A DNA stretch of 64,000 nt from an uncultured Flavobacteriales bacterium (lineage in GTDB: Bacteria; Bacteroidota; Bacteroidia; Flavobacteriales_D; Sanyastnellaceae): assembly GCA_905478325.1 (NCBI GenBank), contig CAJQIB010000026.1, positions 1 through 64,000 of the forward strand, given 5' to 3'. Positions 1 to 64,000 of this stretch are shown in pieces; the first letter of the stretch is position 1; every line of letters begins with the position of its first letter. Made by a program: the position numbers and the translations under genes. The notes under the pieces were generated by a model, which was given only the letters and a program-made list of their open reading frames with translations, searched no databases and was not told the origin of the DNA.

Positions 1-1
1 G

Positions 2-3000
2 GGCACGATCGTTGACAACGACACGGACAATGACGGCGTTTGCAACAGTGATGAAGTGACCGGTTGCCAAGACGACACGGCTTGCAACTACAAGGCTTCC
101 GCCACGGACGATGGTGCGACTTGCGTGTTTGTAGACGGGGTCTGTGAAACGTGCTCTGGCGAGACTGACGGTACGGGCACCATCGTGGACAATGACTCAA
201 ACAACGACGGAATCTGCGACTCGAATGTGACACCGGGCTGCCAGGATGAATCCGCATGCAACTACGATTCCTCAGCGAATCAGGACGACGGTTCTTGCAC
301 CTATCCGGGTTGTATGAACAGCGGTGCGTGTAATTTTGATACCAACGCGGGTTGTGATAACAGCTCTTGTGTGTTCCAATCTGCAATGATTTTTAGTGAT
401 TTTGAACACACGGAAGGTGGCAATGGAAATAGTGACGACGACGACGACGATGACGACGACGATAACAACGGCGCTTCAGGTGGTAGCAACGGGTACACCA
501 ATGGATACGGAACAAGTACGGTGTTCTGGAGCATCTGGAATGAGGGTGGCTCTGATTGCCGTTTAGCGGGAGCTGATGCGAGTTTTGCCACGAGTGGCAC
601 ACGTTGCGTGCGTTTGCGTGATGGCAGTTCGACCTCCAATATGACCACGGATGATTTGGCATTTTCGAATTTCGAAGTCATTGCGATCACCTTTAATTTT
701 CAAGCTCAATCCATGGAGAGTGGGGAGTCATTCCACTTGGAATACTCGACTGACGGTGGAGAATCTTTCTCCACGACAGCGACGTATGTTCAGGGAGTAG
801 ATTTCTCGAACAACGTCGCATATGAAGGGTGGAATGAGAGCATCTCAGCTGAATTTACAGATGTGACTCAATTTCGGTTCCGTAATGATGGTTCTAACAA
901 CAACGATTTTATCTACCTCGATGACATTTACATCAACGGTTGCGTGGATGGGAGCTCTGAGCCTTGCAACACAGGTGACTCCGATGGAGATGGTGTGTGT
1001 GATGACAGCGACCTCTGCACAGACACGAATGCTTGCAACTATGACGCGATAGCCAATGAAGCTTGTCAGATGGTGGATGCTTGCGGCATTTGCGGTGGGA
1101 TCAATGGGACGTACGATGCCGATGAAGTCGATGATCCGACCGCTTTAATTGCCGGAGACATCGCCATTACAGCGTTAGCTGATGACCGTGGGAATAACAA
1201 AAACGAATCCATGTTAGGCTTTGTTCTTTTGCGTGATATTGGAAAAGGCACTGTCATTCACTTTACATCGAATGAATGGAATGGGACGGATTGGAGAACG
1301 GAGCACGATGAAAGAGTTACGTGGACGGCCAATCAATCATTGTCCGCAGGGCAGCAGGTGATCCTGAACCGCATCGATGACAATGACTCCTATGCGGAGT
1401 GTCTCATATTGGGGTGTGCCACGAATTTTGAAAGCGGCGGTGTCTCGGATGCGGATTACATACGAGGCGGAACCAATGTAGGAGCAGGAACGCTGACGTT
1501 TTATGGCGGTGGAGTGGATTTTTGGAGCGATGGAGCGGTTTGGATCTATCAAGAAGAGAATGATGTCCCGCAGCATCTATATGTCTTTGGAGATGACTTG
1601 GGAAGCAACGGCAATACAGGAGTTGGCACGTTGATTGGGGATGATTTAGGAGAAGATGAATTGGACGAAGTGTTTTCATTCGAATACACCCCGAGCAACA
1701 CGTCACAATTTGTCTTGAAACAAGAATCTCGCACAGCAGAAAGTGCTTCGGGTGCACTTGGCTTTTTTGAAGAAATGAATGACGAGAGTCAGTATGATTT
1801 TCATAACGACCCCAACAAGATTAAAAACATCAGCGACTACATTGATTTTGAAGTGTCGAACGCCGCAAACACAATTACCATCTCCAATGGTGGTTCGACC
1901 ACTTCGGACATTGTTGTAATCAATAGCAACAGCTCAGTCTTTATTGCTGAAGAGAGTGATTGCGATGACATCAAGCTCTACCATGGAAACTTCTATTCTT
2001 GTGATGGGCAAAGCAGAACACTCAAAGTCAAAGGAGACATCTCACGATACAGTGCTTCAGCTACCTTCAATGGTGGGCAGGGGACGATGGAGTTGGATGG
2101 GACAGAAGACCAGGAGATTGATGCGGGTAATTCAACTGCTCCGGATGGCGATTTCGCTTTCAAAAATCTCAAAATCAAAGAAGGGAAAAAAGTGGGCGTG
2201 AAGGGGCACGTGAAGATGAAGTCGGGAGGATCTTTGGAATTTGAGGACAATGTGCCGGGTCAGAAAATCGAAATGAATACTGAATTCAGTTCGTCCCTGA
2301 CGTTGCAATCCAATGCCACGGGGACGGCATCCATTGGTTCTTGCACGGTGAATAACTTTGGACTTGGATCGGATCAAGTCTTCACCTTCGAGCGCTTCAT
2401 CCCAGCGGACACGGACAACTCGTGGATTAATATCGGCGCTTATGTAACGGGCACAACGGTTGCGGACTGGACTACGGGCGTTTCGGGCATGTTGCTCTTC
2501 GAATACAATGAGACGTCCTATGGTTCGCAGTCAGCGGGCTGGAACTACTTGTGGAATGGCGCGGACGAATTGACTCCTGGCAACGGATACATGGCATTAA
2601 TCCCCGCAGGCGTTTCGGGCACAATCAGTGTAACGGGCAAGTTTGAAATGGGAGATGTGACCCTTCCTTTGACGTTTACCGATGATCCAAACCAGAGCAA
2701 TGAGACCGTCGACGGATGGAACATGGTCTCCAATCCATATCCAGCTCCAGTGAATATGATCTCGGTGTTGGCTCACGCAGAGAATGCGGATGTGACCTCC
2801 TACTACTTATTCGATAACACAGGAGCAGGAAGTTATGTGGAAACGTTGGCCAATGGCACAGGTGATGCTCCTTCGACATTGGATGTCGGCCAATCCATTT
2901 GGGTGAAAGTCAATCAGAACACATCGATTACGTTTAAAGAATCGGATAAGGTCGTGGGCACGAGCGGCACGTTTGTGCGAGAGTTTGACCCTTCGTTCCA

Positions 3001-3823
3001 AGGCTCTATCGGAGTGGGGATCGCCAACTATTCGGAGCAATGGGCACACGCATTTGTTCGATTCGATGAAGCAGCCACGACAGCCTTTATTCCAAGCGAA
3101 GACGCATTGCACTTGAACACAGAAGTCCACAGCGATTTGCGTGTTTGGATGGAGGCCGAGAATGGAGAGCACTTGTCGATCCAATCAGCCGGTTCTTTGG
3201 AAAACACGCCGTTTATGCCGCTACACGTGACATCTGGTGTAGGTGGTGATGTCGTGTTCTCTCTGTTAGAACAAGAAGTGATGCCGGCGAATGTGTGTGC
3301 TGTGATTGAAGACACCGAGACCGGAGCACGCGCGCAACTGGGCATGGATCCCTTTGTGGTCAACCTCCCGGCCAATACGTTGTACGAAGAGCGTTTTGTG
3401 TTGCATTTCAATGCGATGCCGAGCATGGCGTTGACGAGCACAGTTTGCGATGGCTTGGACGTCACTGAGCTTGAAGGCGAGTGGGACGCGTGGTCGTTGA
3501 CATGGTCATCGGACGACGGTTCTGCATCAGGCGAGGGCATGCCGTATGAATTAGCCAATGGCGAATACACGTTCATGTATGCCTTGCCGAGTTTAGTGTG
3601 TGCCAATGAAATTGAGGTGGAGGTAAACGCCGCGTGTTTGGGTGACTTCAACCTGAACGGCGAGCGCGACATCATCGACCTGTTGTTCTTGTTGGCAGGC
3701 CTTCCCGGCAACAACGGTGCTGCGAACTTGGACTTCGAGACAGCGGATTGTGATTGCGACGGTGTGGTCACAGTATTGGACATGCTGACGTTCCTGACGG
3801 TGTTTGCCTCGCAGTGTGACTAA
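2..3823 (+). CDS. Large secreted cysteine-repeat protein with dockerin-like tail (5' partial)
   Basis: The frame is open from the left edge, so the true start lies outside; the GTG at 56 is internal. The visible 1273 residues begin with two 58-residue repeats (starting near nt 2 and 176) built from GTIVDND..NDG.C calcium-site-like segments followed by GC.D..ACNY..SA..DDG.C motifs. These motifs are common in Flavobacteriales secreted proteins. A run of ten Asp follows, then a beta-rich region and a further ACNYD motif. A segment beginning ALIAGDIAITAL resembles lamin-tail-like surface domains. The last ~60 residues hold two D.N.NG/D.DCDG calcium-loop repeats with LLFLLAG and MLTFLTVF helices, which resemble a dockerin type I pair. 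No enzyme motif is visible. I infer an extracellular surface or matrix protein, probably exported by T9SS although no classical type A tail is present. The dockerin reading is by pattern only. Confidence 0.8.
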   Translation, partial: GTIVDNDTDNDGVCNSDEVTGCQDDTACNYKASATDDGATCVFVDGVCETCSGETDGTGTIVDNDSNNDGICDSNVTPGCQDESACNYDSSANQDDGSCTYPGCMNSGACNFDTNAGCDNSSCVFQSAMIFSDFEHTEGGNGNSDDDDDDDDDDNNGASGGSNGYTNGYGTSTVFWSIWNEGGSDCRLAGADASFATSGTRCVRLRDGSSTSNMTTDDLAFSNFEVIAITFNFQAQSMESGESFHLEYSTDGGESFSTTATYVQGVDFSNNVAYEGWNESISAEFTDVTQFRFRNDGSNNNDFIYLDDIYINGCVDGSSEPCNTGDSDGDGVCDDSDLCTDTNACNYDAIANEACQMVDACGICGGINGTYDADEVDDPTALIAGDIAITALADDRGNNKNESMLGFVLLRDIGKGTVIHFTSNEWNGTDWRTEHDERVTWTANQSLSAGQQVILNRIDDNDSYAECLILGCATNFESGGVSDADYIRGGTNVGAGTLTFYGGGVDFWSDGAVWIYQEENDVPQHLYVFGDDLGSNGNTGVGTLIGDDLGEDELDEVFSFEYTPSNTSQFVLKQESRTAESASGALGFFEEMNDESQYDFHNDPNKIKNISDYIDFEVSNAANTITISNGGSTTSDIVVINSNSSVFIAEESDCDDIKLYHGNFYSCDGQSRTLKVKGDISRYSASATFNGGQGTMELDGTEDQEIDAGNSTAPDGDFAFKNLKIKEGKKVGVKGHVKMKSGGSLEFEDNVPGQKIEMNTEFSSSLTLQSNATGTASIGSCTVNNFGLGSDQVFTFERFIPADTDNSWINIGAYVTGTTVADWTTGVSGMLLFEYNETSYGSQSAGWNYLWNGADELTPGNGYMALIPAGVSGTISVTGKFEMGDVTLPLTFTDDPNQSNETVDGWNMVSNPYPAPVNMISVLAHAENADVTSYYLFDNTGAGSYVETLANGTGDAPSTLDVGQSIWVKVNQNTSITFKESDKVVGTSGTFVREFDPSFQGSIGVGIANYSEQWAHAFVRFDEAATTAFIPSEDALHLNTEVHSDLRVWMEAENGEHLSIQSAGSLENTPFMPLHVTSGVGGDVVFSLLEQEVMPANVCAVIEDTETGARAQLGMDPFVVNLPANTLYEERFVLHFNAMPSMALTSTVCDGLDVTELEGEWDAWSLTWSSDDGSASGEGMPYELANGEYTFMYALPSLVCANEIEVEVNAACLGDFNLNGERDIIDLLFLLAGLPGNNGAANLDFETADCDCDGVVTVLDMLTFLTVFASQCD
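434..463 (+). repeat. (GAC/GAT)n trinucleotide run encoding ten Asp
   Basis: Ten consecutive GAC/GAT codons lie inside the left-edge secreted protein. The run is nearly pure GAC with two GAT interruptions. Such runs can change length by slippage without shifting the frame. It probably forms a flexible, calcium-attracting linker between the repeat region and the following beta domain. Confidence 0.85.
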
Positions 3824-4213
3824 ATAGAGCTGGGAAGAAAGCAAGGGCGTTAGCGGACAAAAACACCAAAAGAGATGTGGTGTAGATCCGATTGAGGTGG
3901 AATTCTGATCGCGAGGGTCAAAAAGTGAAATGGTGAAGAGAATCTCGATTGGTTGCGTTCACACATTGTCCATGCACGTGAAACGAGAGGATGATCTATT
4001 GGATGTTTTCGCTCGATGAACATCGAAAAAAGGGGACGCGTCGTCTCATTGGATATCCTCAAGGGTCGCGTCATCGTGGTCATTCTCTATCGGCCTTCCC
4101 GATTCTGGATGCTTTACTAGAAGAACAATCCGGAGAAGTGGTGGTTGGGTTCTCTGTGAAGCCAACCCGCCAGGAACAATCGTCATTCGTGCGCAAGGTT
4201 TAAATTGGCTGGT
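3824..4213. other. Intergenic region without a convincing gene
   Basis: This 390-base gap holds only short frames. Starting at about 4018, one frame reads RVVSLDILKGRVIVVILY and then stops. That resembles the SLDxLRG start of membrane acyltransferases and may be a remnant, or chance. A 70-codon frame at 3991-4203 has no recognisable features. A hairpin at 4143-4167 pairs GGTTGG with CCAACC and TTC with GAA around a five-base loop, just upstream of the PepSY gene. It lacks a T tract, so it is not a classical terminator. Confidence 0.4.
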
Positions 4214-4774
4214 ATGAAACTGTTCGAGCGCATCCGTTTGTTACGGAAAACCCACCGAATACTGGGCGTTGTCATTGGAGTGCAATTCCTTGCATGGACT
4301 ATTAGCGGACTGTATTTCAGTTGGCGGGACCTCGATGTGGTGCACGGTGATCCCTGGGTGAAGGAAGGGAGGCCTCCTTCCTGGACTTACCCCGATTTGC
4401 AATTCTTACCGATCGATAGCGCTGTGAATTCAGGCATTCGAAGCATTGAAAGCGCGGAGCTATTGGATGTGTTGGACGTGCCTTACTGGTGGGTCAATGA
4501 CAGCCTTTTGGTATCGGCGCGAACAGGATTGACACGTGGGCAGTTGAGTCAAGAAGAGGCATTGACTGTTGCGCAGCAAAGAGCTGTCGGATCTCCAGAA
4601 CTGTCTTGGATTGAGCGCGTTGAGCAAACGGGGCCGTATCACGAATTCCGAGAACAAGCGTTGCCCGCATGGGCCATTCACTGGGACAATGCGGATAGTG
4701 TAGTCTTTTATGTGGATGCGCGAAACGGACAGCTCGCTCGTGTTCGCAATGACGCTTGGCGTTCGGATTATTGA
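4214..4774 (+). CDS. PepSY-associated transmembrane protein
   Basis: The 186-residue protein starts MKLFERIRLLRKTHRILGVV. One membrane helix follows (about residues 18-36, ending in WTISGLYFSW), then a periplasmic PepSY-like domain. The motif HR.LG....Q...W..SGLYFSW is characteristic of PepSY-associated TM helices, and the region QLSQEEALTVAQQRA..P matches the start of a PepSY domain. The family is often linked to iron-siderophore reduction or to protease inhibition at the inner membrane. Nothing here identifies a substrate. I chose the ATG at 4214; an in-frame TTG nine bases upstream (4205) is possible. Its last seven bases overlap the end of the convergent gene at 4768. Confidence 0.75.
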   Translation: MKLFERIRLLRKTHRILGVVIGVQFLAWTISGLYFSWRDLDVVHGDPWVKEGRPPSWTYPDLQFLPIDSAVNSGIRSIESAELLDVLDVPYWWVNDSLLVSARTGLTRGQLSQEEALTVAQQRAVGSPELSWIERVEQTGPYHEFREQALPAWAIHWDNADSVVFYVDARNGQLARVRNDAWRSDY

Positions 4775-5157
4775 CGCCGTCCGTAGACCCAGGCAATGGT
4801 AGCTCCTGCTGCTGCTCCGATAGGGAGATTAACCACGATATCTTGGAGGACCATAGCGGTATCGGCCATTGGTATGTCGAACATCGCGAGAATCAATAGA
4901 TTCAAAAAACCATTGGCTGTGAGAGCAACGACCGCTCCGTGCAGGGCACCTGTTTTTGCAGAGGTGGTGTTTGTGAGGCTGATGATGTAAGCCATGAGCG
5001 CAACGTACAGGACGTTGGCGAGCAAACCGACGGCTATATTGGGTTCAGCGTTCATGCAGTCTCCGGTGGGGACGCCGCCCATAATGCCCTCGTAATAAAT
5101 TCCACTTAACAAGACCATTGTTACTAAGCCGGCGAGCGTTGGAATAAGATGTTTCAT
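4768..5157 (-). CDS. Small four-helix integral membrane protein
   Basis: The 129-residue protein has a hydrophobic N-terminus (LIPTLAGLVTMVLLSGIYYEG) and about three further hydrophobic stretches: VGLLANVLYVALMAYII, ALHGAVVALTANGFLNLLILAMF and VVNLPIGAAAGATIAWVYG. This is consistent with a four-helix inner-membrane protein. The layout resembles uncharacterised Bacteroidota membrane proteins of the DUF1761/DUF2177 sort, but I cannot assign a family with confidence. The ATG at 5157 is the first available and leaves a natural signal-anchor. It converges with the PepSY gene with a seven-base tail overlap, and its upstream region (5158-5312) is AT-rich. Confidence 0.65.
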   Translation of the reverse strand: MKHLIPTLAGLVTMVLLSGIYYEGIMGGVPTGDCMNAEPNIAVGLLANVLYVALMAYIISLTNTTSAKTGALHGAVVALTANGFLNLLILAMFDIPMADTAMVLQDIVVNLPIGAAAGATIAWVYGRRQ

Positions 5158-5312
5158 AAAAATAAATAAAGGTTTATAAATGAGAAAGTTCCAAACTTGA
5201 AAGTGAAAAAGAAATGGTTGAATGGATTATTTATTCAAGTGGCGATGTGAGTTATTCAAGCCGACACATTGCACGATGATAACCCTTCCGGGCAACGTGC
5301 GTACCTTGCCCT

Positions 5313-6287
5313 GTGCCTCCTGTAAAATCGAAACCAGACAGTCCCCGACTGCATCCGCGCAACCGCAACCGCGATCGTTATGACGTAGCTGCGTTGGTCG
5401 CTTGTCTTCCCGCATTGGCGGCATTTGTCAAAAAAAGCAAGTCGGGTGACGACACGGTTGACTTCACCAAGCCCGAGGCGGTCAAGCTGCTCAACCGCGC
5501 CCTGATCCTGCATAATTATGGATTGGAAACGTGGGATTTCCCCGACAAAAATCTGTGCCCTCCGGTTCCTGGAAGGGCGGATTATGTCCACTACATCGCC
5601 GATGTGCTGCGAGAAAATCACTTCGGCACCATCCCCGAAGGACTTCAGACAACCTGTTTGGACGTCGGGGTAGGAGCGAGTGCCATCTATCCGATTGTCG
5701 GCATCGTGGAATACGGTTGGTCCTTCATTGGGTCGGATGTCTCGGAGGAATCCTTGACCTCTGCGGAGGCCATCAAGGCAGGCAATCCAGGTGTGCTAAA
5801 CAACTTGGACTTGAGAATCCAACCGGATGGGAAGCGGATTTTCCACGGAATGCTCAAGCCTACGGACCGCATCGACGCGGTGCTGTGCAATCCGCCCTTT
5901 CACTCCAGTGCAGAAGATGCCATCCAAGGAACCCTGCGCAAGACACGAAATCTTACGGGTGGCCAACGGCAAAGTCCGATGTTGAATTTCTCCGGAATTT
6001 CAAAGGAATTGATCTTCGAAGGAGGGGAAGTGAAGTTCATCCAAACGATGATGCGGGAAAGCCGGAGTTTCTCCAAAAACGTATTTTGGTTTTCCTCCCT
6101 CGTTTCGAAGCAGTCCCACCTCAAGGCGCTGTACCACGAATTGAAAGCGATCAAGCCCGTCGAAATCAAAACGATTCCCATGGGAACCGGCAACAAGTCC
6201 ACACGCATTGTAGCGTGGACGTTCCTATCGAAAGAAGAGCGCAAGGAGTGGCGCGAGCAGAAGACGGCCACGGCTCCTAAAAGCTGA
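5313..6287 (+). CDS. rlmF: 23S rRNA (adenine1618-N6)-methyltransferase RlmF
   Basis: The enzyme transfers a methyl group from S-adenosylmethionine to N6 of A1618 in 23S rRNA. Family signatures run in order. LHPRNRNRDRYD at the start is followed by the block ending DFTKPEAVKLLNRALI...YGL..WD and then LCPPVPGRADYVHYIADVL. LDVGVGASAIYPIVG is the SAM-binding glycine region, and LCNPPFHSS is the adenine-methyltransferase NPPF catalytic motif. At 324 residues it matches the family's usual size. The start is a GTG: an in-frame stop at 5280 precludes anything much longer, and it places the LHPRN motif at the normal distance. It ends five bases from the convergent redoxin gene, so the two transcripts must end almost on each other. 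Confidence 0.93.
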   Translation: MPPVKSKPDSPRLHPRNRNRDRYDVAALVACLPALAAFVKKSKSGDDTVDFTKPEAVKLLNRALILHNYGLETWDFPDKNLCPPVPGRADYVHYIADVLRENHFGTIPEGLQTTCLDVGVGASAIYPIVGIVEYGWSFIGSDVSEESLTSAEAIKAGNPGVLNNLDLRIQPDGKRIFHGMLKPTDRIDAVLCNPPFHSSAEDAIQGTLRKTRNLTGGQRQSPMLNFSGISKELIFEGGEVKFIQTMMRESRSFSKNVFWFSSLVSKQSHLKALYHELKAIKPVEIKTIPMGTGNKSTRIVAWTFLSKEERKEWREQKTATAPKS

Positions 6288-6292
6288 GGTCT

Positions 6293-6850
6293 TTATTTCC
6301 ACTTGATGTTGCATCCCATGGAAGGGACTTGGCCGGCTGCTGGAACCTCCAGGCCTTCCACCATCAGACTGACGACAGCGCGCAGGTCTTGGCCTGTCAC
6401 GGGAATGCTGTTACCGGGACGCGAAGCATCAAATTGGCCCCGGTATACGCACTTTTGATCGGCATCAAAGACGCTGAAGTCCGGTGTGCATGCGGCATCA
6501 TACGCCTTCGCAATCGCTTGGCTTTCATCGTAGAGATAGGGAAAGGGGAAGTTCTTTTCCATGGCCAATGCCTTCATGAAAGAGAATCCGTCTTGCGGAT
6601 GGGTGCTGACATCGTTGCTCGAAATAGCAATGACGTTGACGCCAAGTGCTCGCATGTCGTTTCCGAAAGCGACCAAGCCGTCCAACAAGTGCACCACAAA
6701 AGGGCAGTGGTTGCAGATGAACATCACGACGGTCGGCCCGTCTTGCATCAATTCTTGTGACGAAAGCATCGCGCCATCCAAGGCATTGGGAAGTTGGAAG
6801 TTTGGAGCGTCGAAGCCAAGGGGGAGATCAGTGGTGGGAGTGAGGGCCAT
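6293..6850 (-). CDS. Thioredoxin-fold redoxin (AhpC/TSA-like)
   Basis: The 185-residue protein has an AhpC/TSA-like opening (G..APNFQLPNALDG) and a CNHCPFV active site with cysteines at about residues 46 and 49. TPDFSVFDAD..CVYRGQ follows, the cis-Pro region and strand of redoxins. The CxxCPFV signature belongs to cytoplasmic thioredoxin-family peroxiredoxin-like proteins that reduce thiols or peroxides. No signal peptide is visible. It begins five bases after the stop of the GH92 gene on the same strand and may be co-transcribed with it. I see no functional link to mannosidase activity. Confidence 0.85.
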   Translation of the reverse strand: MALTPTTDLPLGFDAPNFQLPNALDGAMLSSQELMQDGPTVVMFICNHCPFVVHLLDGLVAFGNDMRALGVNVIAISSNDVSTHPQDGFSFMKALAMEKNFPFPYLYDESQAIAKAYDAACTPDFSVFDADQKCVYRGQFDASRPGNSIPVTGQDLRAVVSLMVEGLEVPAAGQVPSMGCNIKWK

Positions 6851-6855
6851 GGTAT

Positions 6856-9657
6856 TTAAATGTTGCTTGGAGGAGAGGCCGGGTGCAATGTGTGTGTTTG
6901 AATTTCAAGAACCCTATCGGCTTGGATTAGCTCAAAATCCATGCGGTAAAAGATGCAAGAGGGTTCCAAAACGAATGTTGCGTGTCCTTGCACTTCGAAG
7001 TCCGCTTGTGATTGCACTTCAAACGATTGGCTATACAACGTTGGGAGTTGTGCTACGGAAATATCGGGGTGTCCAAATGGCTCCTCGATGAGGCTGGGCG
7101 AAGGCCATTCCGTGATGGTTTCAGCCAACTGAATGAAGGGGGTGTCTTCGACAAAAAGTTGGAATCGGCCCAACATATTTTGGGGGTCATTCGGCGAAAT
7201 CACGTAGCTTCCTCTGTTAAAATTAAGGTGAGATGAAATACTCCAACCGGTACTACGAGAGTCTTTTAAGCTTAAGTTCAAAGCGCATCCATCAGGAGGT
7301 AATGCAGGCCGTGCGGGTGCTTTCAATGCAGCTGTCTTGGACTCATCTTTGAAGACGAATTTCAACGTTCCTCCTTGGGTCAGTTCTTTCGCGTGAATGC
7401 GTGTGCCCGCGATGCGAACACCATTCCAGTAAACGGCTTCCACGGCAAATCGATCGACCGCGTTTCCGACCGTTTCAATGTTCAAGATGCGGTCGTCACC
7501 CAGTTGTACCGTGGCTCTGGCAACGGAGGGACTTCCCAATTCATACCATCCCGATCCTGGAGCGACCGGGTAGAACCCCAAAGCGCTAAACAAATACCAC
7601 GCAGACATTTGCCCCGCATCGTCATTGCCGCAAAGCCCATTGACATCCGGTCCGTACATGCGGTCGCAAATCATGCGCACGCGCTCCTGTGTTTTTTCGG
7701 GTGCACCTGCCGCGTTGTAGAGGTAGGCGATGTGGTGTCCGGGTTCGTTGCCGTGGACGTAGTTGCCGATGATTCCATCGCGAGAGATGTCCTCGGTATG
7801 GGCGAAGTAGCGATCGTCCAACTCCATGGTGAACAGAGAATCCAGATGGGCGATGAACGCTTCGGGTCCCCCGTGCCAGGCGATCAAGGAGTCGTTGGCG
7901 TGCGGAACATACAGCCCATAATTCCAAGCATTGCCTTCGATGAAGCCTTGGCCGTGGGTGTCCAGCGGATCGAATTCCTTTCGGAAGGTGCCGTCGGCAA
8001 GCCGGGCGCGCATAAATCCACTCGAGGCATCCCAAACGGCTCCGTAGCTCCCGGCGCGTCTGTCAAACTCAGCCATGACGTCCGCATTTCCTGCGGCTTC
8101 TGCAAGCCGTGCGATGCACCAGTCGTCATAGGCGTACTCCAGTGTTTTGGATACAGAGGAATGGCTCAAATCGTCCGGTACATAGCCGTATTCCATGTAC
8201 TCCCCCAATCCGTCGAAGTAGGGGACTTGGGCGGTTTGTACGGCGGCATGCAAGGCTTCATTCACGTCGATTCCCGGAACATCAGTGGCCACGGCATCGG
8301 CCAAGACCGATACAGCGTGGTACCCGATCATGCACCAGTTCTCATTGGCTTGGTGGCTCCAGATGGGCAGCATGCCGTGCACGCTTTCCCGGGCATGGGC
8401 GAGCATGCTCTGGACCATGTCGGAAGCCCGCTCCGGCTGCGTCAAGTTCATCCAAGGATGCAGCGCGCGATACGTATCCCAAAGCGAAAAGACCGTGTAG
8501 TTGCTGAAGCCATCCGACGTGTGAATGTTCTGGTCCAACCCGCGGTATTGGCCGTCCACATCTTCATACAAAACGGGACTCAGCATGCTGTGATACAACG
8601 CCGTGTAGAATGTCGTAGCGTCTTCTGTGCGCAACGGTTCAATGTTCACGAGCGACAGTGCTTGTTCCCATGCCGCATCCGCATCTGCGCGCAGGCGATC
8701 AAACTGCATCGACGGCGTTTCTTCCTTCAGGTTGTCCAGCGCTCCGGCGGTGCTCACACCGGAGAGTGCCACCCGAATGCCCAAAGCCTCTCCCGCGTCG
8801 AGGGTTCCAAAATCAAACCAGGCTTGCAAGTCCCTTCCGGCCATTTCCGGAAAGCCATGGGTCTCGTCAAAGCGCCTGTAGAAACCATTGTACGCCAGTT
8901 CCTGTCCGCGTTCATAGCCAAAGTCGAGTATAGGACGGTCAAAGCGCAGCGCAAAATGCACCAACCGCGTACGGCCCCATCCCGTAGTTTGCCGATAGCC
9001 AACCACGGTGCTGTCGTTTTCGACGCGCACAAAGGTCCAGACGTTCTTGTCCGGGTGGTGGTAGATGTTGTAGGTCAAATCCAGCACGACGTGCGCGTGT
9101 CCCCCGGACGCATAAGTATACTGGTGCAATCCCACCCGGTCGGTGGCCGTCACTTCGGCGGCGATGTCATACCGATCAAAATGCGTTCGGTAAAATCCCG
9201 GCTCGGCGTGTTCGTTTTCTTTTTGAAAGACGCTGCCAAATCGCGTAGCGCCCTGTAAGTCTCGCGTCAAATCAGGAGCGTCCACCGTGGGCATGAGCAA
9301 CAGGTCTCCGAGGTCACTGTGGCCCGTTCCGCTGAAGGAGGTGTGAGCGAACCCCAGTACCGTCGTGTCGGCATGTTGATAGCCGGCGCAGTATCGATAA
9401 GTCTCTCCGTTGTACGAGCCGTCCTCTTGAAGCAACGGTTCGTAACGCGTTTGTGGGGTGACTTGCACCATGCCATAAGGACGTGTTGCGCCCGGGTAGG
9501 TGTGTCCCATTTGAGCCGTACCGATCATGGGGTTGACCCATTGGGTCAAATCGGTTGGTGGGAGCAAAGCAGCGTCGGCAGGGTTTTCATTCTTCTGACA
9601 TCCTTCAATGAGCGCCAGCCCCGTCAGTGCTACAAGCATCCATAAGCATCGATTCAT
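6856..9657 (-). CDS. GH92 alpha-mannosidase lipoprotein
   Basis: Glycoside hydrolase family 92 enzymes are calcium-dependent exo-alpha-mannosidases acting on N-glycans or yeast-type mannan. Supporting blocks are WVNPMIGT...G.TYPGATRPYGMVQ, FSLWDTYRALHPWMNL and the strongly conserved GNDDAGQMSAWYLFSALGFYPV.PG near the C-terminal end of the catalytic part. I use the ATG at 9657, not the longer frame: it gives a clean lipoprotein signal, MNRCLWMLVALTGLALIEGC, with Cys20 as the lipidation site. The mature enzyme should sit on the outer membrane. The 933-residue length exceeds the usual ~740-760; about 150 extra C-terminal residues (from around KLTQGG) are not part of the recognisable catalytic domain. 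It is divergent from the secreted protein at 9739. Confidence 0.92.
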   Translation of the reverse strand: MNRCLWMLVALTGLALIEGCQKNENPADAALLPPTDLTQWVNPMIGTAQMGHTYPGATRPYGMVQVTPQTRYEPLLQEDGSYNGETYRYCAGYQHADTTVLGFAHTSFSGTGHSDLGDLLLMPTVDAPDLTRDLQGATRFGSVFQKENEHAEPGFYRTHFDRYDIAAEVTATDRVGLHQYTYASGGHAHVVLDLTYNIYHHPDKNVWTFVRVENDSTVVGYRQTTGWGRTRLVHFALRFDRPILDFGYERGQELAYNGFYRRFDETHGFPEMAGRDLQAWFDFGTLDAGEALGIRVALSGVSTAGALDNLKEETPSMQFDRLRADADAAWEQALSLVNIEPLRTEDATTFYTALYHSMLSPVLYEDVDGQYRGLDQNIHTSDGFSNYTVFSLWDTYRALHPWMNLTQPERASDMVQSMLAHARESVHGMLPIWSHQANENWCMIGYHAVSVLADAVATDVPGIDVNEALHAAVQTAQVPYFDGLGEYMEYGYVPDDLSHSSVSKTLEYAYDDWCIARLAEAAGNADVMAEFDRRAGSYGAVWDASSGFMRARLADGTFRKEFDPLDTHGQGFIEGNAWNYGLYVPHANDSLIAWHGGPEAFIAHLDSLFTMELDDRYFAHTEDISRDGIIGNYVHGNEPGHHIAYLYNAAGAPEKTQERVRMICDRMYGPDVNGLCGNDDAGQMSAWYLFSALGFYPVAPGSGWYELGSPSVARATVQLGDDRILNIETVGNAVDRFAVEAVYWNGVRIAGTRIHAKELTQGGTLKFVFKDESKTAALKAPARPALPPDGCALNLSLKDSRSTGWSISSHLNFNRGSYVISPNDPQNMLGRFQLFVEDTPFIQLAETITEWPSPSLIEEPFGHPDISVAQLPTLYSQSFEVQSQADFEVQGHATFVLEPSCIFYRMDFELIQADRVLEIQTHTLHPASPPSNI

Positions 9658-9689
9658 GAGACCAAATCTACCCGAAATCGAACGGATTT

Positions 9690-9709
9690 TACACTTTGCA
9701 AAAAGTGTA
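9690..9709. promoter_or_regulatory. Perfect 8+8 inverted repeat between divergent genes
   Basis: TACACTTT and AAAGTGTA flank a GCAA centre, and a third TACACT lies just downstream at 9715-9720. It is centred in the 81-base gap between the GH92 gene and the divergent secreted-protein gene. It could be an operator for a dimeric regulator serving both promoters, or a hairpin in one leader. Confidence 0.45.
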
Positions 9710-9738
9710 GCATTTACACTAACTTTCCAAAAAAAAAC

Positions 9739-11028
9739 ATGCGTCATTTTTCCGCCCTCATTCTTTCCCTTTGCGCACTGTATGCAACGGCGCAACAATC
9801 GCTGCCGTTTGACTTTGAAACGAGTCCGACGACTGCAGATTTTGTTGATTTTGCAGGTGGTGTGGCCACGGTAATGGCCAATCCCGATCCTTCAGGGATC
9901 AATGAAAGTGGCATGGTGGCGCAAATTGTTCGGAATCCCGGTGATCCCTGGGCGGGCAGCAAGATCATTTTGGCGGACTATTTGGATCTGCAAACGATCG
10001 GGGGCTTCAAAATGAAAGTCTGGGTTCCCCTGACCAATACAGTGGTCAAGCTGAAGTTGGAAGGTTTGGGCGTAGCGGATTTGGATGCGATCACCACGGT
10101 GACAGGGGCATGGGAAACGCTGGTTTGGGACTTCACAGGCCTTCCTTCAGGGACCTTCAATGAAGTCGTGTTCATGCCTGATTTTGGCAACATGGGTGAT
10201 GGATCCGAATGGTCCACGCTTTACATCGATGATGTGGAATTGTTTGATGCGACGAATGGCTTGGCTCAGATTGATTTGCCCATTGACTTCGAAGGGGATG
10301 AGGTCAATTACCAAACCACGTCGTTTGCTGGGAACTTCTCGTCTTTGGTGACCGATCCTATGGATCCTTCCAACACGGTGGTTGAGGTGTTCAAGACTTT
10401 TCAGTCGCTGAATTATTCGGGAACGACCATCAGTACACCTGCAGGCCTAGCCAATCCTGTTCCATTCACAACGGATGCGACAACGGTCACCGCCAAAGTG
10501 TGGTCGCAATTGGCTGGAGTGCCCGTGCGTTTTAAAGCGGAGGACCGTTTGAACCCTGCAATCAGTGTGGAGACGGAGGTCTACACGACGCAAGCAGGTG
10601 AATGGGAAACGCTGACGTTTGATTTGTCACAGCAAGTTGTCGGCACACAGCCGTTGAATATCAACAACACCTATGACCTGATCACCATTTTCTTCGATTT
10701 CGGCACTGCAGGTGGCGATGTGGGGGATCAGATTTTCTACTTTGATGATGTAGCGTTTGGAGATTGGTCATCGGACATCACAAATGTTTCGGTTTCATCG
10801 ATGAGGATGTATCCGAGTTTGTTGGCCAACGGTCAAGTCCTGACATTGGAGTCAGGCGTGGATCAATCCGTTGTATTCAAAGTGATGGATGGTGTTGGTC
10901 GCATTGTTTTTGAAGAGCAATGCCAGGGAACAAAAGCTGTTGTCTTGCCGAGTTTGGCAGCAGGTGTATATCACGCAACGATGCAGTCTGGAGAAGGTCA
11001 GGCAAAGCAAACGCTGGTCATTTATTGA
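9739..11028 (+). CDS. Secreted two-domain glycan-binding-like protein, T9SS type A
   Basis: The 429-residue protein opens with a signal peptide (MRHFSALILSLCALYATAQQ). Two homologous beta-sandwich domains follow, at about residues 22-172 and 176-350. Each begins LP.DFE and ends with an IDDVELFD/FDDVAFGD strand, typical of carbohydrate-binding jelly-roll modules found beside laminarinases and in PUL proteins. Shared internal motifs are GEWETL.FD and GAWETLVWDF. The last ~75 residues (SMRMYPSLLANGQVLTL...AAGVYHATM...KQTLVIY) form a T9SS type A sorting domain. No catalytic residues are visible. I infer a surface glycan-binding protein. It is divergent from GH92 across a short gap with a palindrome, which suggests shared control. 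Confidence 0.8.
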   Translation: MRHFSALILSLCALYATAQQSLPFDFETSPTTADFVDFAGGVATVMANPDPSGINESGMVAQIVRNPGDPWAGSKIILADYLDLQTIGGFKMKVWVPLTNTVVKLKLEGLGVADLDAITTVTGAWETLVWDFTGLPSGTFNEVVFMPDFGNMGDGSEWSTLYIDDVELFDATNGLAQIDLPIDFEGDEVNYQTTSFAGNFSSLVTDPMDPSNTVVEVFKTFQSLNYSGTTISTPAGLANPVPFTTDATTVTAKVWSQLAGVPVRFKAEDRLNPAISVETEVYTTQAGEWETLTFDLSQQVVGTQPLNINNTYDLITIFFDFGTAGGDVGDQIFYFDDVAFGDWSSDITNVSVSSMRMYPSLLANGQVLTLESGVDQSVVFKVMDGVGRIVFEEQCQGTKAVVLPSLAAGVYHATMQSGEGQAKQTLVIY

Positions 11029-11084
11029 TAGCATAAAGATTTGATCCGGAGACAGGAGCGTTCATTTATGGTTTGTTTCTGGTT

Positions 11085-11115
11085 TCTGACGGTATGCGCT
11101 TTTTGCATAGGTTTG
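11085..11115 (+). promoter_or_regulatory. Putative Bacteroidota-type promoter for the TPR lipoprotein
   Basis: TAGGTTTG at 11108-11115 is an exact match to the -7 consensus TAnnTTTG. A TCTG at 11085-11088, 19 bases upstream, approximates the -33 TTTG. Transcription would start about 14 bases before the ATG at 11136. Confidence 0.5.
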
Positions 11116-11135
11116 CGGCTAATTAATTATACACT

Positions 11136-12257
11136 ATGAAAAATTATTTTCACCTAGCGACTTTGGTGTCGCTCATCGTGGTAGGGTGTCAGCCGGCCTC
11201 TCTGACGGAATCAGAGGTTCGTTCTTTTGTTGATGCTTTTGATGCGCAAAAGAACATGGGAGAATCGAGTGTTGAACCGTTTATAAGCGGCTTGGCATCT
11301 GACTTTTCTTTCTTCAATGCCCGAAATGATTCAGCGAGGATGTTTGATGCCGATTGGGTTAAGGCCGATTGGTTTGATCAAGACACAACGTATTCAGAGA
11401 TTCAAATGATCCAGATCACTGGAGCTGTTGCTCAGGTATACGGGGTCAGTGTCGACGTTTATGACGAATTGGAAGATCGCGCCAAGTTTTCGGGAACAGT
11501 TGCACGAGAGGATGGTAAGTTGGTTTGGAAGCGATGGATGCACGTCGATGTTAGCCGGATGGCGACTACAATGATGGATCCAACAACGGACAGTGAAGCA
11601 GCAGAGGATGCGTATTGGAACATGTACCGTTCTTTGATGCGAAATGATTTTGTAGTAGCGGCGGCTCATGCAGACACTGTTTTGCAGGAGGACTCGGGTG
11701 TGGCCATGGCGTATGTTGCTAAAATGATGAAGGCGGGTTGGGTCGACGGAGATGCCGATGCTTTCAAGGCGGCTCGAGAAGCTGGTCTGGCAGCGCTTGA
11801 TAACGAAAGTATGGTCGAGAAGTATTTTATGACGGCTTTTACCTCGACCGGTGATGAACGCATCGAAGCAGCGATGAAATCCTTGGCTTTGGCTCCTCAG
11901 GATCCTCTCTCTATCGCGTATACAGCTTACTGGTTGGACAGCGTAGAGGAGTCTGTGGCTCTTTTGGAACGTGGCCTGAAGCGATGGCCTAAGATGGGTG
12001 CGTTTCACAACCTCATGGGCTACCGCATGATGGATTTGGATAACATGGAAGCGGCGAAAAGACACTTGGTATTGCAAACCCGATTGATGGGTGACGCTGC
12101 CAATCCATGGGACTCACTCGGTGATTATTATGTTGCGGTTGACAACAAAGAAGAAGCGATTAAGTGCTTCGAGAAGGCGTTGGAGATTGACCCAAGCTAC
12201 AGCGCTTCCCAAGAAAAGATTGACGAACTCAATGGCAAAACGGACAGTGCGTCCTGA
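11136..12257 (+). CDS. TPR-repeat lipoprotein
   Basis: The 373-residue protein starts with a lipoprotein signal (MKNYFHLATLVSLIVVGC, Cys18). Residues ~25-145 look like a small alpha/beta SnoaL/DUF4440-like domain: SEVRSFVDAFDAQ, then strands in AQVYGVSVDVYDELEDRAKFSGTVAREDGKLVWKRW. The rest is helical with tetratricopeptide-like repeats, clearest in the last one (WDSLGDYYVAVDNKEEAIKCFEKALEIDP). TPR lipoproteins usually act as protein-interaction platforms at the cell envelope. It stands alone, with its own promoter upstream and a strong terminator downstream. Confidence 0.75.
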   Translation: MKNYFHLATLVSLIVVGCQPASLTESEVRSFVDAFDAQKNMGESSVEPFISGLASDFSFFNARNDSARMFDADWVKADWFDQDTTYSEIQMIQITGAVAQVYGVSVDVYDELEDRAKFSGTVAREDGKLVWKRWMHVDVSRMATTMMDPTTDSEAAEDAYWNMYRSLMRNDFVVAAAHADTVLQEDSGVAMAYVAKMMKAGWVDGDADAFKAAREAGLAALDNESMVEKYFMTAFTSTGDERIEAAMKSLALAPQDPLSIAYTAYWLDSVEESVALLERGLKRWPKMGAFHNLMGYRMMDLDNMEAAKRHLVLQTRLMGDAANPWDSLGDYYVAVDNKEEAIKCFEKALEIDPSYSASQEKIDELNGKTDSAS

Positions 12258-12291
12258 TTCTTTCGAATCTCTCGCGGTTTTGACTAGAAAG

Positions 12292-12323
12292 AACCCTGCG
12301 GCATTTGAGCCGTGGGGTTTTTT
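12292..12323 (+). terminator. Rho-independent terminator after the TPR lipoprotein
   Basis: An 11-base stem (AACCCTGCGGC with GCCGTGGGGTT, including two G-T wobbles) encloses a six-base ATTTGA loop and runs straight into six T residues. It separates the TPR gene from the PH-domain operon. Confidence 0.85.
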
Positions 12324-12336
12324 GATGCATTTTTGA

Positions 12337-12870
12337 ATGATGATGGAAGAATTTGAAAACAACGTGTTGCGGACGGAGCATTTGCCTCAAATTCATGCGG
12401 AGGAATTTGAGAAATTGCCTCTTCGATATCGCAACATTCGATGGGCTACATGTGGATTGGTTGCGTTAGGCGTGCTCTTGATTTTTGTCGCGCTCATGGT
12501 GGCGGGAAGTATTTTGGAGCCGGAGGCGATGGACTTAAAGTTATTTGTGTTTCCGACTACCCTGTGGGTGATTGGATTTGGAGCTTGGGGGCTTAGCGAG
12601 TGGTTTGGGTTTGATCGCCGGGGGTATTTGACACGCAGCCGTGATTTAAGTTACCGCGCGGGATGGTTGTTTCATAGCATCACGACCGTACCATTCAATC
12701 GAATCCAGCACAGTGAGGTGACTCAAGGACCTATCGCAAAGCGATTCAAAATTTGCACTTTAAAACTATATACCGCGGGGAGTTCAGGGGCCAACTTGCA
12801 GATTCCTGGACTGGATGAAGAAGTCGCCAAGCAGTTGCGTCAACTGATTGAAGAACGCAATGAATCCTGA
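12337..12870 (+). CDS. Bacterial PH domain membrane protein, YdbS-like
   Basis: The 177-residue protein has two membrane helices (about residues 37-60 and 70-90) and then a bacterial pleckstrin-homology (bPH2, formerly DUF304) domain. Markers are RRGYLTRSRDLSYRAGWLFHSITTVPFNRIQHSEVTQGPI, followed by LKLYTAGSSGANLQIPGL. These proteins come in YdbS/YdbT pairs. In Bacillus, YdbS-YdbT contributes to resistance to bacteriocins; the molecular role is unclear. The next gene starts 11 bases before this one ends, so the two are translationally coupled. Confidence 0.85.
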   Translation: MMMEEFENNVLRTEHLPQIHAEEFEKLPLRYRNIRWATCGLVALGVLLIFVALMVAGSILEPEAMDLKLFVFPTTLWVIGFGAWGLSEWFGFDRRGYLTRSRDLSYRAGWLFHSITTVPFNRIQHSEVTQGPIAKRFKICTLKLYTAGSSGANLQIPGLDEEVAKQLRQLIEERNES

Positions 12871-14341
12871 ATCTTTTGCAGACCCACAGCGCCAGCATCC
12901 CATGGGATTGGCGGGATATTTTGTCAAGAACCTTTACGGTTTGGTCAAGTCATTTTGGCCTATCGCCGCGGGTTTAGCCCTAAGTTCTGAAGTTTTCAAT
13001 TACGCCAGTTGGGTAGGTTTGGGACTTCTTCTTTTGGTGGGTGTATCGGCCTTCATTGAGTACCGATATTTTAAATTCCATTTGACAAAAGAGGCCTTGG
13101 TGGTGCACAGTGGTTGGATCCAAAAGGAACGTATGGTTATTCCCTTTGAGCGCATCCAAGCGGTGCACTTGCACCAGAGCGCTTGGCATCAGGCTTTGGG
13201 CTTGTGTGGGTTGAAGGTGGATACCGCGGGCAGTGGAGGAAGTGAGTTGGATTTTGCGGCGCTCAACAAGCAAGAAGCCTTGGATTTGCGTGCTCTTTTG
13301 ACTGGCGGTGCCCGGGAGGGTGTCAATCCAGAACAGCCCCTCGCTGAAAGCGTTGAGCAGGAAGAACCGGAACCGTTGATGCAGTTGGACACGCGTAAGC
13401 TGTTCAAAGTAGGGCTTACCCAGAATCACTTGCGCAATGGTCTAATAGCTGTTGGAGCATTCTTCACTGTCCTTGAACCGCTCGAGCGCTGGTGGGGCAC
13501 GTGGATCGAATCATTGCCCGAATGGACGCTATTGTTGTTTGCTTTTGCATGGGTTTTGCTGATTATCCCTGCCATCATCCTATTCGTGTTTCTGGCTGTG
13601 CTGGTTTCTGTCGTTTCCGCATTCATTAAGTACTACCGATTCCGTGCAGACATCCAGGGAGCAGATCTCTCCATCGAGTCCGGTTTGTTTCGGCGCAATG
13701 AGTTTCGAATTCCGCTGTCCAAAGTCCAGTTGTTGGATTGGAAGAGCACGTGGCTCCGGCGGAAGTTGAGTTTGGAAACACTCCAAATACACCAGGCACG
13801 AGCGCAGGCGAGTGGGGGCTCTCAAGGATTGGGGATTACTATCCCGGGTCTTGAAATTGAACAGAGCAATCTCATCATTCAGTCTGTTTTCCCAAAATGG
13901 AATCCGTCAGTTGTTGAGCATTTCCGGCCAGATTCTTACTTCCGCTACCGCTTGTTTCTATTCGCTTTGCTTCCTTTGCTTCCGATTGGGCTGGTTCTGG
14001 GCATGGGCTGGTTATTTTGGATTTTCGCCCCGTTCTGGGTGGCTTTTCGATGGGTGACTACGCAGCGTAAATTCGAGGGGTATCGGGTGACAACCGATGG
14101 GGTCGGGGTGATGATTGAAAGTGGGTGGTGGTTCAAGCGCAGAACATTGCTTCAATGGCATCAGTTGCAACGCGTCAGCTTCCATCAAAACAGAATGATT
14201 GAACCGCGAGGTTTGGCGCACATTGTGCTGCATTCGGCTGCGGGAAGTCGGTCCATACGATTCGTTAAAGAGACCGATGCGAGGCGAATAATGGATTTCG
14301 CGGCGTATCGTATTGAGTCACACGTGGGCAGCTGGATGTAA
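12860..14341 (+). CDS. Bacterial PH domain membrane protein, YdbT-like
   Basis: The ATG at 12860 lies inside the end of the YdbS-like gene; a longer TTG-started reading is less likely. The 493-residue protein carries about five to six membrane helices and three bPH2 domains. The first is around residues 70-140 (EALVVHSGWIQKERMVIPFERIQAVHLHQS). The second is around 265-340 (ADLSIESGLFRRNEFRIPLSKVQLLDWKSTWLRR). The third is near the C-terminus (DGVGVMIESGWWFKRRTLLQWHQLQRVSFHQN). The VDTAGSGGSELDF motif is the usual end of a bPH2 unit. Three-domain architecture plus a preceding single-domain partner matches the YdbT/YdbS arrangement. It is expected in the cytoplasmic membrane. Confidence 0.85.
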   Translation: MNPESFADPQRQHPMGLAGYFVKNLYGLVKSFWPIAAGLALSSEVFNYASWVGLGLLLLVGVSAFIEYRYFKFHLTKEALVVHSGWIQKERMVIPFERIQAVHLHQSAWHQALGLCGLKVDTAGSGGSELDFAALNKQEALDLRALLTGGAREGVNPEQPLAESVEQEEPEPLMQLDTRKLFKVGLTQNHLRNGLIAVGAFFTVLEPLERWWGTWIESLPEWTLLLFAFAWVLLIIPAIILFVFLAVLVSVVSAFIKYYRFRADIQGADLSIESGLFRRNEFRIPLSKVQLLDWKSTWLRRKLSLETLQIHQARAQASGGSQGLGITIPGLEIEQSNLIIQSVFPKWNPSVVEHFRPDSYFRYRLFLFALLPLLPIGLVLGMGWLFWIFAPFWVAFRWVTTQRKFEGYRVTTDGVGVMIESGWWFKRRTLLQWHQLQRVSFHQNRMIEPRGLAHIVLHSAAGSRSIRFVKETDARRIMDFAAYRIESHVGSWM

Positions 14342-14390
14342 CCTGCGGGTTTTGTGGGTGTTAACTTCGTTAGGTTGTTGATTGCGTGGT

Positions 14391-14398
14391 TACATTTG
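14391..14398 (+). promoter_or_regulatory. -7 element upstream of the secreted esterase
   Basis: TACATTTG matches TAnnTTTG exactly and lies 14 bases before the ATG at 14413. No good -33 TTTG is visible at the usual 19-base spacing, so confidence is limited. Confidence 0.4.
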
Positions 14399-14412
14399 AT
14401 TTTTAAATACGT

Positions 14413-16272
14413 ATGATGAGGAGAATTTTTGGATTTATTTTTTTGTTGTCGAGCAGCGCGATGTCCGCTCAAAACATACTTCTCTCTGAGGATTTTGAGT
14501 CCGGAGTTTTCCCGGATAATTGGTCACAGCAAACGGCCGCGTCCGACGGAGGTTGGGAGAACGGAACTGCTGGAAGTTTAGAGAGTGAGTGGTGGAGCAT
14601 CGCTTCGCATGGCAATATCATCGGCACCAATGATGATGCATGTGATTGCGATAAAAGCGAAGACTATTTGATCTTACCTCCATTTGATTTCACTTCCGTG
14701 AGCAATGCCATTCTCGAATTTGAATCCTATTACGATGGTGAGACATTTGAGGGGTCTACCGAAGTCGCGACCGTTGAATACTCTTTGGATGCGGGCAGTT
14801 CGTGGACGGTTTATGAAACGCTTGAGGGGTCGAACGATGGAGCATGGAGTTCACATGCCATTGGCTTGGGTTCTTTGACGGGGAATTCGAATGTGTTGTT
14901 GGCTTTTCGATACAATGATGATGGAGGGTGGATGTTTGGTTGGGCGCTTGACGATGTGAGGGTGTTCGAGCCAACGGGATTGGATGCTGCAATGAGCTCA
15001 TTGGATCTTCCCTCGAATGTGGATGTTCCTGCTGAAATTATCGTTGCCGGTGCCGTGAGTAACGTGGGTGCTGATACCATTGTGTCATTTGATATTACGT
15101 GGTCCGATGGATTGGAGAATCACGTTCAATTGTTTGAGGGGTTGACTTTATCCTCAGGCGAGTCCATGGCTTTTGAACATCAAGATGCTTTCAATATGGA
15201 GCAATCTGGCAGTGCTCAACTGACGGTGAGTGTTTCCAATGTCAATGGTGTGGAAGATGATGTGGCATCGAATAACACCTTGGTGCATTCCATTTCAGCG
15301 CTCGAGTATGGAACGTTCGAAGACGGAGGAATCAATCGAGAATACATCTACTACCATCCGGGAGACGCGCCTGCGGCGTGTCCTTTGGTATTCGTTTGCC
15401 ATGGTTACACCGGCAGTGCGCAAGGAATCATGGACTATTCAGAATTCAATGCGCTTGCGGATGAATTTGGCTTCGCCGTCTGTTATCCTCAAGGAATTGA
15501 TGATTCGTATGGCAATGCCTTTTGGAATGTGGGATATGACTTTCAAAACAACGAGACGGTCGATGACGCGGCGTACTTGATTCACCTCACGGAGTATTTG
15601 CAAACCACGAATTCGCTCGACCCGGAGCTTGTTTTTTGCACGGGAATGTCCAATGGGGCTGACTTCAGTTACTTGCTAGCCTGCGAAGCATCGAGCCATT
15701 TTCGAGCGGTCGCTCCTGTGGCAGGGATGATCATGCAAGACATCATGGATACGTGCAACCCCTCTGAAGCTGTTTCGATTTTGGAAATTCATGGGACACA
15801 GGACAACGTGACTTATTTTGATGGGGATCCAACCAATCAAGACAATTGGGGAGCTTATCCGAGCATTCCTCAAACCATCGACTTCTTTACCGATCTCTTT
15901 GGTATTCAGTTGCAAGAGTCCTTTGAATTTGAGAATGTCAACACAGGTGATGGCAGCTCGGTTTCCGCAGACAAATACGGAGCTGTGGGCAGTTGCGCAC
16001 AAGTCTGGCTGTATACGGTCAATGGAGGCGGGCACGATTGGCCCGGCGCCTATGGAAACATGGACATCGATTCCAGTCGTGAGGCGTGGTTGTTCTTCCA
16101 GGAGATATGCGACGCATCAACAGGAGTGGGAGCCGTCCAGGTTGCTGCCGATCGCGAATTGATTGATGTGTTGGATTTACTAGGGCGCAAGGCCAGTCCA
16201 AAATCGGGTGAACTGAGGTTGTATGTGTATTCCGACGGAACGGTCGAAAAGCGTGTTGGTTTGGAGCGTTGA
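14413..16272 (+). CDS. Secreted PHB-depolymerase/feruloyl-esterase-like hydrolase with MAM-like and CARDB-like domains
   Basis: The 619-residue protein has a signal peptide ending MSAQN. The first ~170 residues are a MAM/choice-of-anchor-like beta sandwich (LSEDFESGVFPDNWSQQ...GWALDDVRVFEP). A CARDB-like Ig domain follows to about residue 295. The catalytic part from ~305 has the LpqC/PHB-depolymerase layout: PLVFVCHGYTGSAQGIMDYS (oxyanion region), TGMSNGADFS (nucleophile Ser at about 413), LEIHGTQDNVTYFDG (Asp) and GGGHDWPG (His). The last 40 residues (IDVLDLLGRKASPKSGELRLYVYSDGTVEKRVGLER) resemble a shortened T9SS tail. It probably cleaves esters on plant polysaccharides or polyesters outside the cell; the substrate is not determinable here. 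Confidence 0.85.
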   Translation: MMRRIFGFIFLLSSSAMSAQNILLSEDFESGVFPDNWSQQTAASDGGWENGTAGSLESEWWSIASHGNIIGTNDDACDCDKSEDYLILPPFDFTSVSNAILEFESYYDGETFEGSTEVATVEYSLDAGSSWTVYETLEGSNDGAWSSHAIGLGSLTGNSNVLLAFRYNDDGGWMFGWALDDVRVFEPTGLDAAMSSLDLPSNVDVPAEIIVAGAVSNVGADTIVSFDITWSDGLENHVQLFEGLTLSSGESMAFEHQDAFNMEQSGSAQLTVSVSNVNGVEDDVASNNTLVHSISALEYGTFEDGGINREYIYYHPGDAPAACPLVFVCHGYTGSAQGIMDYSEFNALADEFGFAVCYPQGIDDSYGNAFWNVGYDFQNNETVDDAAYLIHLTEYLQTTNSLDPELVFCTGMSNGADFSYLLACEASSHFRAVAPVAGMIMQDIMDTCNPSEAVSILEIHGTQDNVTYFDGDPTNQDNWGAYPSIPQTIDFFTDLFGIQLQESFEFENVNTGDGSSVSADKYGAVGSCAQVWLYTVNGGGHDWPGAYGNMDIDSSREAWLFFQEICDASTGVGAVQVAADRELIDVLDLLGRKASPKSGELRLYVYSDGTVEKRVGLER

Positions 16273-16316
16273 GTAGCATCGCTTTCATGTTGTGCTTGTG
16301 ACCGGTATATTCGGCC

Positions 16317-17603
16317 ATGATTAAAATGCAATGGTCGCTTGTCGGAGTCGTCTGTCTTGCTTTTTGTGGATGTGCAAGCGCTCCTGTAGAGAGAACCGAT
16401 TCGTTTACATGGAATCCTCAAGTGGAGGCAGGTGAGACGCTTGAATCCTTTGGTGCGTTGGATGCTATGCTCGACAGTGCGGTCGAGGCAGGGGGTATTC
16501 CTGGCGCAGAGGTTTTGATCGTTCGAGAGGGTGAGGTCGTTCACCACCAAGTGCATGGTTGGAGCAATCCAATGGATTCAGTCACGTTGCAAAAGCATTC
16601 CATTTACCGCATTTGTTCGCAGACCAAGGCGTTGACTTCCACGGCGGCGTTGATCTTGTGGGAGCGCGGTTTACTGGATTTAGATGATCCTGTGGAGCAA
16701 TACATTCCCTCATTTGCCAATCTGGAATTGCTTGATAGCCTTTCTGATGACACCACATTTACGACCATTCCTCACGACCGAACGATGACCATTCGACATC
16801 TCCTCACGCACCAATCGGGCTTGTCTTATGGGGAGATTGGAGATCCGCGATTTGATCAGATTTATGTAAAGGCCGGCGTGGTAGACTTGTTTACGACGGA
16901 GCCGCTTACGGCTGCCCAGAATTGCGAGCGATTGGCCACAACGGCATTGATCCATGCACCTGGGGAGCGCTGGAATTATAGTTTGGGGCTGGAAGTGGTT
17001 GTTCGGGTGGTAGAAGTGGTGTCTGGACAGCCGTTTGATGTTTTCTTGAAAACGGAATTGCTGGAGCCACTGGGCATGGCCGATACGCACTTTTACTTAC
17101 CGGAGGCTATGGTGGACCGTTTGGTCCCCGTGTGTGAGCCTGCTGAAGAAGGGTGGAAGCTGCATGAACACCGCCAGTACACTACGGATTATCCCGTGGC
17201 AGGTGCGCGAACGTTCTTTGGCGGTGGCGCTGGTCTCTCCAGCACAGCGGTGGACTATGCCAAATTTCTACAGATGTATTTGAACCGCGGTGCTTTCAAC
17301 GGCCAACGCATTCTAAAAGAAGCCACAGTGGATTCGATCATGTCCAATCAAGAGATTGAAATTCGGGAAGGAAGTGGCTGGCACCAAGGTTTGGCGTTCG
17401 GGGTTCAGAACGCATTGGGCGAGGCAGCTGGGGGCAGTCCCGCAGGCACGTTCTTCTGGGGGGGGTATTTCAATACAACCTATGCAGCGGATCCATCGAC
17501 AGGAACGATCGGCATTCTAATGAAGCAAACCTACGGAGCAAATGACCCGACTTCAGGGCGCTTCAGCTCGTTGGTTTTTCCAGGAAGTAAAGAGACTCAC
17601 TGA
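16317..17603 (+). CDS. Beta-lactamase-fold serine hydrolase lipoprotein
   Basis: This is a class C beta-lactamase/esterase-like enzyme of 428 residues. The lipoprotein signal ends LAFCGC (Cys19). Catalytic motifs are SQTK (Ser101, Lys104) in RICSQTKALTSTAALILWERG, YSL with Tyr221 in APGERWNYSLGLEV, and the GGGAGLSSTAVDYAKF segment. HLLTHQSGLSYG and GMADTHFYLP are standard for this family. Members hydrolyse esters, peptidoglycan peptides or D-amino-acid amides; a true beta-lactamase role is not implied. Another ATG (16326) nine bases later is also possible. It ends with a seven-base overlap with the convergent gene at 17597. Confidence 0.9.
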   Translation: MIKMQWSLVGVVCLAFCGCASAPVERTDSFTWNPQVEAGETLESFGALDAMLDSAVEAGGIPGAEVLIVREGEVVHHQVHGWSNPMDSVTLQKHSIYRICSQTKALTSTAALILWERGLLDLDDPVEQYIPSFANLELLDSLSDDTTFTTIPHDRTMTIRHLLTHQSGLSYGEIGDPRFDQIYVKAGVVDLFTTEPLTAAQNCERLATTALIHAPGERWNYSLGLEVVVRVVEVVSGQPFDVFLKTELLEPLGMADTHFYLPEAMVDRLVPVCEPAEEGWKLHEHRQYTTDYPVAGARTFFGGGAGLSSTAVDYAKFLQMYLNRGAFNGQRILKEATVDSIMSNQEIEIREGSGWHQGLAFGVQNALGEAAGGSPAGTFFWGGYFNTTYAADPSTGTIGILMKQTYGANDPTSGRFSSLVFPGSKETH

Positions 17604-17971
17604 CGTCGAGAAGCGCCGTTTTCAGCAGCAAAACGAGCAGCCACTTTTTGCAGGTCCTGAATTTGCAATTCCGTAATGCCCCACGTTTCCATAAAATGAA
17701 CTTGCATGAGCTCGTCCATAACAATGGCGCCTTGGGATTCACGTGCTTGTGACATCACGCGCAGGTAGGGCATCATGGCTTCCTGTGCTTGGGTTGCATC
17801 CAGTTCCGTCACCCGCATGATGAGATCATGGATCATGTCTGATTCCAGGCCAAACGCCGTGTAGGCTTCAGCGATGACTTGACTGATGTCGGGTGCAGCT
17901 GGCGGGGTGTTGGATTGACTGAATGCCATAGCTGGGAGGCAGATCAAAGCGGTAAGAAGAATGTTTTTCAT
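17597..17971 (-). CDS. Small secreted helical protein, function unknown
   Basis: The 124-residue protein carries a signal peptide (MKNILLTALICLPAMAFSQ). The remainder is predicted helical, with acidic and Met-rich segments (AYTAFGLESDMIHDLIMRVTELDATQAQEAMMPYLRVMSQARES). I do not recognise a family. It lies between the serine hydrolase, with which it overlaps tail to tail, and the glycine-rich adhesin, from which it is separated by only 15 bases on the same strand. It could be the distal gene of that adhesin's transcript. Confidence 0.7.
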   Translation of the reverse strand: MKNILLTALICLPAMAFSQSNTPPAAPDISQVIAEAYTAFGLESDMIHDLIMRVTELDATQAQEAMMPYLRVMSQARESQGAIVMDELMQVHFMETWGITELQIQDLQKVAARFAAENGASRRQ

Positions 17972-17986
17972 AGTATCGGGGAATGA

Positions 17987-20800
17987 TCAGTCTCTAAAAA
18001 TGGAAAGGGTCCCAGCGCACCACTCGGAAAGTCCCGGGGTTTCAAGACAGGGGTAATTCTGAATCTCCAACGTGTAGTAATACACCCCGTCTGGAACTTC
18101 GTTGCCATCTTGCTTTCGCCCTGAAAAGCCCGTGGTTTCAGGAGTCATGGTGTAAATGAGTTGTCCCCAACGGTTGTAGATATCGATGGTGTAGATTAGG
18201 CAGGAAGCGACCGCGGCAGGAAGCTCAAAGCGCTCATTCTGGTCGTCGCCATTGGGTGTGATCACATTCGGCACGAAAAACCCGGTGAGATCAAGGGCGT
18301 TTTGAAGCACAACCGATTCGTTGGTGCTGAAGCTGCAGCCGTAAATATCCGTTACGGTCAAGCCTAAATCAAACGTTCCGGTTTGATCAAAGTAAAAGAC
18401 AGGTTCCGCAAAAATGGCGATGGCCTCATTGTCCAAGAACCAGACATATTCAAGGACTGTATCGGGGACTAGCGTTGTGCTTTGAAGTTGCAACTCATTG
18501 CAAATCATTTGAAAATCAAATGTGGGTTCTAGTGGAGTTGCCAAAACATATGGCTGCACCTCCGTAAACGTGCAACCGTTGGCATCGGTGTAGCTGTAAC
18601 TCACCACATATTCACCAGGTTCAGCGCCTTCGTGGACGAGTTCACTTCCGTTCAATAAATCACCTGACAGCGTACCTCCGTTTGGAGCTGGATTCAAGGG
18701 GATGTTTCCGTCATAGAGGCAGTAACTATCGGTGGCTCCAAGGTCCACTGTTGGCAGTGGCTGAACAACCAGTTGCACCGTGACGATGCTGTCGCAACCG
18801 GCGGTGGTTTGAAGCTGAGAAACATAGTCTCCTTCTGTTCCGATATCCACTCCGTCGGGCATGCTAAACACGTCTCCGTCACAGATTGTCGCAGGATAAG
18901 CCAGGTTATAGGCCTGATTCAATTGCAAGTCAATCGTAACGCTACTATCGCATCCCAAGACCGTTTGCAGTTCAAAATCAAATGAACCTGATGAGGTCGG
19001 TAGGCTTCCGTCAGGAAATAAATACGACCCATCATCGCAAGTAGTGATCGCCACATCGAGATCGTAGCTTGGTGCGATACTCACTGCAGCAGTGATGGTG
19101 CTATCACATCCATTTTGAGCTGTCAGGAACACCGTGTAAATCCCTTCTTCAGAGACAATGGTGCCGTCCGCAAGCTCCACCGGCTCACCTTCACATAGTC
19201 CTAGCGCAATTTGAACCGTAGCAGGTTGTAGAATGCTTACCACGGTGGTAATCGAACTATCGCATTGAGCATTGGCAGTTTCCATGACAACCGGGTAGGT
19301 CCCTGGTGAATCGACTTCAACGCCGTCAGGTAGAATGAATGTTTCCCCTGCACATAAAGCGACGGGCATTTGAAAGTCGTAGGTGGATTGCTCCAAGAGA
19401 TTGAGCGTCACAATGCTGTCGCAGCCCGCTAGGCTAACGTATTGGGCGACATAAGTTCCTTCCTCGTTGACCTCGCTGCCGTCGGGCATTTGGTAGGTTC
19501 CGTTTTCGCAGAAAAACTCGGTTGATTCTGCATTGATCTGGTAAGCGATTGTAATGCTGGTATCTGAGCTGCAGCCTGAAGTCGTTCCTGTTACCGTGTA
19601 TGTGGTCGTTTCAGTTGGGGTGGCGGTGTTCACAGGGCCGTATCCATTGCTCAGAGATTCAATCGGAGACCACGAGAATTGGTCTGCACCGGATACATTT
19701 AAACTCACTGGATCATCGTTGCAAGAAATGGAGTCTGAGGCCGTCAGCGTCATGACGGGGTAGGGTACCACCGTAACTTGAATGTCAATGGTATCTGTGC
19801 ACTCTTCCGTTGAACCAATGACACTGTACACAGTCGTCGTGTCAGGAGTAGCCCACACTTCAGGTCCGCTGAGCGTGTCGATACCGTAACCTGGACTCCA
19901 CGAATAAACATCCGCGCCTTCCATGGTCAAGAACATCGAGTCGCCTTGGCAATACAAGGGGTCAGCAGGTGTGACTTGAAGAGCCAAGCCGCCGACGGGG
20001 GTGATGCTAATCGAACCTGCACTGCTGACATTTCCTGCAACGCAGGTAAAGCCAACCGGGGTCAAGCTTGATCCGCCGCCGCCGCCGCCTCCTCCAAGGG
20101 TCCCTGATGCGAAGCAATCACTCCCGCCTCCACCTCCGCCATACAGACCGCCGCCTCCGCCTCCGCCGGGACCTACGTTGTAACAGGGGTCAATCGCGCC
20201 GATGCCGCCTTGAGCAATCGATCCGTTGCCTCCTTGGTTGCCAGAGGTGATCCAAGGGGGCCCACCATTTCCGCCAGAATTGGTTGTTCCGCCGTTTCCT
20301 CCGTCACCAAATGGACTCTCGCCGATGGAGCCGGAGACGCATCCGCCTCCGCCGCCGAAAGCATCGGTGTTTCCTCCTCCCATTCCGCCTCCGCCTGCAG
20401 CGACGGCTACCCGGTCAGCTAAATCAAAAGGAGCGAATCGGATGTCCGATCCTCCACCACCTCCGCACCCTCCATTGGCATTGTTGTTGGCGTTCGCACC
20501 TTCACCGCCGCCGTTGTAGCCGCCATCGGGACATCCGCCTGAATTGCCCACTCGAATCTCGATGACTTGCCCTTCCACGACATCCAGTATACCGGAGACA
20601 GTAGCTCCGCCTCCTCCGTTGGGCCCTCCACCTTCACCCCCTTCTAACACCACGTTCAATTGGTAGACACAAGAAGGCACGATGTACGTCTCAACTTCAC
20701 CTGTGTAAGAGAAGGTGGTCGTGATTTGGCCAAAGGCATTTTGGCTGAAGAAGCATGCTGCCAAAACAAACGCAAGGACTAGAGGGCGCAACGGCGTCAT
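17987..20800 (-). CDS. Glycine-rich T9SS type B adhesin
   Basis: The start at 20800 gives a signal peptide (MTPLRPLVLAFVLAACFFSQNAFGQ) and 937 residues. Residues ~25-280 form a Gly-rich domain with many GGGGGG runs, of the PF12810-like kind (VYQLNVVLEGGEGGGPNGGGG...GGGGGSDIRFAP). Two Ig-like segments follow. Five ~42-residue repeats of the form C.G..F.LPDG.....G.Y......GCDS.VT come next. The C-terminus is a CHU_C gliding-motility domain (FVPNVITPNGDDQNERFEL...IYNRWGQLIY...NEVPDGVYYYTLEI...GTLSIFRD), which directs T9SS export. The role is probably surface adhesion or motility. An inverted repeat at 20837-20868 lies in its leader. Confidence 0.88.
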   Translation of the reverse strand: MTPLRPLVLAFVLAACFFSQNAFGQITTTFSYTGEVETYIVPSCVYQLNVVLEGGEGGGPNGGGGATVSGILDVVEGQVIEIRVGNSGGCPDGGYNGGGEGANANNNANGGCGGGGGSDIRFAPFDLADRVAVAAGGGGMGGGNTDAFGGGGGCVSGSIGESPFGDGGNGGTTNSGGNGGPPWITSGNQGGNGSIAQGGIGAIDPCYNVGPGGGGGGGLYGGGGGGSDCFASGTLGGGGGGGGSSLTPVGFTCVAGNVSSAGSISITPVGGLALQVTPADPLYCQGDSMFLTMEGADVYSWSPGYGIDTLSGPEVWATPDTTTVYSVIGSTEECTDTIDIQVTVVPYPVMTLTASDSISCNDDPVSLNVSGADQFSWSPIESLSNGYGPVNTATPTETTTYTVTGTTSGCSSDTSITIAYQINAESTEFFCENGTYQMPDGSEVNEEGTYVAQYVSLAGCDSIVTLNLLEQSTYDFQMPVALCAGETFILPDGVEVDSPGTYPVVMETANAQCDSSITTVVSILQPATVQIALGLCEGEPVELADGTIVSEEGIYTVFLTAQNGCDSTITAAVSIAPSYDLDVAITTCDDGSYLFPDGSLPTSSGSFDFELQTVLGCDSSVTIDLQLNQAYNLAYPATICDGDVFSMPDGVDIGTEGDYVSQLQTTAGCDSIVTVQLVVQPLPTVDLGATDSYCLYDGNIPLNPAPNGGTLSGDLLNGSELVHEGAEPGEYVVSYSYTDANGCTFTEVQPYVLATPLEPTFDFQMICNELQLQSTTLVPDTVLEYVWFLDNEAIAIFAEPVFYFDQTGTFDLGLTVTDIYGCSFSTNESVVLQNALDLTGFFVPNVITPNGDDQNERFELPAAVASCLIYTIDIYNRWGQLIYTMTPETTGFSGRKQDGNEVPDGVYYYTLEIQNYPCLETPGLSEWCAGTLSIFRD
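18760..19520 (-). repeat. Five ~42-residue tandem repeats inside the glycine-rich adhesin
   Basis: Five consecutive units share the pattern C..G....PDG.....G.Y......GCDSxVT. They begin FCENGTYQMPDG, LCAGETFILPDG, LCEGEPVELADG, TCDDGSYLFPDG and ICDGDVFSMPDG. The copies differ from one another, so this is an old protein-level repeat and not a recent DNA duplication. Boundaries are approximate. Confidence 0.8.
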
Positions 20801-20836
20801 GTTGAAATGATTTATGGCAAGATAAGATGTTCTAAA

Positions 20837-20868
20837 TGAACAATTCAACGTGCTTTGCTGATTGTTCA
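20837..20868. promoter_or_regulatory. Perfect 8+8 inverted repeat upstream of the glycine-rich adhesin
   Basis: TGAACAAT and ATTGTTCA are separated by 16 bases, 37 bases upstream of the adhesin's ATG. It may be an operator or a leader hairpin. A second AT-rich hairpin (TTTTTC, GCAA, GAAAAA) sits at about 20879-20894, between it and the end of the ammonium-transporter gene. Confidence 0.4.
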
Positions 20869-20913
20869 AGAACGTTCTTTTTTCGCAAGAAAAAGTGCGA
20901 TTGAAAGTACTTT

Positions 20914-22206
20914 TTAGGACAGTTTTTCTCCGTGTTGCGAATGGTCCAAGCCACGTTGCTCTTGATCGCTTCGAACGCGTAAGGGGATGAGTTGATTGAC
21001 CAATGCGTAAAGGCCGTAGCTGGCGAAAAAGGTGAAGACTGCCACGATGAGAAGGGCGCCAATGTGGTGAAGGAAAACTTCCGTGGTGCCGTGAATGAGT
21101 CCCACTTCGTTGGCGAGCAAGCCCGTCATGATCATACCGACCATTCCGCCCACGCCATGGCTGGGAAAGACATCGAGGGTGTCGTCAATGGACCATTTTC
21201 GCTGCCACTGGATTGCCCAGTTGCTTATGAGTGCTGCGGAGAACCCAATGAAGATGCTCTGGCCCATGGTGACGAATCCGGCGGCAGGAGTGATGGCTAC
21301 AAGACCAACAATGGCTCCAATGCAGGCGCCTAGGGCGGACATCTTGCGGTTTCTGAATCGTTCGTAAAACACCCAGGTGATCATAGCGGTTGCTGAGGCT
21401 AGATTGGTATTGGCAAAGGCGATAACGGCATCGGTGTTTGCCTGAAAAGCCGATCCGGCATTGAATCCAAACCAGCCAAACCACAAAAGTCCGGTTCCTA
21501 AAATGACAAATGGAATGTTGGCGGGTTCGTTGTTTTGTTCTTCACGTTTCCCAAGAAAAAGAGCACCCGCAAGTGCGGCCATGCCAGCGGACATGTGCAC
21601 GACAGTTCCTCCAGCAAAGTCCAAAACGCCCCAATTGCGCAACAGCCCATCGGGATGCCAAGTCATGTGCGCGAGAGGCGGGTAAATGACCAATGAAAAG
21701 AATACCATGAACAGGATGTAGCTTCGAAATCGAATGCGGCCAGCGAAACTTCCTGTGATGAGCGCGGGCGTAATCACCGCGAACTTCAGTTGGAACAAGG
21801 CAAATAGCAGGAAGGGAATTGTGCCCGCAAAATCGCTGTTCGGGGAAAGCCCCACGCCGTTGAAGGCGAAATACGTTCCGGGATGGCCGATGATCCCGCC
21901 AACGGATTCGCCGAAGCACAGACTGAATCCAACGAAGACCCACAAGACACTGATGACGCCCAAGGCGACAAAGCTCTGTAACATGGTGGAGATCACATTC
22001 TTCTTGTTGACCATGCCGCCATAAAAGAAAGCGAGCCCCGGAGTCATCAGGAGGACGAATGCACTGGCTACGATCATCCAGGCGGTGTCGCCGGTATCGA
22101 TGTCGTCGAGAGACTGGGGGTCGGTGCCGGAAGAATAGGGTGAACCAAAAAAGAGCGTCGCGAGCACCAAAAGGGTCAGCGACAGAAAATTCATTTTTCT
22201 ACTCAT
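20914..22206 (-). CDS. amt: Ammonium transporter
   Basis: Amt channels conduct ammonium/ammonia across the cytoplasmic membrane as trimers. The 430-residue protein (ATG at 22206) has an N-terminal cleavable-type hydrophobic segment followed by about eleven helices. Characteristic motifs are DTAWMIVASAFVLLMTPGLAFFYGGMV, the FAGGTVVHMSAGMAALAGALFLG pore-helix region, LLWFGWFGFNAGSA and DVFPSHGVGGMVGMIMTG, which includes one of the pore histidines. The longer reading to 22329 lacks homology at its N-terminus. No glnK/PII regulator gene is adjacent, although these usually travel together. It has its own well-formed promoter. Confidence 0.93.
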   Translation of the reverse strand: MSRKMNFLSLTLLVLATLFFGSPYSSGTDPQSLDDIDTGDTAWMIVASAFVLLMTPGLAFFYGGMVNKKNVISTMLQSFVALGVISVLWVFVGFSLCFGESVGGIIGHPGTYFAFNGVGLSPNSDFAGTIPFLLFALFQLKFAVITPALITGSFAGRIRFRSYILFMVFFSLVIYPPLAHMTWHPDGLLRNWGVLDFAGGTVVHMSAGMAALAGALFLGKREEQNNEPANIPFVILGTGLLWFGWFGFNAGSAFQANTDAVIAFANTNLASATAMITWVFYERFRNRKMSALGACIGAIVGLVAITPAAGFVTMGQSIFIGFSAALISNWAIQWQRKWSIDDTLDVFPSHGVGGMVGMIMTGLLANEVGLIHGTTEVFLHHIGALLIVAVFTFFASYGLYALVNQLIPLRVRSDQEQRGLDHSQHGEKLS

Positions 22207-22253
22207 GAGAAAACAACCAAGAAATAAAGGGGGTGCGGGTAATTGCCGTGTGT

Positions 22254-22284
22254 CAAAAGTAATCTTGCAATTGAAGCCAAGCAA
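22254..22284 (-). promoter_or_regulatory. Bacteroidota-type promoter for amt
   Basis: Read on the minus strand, TACTTTTG at 22261-22254 matches TAnnTTTG exactly, and TTGC at 22284-22281 lies 19 bases upstream at the -33 position. This predicts a leader of roughly 40 bases before the ATG at 22206. Confidence 0.6.
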
Positions 22285-22312
22285 GCGGAGGCGGTACATG
22301 CTATTCGCCGGG

Positions 22313-22330
22313 ATTGAACATCGGTTCAAT
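22313..22330. promoter_or_regulatory. Perfect 7+7 palindrome in the divergent amt / CIA30 gap
   Basis: ATTGAAC and GTTCAAT flank an ATCG centre, 17 bases before the CIA30-family ATG and upstream of the amt promoter. It is a plausible operator for either gene. Confidence 0.4.
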
Positions 22331-22347
22331 TTCGGTGTTGAAACGAC

Positions 22348-22872
22348 ATGAATCGATTAAACCTCCCTTGGCTCATGGTCTGTATGTTTTCGTTTGGCTC
22401 CCAAGAGGGCGGGTTGGAAGAGTGGAGTACCGTCGATGACCGGGTCATGGGAGGCGTGTCCCTGTCCAGGGTGGTAGCTGCGGATTCATGCATGCGCTGG
22501 GAGGGCATGATGTCATTGGAAAGCAACGGTGGATTTGTGAGTGTGCGTAGCCCTTGGGAGCGAGGACAACTTCGTCAGGCAAAAAAGGTGACCATGCGGG
22601 TGCGGGGATCACAAGGGACGTTTGCTTTGAGATTGGCGACCAGTGGAGTCTATTATGAGCCCATTCATCAGGTGGGATTTGATGTGGATGAGGTCGAATG
22701 GAAGACATTGACGTGGTCTCTTGATGAATTCGAGACAACGGTGATGGGAAGATCAACCGGTTCGAAGTTTGATGCGGGCGATGCGGGGGATGTTGGTCGA
22801 ATCGGCTTGATGAAGAATGACGGTCAACCCGGTGCGTTTTGGCTTGAGGTGGATTTCATTCGCTTTGAATAA
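22348..22872 (+). CDS. CIA30-family protein
   Basis: The 174-residue protein matches the CIA30 (complex I intermediate-associated protein 30) domain pattern. It has WSTVDDRVMGGVSLSR near the start, SLESNGGFVSVRSPW, a central VRGSQGTFALRLAT, and IGLMKNDGQPGAFWLEVDFIRFE at the end. The fold is a galactose-binding-like beta sandwich. In bacteria these proteins are often stand-alone and uncharacterised. A short hydrophobic N-terminus (LPWLMVCMFSFGSQ) hints at export but is weak. It is divergent from amt and ends at a terminator shared with the minus-strand gene at 22925. Confidence 0.85.
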   Translation: MNRLNLPWLMVCMFSFGSQEGGLEEWSTVDDRVMGGVSLSRVVAADSCMRWEGMMSLESNGGFVSVRSPWERGQLRQAKKVTMRVRGSQGTFALRLATSGVYYEPIHQVGFDVDEVEWKTLTWSLDEFETTVMGRSTGSKFDAGDAGDVGRIGLMKNDGQPGAFWLEVDFIRFE

Positions 22873-22904
22873 AAAAAAACGCGCACCGTTTAGGATGCGC
22901 GTTT
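22871..22904 (-). terminator. Terminator of the small PKD-like protein gene
   Basis: A perfect 9-base stem (AAACGCGCA with TGCGCGTTT, loop of ten bases) is followed on the minus strand by a run of T residues (the A tract at 22871-22879 on plus). It also ends the convergent CIA30 gene, although plus-strand T residues are few. Confidence 0.8.
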
Positions 22905-22924
22905 CAATCGGAGAATAGAAGGTT

Positions 22925-23404
22925 TCAATCTTCGGCGAAAATTTCAATATTAGCCGCGGGCTTTTGATTCGGTTCCGGCTTGACTGCAACCGTTGCTTCT
23001 TCTGTGGCTTGGTCGCCATAGCTGTCGGTTACAGTGAGTCGAAAAGTGTATTCCCCGGGCTGGGCGGCAAACGATGTGATCTGTCCATCTGTCGCTTCTA
23101 AATCAACGGATGTTCCTTCCATTTGTTCCCATTGGAAAGAAATGGAATCTGCGTCAGCATCTCCCGATGCTCGACCGTTCATGAATATTTGCAAGTCGTT
23201 AGTCTCTGCTTGGCTATCATGAGGAATTGTGAAATGGTATTTGGCAGCTTCTAAAGCTGCCGCTGCGGCTGCTTCAGCAACCGCTTCTGCTTGAACAGCT
23301 GTGGCAGCTTCTGCTGCGGCGCTTCGTTCAAGTTGAGCCATCTTTAAATACCCCAATCCAGCTGCGCTAATCACGAGTGCGACAATGGTGATGATGCGTT
23401 CCAT
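22925..23404 (-). CDS. Membrane-anchored Ala-rich helix plus PKD/REJ-like domain protein
   Basis: The 159-residue protein has one N-terminal membrane helix (residues ~4-21, IITIVALVISAAGLGYLKM). Residues ~28-55 are a strongly Ala/Glu-rich helix (EAATAVQAEAVAEAAAAAAL). The C-terminal half is a PKD/K319-like Ig sandwich (NGRASGDADADSISFQWEQMEG...PGEYTFRLTVTDSYGDQATEEATVAV). The likely topology is a periplasmic or outside-facing Ig domain on a helical stalk. The family is not known to me. It follows the 75-residue membrane protein at 23476 on the same strand, with a perfect hairpin between the two, and ends at a strong terminator. Confidence 0.75.
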   Translation of the reverse strand: MERIITIVALVISAAGLGYLKMAQLERSAAAEAATAVQAEAVAEAAAAAALEAAKYHFTIPHDSQAETNDLQIFMNGRASGDADADSISFQWEQMEGTSVDLEATDGQITSFAAQPGEYTFRLTVTDSYGDQATEEATVAVKPEPNQKPAANIEIFAED

Positions 23405-23419
23405 GGATAGTGAGAATTT

Positions 23420-23445
23420 GGTGGTCCGATCTGAATCGGACCACC
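23420..23445 (-). other. Intercistronic perfect hairpin
   Basis: An exact 11-base stem (GGTGGTCCGAT with ATCGGACCACC) with a four-base loop lies between the stop of the 75-residue protein gene and the start of the PKD-like gene. It lacks a T tract on either strand. It is therefore more likely an mRNA-stabilising or processing element that sets different expression of the two genes than a full terminator. Confidence 0.65.
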
Positions 23446-23475
23446 GTATTCACAATTCAACTGAAATCAGCTGAA

Positions 23476-23703
23476 TTACTTCTTCTGAAGGATATTCCAA
23501 AGGATTAACAACGCCACCAATCCAACAAAGCCTCCATTGCCCAGTTGGGATATGAGAGCAGTGAGATTGTCGACAACCGTCATTCCTGGAAACATTTCTG
23601 CTCCAAACACGACTTCTGTCACTACTGCCAAGGCAGCAAATCCGATTAATAGCTGGGTGAGGCTTGTAAAAAAGCCACCCATGAATTTGAAAACATTGTC
23701 CAT
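23476..23703 (-). CDS. Tiny two-helix membrane protein, function unknown
   Basis: The 75-residue protein (MDNVFKFMGGFFTSLTQLLI...) has two hydrophobic helices, about residues 13-34 and 55-72. The loop between them is AEMFPGMTVVDNLTALISQLGNG, and the C-terminus is short and basic (LQKK). I do not recognise a family. Size and topology resemble pilin-like or holin-like subunits, but no specific motif supports either. It leads a two-gene unit with the PKD-like protein and lies below a 137-base cluster of five hairpins. Confidence 0.7.
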   Translation of the reverse strand: MDNVFKFMGGFFTSLTQLLIGFAALAVVTEVVFGAEMFPGMTVVDNLTALISQLGNGGFVGLVALLILWNILQKK

Positions 23704-23754
23704 GATGTAAAGGGTTTTGGGTTAGGACTGCCACAAACATCCGCCGTTTAAGTA

Positions 23755-23891
23755 AGCGTGTAATGAGTACACGCTTTTGAAATGAACGTCGAAGTGTTAA
23801 TTACTTCGATTTTCTCAAATCATTGATAATGTGATGTTGAGAAAATTAAATGGTCATGAGGTATGTCTAATACCTGAATGTACTTGGTACA
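23755..23891. other. Five tandem hairpins in an intergenic region
   Basis: Five perfect inverted repeats are packed in 137 bases. They are AGCGTGTA/TACACGCT (23755-23775), CGAAGT/ACTTCG (23790-23808), ATTTTCTCAA/TTGAGAAAAT (23809-23846, with an inner ATCA/TGAT), AGGTAT/ATACCT (23859-23875) and TGTAC/GTACA (23879-23891). The second and third abut with no gap. They lie downstream of the DUF4249 gene and upstream of the 75-residue protein, both on minus. They could be a structured leader, a small RNA or stacked terminators. The strand cannot be told from the repeats alone, but flanking transcription is minus. Confidence 0.55.
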
Positions 23892-23901
23892 GACTTCATG
23901 C

Positions 23902-24864
23902 TTACAGCGGCAACGCGATGCTCCGATACACGCCAAAACAACCATAGCCACTGCTCATATTGGTATAGGCTAGCAACGGTTCAGAAAACAATGAAAACCC
24001 AGATGGATTTTGAATGTTTTCGAGTGAAACGTAGTAGGCTGCCATTTCAGGAGTGATAGCAACAACCTGCAATGACTTGGAGAGTGCCTCATATCCTTCG
24101 AGGTTTTCACCATAATACTCGACTTCCAATTCAAGTGTGATGGATTCAAGTCCAATTGAACCAGCGACTTCTTGAACTAAGAGCCCATCAATAAGACTCA
24201 ACCGCTCAGCACGAGGGTCTTGGTCTAATTCCCAGTCTACTCGAATTTCAGCATATTCTTCTATGCTCACTGCGTCGCTGTCAATGGTGGGTTGTAGCAA
24301 GAAAAAGTCTTGTGCGTTATCGCGTGTCGGAAGGGTGAGTTCAACTTCGATGATTTGACGAACGAAGATTTTGTTTTCTTCGGGCCATTCATCCACCTCG
24401 GGCTCGAGCGGAGTGAATACGAATGCAACAGGATAAGCTGCCCCGTTGAGCGTGTCAATTCGGGGAGGGGTGGATTGCAACCCGGTAACCGATTCGAATC
24501 CAGGAGCTTCAACCGTTAGTGTCCATTCGCCCTCCTCAAGGCCCGGGTTTTCAAAGACGTGTCCGACTCCATTCTGCCAATCGTCCGTTCCTCCCCATGT
24601 ATAAGAAGAGCCGTTGGACTGACTCAGGGTGAAGAGCGCTTCTTTTTGCTTTTGACTTCCATCGGCATCCAAGATGCCTGCAGTGCTCTGAGCTCGAGCC
24701 ACAAGGGTGTCGGAATCCCAATTGCACAGCATGGAAACGGCGAGTCGCGGTTCATGCTCGGGAAATTCAATCTCCTGCACGACGCCTTCGGATAAACGCT
24801 CGCACCCTGTGCTTAGGATGATCAATCCATAAAGGCCAACCCAAAGTGAAATGTTATTTTTCAT
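23902..24864 (-). CDS. DUF4249 lipoprotein, partner of the TonB receptor
   Basis: The ATG at 24864 gives a lipoprotein signal (MKNNISLWVGLYGLIILSTGC) and 320 residues. The sequence shows the DUF4249 layout: an N-terminal Ig-like part (PRLAVSMLCNWDSDTLVARAQSTAGILDADG), GEWTLTVEAPGFESVTGLQSTP, and a C-terminal region ending NPSGFSLFSEPLLAYTNMSSGYGCFGVY. DUF4249 proteins sit on the outer surface and are encoded directly after TonB-dependent receptors in Bacteroidota, probably helping to capture the substrate. Here it starts five bases after the receptor's stop. Confidence 0.85.
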   Translation of the reverse strand: MKNNISLWVGLYGLIILSTGCERLSEGVVQEIEFPEHEPRLAVSMLCNWDSDTLVARAQSTAGILDADGSQKQKEALFTLSQSNGSSYTWGGTDDWQNGVGHVFENPGLEEGEWTLTVEAPGFESVTGLQSTPPRIDTLNGAAYPVAFVFTPLEPEVDEWPEENKIFVRQIIEVELTLPTRDNAQDFFLLQPTIDSDAVSIEEYAEIRVDWELDQDPRAERLSLIDGLLVQEVAGSIGLESITLELEVEYYGENLEGYEALSKSLQVVAITPEMAAYYVSLENIQNPSGFSLFSEPLLAYTNMSSGYGCFGVYRSIALPL

Positions 24865-24869
24865 GTTGA

Positions 24870-27272
24870 TTAGAAGTCTATGCGCCATGCAACGGAAGGA
24901 ATGATTGGGAAGATCCCATACTCTCGAATGACCCGGGTTCCATTACCACTGTTATCTACTAGCGAGAAGAATGGGTTTAGGTTGTTGTACACATTATAGC
25001 AGCTAAATATCCATGACCGCTCAGTGTGCTCTCTTTTCTTCGATTTGGTAATAGAGATATCTCCGCGATGATAAGGGCTTGTGCGGTATCCATTTTTTGT
25101 GCTTGGAACCTGAAGGTTAAATCCTTGTAAATCTGTTCCCGTTCCTCCAAAATTGGAGGGGATGAATGTTTTGAATACAGATTCAGAAAGCGTTAATGCC
25201 CGACCGGTTCCATAGACCCATGTGGCCGAGAGGTCCCATTGGTCGCTCAGGCGGTGCAAGATCACAATGGAAACGTCATGACGTCGGTCGTATGTGAATG
25301 GAAACCATTGTCCGCTGTTGATCTCGTCAAAGCGGCGGTTGGACCAGCTCAGGGTATACCCAATCCATCCCGTAGTCCGACCGGTTTTCTTCTGAATTAA
25401 AAATTCACCTCCATACGAGTTGCCTTCACCTTGAGTCACTTGATCCTCCCAATTCTCATTGAGTCCTGAGGTGAATCCGGCTCCTTCGCGGTAACTCAAA
25501 AGGCCGTCCATTTTTTTATAGTAGCCCTCTAAGCTGATTTCTAATCCATCAAAGGATTGCGCCAATCCAGCGGCAACCTGCCAACTTTGTTGGGGCGTGA
25601 TTGCAGCGGTAGACGGAACCCACAAATCTGTCGGTAAAGCAAGGCCTTCGTTGGTAAGCAAGTTTACAAACTGGGTCATGGTTGCGAACGAAGCTTTTAC
25701 GGCTGTGCCATAAGGCAATTGGTAATTCAGAGCCAAGCGGGGTTGGAGTGACGTGTAGACTCTGTCTTGTACGTCCAGAATGGATCCGTGAAGTCCGATG
25801 TTGAGTTTGAGGCGCTCGTAGGGTTGGAATTCGTCCTCTATATATGCGGCGCTTTCAAAGGAGGAGACTCCGGCAGAACCCAACACCGTGTCGAGTGGAG
25901 GAAATTCGGCTCCGAAATCAAGTTGCAATGTGGTCGCTCCGGGGTTGAACTGATGCCGGATTGTACTCGCTCCAAATCGAATGAAGTTTTGCGGATTGGG
26001 AGTAAAGTCAAAATCTATGCGTGCCGTATAGTCTTCAATGCCTGATTGGTAAATCGAGGCGAATTGAAAATTCGATGCAGCGGAATCTGCGTTGAGTTCG
26101 CGTTCACTGAATTCCACACCGGTTCGAAAATTGTATTGACTTCGGGTGAGCATCACATTGGAAAACATACGAGGTCCCCACTCGTGATTCCACCGCGCCG
26201 CAGCAACGGAATTGCTCCAAGCCAGCCCGAAGTCGATCGAAGAGCTTGAGGTCCCAAAGGTTTCCGTTGAGGCCAGACCGAAATCATCTCGGCCATTGAA
26301 GATGCTGAAGTAGAGACGGTCACGATCTCCCACTTTCCAGTTGACTTTCCCATTGAAGTCATAGAAGAAATAGCGCGGGTCTGTGGTGACATCGCTGTCG
26401 CTGGTGTTGATGGAATTGATGATGGGGTTCAACAGCAGATCGATATACGTGCGCCGTCCACTGATCATGAATGAGGCCTTGTCCTTGACCAAGGGCCCTT
26501 CAAGTGTCAGCTTTGATGAAAGGATGGACACCGTGCTGGTGCCATGAAATGATTTCATGTTGCCGTCCTTCATGCTGATATCGACAATGGAGGATAGCCG
26601 CCCACCGTAACGTGCCGGATAGCCGCCCTTGGTGATGGTCATGTTCCGCACGGCATCTGCATTGAACACAGAAAAGAACCCAAACAAGTGGCTGACGCTA
26701 TAGAGCGGAACACCGTCCAAGAGCATCAAGTTTTGGTCAGGGCTGCCGCCGCGCACGTACAAGCCGGATGTGCCTTCACCACCGGATTGCACACCAGGGA
26801 GCAATTGTAGACTTTTCATCAAGTCCACTTCGCCTCCAATGGCAGGCAGTCGCTTAATTTGATCAATGGGGATTTCCATTTTGGACATCTGGACTTGGTC
26901 CTCGATGCGGTTAAACGTTTCTCCCGTTACCACCGCTTCGCTAATGGCGACACCAGGGCTCAGCGCAATGTCGAACCGAATGTCTTGGTTCAGGTTGATT
27001 TCAAATTTGCGTGGCGCGTATCCGATAAAGGAGACCACGAGGTCATAGACTCCTTCTTCTAACGTGAGTGAATAAAAGCCATACGTATTGGTCCCTGCTC
27101 CAACCGCCTGGTCGGCACACCAGACGGTAGCGCCCATCAACTGTTCTCCGCTGGACTCATCTGCAATGTGTCCGCTAATGGTATACGTCTGAGCAAAAGA
27201 AAGTTGGACTCCGGCTGAGCAAATGATGAGAGCAGAGGCCATGCAATGTCTAAGCGTAATGGGTAAAAACAT
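24870..27272 (-). CDS. TonB-dependent outer-membrane receptor with carboxypeptidase-like N-terminal domain
   Basis: The 800-residue protein begins with a signal peptide (ending LSFAQ). A carboxypeptidase-D-regulatory-like domain follows (TISGHIADESSGEQLMGATVWC...GTNTYGFYSLTLEEGVYDLVVSFIGY). The plug domain comes next (LPAIGGEVDLMKSLQLLPGVQSGGEGTSGLYVRGGSPDQNLMLLDGVPLY), then a ~550-residue beta barrel. It imports a substrate using TonB energy. This type, paired with DUF4249 and not SusD, is not the classic polysaccharide SusC. The substrate is unknown; the pair could handle peptides, metals or small glycans. It is the first gene of a two-gene operon. Confidence 0.9.
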   Translation of the reverse strand: MFLPITLRHCMASALIICSAGVQLSFAQTYTISGHIADESSGEQLMGATVWCADQAVGAGTNTYGFYSLTLEEGVYDLVVSFIGYAPRKFEINLNQDIRFDIALSPGVAISEAVVTGETFNRIEDQVQMSKMEIPIDQIKRLPAIGGEVDLMKSLQLLPGVQSGGEGTSGLYVRGGSPDQNLMLLDGVPLYSVSHLFGFFSVFNADAVRNMTITKGGYPARYGGRLSSIVDISMKDGNMKSFHGTSTVSILSSKLTLEGPLVKDKASFMISGRRTYIDLLLNPIINSINTSDSDVTTDPRYFFYDFNGKVNWKVGDRDRLYFSIFNGRDDFGLASTETFGTSSSSIDFGLAWSNSVAAARWNHEWGPRMFSNVMLTRSQYNFRTGVEFSERELNADSAASNFQFASIYQSGIEDYTARIDFDFTPNPQNFIRFGASTIRHQFNPGATTLQLDFGAEFPPLDTVLGSAGVSSFESAAYIEDEFQPYERLKLNIGLHGSILDVQDRVYTSLQPRLALNYQLPYGTAVKASFATMTQFVNLLTNEGLALPTDLWVPSTAAITPQQSWQVAAGLAQSFDGLEISLEGYYKKMDGLLSYREGAGFTSGLNENWEDQVTQGEGNSYGGEFLIQKKTGRTTGWIGYTLSWSNRRFDEINSGQWFPFTYDRRHDVSIVILHRLSDQWDLSATWVYGTGRALTLSESVFKTFIPSNFGGTGTDLQGFNLQVPSTKNGYRTSPYHRGDISITKSKKREHTERSWIFSCYNVYNNLNPFFSLVDNSGNGTRVIREYGIFPIIPSVAWRIDF

Positions 27273-27310
27273 CAGATGCTCTGGTTATTGAAATTGAGGG
27301 TATGCACGCG

Positions 27311-27318
27311 CAAAACTA
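27311..27318 (-). promoter_or_regulatory. -7 element for the TonB receptor operon
   Basis: On the minus strand this reads TAGTTTTG, an exact TAnnTTTG, about 39 bases before the receptor's ATG. No clear -33 partner is visible. Confidence 0.4.
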
Positions 27319-27328
27319 GGTGTGACAG

Positions 27329-27336
27329 TAGATTTG
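27329..27336 (+). promoter_or_regulatory. -7 element facing the CotH gene, with a nearby palindrome
   Basis: TAGATTTG matches TAnnTTTG exactly and points toward the CotH gene (ATG at 27462), giving a leader of about 120 bases. That leader contains a hairpin, AGCGTA/TACGCT, at 27361-27381. The opposing -7 for the TonB receptor is ten bases away, so the two promoters overlap. Confidence 0.4.
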
Positions 27337-27461
27337 CACCTTATTTTTCTTGTTAAATTGAGCGTATGGAATATTTACGCTAGGGACATTAAACCCTTGA
27401 GCAATTTCGCAGTCAATAGAAGTGTGTACGTTCAGTACCCCGCGAAAATAAGAACAGAAGC

Positions 27462-29021
27462 ATGGCCATTTTACGATATCGCTCTACCTGCAACACGTTG
27501 TTTCAACGTTCATTGGTGCTCATTTGTTTGCTCGTTTCAATCGGGGCTGCAGCACAAACAGAAGGCAACGAAGTGTTCGGAGTAGATCAGATCCTTCAGG
27601 TCGATGTTGTTTTCGCAAGCGACAATTTTTGGAATGAGTTGGAAGCCGAGTACGATGGAGATCAAGAGTATGTGGAAGCCCAAGTGAGTCTATCCGGAGT
27701 GAATGGAACGGAAGTGATCGATCAAGTGGGTATTCGGCTCAAAGGCAACTCCAGCATGTTCCACCCCGGAGACAAGAAATCATTCAAAATTGATTTCAAT
27801 GAGTTCGTCCCAGGCCAAGCGTATGACGGTTTGAAAAAGTTGAATTTTAGCAATGGATTCAAAGACCCCACATTCATTCGCGAAAAAATATTTTTCGATG
27901 TCTGCCAAGAAGCGGGTATCCTGTCCCCACGAGCCAATTTTGCCGAAGTCACTTTCAATGGTGAGTCGTGGGGGTTCTATACCATTATCGAGCAAATTGA
28001 TGACCAGTTTCTGGACCGGAGCATCGGCGATGACGACGGCAATTTGTTCAAGGCCGGTTCCAACTTTGGAGGCGGAGATGGCGAGGCCAGCTTGGAATAC
28101 CTCGGGTCCAGCCAAGCGAGCTACACGTCTTCGTACGTTTTGAAAAACAACGAAGAAGAGGACGACTGGGGTGACCTCATTGACTTCGTGGACTTCATCA
28201 ACAACTCGAGCGATGCTGTATTCGAGTCGGAACTGGGCGATTGGTTGGACTTGACCGCTTATTTGCGGTCCGCGGCGTTGGACAACCTGTTTTCCAATCT
28301 GGATACGTACACGCTGTCAGCGCGCAATTATTACATCTACCACAACACCACAACGGGGCTATGGGAGTGGATCAAGTGGGATGCCAATGAGGTGTTTGGT
28401 AGCTATGCCATGGGAGTCGGAGGCAGCATGACCACGTTGGATCTTGATTTTGATGGGGGCAATGAAAACCGGCCATTGCTTCAGCGCATCCTTCAGAATG
28501 AAACACTACTGAACGCATACTACGCTGAAATGTGCGAATTGAGGACGCAGTGGTTCAATCCTGAATTCTTGGAGCCTCGGATGGATGCCTTGAAAGCGCT
28601 CATCGAGGATGCGGTGCTCGCCGATGACAATAAGATGTATTCGAACAACCAGTTTCAAAACAATTTCAACGTGGATCAAGGTGGAATGGGCGGATCGCTC
28701 TATGGTTTAAAACCATTTGTTGAGGACCGCGTGGCTTATATGGATCAACAATTGGATTGCACGCCTTCCAGCGATGTTCTTGATTTTGCGGCCGAGACCA
28801 CGTTGGTCTTTCCCAATCCAGCATCGCATGAGGTGACGGTTGTCTCGCATCCCTTGGCATCCGGTTTGCGGGTAGTGGATTCCATGGGGCGCGAAATGTG
28901 TTCGTTGGAGCGATCTGAATCGATTCGGATCGATGTGTCCTCCTGGTCGAATGGTGTGTTCTGGGTCCAGTCTCTGCACGATGGTGCGCTGATGACAGTC
29001 CCCTTCATGGTGCAGCACTAA
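27462..29021 (+). CDS. Secreted CotH-kinase-family protein, T9SS type A
   Basis: The 519-residue protein has a signal peptide (FQRSLVLICLLVSIGAAAQ). CotH-family landmarks are VGIRLKGNSSMFHPGDKKSFKIDFNEF, LKKLNFSNGFKDPTFIREKIFFDVCQEAGI, NFAEVTFNGESWGFYTIIEQID and WIKWDANEVFG, in order. CotH proteins are atypical kinases; spore-coat CotH phosphorylates coat proteins. Secreted bacteroidete members are abundant and mostly uncharacterised. The last ~75 residues (TTLVFPNPASHEVTVVSHPL...VVDSMGREMCSLE...NGVFWVQSL) are a T9SS type A tail. A terminator follows at 29052. Confidence 0.87.
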   Translation: MAILRYRSTCNTLFQRSLVLICLLVSIGAAAQTEGNEVFGVDQILQVDVVFASDNFWNELEAEYDGDQEYVEAQVSLSGVNGTEVIDQVGIRLKGNSSMFHPGDKKSFKIDFNEFVPGQAYDGLKKLNFSNGFKDPTFIREKIFFDVCQEAGILSPRANFAEVTFNGESWGFYTIIEQIDDQFLDRSIGDDDGNLFKAGSNFGGGDGEASLEYLGSSQASYTSSYVLKNNEEEDDWGDLIDFVDFINNSSDAVFESELGDWLDLTAYLRSAALDNLFSNLDTYTLSARNYYIYHNTTTGLWEWIKWDANEVFGSYAMGVGGSMTTLDLDFDGGNENRPLLQRILQNETLLNAYYAEMCELRTQWFNPEFLEPRMDALKALIEDAVLADDNKMYSNNQFQNNFNVDQGGMGGSLYGLKPFVEDRVAYMDQQLDCTPSSDVLDFAAETTLVFPNPASHEVTVVSHPLASGLRVVDSMGREMCSLERSESIRIDVSSWSNGVFWVQSLHDGALMTVPFMVQH

Positions 29022-29051
29022 ACAAGTGAATCACTTTTCTCAACAACGAGC

Positions 29052-29068
29052 GAACCCTTTCGGGTTTT
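29052..29068 (+). terminator. Terminator after the CotH gene
   Basis: GAACCC pairs with GGGTTT across a TTTC loop and runs into T residues (29065-29068). It abuts the ATG at 29070, so the next gene's real start may lie a little downstream or its promoter may overlap the hairpin. Confidence 0.6.
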
Positions 29069-29069
29069 C

Positions 29070-32003
29070 ATGTGTTTCCATCCCATGACATCAGGGTGCT
29101 TCAACAATTTTCGACTGAACGAGTTGCGCAGCTGCGGACTTCTTTTTTTAGCGCTGGTCGTTTCTATAGCCACCCGTGCTCAAGTTGAAGACCCCTTTGA
29201 AGTGCGTTTCCAAACCCAAGAAAAGGGAGGCATCGCATTGCTGTCCAACATCAGTGTTTCCTGCAACTCGGGCTTCAATTGTTCGAACGCTCAAGCTTCG
29301 CTGCCCATGTCTGGAACGGGAGGAGACAACAACGATTTCAACATGACCTATGTTGATTTGGACAACGACCCGGATACCTGGATGTCAACTTCGGATAGTT
29401 TGAATTTGAGTGATTGTGGTGAAATCCTTTGGGCTGGGCTGTATTGGGCCAGCCGAATCACCACATTCACCCCCAATTACGCCCTCCGAAATCAACTCAA
29501 AATCCAGGCAAATACCGGAGGTTATGAGGATGTATCGGCAGATGAGTTGTATGATTTTGACGGGGGATATTTCAACGCCTACTTCTGTTTTAAGGACATG
29601 ACGGATTTCATTCAGTCGAATCCGGTGAACTCACGGTATGCCATCGCAAACATGGTGACGCGGGAAGACGACAGCAGCTGGGGAGGGTGGACCCTCGTTG
29701 TAGTGTACGCTGACGCTTTGCAGTCCATGAAGAACCTAACGGTCTTTGACGGCTTTGCCTTTATCAATTCGGGCAACAACCAAGTGGACATTGAAATCGA
29801 TGGGTTTGTGACACCGCCCAATGGTCCTGTGAATTTTGAATTGGGTGCCATCACTTATGATGGTGATCGCAATTCCTCCGGCGATCAGATGCTGTTCAAT
29901 GGAGCCGGCACCTTTGTTGAAATTGAAGACGCCTTGCATGAAGCCAACAATGTCTTCAACAGCACGCATTCCCGTGACGGTCAGATGACGCCTTATCGCC
30001 TTCCGGCGTATAACAACACGTTGGGCCATGACGCGAATGTTTTCATACCAGACAACACCGGAGGGCAGTTTTTAAGTAACAGCAGCACGCAAGCGACCAT
30101 TCGAGTCCTCACCGGAGAGGAGTCCATCATGCTTCAAACAGCGACATCAGCGATTGATGTATTCGAACCTGATTTGAAAGCGACGGTGTTCATTGAAGAT
30201 CTCAACGGAGGCATTGTGAGTCCCGGAGATGTTCTTGAATTTACGGTCGTGGGGAAAAACCTCGGATCGGATGTTTCTGTGGGCACGTTCATGACAGATT
30301 CTTTGGACCTCCGCGTGGACTATGTTCCCGGCTCATTGGTCATGTTGACGGGGCCTGACGCTGGAGCTCTGAGTGATGGTGCTGGTGATGACGCAGGAGA
30401 GTATGATGCCATCAACCATACCGTAACCGTCCGTGTTGGTACAGGAGCCACAGCAGCAATGGGGGGTGAGTTGGACAACAATCCAACCGGGCAGGATAGC
30501 ACGTCATTCAAATTTCAAGGAAGTTTGACCAACGATTGCATGATCCTGCAATGCAACGGCACATTGGATGGGGTGGCGTACATATTTGGTGCAGGAGATA
30601 TTTCGGGGAATTCCCTGGACAACGGCGGGTTGAGCAGCCTGGTGGATGCCAATGGCTGTCCGCTCGGAAGTGTGAATCAATTGGTTGTTGAGACGGGGAC
30701 CTGTCCGTCCGTGCAAGTGGTTCAGTCGTCAACCAGTTGTCTCGGTGAGGATGTAGCACTGTATGTACCGAGCTTTCAGAACAATCCCATTGCTGAATCG
30801 CTTGCACACTATGTGTGGAGCGGACCCAATGGGTATGCTTCGCTCAATTCGGTCGCTGAAATTGAAAATGTTTCTCCGATCGATAATGGCGTGTATTCGT
30901 TAGAATTGACGTTCGAAGGTCTGGAATGCATTTTGAATACAGCCGCTTGGACTTTAGAGGTGCATGACCCAAGTCCTTTGTTCGAAGCTCCTGTTTCTCA
31001 ATGCTTAGAAGGCAATTCCTTTGACTTTATTGCCGAAGGAGCAACTGAGACGACGGCTGTTTACACGTGGTCGATGTCCAATGCAGATCCGTCTGAGTCA
31101 ATTGGTCCAACGCCTTCCGACGTAGTTTTTGACAATGCCGGATGGCATGATGTTGCGCTCGTGTTGCAAGAAAACGGCTGTGAAAACACATTCATCGATT
31201 CTATTTGGATTGATGCGGCGCCGGTGTTGAGTCCTTTGGAGATCAGCTGGAGTCCGTCATCGGGATGCCCGCCGATTTTGGTTCACTTTGACGATAACAG
31301 CACCAACCCAGCGTTGTCTTATTCTTGGGAATTCGGTGATGGTGGATTCAGCTCAGATCCAGACCCAGTCCACGTATACGGTGAATTGGGTAGCTTCGAT
31401 GTTTCCGTCGTTGCGAGTTCGATGACGGCATGTGTTTCAGTAATCTCTGTGGATTTACCGGGAATCATTCAAACATATAGCGGGCCAGAGGGCGGGTTTT
31501 CTATTTCTCCTGTGGTCGTGGATATCTTGGATGGCGAGGTGTCTATTGTTTCCTTGGCTTCACCAACGTTGAATTGCACCTATCAGATGGCAGATGGTGG
31601 TTTCATCACAGGGCACGACGGCATGCATACTTTTTTGGAGTCCGGTGTTTTTCAGATTGTACAAACAGTGACGGATTCGGATGGTTGCAGCGCCACTACT
31701 TTGGGAGAAGTGACAGTAAATGGCACATTGTTTTACGCGCCAACGGCCTTTACGCCAGACCAAGATGGCTTGAACGATGTGTGGTTGCCGCAGGTAACAG
31801 GAGTGACCGACTATGCGTTGCAGATTTTTAATCGCTGGGGCGAAGAGGTATGGAGTACCCATGATCCCGAGCTTCCCTGGTTGGGGCAGTTTCAAAATGG
31901 AGGGCACTTTGCTCCCAATGGGGTGTACCATTGGACGGTGCGACTGGAAGACCAGTCGCGTTTCCCTCGGAGCTATCGTGGTAACGTGACCATGATGCGC
32001 TGA
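29070..32003 (+). CDS. T9SS type B surface protein with PKD domains (977 aa)
   Basis: The signal peptide lies in SCGLLFLALVVSIATRAQ. I keep the first ATG, but one at 29085 is equally plausible given the terminator just upstream. Residues ~40-330 form a beta-rich domain of the kind found in surface proteins with a LWAGLYWASRI block. A DUF11-like stalk segment follows (DVLEFTVVGKNLGSDVSVGTFMTDSLD). Ig/PKD-like segments come next, clearest in LSYSWEFGDGGFSSDPDPVHVYGELGSFDVSVVA. The tail (FYAPTAFTPDQDGLNDVWLP...IFNRWGEEVWST...FAPNGVYHWTVRLED...GNVTMMR) is the CHU_C domain that directs T9SS export. It is probably an adhesin. The structured-RNA candidate begins immediately beyond its end on the other strand. 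Confidence 0.88.
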   Translation: MCFHPMTSGCFNNFRLNELRSCGLLFLALVVSIATRAQVEDPFEVRFQTQEKGGIALLSNISVSCNSGFNCSNAQASLPMSGTGGDNNDFNMTYVDLDNDPDTWMSTSDSLNLSDCGEILWAGLYWASRITTFTPNYALRNQLKIQANTGGYEDVSADELYDFDGGYFNAYFCFKDMTDFIQSNPVNSRYAIANMVTREDDSSWGGWTLVVVYADALQSMKNLTVFDGFAFINSGNNQVDIEIDGFVTPPNGPVNFELGAITYDGDRNSSGDQMLFNGAGTFVEIEDALHEANNVFNSTHSRDGQMTPYRLPAYNNTLGHDANVFIPDNTGGQFLSNSSTQATIRVLTGEESIMLQTATSAIDVFEPDLKATVFIEDLNGGIVSPGDVLEFTVVGKNLGSDVSVGTFMTDSLDLRVDYVPGSLVMLTGPDAGALSDGAGDDAGEYDAINHTVTVRVGTGATAAMGGELDNNPTGQDSTSFKFQGSLTNDCMILQCNGTLDGVAYIFGAGDISGNSLDNGGLSSLVDANGCPLGSVNQLVVETGTCPSVQVVQSSTSCLGEDVALYVPSFQNNPIAESLAHYVWSGPNGYASLNSVAEIENVSPIDNGVYSLELTFEGLECILNTAAWTLEVHDPSPLFEAPVSQCLEGNSFDFIAEGATETTAVYTWSMSNADPSESIGPTPSDVVFDNAGWHDVALVLQENGCENTFIDSIWIDAAPVLSPLEISWSPSSGCPPILVHFDDNSTNPALSYSWEFGDGGFSSDPDPVHVYGELGSFDVSVVASSMTACVSVISVDLPGIIQTYSGPEGGFSISPVVVDILDGEVSIVSLASPTLNCTYQMADGGFITGHDGMHTFLESGVFQIVQTVTDSDGCSATTLGEVTVNGTLFYAPTAFTPDQDGLNDVWLPQVTGVTDYALQIFNRWGEEVWSTHDPELPWLGQFQNGGHFAPNGVYHWTVRLEDQSRFPRSYRGNVTMMR

Positions 32004-32013
32004 ATTGAGCGCT

Positions 32014-32040
32014 GCGGATGTCCTCCGTTTCTTTTCTTTT
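32014..32040 (+). terminator. Weak terminator after the 977-residue surface protein
   Basis: GCGGA pairs with TCCGT around TGTCC and is followed by a pyrimidine tract rich in T (TTCTTTTCTTTT). The stem is only five bases with one wobble. Confidence 0.4.
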
Positions 32041-32048
32041 GTGGAAAT

Positions 32049-32910
32049 TAAAAATCCGCATCCGATGCGCATTCGACTCAACTTGCGTCAATTCGTTTTT
32101 GCAATCAGATGCGGACTCTCCATAGACTCCCTTCATGGTGGTGGAGGGAATCACGCTTAGAGCGAGCTCCAAGCGTGCCTTTCCTTTCGGTCAGGCTTAA
32201 GGACCTCTGGAAGGAGATGTTGGACTTTGTTTTGCAACCACTTCATTGCTGAAGCTGCCTCTCGGCTCCATCCAACCCTCGCGCCTTTGGCTCATCTCCA
32301 TCTGCCCGAAGGCAGCGGGGATGTTGTTCTTAAAGCGTTTCCACTCTTCGAACTGACCAAATGACCACCGCATTTCAAGCACGAATGCTATCCTTGTGGT
32401 GTTGGTGTCACCTCACCGGCGGAGCTTCATCACCGAAGTGACTGGCTTTCTCATGCCTCAGGCAAGCCTGGAGGCCTTCCACGCAGCCAGCGCAGAATTT
32501 CACTCTCCTTGCGGAAAGTGTGTCGTTCACTTTTGCCGAAACATCAGCGAACGACTACGTCAGTATGCCTTTTCATCTTACCATCAGGACTTGCGTCCTT
32601 TTGGCACCCCTTTCGGAATGCGACCATTCTCAGGCCTCAAGATTTTCAGGTTGATCTGTCGACCCGCCTTTGCGAATCAACGTGCAACGATTTCCTTGAA
32701 TGAAATCCATCCTGCTCGGATTGATGACCTGGGCTTGCACCCAACATCGTCTTTCTTCGCACTTGGCTCGAATCCTTCCGCACCTTTTGTCTCTTTTCAG
32801 AGCTTCTTGGCAGGAACCCTTTTCAGGTGATCTGCAGTTTGGACAAGCCAATCTGCCTTTCGTTCCCCGAGCATTGCGATACAAACAAAGGGCAAAAAGG
32901 CATTGCTCTG
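32049..32910 (-). ncRNA. Large structured non-coding RNA candidate (~0.86 kb)
   Basis: No reading frame spans this region, yet the minus strand folds into a chain of compact hairpins. GNRA-capped ones are CTCT-GAAA-AGAG (32802-32791), TGGGT-GCAA-GCCCA (32743-32730), GCATTCC-GAAA-GGGGTGC (32621-32604), AGGAC-GCAA-GTCCT (32599-32586) and CACTTTCC-GCAA-GGAGAGTG (32520-32501). CTTCA-GCAA-TGAAG (32254-32241), ACC-GAAA-GG inside GCCT/AGGC (32196-32177) and the terminator's inner hairpin complete the set. UUCG-capped ones are TCAC/GTGA (32441-32430) and CTGCC/GGCAG (32315-32302). Other helices include GCAG.TTGG/CCAA.CTGC (32855-32834), GATTTC/GAAATC (32707-32689) and GTTGAT/ATCAAC (32681-32650). Further ones are a 9-base stem at 32555-32522, CTGGCT/AGCCAG (32490-32442), ACCAC/GTGGT enclosing GCATT/AATGC (32400-32364), an 11-base stem (32177-32152) and GATTCCCT/AGGGAGTC (32152-32125). 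The 3' end is set by the terminator; the 5' end is uncertain (GAGCA/TGCTC starts near 32908). The RNA family is unknown to me. Confidence 0.72.
32050..32115 (-). terminator. Intrinsic terminator closing the structured RNA
   Basis: On the minus strand TCCGCATC (32115-32108) pairs perfectly with GATGCGGA (32062-32055) and is followed directly by TTTTT (32054-32050). An inner hairpin, CGAATTGAC/GTTGAGTCG with one mismatch, is capped by a GCAA tetraloop at 32095-32074. On the plus strand no T tract follows, so the signal is directional and marks the RNA's 3' end. Confidence 0.7.
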
Positions 32911-33077
32911 ATTCTTCGAAGCAGGGAGTAAGACACACGGTATTCACAGAGGTTTTCAACAATTGTTCATAGCCTGAGCCTTTTCAACGCTACAGTGGTC
33001 GATTGAATGGGGGGATCTGTCGAAATCTCTAGCCAAAGACGAAACGTTCCCGTCCCAATCCCCGTAAATGCGAGGAC

Positions 33078-36000
33078 ATGATCGTTTCGAATCCATTGGG
33101 CAGACAATTATTGAGGACACTTGGCCTTTTTCTTGTTAGCCTTTATTTAAGCACATCGTTTGTTGCGGCCCAGAGCTGCAGTGCTGCTTGTGCTGCTTTG
33201 GATATCAGTTACAGTATTTCGAATGCTGACCAGTGCATCATCACATTCACCGCTGAACAAGCGGGAGATACGCCAGTAGGCTATGAATCGGATGTGCAGT
33301 GGACCTGGTCGTTAGATGGCATAGAATCCGCCACGAGCAATGCAATGACGTTGTCCTATGAAGCGACTCAAAGTAGTGAGGTCGTGACGCTAGAGGCAGG
33401 GCTGACGCCAATAGGAACTGAAGCGCCGTGCGTGTGTTCCTTGGACATCGATCTCGACGTGGCTTTGTTCGATTTCAATTGGCCTTGTTCATGTTTGCCC
33501 GGCGATGGTCCGGTTGCAGATTTTGATTTTACAGGGTTGGGTCAATGCGGCGGCGTGTTGTCCTTTGAAAATGCCTCTGCAGGTGCGGGTTTAGATTATG
33601 CGTGGACTTTTGGTGAAGACGGGAACTATGGGGTGTCGAGTGAATTCAATCCCATCGTGACGTTCAATATTCCTGGAGGCGGCGTTTCCCAGGTGCCTGT
33701 GACGTTATCGGTTGTCGACGAAAATGGCTGCACGGATACGTGGACCGAAGAAATTCCGGTGCTACAAACCCCGGACCCTTGGTTTGTCGAAGCTGAACCA
33801 ATCTGTACGAATAACGAAAGCTGGCCGATACCGTTTAGTTTGTTGAATTCCAATTCGAATTACTTTGAAGACAACGGTCTAACTCAGTTGACCATCGATT
33901 GGGGCAATGGGGACGTGGATGTGCTGACGGCAATGGAAATTCCGTTCACTACCGAATATTTTGGCTATGGTACATACACCATTTCGTTCACCGCATTGGG
34001 AACAAATGGATGTGCGTCAGTGGCACAAGATCAGTTGTTTGTCGGCAGCAACCCGGAGATAGAAACAGCAAGTCCGGGGATGACAGCAGGTCTGTGCGCT
34101 CCGGAATTGCTGGTTTTCCCCCTCACGAGCTATGAAAACAATGATCCCGCGACCGTGTATACGGTTGACTTTGGTGATGGTACGGCTGCTACATTCAATC
34201 ACCCACCGCCGTCGACTGTTGAGCATATTTATGCCTCTTCATCTTGCGGAGCCTCAGGCGAGTTCCCTGCAAATGCATTTCATTTTTCAATTGAGGCAAG
34301 CAATGAATGCCTCACGACAGCGACCAACGCGATCTTCATTGAAGTTTTGGAAGTTGTGCCGCCAACCCTTTCGGGGCCAGCGACTGTGTGCGTTGGGTCT
34401 ACAGGTGATTATCAAGTCTTCGGAGGATTTCAAAGCTTTACTGAGACCGGTTGTGAACTGTCCTCTCTATCGGGGAATTGGGAGGTCATTGCATTGCAAG
34501 GGCAAACACCGCCGGTACTGAACATGGCTTCAGGGTCCGAGTTTGAACCGACTTTCACGGAACCTGGACTCTACCAAATCGATTACGTGGATGACGCGTT
34601 GATTCAAGCTGCCGCACCGTGCGAATATGACGCAACAGCATCTTTGGAGGTGTGTGTCATGGCGTCTGTTGAACCCGAATGGTCATGGGAATCCACTTCG
34701 GTCTGCATTCCAATGGAAGTGCAGTTGTCCAATGACACCCCCGAACCTCCCTGCGGTGAATCCATCTTTTCATGGACGGTTCAAGGAGGGGCGTATGAAT
34801 GGGCTATTGGCAGTGGAGCCAACGACGAAAATCCCGAGTTGATTTTCTTGGAAGCTGCGAATTATACCGTCTCCCTTTCTGTCGCTTCTGGGCTGAACGG
34901 CGTGTGTGGTGCAGCGTCAAGCCAGGCGATTCTTGCAAGCACAGCAGCACCTGAGGTTTTTATCAACGCAGCATCAGACTCTCTGTGCGTAGGCGCAACC
35001 TGGAACGGGCAAGTGCTCATCAACCCTGGTAACACCGTGCTAACTGATTTTGGTTGGACGCTGGATGGGTTGGAAGTTGGTCCCACGTCTCCCGGCCCCT
35101 TGAACCAAGTCATCGAAACTGTGGGATTGCACACTGTCGAGGTTTCCGCATCCAACAGCTGTGGCACGGCCGTTCAGCAGTATGCTGTGTTTGCCGCTCC
35201 AATTCCGGAAATAACGTTCAATGCCCCTTATGCCTCATGCAATGGGTTTCCTGTTGAGATCACCGCTTCCGGTGGAAATTCTTATTTCTGGTCTGCTACT
35301 GAGCAAGCTTTGGATGATGGTTTCGATTCGGACTCGAGCGTTACGTACATCATGAATGGCTATTTACTCGGTTCGGTTGTCGGGACGCAGGCATATGGCT
35401 CGTTTTCCTGTTCATCAACAGAGAATTTCAGTGTTAATGCCTCTCCAGTGCCTTCTTTGGAGATTGTCGGGGAATCCATGATTTGCGATGGAGGAACGTT
35501 GGATTTGAATGCTTCGGTTTCTCTTTGGGGATCTTACTTTGTGAACTGGATTGGGCATGATACAGCTGTGGAGGGCAATGAATTCACACTTTCCATTGAT
35601 CCTGGCGAAGAGGGGCCGTTTGAAATCGAAGCGATTGTGACGTCCTATGGAGGCGGTTGCACGGACACAGCCTCGTGGACGGTTCACGTTCAACAACTTC
35701 CTGAAGTTGAAGCGGGAGCAGCCATCGAAGTGTGCAACCAATCGATTGAAGTGCTGTTGGATTCCGGTTTTCCTGCCGGAGGAACCTGGACGGGACCGGG
35801 AGTTGTTTCTCCTGAAGGTTTGTTCAACCCGGAGTTCTTGGAAGTGGGCGATTCTTCTTTGACGTATACCTATGCGGATGCCTTTGGGTGTGCGAGCGAA
35901 GACACATTGAACGTTGCTGTGGGATCACCTCAAGCCATCAATGTCGTGTCTGACAGCACAGTCTGTGAGTCCGAGGAGATGATCGGATTGGGGTCCCTGG

Positions 36001-39000
36001 CTTCTCCTGAAGGAGGGACATGGAGTGGTGAAGGTGTCTTTGGAGCCTTGTCCGATTCATTGAATATCAGTGTTCTTAGCGCTGGTTCGTATAATTTGGT
36101 TTATGCTTTAGGAGAGGGCACCTGTTATGTCACCGATACACTAGAACTCACCATTCTTGAATCACCTCAACTGTGGGTTCACCCCATTGGCGGATTGCCT
36201 TGCATGGGAGACTCATTGGAAATTGAGGCCCTGACAGTAGGTGGAGCAGGTGGAGGGTATGCATACAATTGGTCAACCAATGTGGATGTTTCATCCACGG
36301 ATTCTTCTCATGCCTTCTTATCCGTGGAAGCCATAACCGAGATCGTTTTAACGGTCACAGATAATATGGGTTGCAGCGTGACCGACGAGTTGATCATTCT
36401 ACCTTTTCCACAGCCGATTATTCTTATGCCAGAGAACTTTGAAGAATGCATGCAGGATATTGAGGTTTCATTGCCTGAAGTCAATCCAATAGGAGGCCTG
36501 TGGTCTGGACCGGGAGTCGTGGAGAGTGCAACAGGAATGTTCAACCCGTCTCTAGTCGGCTTGGGAACGACCATGTTGAACTACTCAGCGACCAATGTTT
36601 TCGGGTGTTCTCAAACGGACTCTGTGCAAGTTGAATTGATTGAAGTTGAATTAGCGGAAGCTGGAGAGGATATGTTCGTCTGTGAGACAGAGGGGGTAAT
36701 CACCCTTGAAGGGGCGTCGCCAGCAGGAGGGACGTGGTCTGGACCGGGCGTGATCGATTCCATAGCGGGTCTTGTCGATGTCGCTCAATTGTCATTTGGC
36801 ACAACGATTTTGACGTATTCAACGGGCTCAGGCTCTTGTTTGCATTCGGACAATCGCATCGTGCATGTTGTGGGGAATCCCGAAGTGGTCATCGTTTCGA
36901 GTGAAGCGGATAATCTTGCTTGCGCAGGTGATTCTGTGATTTGGACGGCTCAAGCTTTAGGTGGAAATGTCTCGAGTTCTTCAGATTACCAGTTTGATTG
37001 GACCGGATCGGCTACCCCGGATTTGGACAATCCCGCTCAGGCTTGGTGGATCGCCATCTCTCCAGAGACGATAGTGCAAGTGCTGGTCACGGATACCTTA
37101 GGCTGCCAAGTTGAAATCGCTCAATCAATAGCCGTCGAGTCGTTGCCGATTTTGGAGCTTCCTCAAAACATTCAAGAGTGCGCACAATCCATAGAAGTGT
37201 TGCTGCCTGCGGCGATTCCGCTTGGCGGAATGTGGTCAGGTCCAGGTGTTGTCGATGCATCGCTCGGACTTTTCAACCCCGGTTCTTTCGAAGCAGGGTT
37301 TTGGGAGTTGACCTATAGCTATACCAACGCATCGGGTTGCTCGGCCAACGCCGGCACCACGATTGAAATTATCGAACCTGAAACGGTCGTTGCAGGAGAT
37401 GATTTGGCGATTTGCGCGTCCGATGAGGTCATTCAATTGGGAGGGTTCTCTCCCGCGATTGGGGGAACTTGGAGTGGCACGGGAGTGCTCGATACCTCAA
37501 CGGGCTCGGTGGATATTGCCGAACTTACGCCAGCGACTTATGCATTGGTTTACCAAACAGGCTTGGGTTCTTGTGCTGTGGAAGACACGTTGAGTTTGAC
37601 GATCCTAGAAGTGCCCGAAGTCAATGGTATTTCAGCAGCTACGACTTGTTTGAATTCGGCTCTCGACGTTTCTTTGGAGGTTACGGGTGGAGAGGCACCT
37701 TATCTGGTGAACTGGTTGACCGCGGTCGACTCGGTTTCTGAAGATGGAATGAGCGCATCAGTACTTGCGGGTGATTCTGGCGAGGCATGGCTTGAGGCCG
37801 AACTGTCGGATCTGAATGGATGCATGGCCAGCGTGTCATGGACCTTCGAAGTCTTGGAGCTTCCGGTTGTTTATGCCGGCCCGGACCGGGTGTTTTGTGA
37901 TCAACCTGTATTGACTCAACTCACGGGCAATAGCCCGGAAATACTCGAAGGAGGACAAGGATCTTTTTACGGATTGGGAGCAGCTTTGCTTGCGGTTAGT
38001 GCGGACGGGGTGTTTGACCCCTCTGTGGCATCAGCAGGAACGTTTGAAGTCGTCTACGCCTTCGAAAATGCGGCGACTACTTGTACCCAAACGGATACGT
38101 TGATCGTCATCGTGAATACTCCGGATGCGTTCACAGCTGGACCTGATACGGTGGTATGTGCCAATGCAACGCTCGTGCAATTTGAGGGTTTTGATTCTTC
38201 TCTGGATGTGGTTTGGTCTGGCCAAACAGATGCAGCGAATGCAGCTCTGGTTGATGCCGTAAATGGAGTCGTAAATCCTCAATTGTTGTCAGTTGGAATA
38301 CATGTTTTTCAGGCTTCTACAGGAGTGGAAACGTGCCTAGTAACAGACGAGCGCTCCATCGAGATTCAACCTCTTCCTGTGATTGAAATCGCTTCTGATG
38401 AGTCTTTCTGCGCTTCCATGGGACTTGTAGAATTAAGTGGTCCCGCGCCGAATGGAGGCCTGTGGATTGGAGAAGGAGTTGAGGATCCACTCTTGGGTAT
38501 GTTTGACACAGATCAAACCCCCGGACCCTTTGAACTCGCTTACACCTTCACGGATGCGTTGACAGGCTGTTCCGATACAGTACCACATCAGGTTGTCATT
38601 CAGCCGTTGCCTATAGCACAAATTGAAGCTGCTGATGTAGCATGCAATACCGTGCCTTGGGCTGCGGCGTCTAGCTCCATAGATGCTTCAGAGACCACTT
38701 GGATGGTCAATGGATCACCGGTGGAAGATGATGCCCTCGAAATCCTGTTGACGGATGCTGGTTGGTCTATCGTTCAGTTGTTCGTGGCCAACGAGTGGGG
38801 ATGCGTCGACAGCGCTCTGATGGAAGTGGAGGTCGTTTCGGCTCCAGTCGCCTTGATGGAACCCTCTGTGCTGAGCGGTTGCGCTCCTTTGGACGTTGCC
38901 TTCGAAAATCAGTCAACGGCATCACGGGCCTCCTATGCTTGGTCGATCAATGGACAATTGTATGCAGACACAGTTCCGCCACTTCAGACATTCCAGCAAG

Positions 39001-41150
39001 GAGATGACGTCGTAAACTACGGTGCCCTTTTGACTGTAACCAACGCCTGCGGATCGAGCCAAGATTCCTCGGAGATTGCAGTATTGCCTCACCCTCAAAT
39101 GGCCATCGCAATGAGTGAAGACAGCGTATGCTCTCCCTATACCGCTGAATTTATCAATGCAAGTGTCGGAAACCCAGAGGTACTCAATTGGGATTTCGGC
39201 AATGGTCAATTGGGTTCCGGATGGAATCCTGAATGGCCAACCTATTCAGTCAATGATCTACCGGTGGCCTATGATGTGTCGCTTTTTGGCAGCAATGCTT
39301 GCGGTATCGATACAGCCACCACGGTCATCTGGGTGGAGCCCAATAGCACCGTGGCGATGTTTGACTTGAGCGCGGTATCTGGATGTGCTCCAATGGAGTT
39401 GACAGTTACGGACTTGAGTGTCGATGCGACACAGATGACATTTGACTTTGGCAATGGCCAAGTATCATCCGATTCAACTGCAACAGCCCTGTTTGAGGAT
39501 GAGGGCAGTTATCTCGTTACCCAATACATCTCCAATGGATGCTCGTACGATACGGCTTCCGTTGTCATTGAAGTGGTGGATGCCCCAGACTTTCAGTGGG
39601 TGGTTGATGCTACGACACTCTGTGCAGGCGAAATCGGTGTGTTTGGGATAGAATCCAACGACATGGGCTCGGTGCAATGGTCCTTTGGGGACGACAATAC
39701 CGCCACCGGTCCGGAGGCCACACATGCGTGGGAGGCCACGGGTACGCATTGGGTTTATGTCGAGTTGGGTACGGCTTTGATGGCCTGTAGCCATGTGGAT
39801 AGCTTAGAAATGACGGTGCATCCAACCCCGGAATTGGAGGTGACAGCATCGGATTTAGAGGGTTGCTCTCCCTTGACGGTAGCATTCACCAATACGACTG
39901 TGGATGCCGCTGTGTGGTTGTGGGACTTTGCCGATTCTAGCGCAAGTTCAGACGTCGCTTCCCCAGACCATATGTTCACCAATGAAGGCTTGGACGTGGT
40001 CCATTTCGACGTGCTTGTAGAGGGAGAATCGTCTGAATCTTGCGTGGCTTCTGAAGTCATTCAGATCACGGTTTTACCGCTGCCACTTGTGGAGTTCGCA
40101 TTGGATGCCAATAGCGCATGTGGAAACCCGGCTCAAGTACAAACGTTGAATTCATCCCAGGAGGCGATCAATTTCGCTTGGTCATTGGATGGCAATATCG
40201 GTAGTAGCATGTTTGCGCCTAACCTCGAAGTGGCAGGAGTTGGGGTACACACCATACAGCTCGCTGCGAGCAATGCTTACGGGTGTGAATCTATGATGGA
40301 ACAGACTTTTGAAGTGTATGCCAATCCATTGCCAGCGCTTGCTGTTGATCCTGATGCAGGATGCCAGCCTTTGATGCTTTGGCTGAATGATCAAAGTACG
40401 GGAGCGGTGACTTCGACACTTCATATTGACCTTGACGGTCTCACCGTGTATTCAGGTCAAGTCCCTACGGAGGAGATTGCGTTGACAGAAGTTGGTGTTC
40501 ACACATTGACCTTGGAAGTGGTTTCCAGTGAAGGGTGCGTGCAGACGATGGCCATTCCTCAGACGGTGGAGGTTTGGCCCACGCCCGACGTGGACTTCTC
40601 AACAGACCCCTATGCTGGAACCGCGTCGGAACCGCATCCCTTGAATTCAACATGGAATTTTGAAAATGAGACAGAGACGGGGACAGCGAGTTTCTGGGAA
40701 TTTGGGGATGGAGCGAGTTCATCACAATGGAATGCATCGCACTCTTACGATGTTGCGGGGACGTACCCTGTGACTCTAACCGTCTACAATGAATTTGGTT
40801 GTTTCCAGGAGCTCACCCAATCGGTAGAGATTCTTGAGAATTTGCAAGTCTTCATTCCCAATGCGTTCACGCCTCCATCAGGGGGGTACTCCGATGGGGT
40901 CAATGACGGATGGCGTCCGGAGGTTTCAGACGTTTCTTTGATTGATCAATACGATTTAAAGGTGTTCAACCGATGGGGACAGTTGGTATGGCAAACACAG
41001 GATCCTGAGGCATATTGGCTCGGATCGGCACAGCCCAATGGCAGTTACTTTGCGGGAGATGATGTGTACACTTGGGTGCTGCAAATCAAGTCCAACACAT
41101 TGGTGGGCTTTTCAAGAGAATGGAAGGGGCATGTGACCCTGTTCCGTTGA
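33078..41150 (+). CDS. Giant T9SS type B adhesin (2690 aa)
   Basis: A signal peptide (LGLFLVSLYLSTSFVAAQ) is followed by a Cys-rich segment and several Ig/PKD-like domains (DFTGLGQCGGVLSFENASAGAGLDYAWTFGEDG). From about residue 885 come ~200-residue paired repeats carrying GGxWSGPGV...G.FNP....G......Y....GC. More than ten PKD-like domains then occupy the C-terminal half (motifs such as VLNWDFGNGQLG, VQWSFGDDN, VWLWDFADSSAS and ASFWEFGDGASSSQWNASHSYDVAGTYPVTLTV). The protein ends with CHU_C (IPNAFTPPSGGYSDGVNDGW...VFNRWGQLVWQT...GHVTLFR). It resembles SprB-type gliding adhesins in design. The ATG at 33078 precedes the signal peptide naturally. The adjacent plus-strand protein at 29070 has a related architecture. 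Confidence 0.9.
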   Translation: MIVSNPLGRQLLRTLGLFLVSLYLSTSFVAAQSCSAACAALDISYSISNADQCIITFTAEQAGDTPVGYESDVQWTWSLDGIESATSNAMTLSYEATQSSEVVTLEAGLTPIGTEAPCVCSLDIDLDVALFDFNWPCSCLPGDGPVADFDFTGLGQCGGVLSFENASAGAGLDYAWTFGEDGNYGVSSEFNPIVTFNIPGGGVSQVPVTLSVVDENGCTDTWTEEIPVLQTPDPWFVEAEPICTNNESWPIPFSLLNSNSNYFEDNGLTQLTIDWGNGDVDVLTAMEIPFTTEYFGYGTYTISFTALGTNGCASVAQDQLFVGSNPEIETASPGMTAGLCAPELLVFPLTSYENNDPATVYTVDFGDGTAATFNHPPPSTVEHIYASSSCGASGEFPANAFHFSIEASNECLTTATNAIFIEVLEVVPPTLSGPATVCVGSTGDYQVFGGFQSFTETGCELSSLSGNWEVIALQGQTPPVLNMASGSEFEPTFTEPGLYQIDYVDDALIQAAAPCEYDATASLEVCVMASVEPEWSWESTSVCIPMEVQLSNDTPEPPCGESIFSWTVQGGAYEWAIGSGANDENPELIFLEAANYTVSLSVASGLNGVCGAASSQAILASTAAPEVFINAASDSLCVGATWNGQVLINPGNTVLTDFGWTLDGLEVGPTSPGPLNQVIETVGLHTVEVSASNSCGTAVQQYAVFAAPIPEITFNAPYASCNGFPVEITASGGNSYFWSATEQALDDGFDSDSSVTYIMNGYLLGSVVGTQAYGSFSCSSTENFSVNASPVPSLEIVGESMICDGGTLDLNASVSLWGSYFVNWIGHDTAVEGNEFTLSIDPGEEGPFEIEAIVTSYGGGCTDTASWTVHVQQLPEVEAGAAIEVCNQSIEVLLDSGFPAGGTWTGPGVVSPEGLFNPEFLEVGDSSLTYTYADAFGCASEDTLNVAVGSPQAINVVSDSTVCESEEMIGLGSLASPEGGTWSGEGVFGALSDSLNISVLSAGSYNLVYALGEGTCYVTDTLELTILESPQLWVHPIGGLPCMGDSLEIEALTVGGAGGGYAYNWSTNVDVSSTDSSHAFLSVEAITEIVLTVTDNMGCSVTDELIILPFPQPIILMPENFEECMQDIEVSLPEVNPIGGLWSGPGVVESATGMFNPSLVGLGTTMLNYSATNVFGCSQTDSVQVELIEVELAEAGEDMFVCETEGVITLEGASPAGGTWSGPGVIDSIAGLVDVAQLSFGTTILTYSTGSGSCLHSDNRIVHVVGNPEVVIVSSEADNLACAGDSVIWTAQALGGNVSSSSDYQFDWTGSATPDLDNPAQAWWIAISPETIVQVLVTDTLGCQVEIAQSIAVESLPILELPQNIQECAQSIEVLLPAAIPLGGMWSGPGVVDASLGLFNPGSFEAGFWELTYSYTNASGCSANAGTTIEIIEPETVVAGDDLAICASDEVIQLGGFSPAIGGTWSGTGVLDTSTGSVDIAELTPATYALVYQTGLGSCAVEDTLSLTILEVPEVNGISAATTCLNSALDVSLEVTGGEAPYLVNWLTAVDSVSEDGMSASVLAGDSGEAWLEAELSDLNGCMASVSWTFEVLELPVVYAGPDRVFCDQPVLTQLTGNSPEILEGGQGSFYGLGAALLAVSADGVFDPSVASAGTFEVVYAFENAATTCTQTDTLIVIVNTPDAFTAGPDTVVCANATLVQFEGFDSSLDVVWSGQTDAANAALVDAVNGVVNPQLLSVGIHVFQASTGVETCLVTDERSIEIQPLPVIEIASDESFCASMGLVELSGPAPNGGLWIGEGVEDPLLGMFDTDQTPGPFELAYTFTDALTGCSDTVPHQVVIQPLPIAQIEAADVACNTVPWAAASSSIDASETTWMVNGSPVEDDALEILLTDAGWSIVQLFVANEWGCVDSALMEVEVVSAPVALMEPSVLSGCAPLDVAFENQSTASRASYAWSINGQLYADTVPPLQTFQQGDDVVNYGALLTVTNACGSSQDSSEIAVLPHPQMAIAMSEDSVCSPYTAEFINASVGNPEVLNWDFGNGQLGSGWNPEWPTYSVNDLPVAYDVSLFGSNACGIDTATTVIWVEPNSTVAMFDLSAVSGCAPMELTVTDLSVDATQMTFDFGNGQVSSDSTATALFEDEGSYLVTQYISNGCSYDTASVVIEVVDAPDFQWVVDATTLCAGEIGVFGIESNDMGSVQWSFGDDNTATGPEATHAWEATGTHWVYVELGTALMACSHVDSLEMTVHPTPELEVTASDLEGCSPLTVAFTNTTVDAAVWLWDFADSSASSDVASPDHMFTNEGLDVVHFDVLVEGESSESCVASEVIQITVLPLPLVEFALDANSACGNPAQVQTLNSSQEAINFAWSLDGNIGSSMFAPNLEVAGVGVHTIQLAASNAYGCESMMEQTFEVYANPLPALAVDPDAGCQPLMLWLNDQSTGAVTSTLHIDLDGLTVYSGQVPTEEIALTEVGVHTLTLEVVSSEGCVQTMAIPQTVEVWPTPDVDFSTDPYAGTASEPHPLNSTWNFENETETGTASFWEFGDGASSSQWNASHSYDVAGTYPVTLTVYNEFGCFQELTQSVEILENLQVFIPNAFTPPSGGYSDGVNDGWRPEVSDVSLIDQYDLKVFNRWGQLVWQTQDPEAYWLGSAQPNGSYFAGDDVYTWVLQIKSNTLVGFSREWKGHVTLFR
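35730..37590 (+). repeat. Paired GGxWSGPGV repeats within the giant adhesin
   Basis: At least six repeats share GG.W(S/T)G(P/E/T)GV followed by ...G.FNP or G.VD..., then a strand ending in Y and GC/SC. Alternate copies begin with an ECxQxIEVxLP-type block or a VCExExxIxL-type block, so the true unit is a pair of about 195 residues. Examples are CNQSIEVLLDSGFPAGGTW, ECMQDIEVSLPEVNPIGG and ECAQSIEVLLPAAIPLGG. Boundaries are approximate. Confidence 0.75.
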
Positions 41151-41163
41151 TTGTCTAAAACAA

Positions 41164-41187
41164 AACAGGCAGCCGAAGCTGCCTGTT
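41164..41187 (-). terminator. Bidirectional terminator between the giant adhesin and the small lipoprotein
   Basis: A perfect 10-base stem (AACAGGCAGC with GCTGCCTGTT) has a loop that reads TTCG on the minus strand. Minus-strand sequence after it is T-rich (TTGTTTTAG), so it mainly ends the 41235-41678 gene; it can also serve the convergent adhesin. Confidence 0.8.
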
Positions 41188-41234
41188 AAATTGAATGTGT
41201 GATGGCCCAAAAAGTGTTGGGCAGATCGGTGTCT

Positions 41235-41678
41235 TCAGAGCGTGAGCTCCAATGAAGTGCATGTGTTGGCAACAAAATTAATGGTTCCGGTCCACCAGGT
41301 GTCTCCGTAGTCATCAATCACTTCATAGTCAAAGGCTAAACTCGTTGCTCCGCCCAAGTTTTTGGAAACGGTGATGGAGGCATTGTCTCCGCAATTTGGG
41401 GCTCCATTCCAGAATTGATTTGCAGCGGTAGATCCGACGATCTGACCGTCCACGTAAAACGAAAGCGAGTTTGTATAGATGTATTCCATTTCTTCAGAAA
41501 CGGCTTCGCCATACCAAAACACGACGTCACCAGAATACTCGCAAGAACCATCATCCGAGTCCGCTACGGATTCGTAATTCTCAGCGTTCGGGTCAGTGCA
41601 GCCTGGTGTTGTACAGCCATTCCAGATAAGTGTTGCGGCAAACAAAACGACTGTGCCAATGGATTTGATATTCATCAT
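41235..41678 (-). CDS. Small lipoprotein with GCTDPxAxNY motif
   Basis: The 147-residue protein has a lipoprotein signal (VVLFAATLIWNGC). One GCTDPNAENYESVADSDDGSC motif follows, the same type that repeats in the left-edge protein. The remaining ~90 residues form a beta-rich domain (SLSFYVDGQIVGS...ASITVSKNLGGATSLAFDYEVIDDYGDTWWTGTINF). Two adjacent ATG codons (41678 and 41675) are possible starts. Function is unknown. The motif commonly links surface proteins in Flavobacteriales and may be a short calcium-binding or cell-surface spacer. Confidence 0.75.
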   Translation of the reverse strand: MMNIKSIGTVVLFAATLIWNGCTTPGCTDPNAENYESVADSDDGSCEYSGDVVFWYGEAVSEEMEYIYTNSLSFYVDGQIVGSTAANQFWNGAPNCGDNASITVSKNLGGATSLAFDYEVIDDYGDTWWTGTINFVANTCTSLELTL

Positions 41679-41835
41679 GTAAATTGTTATTTCGAAACAA
41701 ATGTAGGTGAATTAAAAAAGACCATTCATAGCGGGTTGTTTTATCCGAATATGGAAGGCTCGCGTTTTATATTTCGCTTATGAAAAGAATGTGTCGGAGT
41801 TGCGATGGTACCCTATTCAATGTGTTGAATTAGCG

Positions 41836-42543
41836 ATGTTGAAGAGACAGAATAGCCAACTGCTGAACATTGCAGGTGTTGAATGCGAGCTTTTTCGGAA
41901 ACGCATCAAGCACATGCACTTGCGGATTTATCCTCCGGATGGCATCGTACGTATTTCTGCTCCAATGCGCATGTCATCGGCTTCCATTGCGGGCTTTGTT
42001 GAGGCGAAAAGAACTTGGATTCAGAAACAACAGGCGCGGATTGCGTCCCGTCCCGCCCAACCGGAGCGTACCTTCTGCTCCGGTGAAAAGCATGCATTCT
42101 TGGGGAGTTCATACGTACTCCAACTGGAGCAGGTCACAGGTCGTTCAAACGTCATGTTTGCATCAGACGAAACACTGCGCATCAAGCTGCGAAATCCTAC
42201 TGAAAAGGAGACGGTTGCTCGCGCACTGAGGCGGGCTTACCGTCAGGAGTTGCAAACGCGCCTCGATGAGCTTGTTCCCAAGTGGCAACAGCGAATGGGA
42301 GTGGAAAGCACCCGGATTCGAATTCGTCAGATGAAAAGGAAATGGGGAGCCTGTCGGCCACATTCAGGCGACATCGTTTTCAATCTTGAGCTGATTAAGT
42401 ATCCTGAGATTGCAATTGAATACGTCGTGCTTCATGAGTTGGCACATCTGATTGAGCCCTCGCACAATGCCCGGTTTAAGGCCATCTTGTCCAATCACAT
42501 GCCCAACTGGAAAGAGGTAGAAGGGTTGCTCAATAATCGATGA
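41836..42543 (+). CDS. YgjP-like M48-related metallopeptidase
   Basis: I use the ATG at 41836 (235 residues); a GTG at 41791 would add 15 residues with no family match. The YgjP/DUF45 pattern is clear: KHMHLRIYPPDGIVRISAP, a central Arg-rich helical part, IRIRQMKRKWGACRPHSGDIVFNLELIKYP, and the zinc site HELAH (about residues 200-204) followed by EPSHNARFKAIL, which provides the third ligand. Members are predicted cytoplasmic zinc peptidases of uncertain substrate. In other genomes the family neighbours type I restriction genes; here it sits 34 bases upstream of the NO synthase gene in the same direction. Confidence 0.87.
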   Translation: MLKRQNSQLLNIAGVECELFRKRIKHMHLRIYPPDGIVRISAPMRMSSASIAGFVEAKRTWIQKQQARIASRPAQPERTFCSGEKHAFLGSSYVLQLEQVTGRSNVMFASDETLRIKLRNPTEKETVARALRRAYRQELQTRLDELVPKWQQRMGVESTRIRIRQMKRKWGACRPHSGDIVFNLELIKYPEIAIEYVVLHELAHLIEPSHNARFKAILSNHMPNWKEVEGLLNNR

Positions 42544-42561
42544 TTGGACGTTTGAAACGTG

Positions 42562-42569
42562 TAGATTTG
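42562..42569 (+). promoter_or_regulatory. -7 element immediately before the NO synthase gene
   Basis: TAGATTTG matches TAnnTTTG exactly and lies nine bases before the ATG at 42578, which would give a near-leaderless mRNA. No -33 TTTG is seen at 19 bases. Co-transcription with the YgjP gene is the alternative. Confidence 0.35.
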
Positions 42570-42577
42570 TGTCCTGA

Positions 42578-43789
42578 ATGTCGAATACAATTGAACAAAA
42601 CGAGCTGCAGCTAGAGGCCAGTCTATTCCTCGAGGCAATGGCGGCTGATAGTCGCGCAGGGAAGTCGCTACGTAAGCCAGGGGTTTTGCAAAGGAGACTG
42701 ATTGAAATTGCTGCTGAAATTCAGTCAACAGGCACGTATGTCCATAGCAAGTCAGAATTGGAATTTGGAGCCCGTTTGGCTTGGCGCAATAGCAATCGTT
42801 GCATTGGACGGCACTTTTGGCGCTCGCTAGAGGTTCGAGATTGCCGTTCTGTTCATGACCAAGACAATGCGGTGGATGCGGTGCAGCAGACCTTGACAGA
42901 TCACCTTGATGACGCCTTCAATGGTGGACGGATTCGCAGTATTGTCAGTGTCTTTGCTCCGCGAAAACCCGATGGAACGGACCCCGTTCGCATGAAAAAT
43001 CACCAGTTGACGCGGTATGCGGGCTTTCGATTGCAAAATGGCAAACTGCTTGGAGACCCGGACTCTGAACAGATGACTGCAGCCTGTTTGGATGCAGGGT
43101 GGCACCCTACGAGAAGGGATGCGTTTACACCATTGCCGTGGCAATTTGTTTTGGATGGATCAACTTCTCCATTGATCGATGTGTTTGCAACCCATCCCGA
43201 TCGACTGCACGAAGTGGTTCTCAGTCATCCGGATTTAGATGGATTTTCGTCGCTCAAACTGCGGTGGTACGCCGTGCCGTTGTTGGCAGATATGGCCATG
43301 AAAATTGGAGGTATTGTGTATCCGTTTGCTCCGTTCAATGGATTTTATATGGGCACTGAGATTGGTGCGCGCAACCTAGCGGATCAACATCGATACAATG
43401 TCCTGCCAGATGTTGCGACTCTCTTCGGGCTCGATGTGACGAGCAACCGGACACTCTGGCGTGATCGTGCGTTGGTTGAATTGAATCGAGCGGTGATCCA
43501 CAGTTTTGACGCAGCCGGGGTGGTCTTAGGTGACCACCATCAATTGGGAGCGCAATTTGAGGCGTTCTGCCAAGCTGAATCGAAGTTGGGACGGGAGATG
43601 ACGGGGGATTGGTCTTGGCTCAATGCACCCATGGCGGCTTCTCAAACGCCTCAGTTTCACCGGGAATTCAACAATGACGTGGTGGGTCACACGAATTTTT
43701 TCTATCAAAAAAGTCCACTGAGCGAGGGCAATTCTGGAAAGAGTACAGCGTCAAAGACAGCGGGCGCGTGCCCATTTCATCTTCCTTGA
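42578..43789 (+). CDS. nos: Nitric oxide synthase oxygenase (bacterial type)
   Basis: Bacterial NOS oxidises L-arginine to citrulline and nitric oxide in a haem- and pterin-dependent reaction, using general cellular reductases. The 403-residue protein shows the full oxygenase domain: TGTYVHSKSELEFGARLAWRNSNRCIGR (haem-ligand Cys75), NHQLTRYAG, LKLRWYAVPLLADM, PFNGFYMGTEIGARNLAD (Glu261, the arginine-binding residue), VELNRAVIHSFDAAGV..DHH, and MTGDWSWLNAP with a C-terminal FHREFNND.V..NFFYQ. It lacks the flavin reductase half of animal enzymes, as expected. About 25 residues after NFFYQ are extra and end GACPFHLP, a Cys-Pro that could bind haem. NOS is patchy in Bacteroidota. No arginine or pterin gene is adjacent. 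Confidence 0.95.
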   Translation: MSNTIEQNELQLEASLFLEAMAADSRAGKSLRKPGVLQRRLIEIAAEIQSTGTYVHSKSELEFGARLAWRNSNRCIGRHFWRSLEVRDCRSVHDQDNAVDAVQQTLTDHLDDAFNGGRIRSIVSVFAPRKPDGTDPVRMKNHQLTRYAGFRLQNGKLLGDPDSEQMTAACLDAGWHPTRRDAFTPLPWQFVLDGSTSPLIDVFATHPDRLHEVVLSHPDLDGFSSLKLRWYAVPLLADMAMKIGGIVYPFAPFNGFYMGTEIGARNLADQHRYNVLPDVATLFGLDVTSNRTLWRDRALVELNRAVIHSFDAAGVVLGDHHQLGAQFEAFCQAESKLGREMTGDWSWLNAPMAASQTPQFHREFNNDVVGHTNFFYQKSPLSEGNSGKSTASKTAGACPFHLP

Positions 43790-43809
43790 GGTGTTCTGTA
43801 TGACGGGCT

Positions 43810-44955
43810 TCAGTCGACGACTACGAACCGGCTGATCGGCCCTTCACCAGCGCGCACGACATAGGTGCCAACACTCCAGTCACTCACATGCAATTGGCCG
43901 TCGAGTAAATCACCGTGAAATACCTCGCGTCCCCAAGCGTCCCATACGGTGACATCCAAGGCGGGCGGATACTGAATGATGCTCTGAGTAGGATTTGGAT
44001 AGCCGCTCCACGGCGTTGCTGTGGACTCATCAATGTCAAGGGCCGCATCACGAACGCGAATAAACTGGGTGTCTTCCACGAATCCGTCAGCCATGTTCCA
44101 GTAGTCTGCTGCGATGGTGCCGTTCCAACCAGCGTCGGGTGTGATTAGCACGGTAAAACGTTCTCCCGGATAGATTTCCAAGGAGTCCACTTCGAAGGGC
44201 TCTGGAATGGCTCGCCCATCACTCATGTGGCAGACCGCATGCAGTTCCGGGGGGAACGCGCACATCATCCGGCTGTACGCCATGGAGCCAAGTCGCAGGG
44301 CAAGGGTTTGTCCCGGCTCGTAGCTCACGATTTGGGAGGCCAATTCGAGTTGGTTGTCCGCCCGTCCATTGACCATGAAGACATCCGGTCGTATGGTGTG
44401 GAATGGAAAGCTACCGACAGGGTCGAGGTTTGTCGCAATCTCCAAGTCGCTAAAGAGGAGTGGTACATCCTCCGTGTAGCTGGGACCTCCTTCAAACAAG
44501 GTCATGTCTGGACGCGTGACCAAGATCATGCCGTACATGCCCATGGTCAGGTGCAGCGTGGTCGTCACATGGCAATGGTACAAAAAGGTTCCAGGGCGAT
44601 CGGCGATGAAACTGTAGGTCGTTGACTGACCTGTTACCACAAAAAAGGAAGTGGTTGGCACGCCGTCATTCGCTTGGTCGACGTCCAAACCGTGCAAGTG
44701 AATCGTATGGCTCTCAGGGCTCGGGTTGGTGAAGTTGAGATCCACTTGTTCGCCTTCTGTGTAGGTTAATAGAGGGCCAGGAAGTGTGATGTACCCGTCG
44801 GTTACCCAACCGTATCCCCAAATGGGGAGCGGGGTTCCGTCGGCTAAAAAATGAAAGCCGTCCATTTCCGAAAACATCTGCGGAGGAGGCATTTGACTCC
44901 AGGCATTGGATGTGATGAGTCCCCAGGCCAAAAGGATGATAGGAATGCGCTTCAT
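43810..44955 (-). CDS. Multicopper-oxidase-like secreted protein, T9SS type A
   Basis: The ATG at 44955 gives a signal peptide (MKRIPIILLAWGLITSNAWSQ) and 381 residues. Cupredoxin copper motifs are HTIHLHGLDVD and FLYHCHVTTTLHLTMGMYGMILV, the latter with the His-Cys-His and Met pattern of a type 1 site. A second cupredoxin domain (TLALRLGSMAYSRMMCAF...PGERFTVLITPDAG) shows no full copper set. The end (TPWSGYPNPTQSIIQYPP...VWDAWGREVFHG...VGTYVVRA) is a T9SS type A tail. It is shorter than a complete laccase. Its start overlaps the stop of the next upstream gene by four bases (ATGA type), so the pair is translationally coupled and may work as one complex. Confidence 0.8.
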   Translation of the reverse strand: MKRIPIILLAWGLITSNAWSQMPPPQMFSEMDGFHFLADGTPLPIWGYGWVTDGYITLPGPLLTYTEGEQVDLNFTNPSPESHTIHLHGLDVDQANDGVPTTSFFVVTGQSTTYSFIADRPGTFLYHCHVTTTLHLTMGMYGMILVTRPDMTLFEGGPSYTEDVPLLFSDLEIATNLDPVGSFPFHTIRPDVFMVNGRADNQLELASQIVSYEPGQTLALRLGSMAYSRMMCAFPPELHAVCHMSDGRAIPEPFEVDSLEIYPGERFTVLITPDAGWNGTIAADYWNMADGFVEDTQFIRVRDAALDIDESTATPWSGYPNPTQSIIQYPPALDVTVWDAWGREVFHGDLLDGQLHVSDWSVGTYVVRAGEGPISRFVVVD

Positions 44956-45794
44956 GGCATAACGTGTATGGTGGTGATCATGCCGCCAGGATAAAAACCA
45001 GCGTTCGTTACGGCGATGAGGTTGTGGTTGTGCACGGGGTACATCCCTTCTTGAAAGGCTACAAGCCGAACGGTCATCGACTCTCCCTTTCGGATCGGGA
45101 CGGTGTCCTTGTTCCAGCCAACACGTTCTGGATGATCTGTTGATGTCATGATGTCCACATGAAACCCATGGAAATGGAGCACGTGATTCATGTGGCCCAG
45201 GTTGGAAATGGAAATGAAGCACGTGTCATTTAAATTGACAGCAACCAGTGCATTGGGGTCATCTGCCGTGGAAGGATATGCCCTTTCGTTGATCGTAAAA
45301 TGCCGCGGAACATATGGCAGCGTCCAATCGATGGATTCGCCAGCTGCGGCCAATTCCATCATCGATGGTTGCCATTCGGAGAGGTTCCAATAGAACATCG
45401 TTTCATCGGTCCAGCCAATGCGAAGCAAACCGCCCGCTCCAAGCACCTTTCCCGGTTCATCAATGAGCGAATAGTGGTAACTGCCTTGAGGTAGGCTGGG
45501 AAGACTGACCTCCGTTGCCATTTCCGGCGGCAAGCTTGTGATTGCAGCGTCAGGAGCATTCGTTGACCACGTATGTTCAATGGTGTCCGTATTGACAATA
45601 ACAATTGAATTCGAGGTGTTTGCAGGCCGGTCAATGACGGCATTGAACCCGGTCCAAGTAGGCTGCACTTCTGATCGCAGCGCAGGCATGGTGTCGAGCC
45701 CCTGAATCCAAGTACCCGGCAGAATCCAAAGGGTATCTTGACCGTTCATCGCCAAGGTTGAACAGACTCCGATGAAGATTAGAATCCTTTTCAT
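44952..45794 (-). CDS. Cupredoxin-domain protein with altered copper ligands
   Basis: The 280-residue protein has a signal peptide (MKRILIFIGVCSTLAMNGQ) and two cupredoxin-like halves. The C-terminal one contains MNHVLHFHGFHVDI and GMYPVHNHNLIAVTNAGFYPGGM. In multicopper oxidases the latter block is HCHxxxH; here the type 1 Cys position is Asn (HNH) and the third His is replaced. Blue-copper chemistry is therefore unlikely in this subunit, although HFH and HNH could still supply ligands for a trinuclear site. It is upstream of and coupled to the multicopper-oxidase-like gene. The joint function is inferred, not shown. Confidence 0.75.
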   Translation of the reverse strand: MKRILIFIGVCSTLAMNGQDTLWILPGTWIQGLDTMPALRSEVQPTWTGFNAVIDRPANTSNSIVIVNTDTIEHTWSTNAPDAAITSLPPEMATEVSLPSLPQGSYHYSLIDEPGKVLGAGGLLRIGWTDETMFYWNLSEWQPSMMELAAAGESIDWTLPYVPRHFTINERAYPSTADDPNALVAVNLNDTCFISISNLGHMNHVLHFHGFHVDIMTSTDHPERVGWNKDTVPIRKGESMTVRLVAFQEGMYPVHNHNLIAVTNAGFYPGGMITTIHVMP

Positions 45795-45895
45795 TGCCGG
45801 AAATTACAACGGAAAGACACAAAAAGATACGAGGGTGTGGCCTTCGAAGCGCAGTGTAAACGGGAGGGGGTACAGAACGTCTTGGAAGGTTTGAA

Positions 45896-46912
45896 TTACA
45901 AGCTAATTTGACTCCGGAACCCCGCAGACCAACCGGTCGAGATTCCAGCAGAACCGACCCGCCAATCGGGGGCCAACCAACAGGTCCAACGGCGCTGGAA
46001 GCGTACACTTACGATGGGAGCCAACTGCCCGGTATGCCGATAGACCAAGCCGAGGGCAACAGCCGTCGCAGACTTTAAATCGGTGAGTCTGGAATCTTGG
46101 CCAAAGGTCTGCTCGACCATGGCGCCTGTGGAGAGGGCCATAGCGCCTCCATGGCGTTCGATCTCGGACCAAACCAATCCTTGCATGACGGTATTTCGCA
46201 ATGGTATGGCCGGTCGCCAAGCGACCAGGGCACTGTGCCGGAGGGCATAGGGATCCTTGGAGTATTTGAAGAATCCTTGGTCAACGGGTGCATGCAACAC
46301 GCGATACGCTGCACTCCATGCTGTGGTTTGAAATGTGAGCTCTGTCCCGGCTTCCAGGTAGTGTTGATTGTTTTGAAGGATCGATTCACCGGACTCTGCC
46401 AAAGCGGGCTCTACGGGGTTGCTCATGTATTGGCTGTCCCAGAGCCCTTGATTTCGCCACGTGCGCAAGCCATATCCAAGTTGAATGGCGCCGGTGAGGT
46501 GCGACGCTTGGCCGACTCTGACCTTTTTAAACCCGCCAACGAGCAATCGAAATCGCTGCAAAGCTTGTCCTTCACGATCATCCTCCAACAGTCCTGTAAT
46601 ACCAGAGGCTGTCCCCTTGAATCCCCGCTTAGAGGGTACGGTCCAATTGACTTGAAGACGCGAATTCTTAAACTGGCTATTGGGCACACCTTGATCAACA
46701 TTGCGGTGATACAAATCAAAGGTGAGAGAAGGCGCTTGTTGCAGCCGAATGGTTTGACCTTGCGCTGTCCAAATCGCCTGTCCAGAACCAAACCTCGCAG
46801 GGATGAGACAAGAAAGGGCGTCCTGGGATTGAACGCGTGGAGAGCCCAGGATCAAGACTCCTAACAAAAGGCCGCTGCGACGTCTCAAGATGTTATCGAA
46901 CCAAGGTGACAT
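45896..46912 (-). CDS. PorP/SprF-family outer-membrane protein
   Basis: PorP/SprF proteins are ~300-residue outer-membrane beta barrels that help T9SS type B cargo reach or attach to the surface. The ATG at 46912 gives a signal-like N-terminus (SGLLLGVLILGSPRVQSQ) and 338 residues. Family-type features are PSLTFDLYHRNVDQGV, SRLQVNWTVPSKRGFKGTASGI, LTGAIQLGYG, GTELTFQTTAWSAAYRVLH and a terminal barrel strand. It overlaps the end of the CHU_C adhesin gene upstream by 20 bases, which is the usual sprB-sprF arrangement. It is the last gene of the seven-gene minus-strand operon. Similarity is moderate, so I do not call it SprF itself. Confidence 0.75.
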   Translation of the reverse strand: MSPWFDNILRRRSGLLLGVLILGSPRVQSQDALSCLIPARFGSGQAIWTAQGQTIRLQQAPSLTFDLYHRNVDQGVPNSQFKNSRLQVNWTVPSKRGFKGTASGITGLLEDDREGQALQRFRLLVGGFKKVRVGQASHLTGAIQLGYGLRTWRNQGLWDSQYMSNPVEPALAESGESILQNNQHYLEAGTELTFQTTAWSAAYRVLHAPVDQGFFKYSKDPYALRHSALVAWRPAIPLRNTVMQGLVWSEIERHGGAMALSTGAMVEQTFGQDSRLTDLKSATAVALGLVYRHTGQLAPIVSVRFQRRWTCWLAPDWRVGSAGISTGWSAGFRSQISL

Positions 46913-49900
46913 GGCGAAGTGTTTCAAGGTGCGTGCCATCTGCGAAATCAAGAATTAACTGAATGGCATAAACTCCGGAGGGTGCCTGCGTATTTCGCTG
47001 ATTCCCATCCCATCCTTCTGCGGGGTCATTGGCCGTGTATACCTGTTCGCCCCAGCGATTGTAAACACGCATCTCAAAGGCATTCAAGGGCTCAGAACGT
47101 ACCAGGAGAATATCGTTGAGTCCATCACTATTGGGTGAGAATTGATCGGCCAAAAACCAATTGACAGGAGCGAATATGCAGACGTGCGCCGTGTCTGATG
47201 AGAGGCATCCACCTTCGTTTTCAAGTTGCAGAAGGACCTCATACTGGCCCGGTTGGTCGGGTTGCCATACCGGTGATTCAGACTGCGAATACGGGATGCT
47301 CCAAACCGTCGTAGCCCCACCATCTCCATCCAAAGCGCGTGCTCTCCACCAGCCTGAAACCGCAAATTGACTGAAATCAATCATTTGAATCGGGAGGAAG
47401 TCCCAAGGAATACACTCTAGGCCAGGATTGACAGAAAATCCGGCACTTACAGGTGAATAGGCTGGTGCAACAGCCTCTCCACTGGTCGAGCATCCGTATG
47501 CAGATTCTGTGAGGTGCCATTCGACCGGAGCTCCTGCCGATGCGGATTCAATCCAGGTTGTCGCATCTTCATTGGTGTATTCTGGCGAGGTCAAATTGCC
47601 ATCCCACCAGAGGGAATAACCGGGTGTTTGACACGCAAAAAGCACACTTGATGACGCGCCATAGCATAGGGTGTCACCCAGCACGAGTTCCCAAATAGGT
47701 GAGGGGAGGGCGGTGATGAAAACAGAGTCTTGGACAGCGTCAGAACACCCGTCAGAGGCGGTGATAACCAAAAATTGGGAGGAGTCTGTCTGAAGTACTG
47801 TGTTGGAGATTGCAAAACCGCCATGCGACCAATTCCAGTCGGGTATTGCACCTGGAAGTCCCCCGGTCACCTCGGCGTTGCCTTGCGTCGCTTGTCCCGG
47901 GCATAGGACCGTATCCGAAACGGATAATTCTACGGACAATGGACTTAACATGTAGAAGCTGATCGAGTCCATTGAAGCACAAGCGATTCCATTCCATTCC
48001 ACGGTCATGGTATGGTATCCCGTGTCGAGCCATGCGATTTCAATGGACTCTGGACTCGATCCGTCCAAGGTCCAAGTGCAATTCGAAGCAGGATACAGTT
48101 CAGGCAGCCATTGGGCCTCTTGAAAGCACCACAGTGTATCCACATTCAAAATAGCGGCTTGCTCCCAAGCCTCAACCTGCACGGCGACGACATCTGCGCA
48201 ACCCCCAGGTGCTGTCCAGGTCACATCTTGCCATCCGGTCTCTGCCGCTCCAGGGGTGAGCCAACCGGTTGATTCCTCCACGCCACTTCCATCCCAGACG
48301 CCTCCTAAAGGCCAGTCGGAATCCGCCAATGCAATTGGGTCTTCATCGCTGCATGCAATCACCGGTTCTAAATTCAATTCGGAAGGATATACATGGAGCG
48401 ATAGGGTGTCCGAACAGGTATTCGCTGTGAAAATTAGTTCGTATAAACCTGGGGTGATCTCATTTGGAAGCAAGTCCCAATCGCACCAGGATTCAACAGA
48501 CAATCCAACACTGCTTCCCGACCCCGCCACTACGGTGGTCGCTCCTGCCCCTGCCCAGTTGCCGCTCCACGTTCCGCACCAAGGGACAGCTCCAATGGCG
48601 TTGTTGTGCAAATCATATTCAGCTCCTTCGGAACAGGTCTCAAATGACGTGGCTACAATGGCCGTTGTGATGTTATTCACCATGACAACATCCTCACATC
48701 CATTCGGTGCGACATAATACAACGCCTGTCCCCAACCTTCTGGAGCGACTCCAGGGTCGAAGAGGCCGGATGTTGCATTGACAATCCCCGGTCCAGTCCA
48801 TTCCCCGCCGGTCGGTGAGAAATTGGGGTACGGAATGAAAGCGCTCTCAGCAGGACAGCTTGAAAACAGATCCACTCCCAGATTGATTGGCAATATGGTC
48901 GCCTGTGCCAGTTGAGCACATCCAGTCAAATTGTAGTACCAGGTAGAACTGCCGGCGGACAACTCTTCTGGATCAAAGCCTGCGTTATTGAGCCCCGGTC
49001 CCGTCCAGAATCCAACGGCATCCATGAGGGGGAGTTCTTGCCAGTCTGCGGATTGACAGATGTCTCCAAGGTCGATGGGGGGAGCGTCAGGAATTACCTC
49101 GATTTCCAGGGTGTCGGTGCAGCCCGTCGCGGTCAAAGTCAGCATAAAAACGCCCATAGAATCGGGAGTGAAAAGTCCCTCTGTAGCGAGATCTCCGAAC
49201 CATTCTGCAGGGAGGTTGGAGGTTCCTTCTAAATCAAAGGGCTCCGCTCCTAAACAGGTGGTCATGTCAAGGCCTGCGTTGACGTACTGCATACCCAAAG
49301 TCGTGTCGAGCGCGCACCCTTCAATAGTGGTGTAAGTCAGTGTGATTTCAGGGGGAGTCGATCCATTTGTTGTGGCGGTGAGGGCGGCGGTTTCGGCGTT
49401 GAGCCACCAGGAGTTGTTCGCAAAATAGACCGGGTCACTCCAACCGCCTCCCGCGGGTTCAATGAGTAAAATGACATCTTCGGAAGTGCTGCAAATGGGT
49501 TGAGCATTGCTCATACTAAATGCAATCACTTGTGGAATCAACGTATACGTAAATACCGTGTCCAACTGTGTTGCCGGCTGCACAACAGAAAGTTCCAATT
49601 CCAAGGTGTCTGCATTCTCTACGCAAACAATTAACCCTGCTGCAACGCCTGAAGGCAAGTCTTCCAAGGCAATCGGTGTTCCTCCACCAGATTGAGTCCA
49701 CTCCGTTACGTGGTCGGAACATCCATCGTTCATCCAGTAAACACTCATGCAATTGCCAATGCAAGCGGCCGGCGTGGACGCTGCCCACGTCCCGCTGATG
49801 GGACATGTTTCAGTGGAAGCGTCAAATACAGCTTGAAAACGATGGAGTGAATCACAGGCGTCTCTGACATCTACCGGCAACACAAACGACCAAGCGCAAT

Positions 49901-50546
49901 TCCCGTTTAGGGTGTCCAAGAGCGGGATGAAAAAACCCGTCGCGCTATCTCCCGCACAGATGAGGGAGGCATTGGCCAAATCCCACGCGTCTGGAGGCCC
50001 GGATAAGATAGCCAATGAGTCCAGCCAAAGATCAGAACAGCCAACGGGGGGAAGGAGCTCAAACTCCAACCCTGTGGCTCCGCAAGCAAAGGTTTCGATG
50101 GGCTGAACGTTGGGTGGAATGGGGGTTGGAGCGATGCCTTCCCATCCTAGGGCGAATCCACAAAGATTGAGGCTATTGTCCGAGGTGAAAACAAAGGAGA
50201 TTATGCCTGAATTGGATACGACATCTTCTGGAAGAAAGTCAGTACCGGTATAGGTCGCGAGCAAATTACTCGCATCGGGCACTCCGTCCCAAATCGTCAA
50301 AAAATCAAAGCCATCTTCAAGACAAAAGGAGCCATGGAAAGTCACCAAAATGGGGATGACATCGGCCATTTGCACTGTGAAGGTGTAGTTTTCGTTGGAA
50401 CTATACTCTTGCCCCTCTCCGCTGTCTACGAGTGCACCTGAACAATCGGATACGGTCAAGTCGGACATGACGTATTCAACCTGTCCCCAGCCCGAAATTC
50501 CGAGCATTAAAGCCAAAATCGAGAGAAGACACGGGCGTAGTTTCAT
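46893..50546 (-). CDS. T9SS type B adhesin with CUB-like N-terminus (1217 aa)
   Basis: A signal peptide (MKLRPCLLSILALMLGISGWGQ) is followed by a CUB-like domain (SDCSGALVDSGEGQEYSSNENYTFTVQ...EDGFDFLTIWDGVPDASNLLATYTGT..., with SNSGIISFVFTSDNS). Ig-like segments with repeated GGxWxGxGI/GV and CxE motifs make up the middle. The C-terminus is CHU_C (FLADQFSPNSDGLNDILL...RVYNRWGEQVYTANDP.EGWDGN...APSGVYAIQLIL...RHVTLVR). Many Trp and Cys residues suggest a disulfide-rich extracellular fibre. It starts within the last four bases of the upstream lipoprotein gene and overlaps the PorP/SprF gene downstream, so it is made as part of one translationally coupled unit. Confidence 0.88.
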   Translation of the reverse strand: MKLRPCLLSILALMLGISGWGQVEYVMSDLTVSDCSGALVDSGEGQEYSSNENYTFTVQMADVIPILVTFHGSFCLEDGFDFLTIWDGVPDASNLLATYTGTDFLPEDVVSNSGIISFVFTSDNSLNLCGFALGWEGIAPTPIPPNVQPIETFACGATGLEFELLPPVGCSDLWLDSLAILSGPPDAWDLANASLICAGDSATGFFIPLLDTLNGNCAWSFVLPVDVRDACDSLHRFQAVFDASTETCPISGTWAASTPAACIGNCMSVYWMNDGCSDHVTEWTQSGGGTPIALEDLPSGVAAGLIVCVENADTLELELSVVQPATQLDTVFTYTLIPQVIAFSMSNAQPICSTSEDVILLIEPAGGGWSDPVYFANNSWWLNAETAALTATTNGSTPPEITLTYTTIEGCALDTTLGMQYVNAGLDMTTCLGAEPFDLEGTSNLPAEWFGDLATEGLFTPDSMGVFMLTLTATGCTDTLEIEVIPDAPPIDLGDICQSADWQELPLMDAVGFWTGPGLNNAGFDPEELSAGSSTWYYNLTGCAQLAQATILPINLGVDLFSSCPAESAFIPYPNFSPTGGEWTGPGIVNATSGLFDPGVAPEGWGQALYYVAPNGCEDVVMVNNITTAIVATSFETCSEGAEYDLHNNAIGAVPWCGTWSGNWAGAGATTVVAGSGSSVGLSVESWCDWDLLPNEITPGLYELIFTANTCSDTLSLHVYPSELNLEPVIACSDEDPIALADSDWPLGGVWDGSGVEESTGWLTPGAAETGWQDVTWTAPGGCADVVAVQVEAWEQAAILNVDTLWCFQEAQWLPELYPASNCTWTLDGSSPESIEIAWLDTGYHTMTVEWNGIACASMDSISFYMLSPLSVELSVSDTVLCPGQATQGNAEVTGGLPGAIPDWNWSHGGFAISNTVLQTDSSQFLVITASDGCSDAVQDSVFITALPSPIWELVLGDTLCYGASSSVLFACQTPGYSLWWDGNLTSPEYTNEDATTWIESASAGAPVEWHLTESAYGCSTSGEAVAPAYSPVSAGFSVNPGLECIPWDFLPIQMIDFSQFAVSGWWRARALDGDGGATTVWSIPYSQSESPVWQPDQPGQYEVLLQLENEGGCLSSDTAHVCIFAPVNWFLADQFSPNSDGLNDILLVRSEPLNAFEMRVYNRWGEQVYTANDPAEGWDGNQRNTQAPSGVYAIQLILDFADGTHLETLRHVTLVR

Positions 50547-51031
50547 CGCAGTGTGTCGAGGATTAGAATGGTTTCTGATGTGACCACATTGGAACCATGT
50601 CCGGCGCGATCAAACAACTGAAAGCTCAACGTAGTGGATTCTTGACTTCCATTTCCAAGAAGGAAAAGTGGAGGGATTTGAACCAGAAAATCGCCTTCGA
50701 TACGCAGCTCTAAATTGTCAGGGGTTAGTGGCGGAATGTGGTACCAGTCATCTCCTTCGAGACGGGAGTCCCTGACACGCAAAGAAGGGGCGTCGGGATC
50801 TGCTTCACCCAAATCACCTTGTTCGTCGCTGTAATGCAACATAACCTCAATGGGGTTCTCAAAAGCAACCACCAAAACAGGGTCGATGGAGGTGATGAAT
50901 AGTTGCGGGGCTTCAAGCGCCACTTCATCAGGTCTGCAACCGGACGCAGTTCCGACCAAGAACGTCAACCACACGATCGATGCTACACCAGCGAGGTAGT
51001 TGGAAGTACGGCGAAGCGGAATGGCCTTCAT
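50543..51031 (-). CDS. Small lipoprotein of the DUF1501 operon
   Basis: The 162-residue protein carries a lipoprotein signal ending TASGC. The mature part is one beta-sandwich-like domain (LFITSIDPVLVVAFENPIEVMLHYSDEQGDLGEADPDAPSLRVRDSR...TLSFQLFDRAGHGSNVVTSETILIL). The Y.D..GD.G....D.....V.D.R pattern recurs in Bacteroidota lipoproteins that accompany adhesins. It overlaps the genes on both sides by four bases (50543-50546 and 51028-51031). Its function is unknown; an accessory or anchoring role for the adhesin is inferred from context only. Confidence 0.75.
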   Translation of the reverse strand: MKAIPLRRTSNYLAGVASIVWLTFLVGTASGCRPDEVALEAPQLFITSIDPVLVVAFENPIEVMLHYSDEQGDLGEADPDAPSLRVRDSRLEGDDWYHIPPLTPDNLELRIEGDFLVQIPPLFLLGNGSQESTTLSFQLFDRAGHGSNVVTSETILILDTLR

Positions 51032-51972
51032 GGGATAAAGAGAGAATAGAGTGGGATCAAATACGGTTGGCTTCCTGCACTTGGAATGGTCACGCTATTG
51101 ATGCCGTCATCCAGCGTGGCTTGAACGTAGAGGGTGCTTCCTGATGGTGTGCCCGATAAATCCAATGAAACGCGGTGCCCATACGTACTCGTGTTTCCCG
51201 AAAAATCAGGAGCTACGAACGTGAACGGCTGTTCCATGGCGAGGGGAGTCGCGAATTCGAGACTGTCAGGAGTCGATGCTGTGCGCAATGCTGCCAAAAG
51301 AGCGGGCAATGGAGTGGAATCATCCGATACGGCAAACCACAAATCAATCGGTGCGGCATCCACCACCAAGTGGTAATTCGCCTCCGGATCTCTGGGGTAC
51401 GGATTTTCAATGTCGCCCGCAGGAAATCCGCCGAACCCCGTGATTTGAGGCGCTAAATCGCCCGTCTCGGGAAGGTTGCCATTGATATCGGCTGCGCCTG
51501 CTTCTATCCACGTTTCCAAGGCCGTGATGTACGTTGTTTTGTATTGATTCCAATCGGAATCGGAATCCACGACAAGCGGCATGGTTCCCGAGGTGTTGGG
51601 GATGAAATCAGTCAAACGTTTCATCAGCAAGCTTTCGCTGCTATTGCCTGGAACGACGCGATATGAAAAGCTGCCGGCGGCATCGTTGGAAATCACAGGG
51701 TGCCAGACGAGGGTGTTCCAAGCCGAACCGATGGTCCGGTAGTCCGGTTCAAATGATCCATCGTGGCATCCGGAATTGGCACATGTAGGCTGAAAAATTC
51801 GGTCATGTAGCCAAGCAAAGGACCCTTCGGGAATCGGAGCCGTTGCATCCAAATCGATGACCACCTCTTCCACCGTTTCGTATGGATTCGCAGGAGGATC
51901 TGTATGGCATTGAACCAATCCAACCCCCAGGAGGATCACCAACAGAGGCCAAAAGGAGTGGGGTGAAGGCAT
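51028..51972 (-). CDS. CX4CH lipoprotein (cytochrome-c-like site)
   Basis: The 314-residue protein has a lipoprotein signal (LLVILLGVGLVQC, Cys22). A FQPTCANSGCHDG motif follows with Cys64, Cys69 and His70. The spacing is CX4CH instead of the standard CXXCH haem site; similar CxNSGCHDG segments are frequent in uncharacterised Bacteroidota proteins and are annotated as c-type-cytochrome-like. Downstream text (GNSSESLLMKRLTD..P..SGTMPLV...ITALETWIEAGAAD) matches the second half of a planctomycete-type cytochrome domain. The C-terminal ~140 residues are Ig-like. It may carry haem at the surface or may be structural. It starts four bases after the DUF1501 stop. Confidence 0.75.
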   Translation of the reverse strand: MPSPHSFWPLLVILLGVGLVQCHTDPPANPYETVEEVVIDLDATAPIPEGSFAWLHDRIFQPTCANSGCHDGSFEPDYRTIGSAWNTLVWHPVISNDAAGSFSYRVVPGNSSESLLMKRLTDFIPNTSGTMPLVVDSDSDWNQYKTTYITALETWIEAGAADINGNLPETGDLAPQITGFGGFPAGDIENPYPRDPEANYHLVVDAAPIDLWFAVSDDSTPLPALLAALRTASTPDSLEFATPLAMEQPFTFVAPDFSGNTSTYGHRVSLDLSGTPSGSTLYVQATLDDGINSVTIPSAGSQPYLIPLYSLFIP

Positions 51973-51976
51973 GGGG

Positions 51977-53329
51977 TTAGATTTGATCCAATAAACTCAT
52001 GGTGCCTGGAGCGATCATGCCGGCTGCTTGAACTTCTGGTTTCACCCCCAACAAATCGGCAACAGTCATCATGGAGTCGCTGACACGACCTACTGGATTT
52101 GCTTCGCTTCCGACAGAGAGCCCCGCCGGAATTCCACTTCCTGCCATAGCGGTCCAAGCGCGCAACGAGTTCGAGTCACTGTGGTCAAAAGCCAACCATT
52201 CGTTTTGATCGAGGATGTTGTTGGGTTGCAAATTTCGACCGCACTCTGGGGTGCAGATGATGGACGTCTGTCCTGATAATTCGGGGATGCTTGTTTGGAT
52301 GCTGTTCCACAGATGGCCAACAGCATGGTCAGCGCGGTGCAGCGCAGCGAGGTAATTCGAAAAATTGGAATGGCAGGAGTCGACGGCGCTTAAATTGACC
52401 ATCATGAATGCGGGCTTGAACCATTTGAGCACCTCCACGGCAAAGCCCATGGTATAGAGGTCTCCGTTGTCCGTAACCGGAGGTAGATCCAATGTTCCAT
52501 CGGAGACTTTGGCGTACATGGCTTTCATGAAGGCCTTGATGTTTTGTTTCTCGTCTTCGGTGTTGCCCAAGCCGCCACCTGCGGTGGTCAAAGATTGAAA
52601 CTGCAAGTCCAAGAACGTCTTGAGCTTGTACATCGGGGTCAACTCGTTCTCTGGATGGTAAATCTTGGCATCGGCCATGAACTGGTTGCCTGTTGAACCA
52701 AACGTGACCGTCGGAGCGAAAAAATTACCGGCATATGCTGCACCGTAATCGGGGTGAGCACTGTGGTTGAGCAATGGCGTGGAATTTCCAATGCCGTTGC
52801 CAACAAACCAAACATCGGTTGCTGAATAGCCCCCATGTCGGCGGAGGTATTCAAAAATGGTGGGATTGATGGGGCGTTGTTTGAGGCCTTGCGTAGTTAC
52901 GGTGCTCCCTTGTACCAGGCTGTTCAGTCCACCAAAATGTCCCGCACTCAGGGCGCTGATTTCACGAAAAATCGTGCCCTGCGATTCAATCGTCTGCGAT
53001 AAAATTGAAGGGATGGGATTGAGTCCACCTGTTCCGGTTCCAAATACAATCTTGTTCTCCGGGGGAGTCCCATCGAATATATTGTACATGATGTTTCCAG
53101 GGTACGGTTCCCCTTGGCTATCGTCTAAGTAGCGCTGCAATACGGACTCTTGTTGCCGCACGCCGCCAGCGAAGGCCACCATCACAACATGTTCGGATGA
53201 ACGCATGCCCGTGGGGGCAAACAATCGACCACTCGGTAGAATGTAAGGAGCGACCGAAATTCCGGCTGCCGCCAATCCTGCCTTTTTGATGAAGGCCCGA
53301 CGATTGGAAGCGTGAAAGATCTTTTTCAT
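51977..53329 (-). CDS. Tat-exported DUF1501 protein
   Basis: The N-terminus NRRAFIKKAGLAAAGISVAPYIL is a twin-arginine signal with a cleavable hydrophobic part. The 450-residue body belongs to the DUF1501/sulfatase-like (alkaline-phosphatase superfamily) fold: VVMVAFAGGVRQQE at the metal-binding start, then FREISALSAGHFGGLNS, LKWFKPAFMMVNLSAVDSCHSNFSNYLAALHRADHAVGHLWNSIQ, and TSIICTPECGRNLQPN. DUF1501 proteins have no known substrate. They are usually paired with DUF1800 or DUF1553 partners, neither of which is present here. The gene shares a TGATG junction with the upstream lipoprotein gene. Confidence 0.82.
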   Translation of the reverse strand: MKKIFHASNRRAFIKKAGLAAAGISVAPYILPSGRLFAPTGMRSSEHVVMVAFAGGVRQQESVLQRYLDDSQGEPYPGNIMYNIFDGTPPENKIVFGTGTGGLNPIPSILSQTIESQGTIFREISALSAGHFGGLNSLVQGSTVTTQGLKQRPINPTIFEYLRRHGGYSATDVWFVGNGIGNSTPLLNHSAHPDYGAAYAGNFFAPTVTFGSTGNQFMADAKIYHPENELTPMYKLKTFLDLQFQSLTTAGGGLGNTEDEKQNIKAFMKAMYAKVSDGTLDLPPVTDNGDLYTMGFAVEVLKWFKPAFMMVNLSAVDSCHSNFSNYLAALHRADHAVGHLWNSIQTSIPELSGQTSIICTPECGRNLQPNNILDQNEWLAFDHSDSNSLRAWTAMAGSGIPAGLSVGSEANPVGRVSDSMMTVADLLGVKPEVQAAGMIAPGTMSLLDQI

Positions 53330-53835
53330 CAGTAGTAGCGGTATTCTTCGGACAGTCCAAAGGACATGAAAACCAACTCGGGCGTCATGCCCGGATTGTT
53401 GAGGATGAACTCCCGCACGAAAGTGCGTTCGGCTTGCGTGGGGAATCGCGTGTAAAACCGCAGATAGGTGGCGTCTATGAAGGCATCCGGATCGGCCAAC
53501 ATCTCATCTGTCGGTGTCAAGGTCAAATCGGGCTGGTTGAAGAAGTTACTTAAAAGGACCTCACGTGCAATGCTTTGATCTCCGATGGATTCGAAAACGC
53601 GGGCAACGTTGTACAGGTCATTGGCCGGCATGCCTGTTTGAAACAGGTTGGTGTGAACGATGGCCACCCATTGTTCATTGGTTTTGAGGCGGTCTTTATC
53701 GGCAAAGCCGGGCGTGACCTCAAGGCCTTGGAGTTCAAAAGACACCTCGGGTTCAGGTCGGCACCCACTGCTGGCCATGGCGCATACGACAAGGAGCATT
53801 CCAATGGAGCGCAGTCCGCACATGCGGGTTGCCAT
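53329..53835 (-). CDS. Lipoprotein with YxRFxTRFPTQAE motif
   Basis: I take the ATG at 53835, just past the upstream gene's stop, which gives a signal ending MASSGC and 168 residues; longer starts at 53859 or 53883 are possible. The C-terminal third (FIDATYLRFYTRFPTQAERTFVREFILNNPGMTPELVFMSFGLSEEYRYY) is homologous to segments in the next upstream lipoprotein. It recalls the Y..LLGR.PT..E pattern of DUF1800 and DUF4214 proteins. The two lipoproteins and DUF1501 may together replace the usual DUF1501-DUF1800 pair. The function is unknown. Confidence 0.72.
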   Translation of the reverse strand: MATRMCGLRSIGMLLVVCAMASSGCRPEPEVSFELQGLEVTPGFADKDRLKTNEQWVAIVHTNLFQTGMPANDLYNVARVFESIGDQSIAREVLLSNFFNQPDLTLTPTDEMLADPDAFIDATYLRFYTRFPTQAERTFVREFILNNPGMTPELVFMSFGLSEEYRYY

Positions 53836-53845
53836 GTGGAGGTGC

Positions 53846-54769
53846 TTAAAACCCTGCATATTCGTCTGAGATAAGAACGACATGTTGGATGTCTGCGACT
53901 GCTACTGAAAGGGTGAATGCGTTCAGACTTTCTAAAATCTCGGAGTCTGAAGGGTCTCGTGCCAGCATCGTTCTGTATTGCCAGCGTACCATGCCTTCAT
54001 CCCATTCGGTATTCCAAATAAGCGCATCCACATACGAAGCTTTGTCATGCGCCGATGTGCCAAAGAGTATTCCAGGTTGGTTGTTTTCGATCACTCCATA
54101 TGCTACGTCAAATTCAGCTTGCGTTGGGAAACGCTGGTACAAATCATCAAACGAAGCTTGTATGAAGTTGAAGCTGTTCATGTTGATTTGGTCGTAGATG
54201 GTATTCCACAACATGCGCCCGCAGGCCTCGCGCACATCGATGGCACCCGATTCCAACGCTTCATCACTATCCAAAACAAGCAGCAGTCGTTCAGCGGAGG
54301 CATGATTAATGGTGTAGCCCGTGAAGTTTCCATTGAGACTGTCCTGTATCGCCATGCTTCTCAAAAGACCATAGCGTGCATTCAAGATGGCGTCGGAAGC
54401 ACCCTCTAAAAACCGCGCTTTTAAATCCGTGTAAAGTTTGCGGTGGTATTGGGTGGTGTATGTCGACTCGTCCGTAGAATCTGTGCTGGTCATGAGGACT
54501 TGAATGACTTGCAGACGAACGGACGCTGCTAAGTCACCTTCTTCAAGAATCAGGACATCCCGTTCCATTTCAAAATCATTGGGCTCTCTGCCTATCAAGT
54601 CAATGTAAAAACGATTGACATAATTCTGAACCAAGATGGTTGAAATCTCATCGTAATGTGGAATGGCGTTGTCCGTGAAAACAACCACTTCAGGCTTGCA
54701 ACCGTACCCAATAAGACACAAAAAAACTGCAGATTGAATCAACTGACGGGTTTTTCCTTTGCTTGGCAT
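53846..54769 (-). CDS. Lipoprotein with repeated YxxLxxRxPxxxE units, first gene of the operon
   Basis: The 307-residue protein starts with a lipoprotein signal (AVFLCLIGYGC). The mature part contains three related helical units: VNRFYIDLIGREPNDFEMERDVLIL, FDDLYQRFPTQAEFDVAYGVIENNQPGILFG and YRTMLARDPSDSEILESLNAF. The last two end in an HV/Y..ALI..SDEY-like helix. The RFPTQAE segment is identical to that in the following gene, so the two are paralogues. This is a DUF1800/DUF4214-like helical pattern, but I cannot assign a family. It begins the seven-gene operon and is divergent from the GreA-like gene across a 74-base gap. Confidence 0.75.
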   Translation of the reverse strand: MPSKGKTRQLIQSAVFLCLIGYGCKPEVVVFTDNAIPHYDEISTILVQNYVNRFYIDLIGREPNDFEMERDVLILEEGDLAASVRLQVIQVLMTSTDSTDESTYTTQYHRKLYTDLKARFLEGASDAILNARYGLLRSMAIQDSLNGNFTGYTINHASAERLLLVLDSDEALESGAIDVREACGRMLWNTIYDQINMNSFNFIQASFDDLYQRFPTQAEFDVAYGVIENNQPGILFGTSAHDKASYVDALIWNTEWDEGMVRWQYRTMLARDPSDSEILESLNAFTLSVAVADIQHVVLISDEYAGF

Positions 54770-54791
54770 GGTGAGGCAATTTAATAGCTAA

Positions 54792-54803
54792 ACCTCTAGA
54801 GGT
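54792..54803. promoter_or_regulatory. Perfect 12-base palindrome in a divergent gap
   Basis: ACCTCTAGAGGT is fully self-complementary. It lies between the DUF1501 operon and the GreA-like gene, 22 bases above the operon's first ATG. It is a candidate binding site for a dimeric regulator. Confidence 0.4.
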
Positions 54804-54843
54804 ACAATTATAGTTGCTTTTATATGCCAGAGAAGAGGATCGG

Positions 54844-55428
54844 GTGAATTCAATTGAAGCTTTGGCTTCGTTAGAAATTGCAATCGAGGCCAGTGGCCAC
54901 CACCTTCAGGTCCAAGTTGACTCAGATTGCTCGAGTGGGCTGTCTGCACGGAATTATCGCATTTCTTTGCGGCGCATGAATGTTTCTCGAAAAATGGCCG
55001 TGGTGGATGCGATTCATCGCTTGTTGTCGCAAAAGATTGATGCTTCTGTGTCGACGCTGCAGGGATTAACGGAGTCTCGGAATACAGCTTCGAAAAGTAC
55101 AGCAGGGGATAAGCATGAAACGGGCAGGGCGATGATGGAGGCAGAAATTGGACGTGCGGAGCAGCAATTGCAAAAGGCAAAAGTGCTTCGAAATGAGTTG
55201 AAGAATCTACCGTGGTCAATCCAGAATTTGGCGGGGCCAGGAGCTTTGATTCAAACGAATCATGGAGAATTCTTGATGTCGGTCGGCTTGGGAAAGATTG
55301 AAGTCGATTCAGAGATGTGCTTTGCCCTTTCTGGGGGGTCTCCTCTTGGCCAGGCTCTTATGGGGCGAAAAGAGGGCGATCATGTCAGTTTTCAGGGGCG
55401 AGAATACCAGCTTCTCTCGATTCAATGA
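54844..55428 (+). CDS. GreA/GreB-like protein with C-terminal FKBP-type domain
   Basis: The C-terminal ~75 residues end SGGSPLGQALMGRKEGDHVSFQGREYQLLSIQ. This is the signature of the GreA/GreB C-terminal domain (SPLG.AL.G...GD.V...G..Y.I..I), which binds RNA polymerase near the secondary channel. The N-terminal part is helical with long charged segments (RAMMEAEIGRAEQQLQKAKVLRNEL) that could form the coiled coil. The two tip acidic residues needed for transcript cleavage cannot be placed with confidence. I choose the GTG at 54844, preceded by a purine-rich AGAGAAGAGGA stretch; a TTG at 54814 is possible. It is a Gre-family regulator instead of canonical GreA. It overlaps the GH2 gene tail to tail by seven bases. 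Confidence 0.75.
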   Translation: MNSIEALASLEIAIEASGHHLQVQVDSDCSSGLSARNYRISLRRMNVSRKMAVVDAIHRLLSQKIDASVSTLQGLTESRNTASKSTAGDKHETGRAMMEAEIGRAEQQLQKAKVLRNELKNLPWSIQNLAGPGALIQTNHGEFLMSVGLGKIEVDSEMCFALSGGSPLGQALMGRKEGDHVSFQGREYQLLSIQ

Positions 55429-57983
55429 AGTTGGAATTGTGCCAAATGGCGCACGGTGACCTCTCCCATTCCTGCTCCGGCTTGTTCTGGATAGAACTCG
55501 ATACGAGCTTGTTGATGAGGAATCAACGTCATCCCGTTTGAAGAAAAATGCCCAGGGATGCTGGATGTTAGTTGCACACCGTAGGCGAGCGAGTCGGTGG
55601 AGAGTACGATGCTGTTTCGATGCGTCGTCTGTGTGACTTCAGCTTGAGGCAATCGCAATTCAGAAGGCTTGGCAAAGCGCTGTATTCCCGTGTCAATCGT
55701 TTCCCCTTGGACTTCCCACGTCCATTGAAGGATTTCATGAGTGGAATTCAATTCCCAGTCATCAAAGGCTCCCCAATTCCATTCTGTTTCCGAAAACGGA
55801 AGGGATTCCAACGCGCGTTGTTCTTCTCCGATGACTTGCCCTGACCAATTCAAACGGCGAATCGTGACAGTCCCCGAGATACGGCGATTCGTCGCATTGG
55901 AAAGCAAAGTCCGAAGTGAATCGGTGTCGGTACGATCGATTAAGAGGCGTTGCGGCTGGTTCGCATGCTGCACGGCATGGTGGGCGAGTTTCCAACGCCC
56001 TGCGTGATCAACGGTAGACCACGAAACCGTCGGCCACACATCGTTGAGTTGCCAATAAAGAGAGCCGCTTGTCTTTCCTCTGCTAAATCGGTGGCGTTCT
56101 AGCGCTTCGCGCAGTCCTTCTGCCTGGGTCAGCTGCGTTAGATAAATCCAACGGTCCAAAGCGTCTGCATTCCCGGTTTCTACTCCAGGATCAGCTGCAT
56201 AGCGTTTCGCATAAATCCGCATCATGCCCCAGCCATCCAAACCAGGTTTGAGCCACTCCATTTTAGAGCGTTGGCGGAATTGAAGGGCTTCATCGTCAAA
56301 GGCATGGATTCCAACGGCTTCAAGCGTGTGGCGATTGGGAAGGCTCTGAAGTCCATATTCACTAGCGAAACGCCCCCCATGGTCTGAATAGTAGTCAAAG
56401 TCCAACGTGTCAAACCAAACCCGCCAGGCATGTTCGTCACCTGAGATGCCGTGGTCTTTTTGATGCAGCGGATCTTTCATAGGGGAAGAGGCCCAATAAA
56501 ATTGGTCCGACTCCTCAGCGACGATTTGCGGGAGCAAGGCACCAAATACCGAGTCGTATGCCCGTTGAACCGCCACCGAATCTTGGGAGGATAGTCCATA
56601 TAGATTTGGCCATCCCCAAGTTTTCCAAGCTTTTTCGGATTCATTGTTGCCACACCAAATCGCCAAACTGGGATGATGTCGCAGGCGTTGGACGTTGTGT
56701 CGTGCCTCGGCTTCCACAGAAGCAGCATAGCCGGAGTCCCCTGGAACCATGCAACAGGCGAACATAAAATCTTGCCACACAAGCAGTCCCAGTTCGTCGC
56801 ATCGATCATAGAAGGAGTCTTCTCCGTATACAGCGCCACCCCACACACGAAGCATGTTCATGTTGCCGGCGATCGCCTGTTGCAGGGTCTCCTCAATCCG
56901 TTCCCGTGCACGAACCGGAAAAAAATCGGCCGGAACGATGTTGGCACCGCGCGCGAACACCTTGTGTCCATTGACGTGGCAAGCAAAACTTCGGCCTAGA
57001 TCGTCGCGTTCACGAATCCACTCAATAAAACGGATCCCGAATCGAAGCGATTGGCTTCCCCCGGTATTGCTGCAGCGCAGGGTGTAGAGCGGTTGGTCTC
57101 CCATGTCCCGCGGCCACCAGAGTTGGGGCGCAGCAATGGTCAATTGCCACAATGAATCATGAACGGGCGTCATCTCGTATTGAACTGGGGATCCGCTCGG
57201 TCCGTCCAATTGCCATTCCAGTGAATCCGTTGCGTCAAGACGCACGTGGTAAGTCGCATTCTCTTCGTCAAGCTCGAAGAGGTCCAAGCGCATGTTCTGA
57301 GGGGCCGAGCTCCTCGTTTTCACAAGTGAAACACTTTTCCAAATACCCGCAGAAACCAATCGCGGTCCCCAATCCCATCCAAATTGATAGTACGCCTTGC
57401 GGGAAACGCTGCTCGTTTGTTTTCCTTGAGGTCGATCTTCATTGCTGACCGGAATGAGCCACGGAGAGGCGTCTAGCTTTTGTTGGCCTTCAACAACCGC
57501 TGAATGCAATCGGACTTGCAGGGTATTGATGCCAACTCGAAGGTTGGTGGCTGGAAAGCGATAGGCCCGGTGCGCATTGTCTGTCTCACCAAGGATTTCA
57601 TCATTGAGAAGAATGGTGGAGTAGGTATCGATTCCTTCAAAGATCAATTCAAAAGATGCATCCAATGGATTTGGGAGGTCAAATTCTGTTTGGTAGATCC
57701 ATTCTTTGGTTTCCAAAGGTGCGCTCAACCGCTCGTTGGTTTGTTGATATGGAGAATCCCGCAACCCCGCGTTCATCAGGTCGGTGATGACATCCCCTGG
57801 GACGGCAGCGGGTTGCCAAATGGAATCCGTTGATTCTCTAAACTCCCATGCACCATCCAAGGAACAAGAGTCCGGTGAAAATGGAATGGGGTGATCCGTG
57901 CCGCAAGCGCTCAGAATGCAAAGGGTGAGCACATAAACAGACCAGCGGTATGTCTTGATGAGGTATGAGGAAGGAGAAGCCAT
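55422..57983 (-). CDS. GH2 beta-mannosidase lipoprotein
   Basis: The 853-residue enzyme has a lipoprotein signal ending LCILSAC. The GH2 layout is a sugar-binding domain (SLDGAWEFRES...WQPAAVPGDVITDLMNAGL, typical of beta-mannosidases), an Ig-like domain and a TIM barrel. LRVWGGAVYGEDSFYDRCDELGLLVWQDFMFACCMVPGD is diagnostic, WCGNNESEKAW gives the acid/base Glu448 and FASEYGLQSLP the nucleophile Glu542. It removes terminal beta-mannose from mannan or glycan fragments, probably at the outer membrane or periplasm. A -7 element lies just upstream, giving an almost leaderless mRNA. It is divergent from the GH3 gene. Confidence 0.93.
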   Translation of the reverse strand: MASPSSYLIKTYRWSVYVLTLCILSACGTDHPIPFSPDSCSLDGAWEFRESTDSIWQPAAVPGDVITDLMNAGLRDSPYQQTNERLSAPLETKEWIYQTEFDLPNPLDASFELIFEGIDTYSTILLNDEILGETDNAHRAYRFPATNLRVGINTLQVRLHSAVVEGQQKLDASPWLIPVSNEDRPQGKQTSSVSRKAYYQFGWDWGPRLVSAGIWKSVSLVKTRSSAPQNMRLDLFELDEENATYHVRLDATDSLEWQLDGPSGSPVQYEMTPVHDSLWQLTIAAPQLWWPRDMGDQPLYTLRCSNTGGSQSLRFGIRFIEWIRERDDLGRSFACHVNGHKVFARGANIVPADFFPVRARERIEETLQQAIAGNMNMLRVWGGAVYGEDSFYDRCDELGLLVWQDFMFACCMVPGDSGYAASVEAEARHNVQRLRHHPSLAIWCGNNESEKAWKTWGWPNLYGLSSQDSVAVQRAYDSVFGALLPQIVAEESDQFYWASSPMKDPLHQKDHGISGDEHAWRVWFDTLDFDYYSDHGGRFASEYGLQSLPNRHTLEAVGIHAFDDEALQFRQRSKMEWLKPGLDGWGMMRIYAKRYAADPGVETGNADALDRWIYLTQLTQAEGLREALERHRFSRGKTSGSLYWQLNDVWPTVSWSTVDHAGRWKLAHHAVQHANQPQRLLIDRTDTDSLRTLLSNATNRRISGTVTIRRLNWSGQVIGEEQRALESLPFSETEWNWGAFDDWELNSTHEILQWTWEVQGETIDTGIQRFAKPSELRLPQAEVTQTTHRNSIVLSTDSLAYGVQLTSSIPGHFSSNGMTLIPHQQARIEFYPEQAGAGMGEVTVRHLAQFQLH

Positions 57984-57994
57984 GGGTGGAGTGT

Positions 57995-58002
57995 CAAAAC
58001 TA
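57995..58002 (-). promoter_or_regulatory. -7 element for the GH2 gene
   Basis: On the minus strand this reads TAGTTTTG, an exact TAnnTTTG, 11 bases before the GH2 ATG at 57983. Transcription would begin within about five bases of the start codon. Confidence 0.45.
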
Positions 58003-58111
58003 CATGAAACGAGTAAAAATCCGCAGCATTTCTTTTGCTGCTTTCCCGCATCTTTGCACCTTTAAATGGTTGCTAAGAGGCTTGGTTTTACCGGAATGTT
58101 GCAAAGTTCAA

Positions 58112-58125
58112 ATCCCGATTGGGAT
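58112..58125. promoter_or_regulatory. ATCCC/GGGAT palindrome between divergent GH2 and GH3 genes
   Basis: ATCCC and GGGAT flank a GATT centre in the 209-base gap between the two glycosidase genes. It is followed on plus by TTTTT at 58131-58135. It may be an operator for both genes or a weak terminator. The adjoining GTTCAAATC looks like a tRNA T-loop, but no tRNA folds here. Confidence 0.35.
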
Positions 58126-58192
58126 ATAGATTTTTAGAGTAATTGTATTTTCAACACTTTTATAAGACATTTGTGATTGATTAGAATGAAGC

Positions 58193-60514
58193 ATGGTGCG
58201 AATGAACAGGTCGTTAATTGAAAGAATGAAGTCCATTGGATTGGGGACTGTGACGGCGATAGCGCTGCTCATGTCTGTGGGGTGCGGTGAACAACCGTCT
58301 TCAGAAACCCAATCAAGGGAAGGCGCATTTGTCGATTCTATTTTAGCGACCCTGAGCATTCAGGACAAAGTGGGGGAGATGACGCAATTGACCTTGGGCG
58401 CCATCGCAATCGGTTCACCATATGATCTCGCGGAGCCGCAGCATTTGGACACAGCCAAGGTTCGACGGGCTTTGTTGGATTATCGAGTTGGCAGTATTTT
58501 GAATTGTGGCAACCACGAACACTCGCCTGAAAAATGGCATGAGTTCATCACAGGCATTCAGTCGGCAGCAGCAAGCAAAGCATCGGGTATTCCCGTTTTG
58601 TATGGCGTCGATGCCATTCACGGGGCAACGTACACTGCAGGTGCCGTTCTTGGACCTCAACAAATTGGATTGGCTGCAACGTGGAATACGGAGTTGGTGC
58701 GGAAAGGAGCCGAGAACACCGCAAGAGAAGTTTTGGCATCGGGCATTCCTTGGAATTTCTCTCCTGTTGTGGATCTGGGACGCGATCCGCGTTGGCCTCG
58801 ATTTTGGGAAACGTTTGGTGAGGACCCACTTTTGGCGAGTGAAATGGGTGTCGCTTTAGTCAAAGGATACCAGGAAGGACCGTCCCCTATTGCGGCGACG
58901 TTGAAGCATTTCTTGGGATACGGGTTGACACTGAGCGGCAAAGACCGCACGCCGGGATGGATTCCAGAACGCCAGCTTCGTGAGTACTTCGTGCCCTCCT
59001 TTCAGGCATGCGTTGATGCGGGGGCCATGTCCATTATGGTCAACAGTGGGGAAATGAATGGAATCCCAGTGCACTCCAATAAAGTCATTTTGACCGACCT
59101 GTTGCGTGATGAGATGGGTTTTGAAGGAGTCGCGGTGACGGATTGGGAAGATGTAAAATACCTCGTTACCCGCCATCGGATTGCACATGACTACAAAGAA
59201 GCCACGCGGATGGCCGTTGAAGCGGGCATTGATATGGCCATGGTGCCATTGGACTTGGAGTTCAGTGATGCGTTGATTGAACTGGTCAACGAAGGCACGA
59301 TATCGGAGCAGCGATTGGACGTATCGGTGCGTCGAATATTGACCATGAAATACCGATTGGGTTTGTTTGAGAATGGCGGTTTCCCTCCATCGCTTGCGAC
59401 CTATCCGGCGAAGGAATCACTCGAAGGTGCCGCGGCACGCGCAGCCTTGGAGTCCATCACGCTTTTGAAGAACGAAGGACATCATGCGGTGTATGCCGAT
59501 CAACCCATTTTGCCCATTGGTGGTGAAGGCGTTGTTTTTGTAACAGGGCCTACGGCTCATAGTTTGAATGCGTTGAACGGTGGATGGACAGGGACTTGGC
59601 AGGGGGTAGACCCCACCTACAATACCCCAGGACGTCCAACTTTGGTGGAAGCGTTGGAAACGCGGTGGGGATCCAGTCGAACAAAGCGTGAAGATCTGTC
59701 GATGGAATTCACGGACGTGGACATCGATCGCGTGGTAAGGTCCATCCAACGAGCTCAGCCGCATTGCGTCGTTTTGGCCTTAGGTGAAATGCCGTACACA
59801 GAGATTGTCGGGAATGTTGAGGACATCTCGCTCTTTGCCAACCAAAAAGCGTTGGTCCGAGCGGTCCATGCCACGGGCGTGCCAATAGTAGCCGTGTTCA
59901 TTGAAGGGCGTCCTCGTCCATTTGCGGATGTGGAGCCACTTATGGATGCCATCGTGATGGCTTATTTGCCAGGAGATTATGGTGCAGATGCGATTGCTCA
60001 GGTATTGGATGGTTCTTTCAATCCCAGTGGACGTCTGCCATTCACTTGGCCGCGCCACGCATCATCGCACATGACGTATGATCACAAATACACAGAGCAA
60101 ATAGACACGAAATTTGGAACCAATGCGTTCAACCCGCAGTTCCGTTTTGGCCATGGTCTGAGCTACAGTGAGGTAACGTATTCCAACCTGCAATCGGATC
60201 AATCTGAATACGCGATGGACGATGTGATGGCATTTACCGTCACGCTCACCAACAACAGTGATCAATCCACTGCGGAGGTGGTCCATTTATTCAGTCAAGA
60301 CAGTGTGGCTACGATTACACCAAGTGTGGATCGATTGCGCGCATTTCAACGGGTCACCTTGAATCCCAACGAAACGAAAGAAGTTCGTTTTGAAGTGGCT
60401 GTTGAGGAACTCGCTTTTGTCAACCGAGATTTAGAGCGCATCGTTGAGCCGGGTTCTTTCGGAATTCGAATCAAGGATGAAGTCATAGGCATTTACGTAC
60501 ATTCACATCGATAA
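58193..60514 (+). CDS. GH3 beta-glucosidase-type lipoprotein
   Basis: The 773-residue protein has a lipoprotein signal ending LLMSVGC. The GH3 N-terminal barrel shows GIPVLYGVDAIHGA, FSPVVDLGRDPRWPRFWETFGEDP, ATLKHFLGYG and EGVAVTDWEDV, with nucleophile Asp317. The C-terminal alpha/beta sandwich (VLALGEMPYTE) and a fibronectin-III-like end (FGHGLSYSEVTYSNL...VTLTNNSDQSTAEVVHLFSQDSVATITPSVDRLRAFQRVTL) follow. It probably hydrolyses terminal beta-glucosyl residues from laminarin-type or mixed glucans; exact specificity is not visible. An alternative ATG lies three codons in. It is followed after 17 bases by the modular T9SS protein and likely shares its transcript. Confidence 0.92.
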   Translation: MVRMNRSLIERMKSIGLGTVTAIALLMSVGCGEQPSSETQSREGAFVDSILATLSIQDKVGEMTQLTLGAIAIGSPYDLAEPQHLDTAKVRRALLDYRVGSILNCGNHEHSPEKWHEFITGIQSAAASKASGIPVLYGVDAIHGATYTAGAVLGPQQIGLAATWNTELVRKGAENTAREVLASGIPWNFSPVVDLGRDPRWPRFWETFGEDPLLASEMGVALVKGYQEGPSPIAATLKHFLGYGLTLSGKDRTPGWIPERQLREYFVPSFQACVDAGAMSIMVNSGEMNGIPVHSNKVILTDLLRDEMGFEGVAVTDWEDVKYLVTRHRIAHDYKEATRMAVEAGIDMAMVPLDLEFSDALIELVNEGTISEQRLDVSVRRILTMKYRLGLFENGGFPPSLATYPAKESLEGAAARAALESITLLKNEGHHAVYADQPILPIGGEGVVFVTGPTAHSLNALNGGWTGTWQGVDPTYNTPGRPTLVEALETRWGSSRTKREDLSMEFTDVDIDRVVRSIQRAQPHCVVLALGEMPYTEIVGNVEDISLFANQKALVRAVHATGVPIVAVFIEGRPRPFADVEPLMDAIVMAYLPGDYGADAIAQVLDGSFNPSGRLPFTWPRHASSHMTYDHKYTEQIDTKFGTNAFNPQFRFGHGLSYSEVTYSNLQSDQSEYAMDDVMAFTVTLTNNSDQSTAEVVHLFSQDSVATITPSVDRLRAFQRVTLNPNETKEVRFEVAVEELAFVNRDLERIVEPGSFGIRIKDEVIGIYVHSHR

Positions 60515-60531
60515 CAACTAAACCCTTCAAA

Positions 60532-62250
60532 ATGAAGCACATTTTTACCCTGGCCTTTATGGCCGCATCTATGGCCATGATGGCCCAAGTTGGTCTAATC
60601 ACCTGGGAGGTGAACATGGCCAACGAAACAGTCTCTCCTGAGGGCGTGTACATCGCTGGTGGCGATTACTTTGGTCTTCCTGGTGACAATCCCTTGACGG
60701 ACGATGATGGAGATGGCGTCTGGACGATTACCATGGCCATGCCATTGGACTACACCGGAGCATACACCTTCACCAACGGAGCTTGCTTAGATTATTCTTG
60801 CAAAGAGAATATCGTAGGTCAAAGCTGTGCGTTTGGAACGTGGAGTGATCGTGAATTGCCTACTGTTACGGGCGACGCAACGTATTCTACTTGCTTTTCT
60901 CAATGCTCAACAGACGGTTCTTGTGCATCAGTTTCTAATGCAGATGTGACCTTCCGTGTGAACATGGCCGAGCAGATCGTGACAGCTGGTGTTTTTCTTC
61001 ACGCTGGGTTTGATGGCTGGGGTTCCATTCCGATGACGGATGAGGACGGAGACAATGTCTTTGAGCACACAGCATCTTTGGAGTCTGGCTCCGTATATGA
61101 GTACTTGTTTCAAAACGGACCAGGTGGCAATGAAGCGTTTGATTCGACGTATGTAGAATGCACCCTCACGAGTGGAGCCTACACAAACCGAATTTTGAAT
61201 CTTGAAACAGCGGACGCGTTTGTCACAGATGCTTTTTGCTTCAATTCTTGCGGTGCATGTCAAGACACCACGGGTGGCGATGGTCCCTACAATGTCACGT
61301 TCAACGTCAACATGGCCAATGAAGAAGTGGATCCTACTGGAGTTTACTTGGCAGGAGGTGCTGACTTTGGCGTTCCTGGAGACAACATGATGACTGACGA
61401 AGATGGCGATGGCATTTACAGCATCACCATGAGCTTGGCGTCTGGATACACGGGCTACTACGCATTTACCAACGGTGCTTGTGGAGATTGGTCGTGCAAA
61501 GAAAACCTCGCAGGTCTTCCTTGTGGCGATCCAGAAAACTACAATGACCGTACGGTCGGCCCAATCAACGGCGCGACAACGATTAGCACATGCTTCGGAC
61601 AATGCTCTACCGACGGTTCTTGCGAGCAGGTTGATATTGCAGCTGTAACGTTCCGAGTTGATCTGTCAGAAGCAGCGGTTGTGAATACAGTGAATATCTT
61701 CGGAGGCTCAGTCAATGGATGGAACAACACGGCCACACCGATGACAGACGAGGATGGAGACGGTATTTATGAAGTGACCGTTGAGTTGGCTGCTGGTGGA
61801 CACGAGTACAAGTTCATCCACAACGGATCAGAAGAGATTTTTGACCCCATCGTACATGGTGCTTGCACTGTCACAACGGCCGATTCGATTTATACGAATC
61901 GCTACGTGATGGTAGAAGGAGCAGAAGACTTGACTACAACCGCTTTCTGCTTCAATGCTTGCATTGAATGTGAAACAAGCAATGGCGTTTCAGAATTGGA
62001 TGCGGCCGCGTTTGAATTGACGCCTTCGATGGCAAGCGAATCAGCTACGTTGCGATTCCCTGTTGCTTTGGCGACATCACGCACGCTGAACATTGTCGGT
62101 TTCTCTGGAGCCTTGGTTGAGCAATTCCGCATCCCTGCTGGAACGGAAGTATGGACTTTGAATTTGACAGGCTATGCCCCGGGCATCTACTTTGTCAATG
62201 CTCAAGCTTCTGGATTGAATGCTACGCGTAAGCTTGTTGTGATTCAATAA
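60532..62250 (+). CDS. Modular carbohydrate-binding-like secreted protein, T9SS type A
   Basis: The 572-residue protein has a signal peptide (MKHIFTLAFMAASMAMMAQ). Four beta-sandwich modules follow in an A-B-A-B order. A modules open with WEVNMANETVSPEGVYIAGGDYFGLPGDN and NVNMANEEVDPTGVYLAGGADFGVPGDN; B modules with FRVNMAEQIVTAGVFLHAGFDGWG and FRVDLSEAAVVNTVNIFGGSVNGWN. All carry MTDEDGDGxY motifs and resemble starch-binding CBM20/CBM48-type folds. The end (FELTPSMASESATLRFPVAL...NIVGFSGALVEQF...APGIYFVNAQ..GLNATRKLVVIQ) is a T9SS type A tail. It is likely a surface glycan-binding protein working with the GH3 and SusC neighbours. Confidence 0.85.
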   Translation: MKHIFTLAFMAASMAMMAQVGLITWEVNMANETVSPEGVYIAGGDYFGLPGDNPLTDDDGDGVWTITMAMPLDYTGAYTFTNGACLDYSCKENIVGQSCAFGTWSDRELPTVTGDATYSTCFSQCSTDGSCASVSNADVTFRVNMAEQIVTAGVFLHAGFDGWGSIPMTDEDGDNVFEHTASLESGSVYEYLFQNGPGGNEAFDSTYVECTLTSGAYTNRILNLETADAFVTDAFCFNSCGACQDTTGGDGPYNVTFNVNMANEEVDPTGVYLAGGADFGVPGDNMMTDEDGDGIYSITMSLASGYTGYYAFTNGACGDWSCKENLAGLPCGDPENYNDRTVGPINGATTISTCFGQCSTDGSCEQVDIAAVTFRVDLSEAAVVNTVNIFGGSVNGWNNTATPMTDEDGDGIYEVTVELAAGGHEYKFIHNGSEEIFDPIVHGACTVTTADSIYTNRYVMVEGAEDLTTTAFCFNACIECETSNGVSELDAAAFELTPSMASESATLRFPVALATSRTLNIVGFSGALVEQFRIPAGTEVWTLNLTGYAPGIYFVNAQASGLNATRKLVVIQ

Positions 62251-62296
62251 GCCTTGCTTTTTTGCTACTTGATTGATCAAATGACTTGAATTTCTT

Positions 62297-64000
62297 ATGA
62301 AAAAATTGCTCTTAGCATTTGGTCTGATTGCCACCTGTCTCGTAACCGCCTTCTCTCAAGGAAGGTCGGTTACGGGCGTGGTGACATCGGCCGATGAAAA
62401 CTCAGGGATCCCCGGCGTTACTGTCGTCGAAAAAGGGACCCAAAACGCCACGTTCACAGACATCGATGGCCGTTACACGTTAAGTGTAGCCTCGGATAAT
62501 GCTGTCTTGACGTTTTCTTTCATTGGCTATGTGAACCAAGACAAAGTCGTTGGTTCCGAGGCCTCCATTGACGTTACGCTTATTCCAGACATTGAAAGCT
62601 TGGATGAAGCCATTGTCATGGGATACGGTAACCAAAAGCGGAGCAAGATTTCAGGCGCCGTAGGAACGATCAGCACGAAGGAAATCACTTCGTTGCCTGT
62701 TTTGAGAACAGAGCAGGCTTTGCAAGGTCGGGCTGCGGGTGTCCAAGTCACTCAGAACTCCGGTCAGCCGGGTTCAACCCAGTCGATTCGAATTCGGGGT
62801 ACAGGTTCGTTGAACAACGCCGAGCCGTTGTTTGTGGTGGATGGCATCCCAAGTGGAGGCATCGATTACCTGAATCCATCGGACATCGAGTCCATTTCAA
62901 TTTTGAAGGATGCGGCATCGGCTGCCATCTATGGAGCCCGAGGCGGTAACGGTGTCGTTTTGATCACCACCAAATCCGGTTCAAAAAATCAGAAAGCTCA
63001 AATTACGTATGAGAGCTATTACGGCATTCAAGAGCCTTGGAAGTACATGGCGCTTTTGAACGCAGAGGAGTATGCCATTCTGATGAACGAAAGCCGTTCA
63101 GCAGGAGGGTTGACTCCATTGGCTGCGTTGTCCAACCCAACGGCTTTAGGCGAAGGGTTCGATTGGCAGGATGAGATTTTCGAGCGCGCACCCATGATGA
63201 ACCATTCGTTTAGTTTCACCAACGGTACGGCGAAGTCGTCTACGGCCATTGGAGGCAGTTACTTCACTCAAGATGGTATTATTGGCGGTGAGAAAGGACG
63301 CTTTGAGCGGTATACCTTCCGTGTCAACACACGACAAGAAGCGGGAGAGAAATTCCGAACAGGACAAAATGTCAACTTCACCTACCTCGACCGATCAGCA
63401 TTGGCCGAGAACAATGAATTTGCAACGCCTGTAGGACGCGCCTTGAATATGGATCCTACGACAGCCGCTAGACGACCAGATGGTTCGTTCGCTTACTCGG
63501 AATTCATTGATTCAGACATTGCCAATCCGGCCAATCAAATTGCACTCACCAATGACCAGTGGGTTACCAACCGTTTTGTTGGGTCCACTTTCGGTGAGTA
63601 TGACATTCTTTCCAACCTCAAATTCCGTTCGACGATGTCCGTGGATTTGAGCTTAGGATCACAAACGATTTTCAACCCGACGTACGATCTGGGCATTGGG
63701 CCAAATGACCCGAATCGTCCAGCCTATGAGTGGCGTGAAACCAATTCATTGGTTCGGGGCGAAAACAAGTGGAGCACATGGCAGTGGGAGAACACGTTGG
63801 ACTACACGAAGGAATTCCAAAACGGGGATGACATCCAAGTCACAGCAGGTTACTCAGCCTTGCGAAGTCACTACACGAACTTTTATGGCTCACGCGACAG
63901 CTTGGTCTCCAACGAAGTTGAGTATGCGTATCTCAACAACAGTTTGAATTCAGCCGAGCAGGCTCCTTCAGCGAATGGTGGTGTAAGTGAATCGTCTTTT
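62297..64000 (+). CDS. SusC/RagA-type TonB-dependent receptor (3' partial)
   Basis: The frame opens at the ATG at 62297 and runs without a stop to the window edge (568 codons). It has a signal peptide (MKKLLLAFGLIATCLVTAFSQ) and a carboxypeptidase-like domain (SVTGVVTSADENSGIPGVTVVEKGTQNATFTDIDGRYTLSVAS). The SusC motif EAIVMGYGNQKRSKISGAV and plug region (LQGRAAGVQVTQNSGQPG...IRIRGTGSLNNAEPLFVVDGIP...IESISILKDAASAAIYGARGGNGVVLITTKSG) follow, then barrel strands. It imports oligosaccharides across the outer membrane. A susD gene is expected just beyond the right edge. Together with the GH3, GH2 and carbohydrate-binding genes it defines a polysaccharide-utilisation locus. Confidence 0.95.
   Translation, partial: MKKLLLAFGLIATCLVTAFSQGRSVTGVVTSADENSGIPGVTVVEKGTQNATFTDIDGRYTLSVASDNAVLTFSFIGYVNQDKVVGSEASIDVTLIPDIESLDEAIVMGYGNQKRSKISGAVGTISTKEITSLPVLRTEQALQGRAAGVQVTQNSGQPGSTQSIRIRGTGSLNNAEPLFVVDGIPSGGIDYLNPSDIESISILKDAASAAIYGARGGNGVVLITTKSGSKNQKAQITYESYYGIQEPWKYMALLNAEEYAILMNESRSAGGLTPLAALSNPTALGEGFDWQDEIFERAPMMNHSFSFTNGTAKSSTAIGGSYFTQDGIIGGEKGRFERYTFRVNTRQEAGEKFRTGQNVNFTYLDRSALAENNEFATPVGRALNMDPTTAARRPDGSFAYSEFIDSDIANPANQIALTNDQWVTNRFVGSTFGEYDILSNLKFRSTMSVDLSLGSQTIFNPTYDLGIGPNDPNRPAYEWRETNSLVRGENKWSTWQWENTLDYTKEFQNGDDIQVTAGYSALRSHYTNFYGSRDSLVSNEVEYAYLNNSLNSAEQAPSANGGVSESSF

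Follow-up and report, generated by a model that had tools for sequence, protein, structure and literature searches.

Few large, complex bacterial RNAs are known beyond ribosomes, RNase P and self-splicing introns, and their functions are poorly understood (PMC12286853). OLE RNA (Ornate, Large, Extremophilic) is about 600 nt long and has an extensive conserved secondary structure; its biochemical function is still not settled (PMC9723947, PMC12286853). GOLLD and ROOL, of about 0.6-0.8 kb or more, are ornate RNAs that form nanocages and are often found near tRNA islands (PMC12286853). All three form RNA oligomers (PMC12286853; for OLE also PMC9723947). The raiA motif, or ModT RNA, is reported to be a conserved structured bacterial RNA with a complex fold that is linked to growth (PMC11706538).

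The RNA described here is encoded in the window, by which we mean the whole 64,000-nucleotide stretch of DNA analysed, from an uncultured Flavobacteriales bacterium. It very probably represents a new class of large structured non-coding RNA, whose gene stands by itself on the chromosome, in a single copy, in one Flavobacteriales family. In style it comes closest to OLE, GOLLD and ROOL. It resembles OLE in size class and in its extensive conserved secondary structure, but OLE comes from Bacillota and the window RNA from Flavobacteriales, and the OLE covariance model did not match the window at the gathering cut-off or at E up to 10. With GOLLD and ROOL, the predicted window RNA shares size and an ornate fold, and one of its subfamilies (C, see below) also lies near a tRNA gene. 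GOLLD and ROOL are carried by phages and prophages, whereas this RNA is found among chromosomal genes, once per genome, and had no homologue in phages or plasmids; the GOLLD and ROOL models matched neither the window nor its homologues. Since there was no sequence-model match to OLE, GOLLD or ROOL, and the location is not a phage, we treat the RNA as a new class and not as a member of one of these. It has a conserved complex fold in common with the raiA motif, which belongs to other phyla, gave no Rfam match here and is much shorter than the window RNA. The RNA is new as a class; the loose category of 'large ornate RNA' is already known. Our search of the open-access literature found no description of it, although a subscription paper or preprint could exist.

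The intergenic gap at 32004-33077 (1.07 kb) separates two plus-strand adhesin genes (29070-32003 and 33078-41150), whose products are long PKD-domain proteins that carry CHU_C type IX secretion signals. The predicted RNA gene in this gap is equipped with an upstream element, a promoter-like motif and a terminator of its own. Its features are as follows, with subfamilies A and C as defined below.

32934 to 32967, minus strand: three-box element AACAATTGTTGAAAACCTCTGTGAATACCGTGTG, with DnaA-box-like repeats, from a pattern search.
32882 to 32892, minus strand: putative Bacteroidota -7 promoter element ending in TTTG (CCCTTTGTTTG).
32044 to 32881, minus strand: large structured RNA, a predicted transcript of about 838 nt, with its start set by the promoter-like motif and its end by the terminator.
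32234 to 32877, minus strand: domain closed in the consensus fold by long-range pairing of 5' GCAAU (32877-32873) with GUUGC (32238-32234).
32658 to 32681, minus strand: hairpin 1, with a 10-bp stem, an AAAG loop and a C-G closing pair, from comparison across two genera.
32622 to 32636, minus strand: signature T-loop-like hairpin GGCC-UGAGAAU-GGUC, from loop conservation and stem covariation.
32604 to 32621, minus strand: GNRA hairpin GCAUUCC-GAAA-GGGGUGC, from the hairpin count and comparison of A with C.
32586 to 32599, minus strand: GNRA hairpin AGGAC-GCAA-GUCCU, from the hairpin count and the A alignment.
32501 to 32520, minus strand: GNRA hairpin CACUUUCC-GCAA-GGAGAGUG, from the hairpin count and comparison with G013.
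32332 to 32347, minus strand: GNRA hairpin AGAGUG-GAAA-CGCUUU, in which pairs 545-556 and 546-555 covary.
32302 to 32315, minus strand: UNCG hairpin CUGCC-UUCG-GGCAG, from the hairpin count; not conserved in G013.
32240 to 32255, minus strand: GNRA hairpin GCUUCA-GCAA-UGAAGU, in which pairs 637-648 and 640-645 covary.
32044 to 32118, minus strand: 3' terminal stem GAGUCCGCAUC...GAUGCGGAUUUUU, then a U-rich run (terminator), from a terminator scan.
32078 to 32091, minus strand: internal GCAA hairpin within the 3' terminal stem.

The minus strand of 32044-32881 is unusually rich in capped hairpins, counted as stems of at least 4 bp with a GNRA or UNCG loop. It contains 12 (three GAAA, five GCAA, three UUCG and one overlapping GUGA loop) compared to 2 on the plus strand. 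Dinucleotide shuffles (n = 300) contained a mean of 1.12 and a maximum of 6, and of 302 tiles of that size across the window not one reached 12. The folding z-score (minimum free energy against shuffles) was -6.3 for the minus strand and -3.0 for the plus strand. The first-pass annotation, which was made from the letters of the window, had listed five GCAA and three GAAA loops, and these were reproduced exactly. Its strand bias was also recovered, the G-U wobble stems that it quoted are present, and its directional terminator corresponds to a terminal hairpin with a T-run. It had counted two UUCG loops; such loops are present, but there are three. The minus-strand RNA that it placed at 32049-32910 held up, but with best bounds of 32044-32881, and the upstream element at 32934-32967 falls just beyond its end coordinate.

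The 3' end of the RNA was placed in the T-rich run of the terminal hairpin by a terminator scan. The start probably lies directly after the TTTG-type motif, just before a conserved GCAATG, and such a motif stands directly ahead of the conserved start in each of subfamilies A, B and C. The main sigma-factor consensus is TAnnTTTG (PMC9723704), which the promoter-like motif at 32882-32892 matches only partially.

A nucleotide search found four relatives in the same genus, G018 (97%), G014 (95%), G011 (85%) and G013 (71%), which together with the window RNA form subfamily A. Shared motifs led to subfamily B, also in the genus of the window (G002, G006, G008, G009, G010 and G020), to subfamily C in genus g21, and to subfamily D, the homologues of genus g20. 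In subfamily C the RNA is flanked on one side by a tRNA gene and on the other by a gene whose product has an AprA-type methyltransferase domain. In subfamily B, at least the copies of G006, G009 and G020 lie beside a gene for DNA photolyase. The neighbouring genes differ among the four subfamilies, and the flanks examined are ordinary chromosomal genes. Relatives therefore do occur in Flavobacteriales genomes, where the first-pass annotation had proposed to look for them. In G018 and G011, the gene that corresponds to the second flanking gene seems to be shortened near the RNA.

Two covariance models were used to follow the distribution of the RNA. R1, for which only subfamilies A and C were used, recovered both at E 1e-8 or better and reached B and D only weakly. 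R2, built from 25 sequences of all four subfamilies, gave one strong match (E <1e-3) per genome in 41 of the 114 genomes of one Flavobacteriales family, in three genera (13 of 22 genomes in g1, 17 of 17 in g20 and 11 of 14 in g21); the sequences used for model building match by construction, so that independent support comes from the other genomes and from the almost complete lack of second copies. A second, partial match was present in G095. The core was matched in 17 of 50 high-quality family genomes, and 9 of the 22 genus genomes had no strong match. The RNA is therefore absent or diverged in some genomes, bearing in mind that the family genomes are mostly incomplete and a missing match is not proof of absence.

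Outside the family, a class-wide search with R2 gave only matches that we judged to be due to chance, none with the upstream element, and several of them fell in apparently coding sequence. An order-wide search with R1 gave a single borderline match (G378), which we judged false, with no element at the expected place. A pattern scan of genome contigs gave 38 matches, among which R1 strongly confirmed only Flavobacteriales/Bacteroidetes MAGs; the named records confirmed by the model are MAGs of uncultured Flavobacteriales, Bacteroidetes or Crocinitomicaceae. No real homologue was found in 50,697 phage records, plasmids or IMG/VR, and two pattern matches in IMG/VR had no core-model match.

Compensatory changes were abundant in the alignments. 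In subfamily D (16 sister-genus sequences, mean column identity 59%), the consensus structure had 128 pairs, 90 of them with at least one compensatory change, and 91.3% of cells were paired. The covariation score was 0.467, compared to 0.208 ± 0.008 for shuffled alignments (0 of 500 as high) and at most 0.109 when partners were slid by 1-3 columns; as the structure was predicted from the same alignment, this score is favoured somewhat, but the margin is very large. The core of A and C (9 sequences) had 8 of 19 pairs changed on both sides and a score of 0.415 compared to 0.260, and the 25-sequence core scored 0.575 compared to 0.210. The alignment of subfamily A that includes the window RNA had 266 consensus pairs, 45 of them with double changes. 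Against column-shuffled alignments (12 shuffles per alignment), folding z-scores were -24.9 for A, -15.5 for C, -8.1 for B and -16.6 for D. The reverse complement scored more weakly in A (-8.1), B and C. In D it was as good as the forward strand (-21.3 compared to -16.6), and the strand in this subfamily is therefore assigned from the loops, the upstream element and the terminator. These comparisons show that the predicted RNA fold is under selection: the sequences differ widely among dozens of related species while the predicted fold stays. Covariation, which the first-pass annotation had named as the support to look for, is strong by pair counting against both shuffled and slid controls.

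Among the individual hairpins, hairpin 1 had compensatory changes in 7 of 10 pairs (9 sequences, two genera), and AGGAC-GCAA-GUCCU in 3 of 5 pairs within subfamily A. The five inner pairs of GCAUUCC-GAAA-GGGGUGC were paired in 100% of cells across A and C. In the G013 homologue, UUCG replaces GCAA on the invariant stem of the hairpin at 32501-32520, a tetraloop exchange. The long-range closing pairs (alignment A5, columns 6-10 with 652-656) hardly vary, so that covariation support for them is weak.

Across the aligned subfamilies, the conserved core consists of the T-loop-like hairpin and the AAAG hairpin, plus the terminal stem in three of the four. The UGARAAU loop of the T-loop-like hairpin was found in nearly all homologues examined. 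Its stem covaries, with double changes in 4 of 5 pairs (25 sequences), and its variants are all paired (CAUCC/GGAUG, CACCC/GGGUG, CGCGUC/GACGCG, GUGCGUUC/GAGCGCAU and others). A UGARAAU heptaloop with a C-G closing pair fits the U-N-N-R-A-N-N pattern of T-loops in tRNA and the TPP riboswitch, and, judging by this pattern, the loop may fold as a T-loop. A hairpin with an AAAG or similar loop lies directly 5' of it in the homologues. The terminal stem, UCCGCA...UGCGGAUUU with a U-rich sequence after it, hardly changes among A, C and D; in the 16 sister-genus sequences, 7 of its 11 pairs were invariant. Subfamily B has an analogous stem of different sequence. The distance from the upstream element to the terminator ranges from about 670 to 1110 nt, which gives an RNA length of about 0.57-1.0 kb across homologues.

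The upstream element (ACAATTGTNNANANNNNNTGTNNNTNNNNTGT) lies about 55-85 nt before the predicted RNA start, with its boxes at a fixed spacing of 13 and 11 bp. The three-box pattern, with at most one mismatch, was present in 52 of the 114 family genomes, nearly always once, compared to 0 of 114 for a reversed control. It also occurs in some other Flavobacteriales families, and in two other Flavobacteriales genomes it stands immediately ahead of a dnaB gene. Some of the boxes equal or resemble DnaA boxes, with an exact TGTGGATAA in G099, and the three boxes may be DnaA boxes.

Several other explanations of the locus were considered. DnaA-box-like repeats that occur about once per genome, one of them exact in G099, next to a hairpin-rich region could mark a replication origin (oriC), with the hairpins acting as DNA. 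However, GC skew had no sign change at the locus, either in the window or over 380 kb of G083, and the locus is therefore very unlikely to be the origin. No flip was seen in G107 or G069, in both of which the skew is noisy. Compensatory changes running through about 800 nt, GNRA/UNCG loops that lie nearly all on one strand of the window, the presence of a terminator, and the same boxes directly before dnaB in other genomes also argue against an origin. The hairpins could alternatively have arisen by chance in a decayed protein gene or insertion remnant, and a 144-aa open frame does run along the plus strand at 32396-32830. This frame has stops in G018, G014, G011 and G013, however, differences fall about equally on the three codon positions (17/27/24 and 50/51/56) with no third-position bias, and the pairs covary strongly. 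The coding reading was rejected on these grounds, and the probability left to a decayed gene is negligible. The RNA reading of the first-pass annotation agrees with this lack of a conserved protein frame.

The locus could also be a riboswitch-like cis element, or a long 5' leader, of an adjacent gene. In keeping with this, the upstream element precedes short non-coding segments ahead of queE-like genes in some genera, and in other families it stands before other RNAs that are followed by phoH. In the window, however, both flanking genes are on the opposite strand, and a terminator closes the RNA. The change of neighbours from one subfamily to the next (A, B, C and D) is also evidence against a leader that acts in cis, to which we give a very small chance. 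The size, the many GNRA loops and the complex multibranched fold would also suit a known large RNA class (OLE, GOLLD, ROOL, group I/II intron or RNase P) that has diverged too far for Rfam, and the tRNA gene next to subfamily C recalls the tRNA islands of GOLLD and ROOL (PMC12286853). This too is very improbable: when the window and about 30 homologous loci were searched against Rfam 15, both at the gathering cut-off and at relaxed E-values (up to 10 for the window and up to 0.5-2 for diverse homologues), only chance matches appeared besides a neighbouring tRNA, and there was no phage or plasmid homologue. RNase P RNA (bacterial type A) was rejected, as that of the genome is encoded elsewhere (G000:C22:66713-67056, E 9e-64). 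Group I and group II introns were also rejected, with no match to an Rfam intron model and an intergenic site. The first-pass annotation had recognised no known family and raised the possibility of a new class; the Rfam result bears out the former, and together with the homologues, the covariation and the frame decay it supports the latter.

How might a freestanding RNA gene of this kind work? Because gene context is not kept among subfamilies, the RNA would most likely act in trans. We tentatively propose, at somewhat below an even chance, that T-loop and GNRA tertiary contacts would give it a compact fold and that it would act as a structural scaffold, either by itself as an oligomer or together with protein. 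A ribozyme is an improbable alternative function. It is possible, if doubtful, that the three DnaA-box-like repeats tie transcription of the RNA to a regulator linked to replication or growth, for instance DnaA. A broader reading, which we consider rather unlikely, is that Flavobacteriales have an order-wide single-copy locus, with a DnaA-box-like three-box promoter element and fast-evolving large RNAs, whose transcript would be a large RNA-based particle produced in step with the replication or growth cycle. Under that reading, the 0.8-kb RNA of the window would be one lineage's version. A chromosomal, once-per-genome class in marine Flavobacteriales would be a new target for structural and functional work, and its conserved upstream element points to a connection with a replication or growth regulator that can be tested.

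The three-box element was also seen in other contexts. In L235 and L236 (family f9) it lies directly upstream of dnaB, without room for an RNA, a placement that suggests a replication-linked regulator of the element. In L230-L232 (genus g42, family f3) it is followed, about 80-520 nt downstream, by a different RNA candidate of about 430 nt, which begins with GAGAGAU and carries CUAACUGUAGUU before its terminator. This candidate had an alignment-shuffle z of -9.4, compared to -4.1 on the reverse complement, and no Rfam match. In L228, L229 and L234 (families f4 and f8) about 500-600 nt of non-coding sequence, including a terminator-like hairpin, separate the element from a downstream PhoH/PIN gene (gene identity tested for L229), as if another RNA of the same locus type were encoded there. 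A short non-coding stretch followed by a queE-like radical SAM gene comes after the element in L106, L107, L110 and L115 (genera g4, g5, g10 and g17), three of which have the motif CCAUCYAUGUCCAYG in common. G089 has the element on two contigs (G089:C24 and G089:C30) in slightly different sequences, perhaps from a second copy or a mixed bin. Finally, L111-L114 (genus g12) have, after the element, about 400 nt of conserved sequence that contains GUUGACCCUCUAUUUUGGUUGAUAUGGACAAC and ends in a GGAUUUUUUAU-type terminator similar to that of the window RNA.
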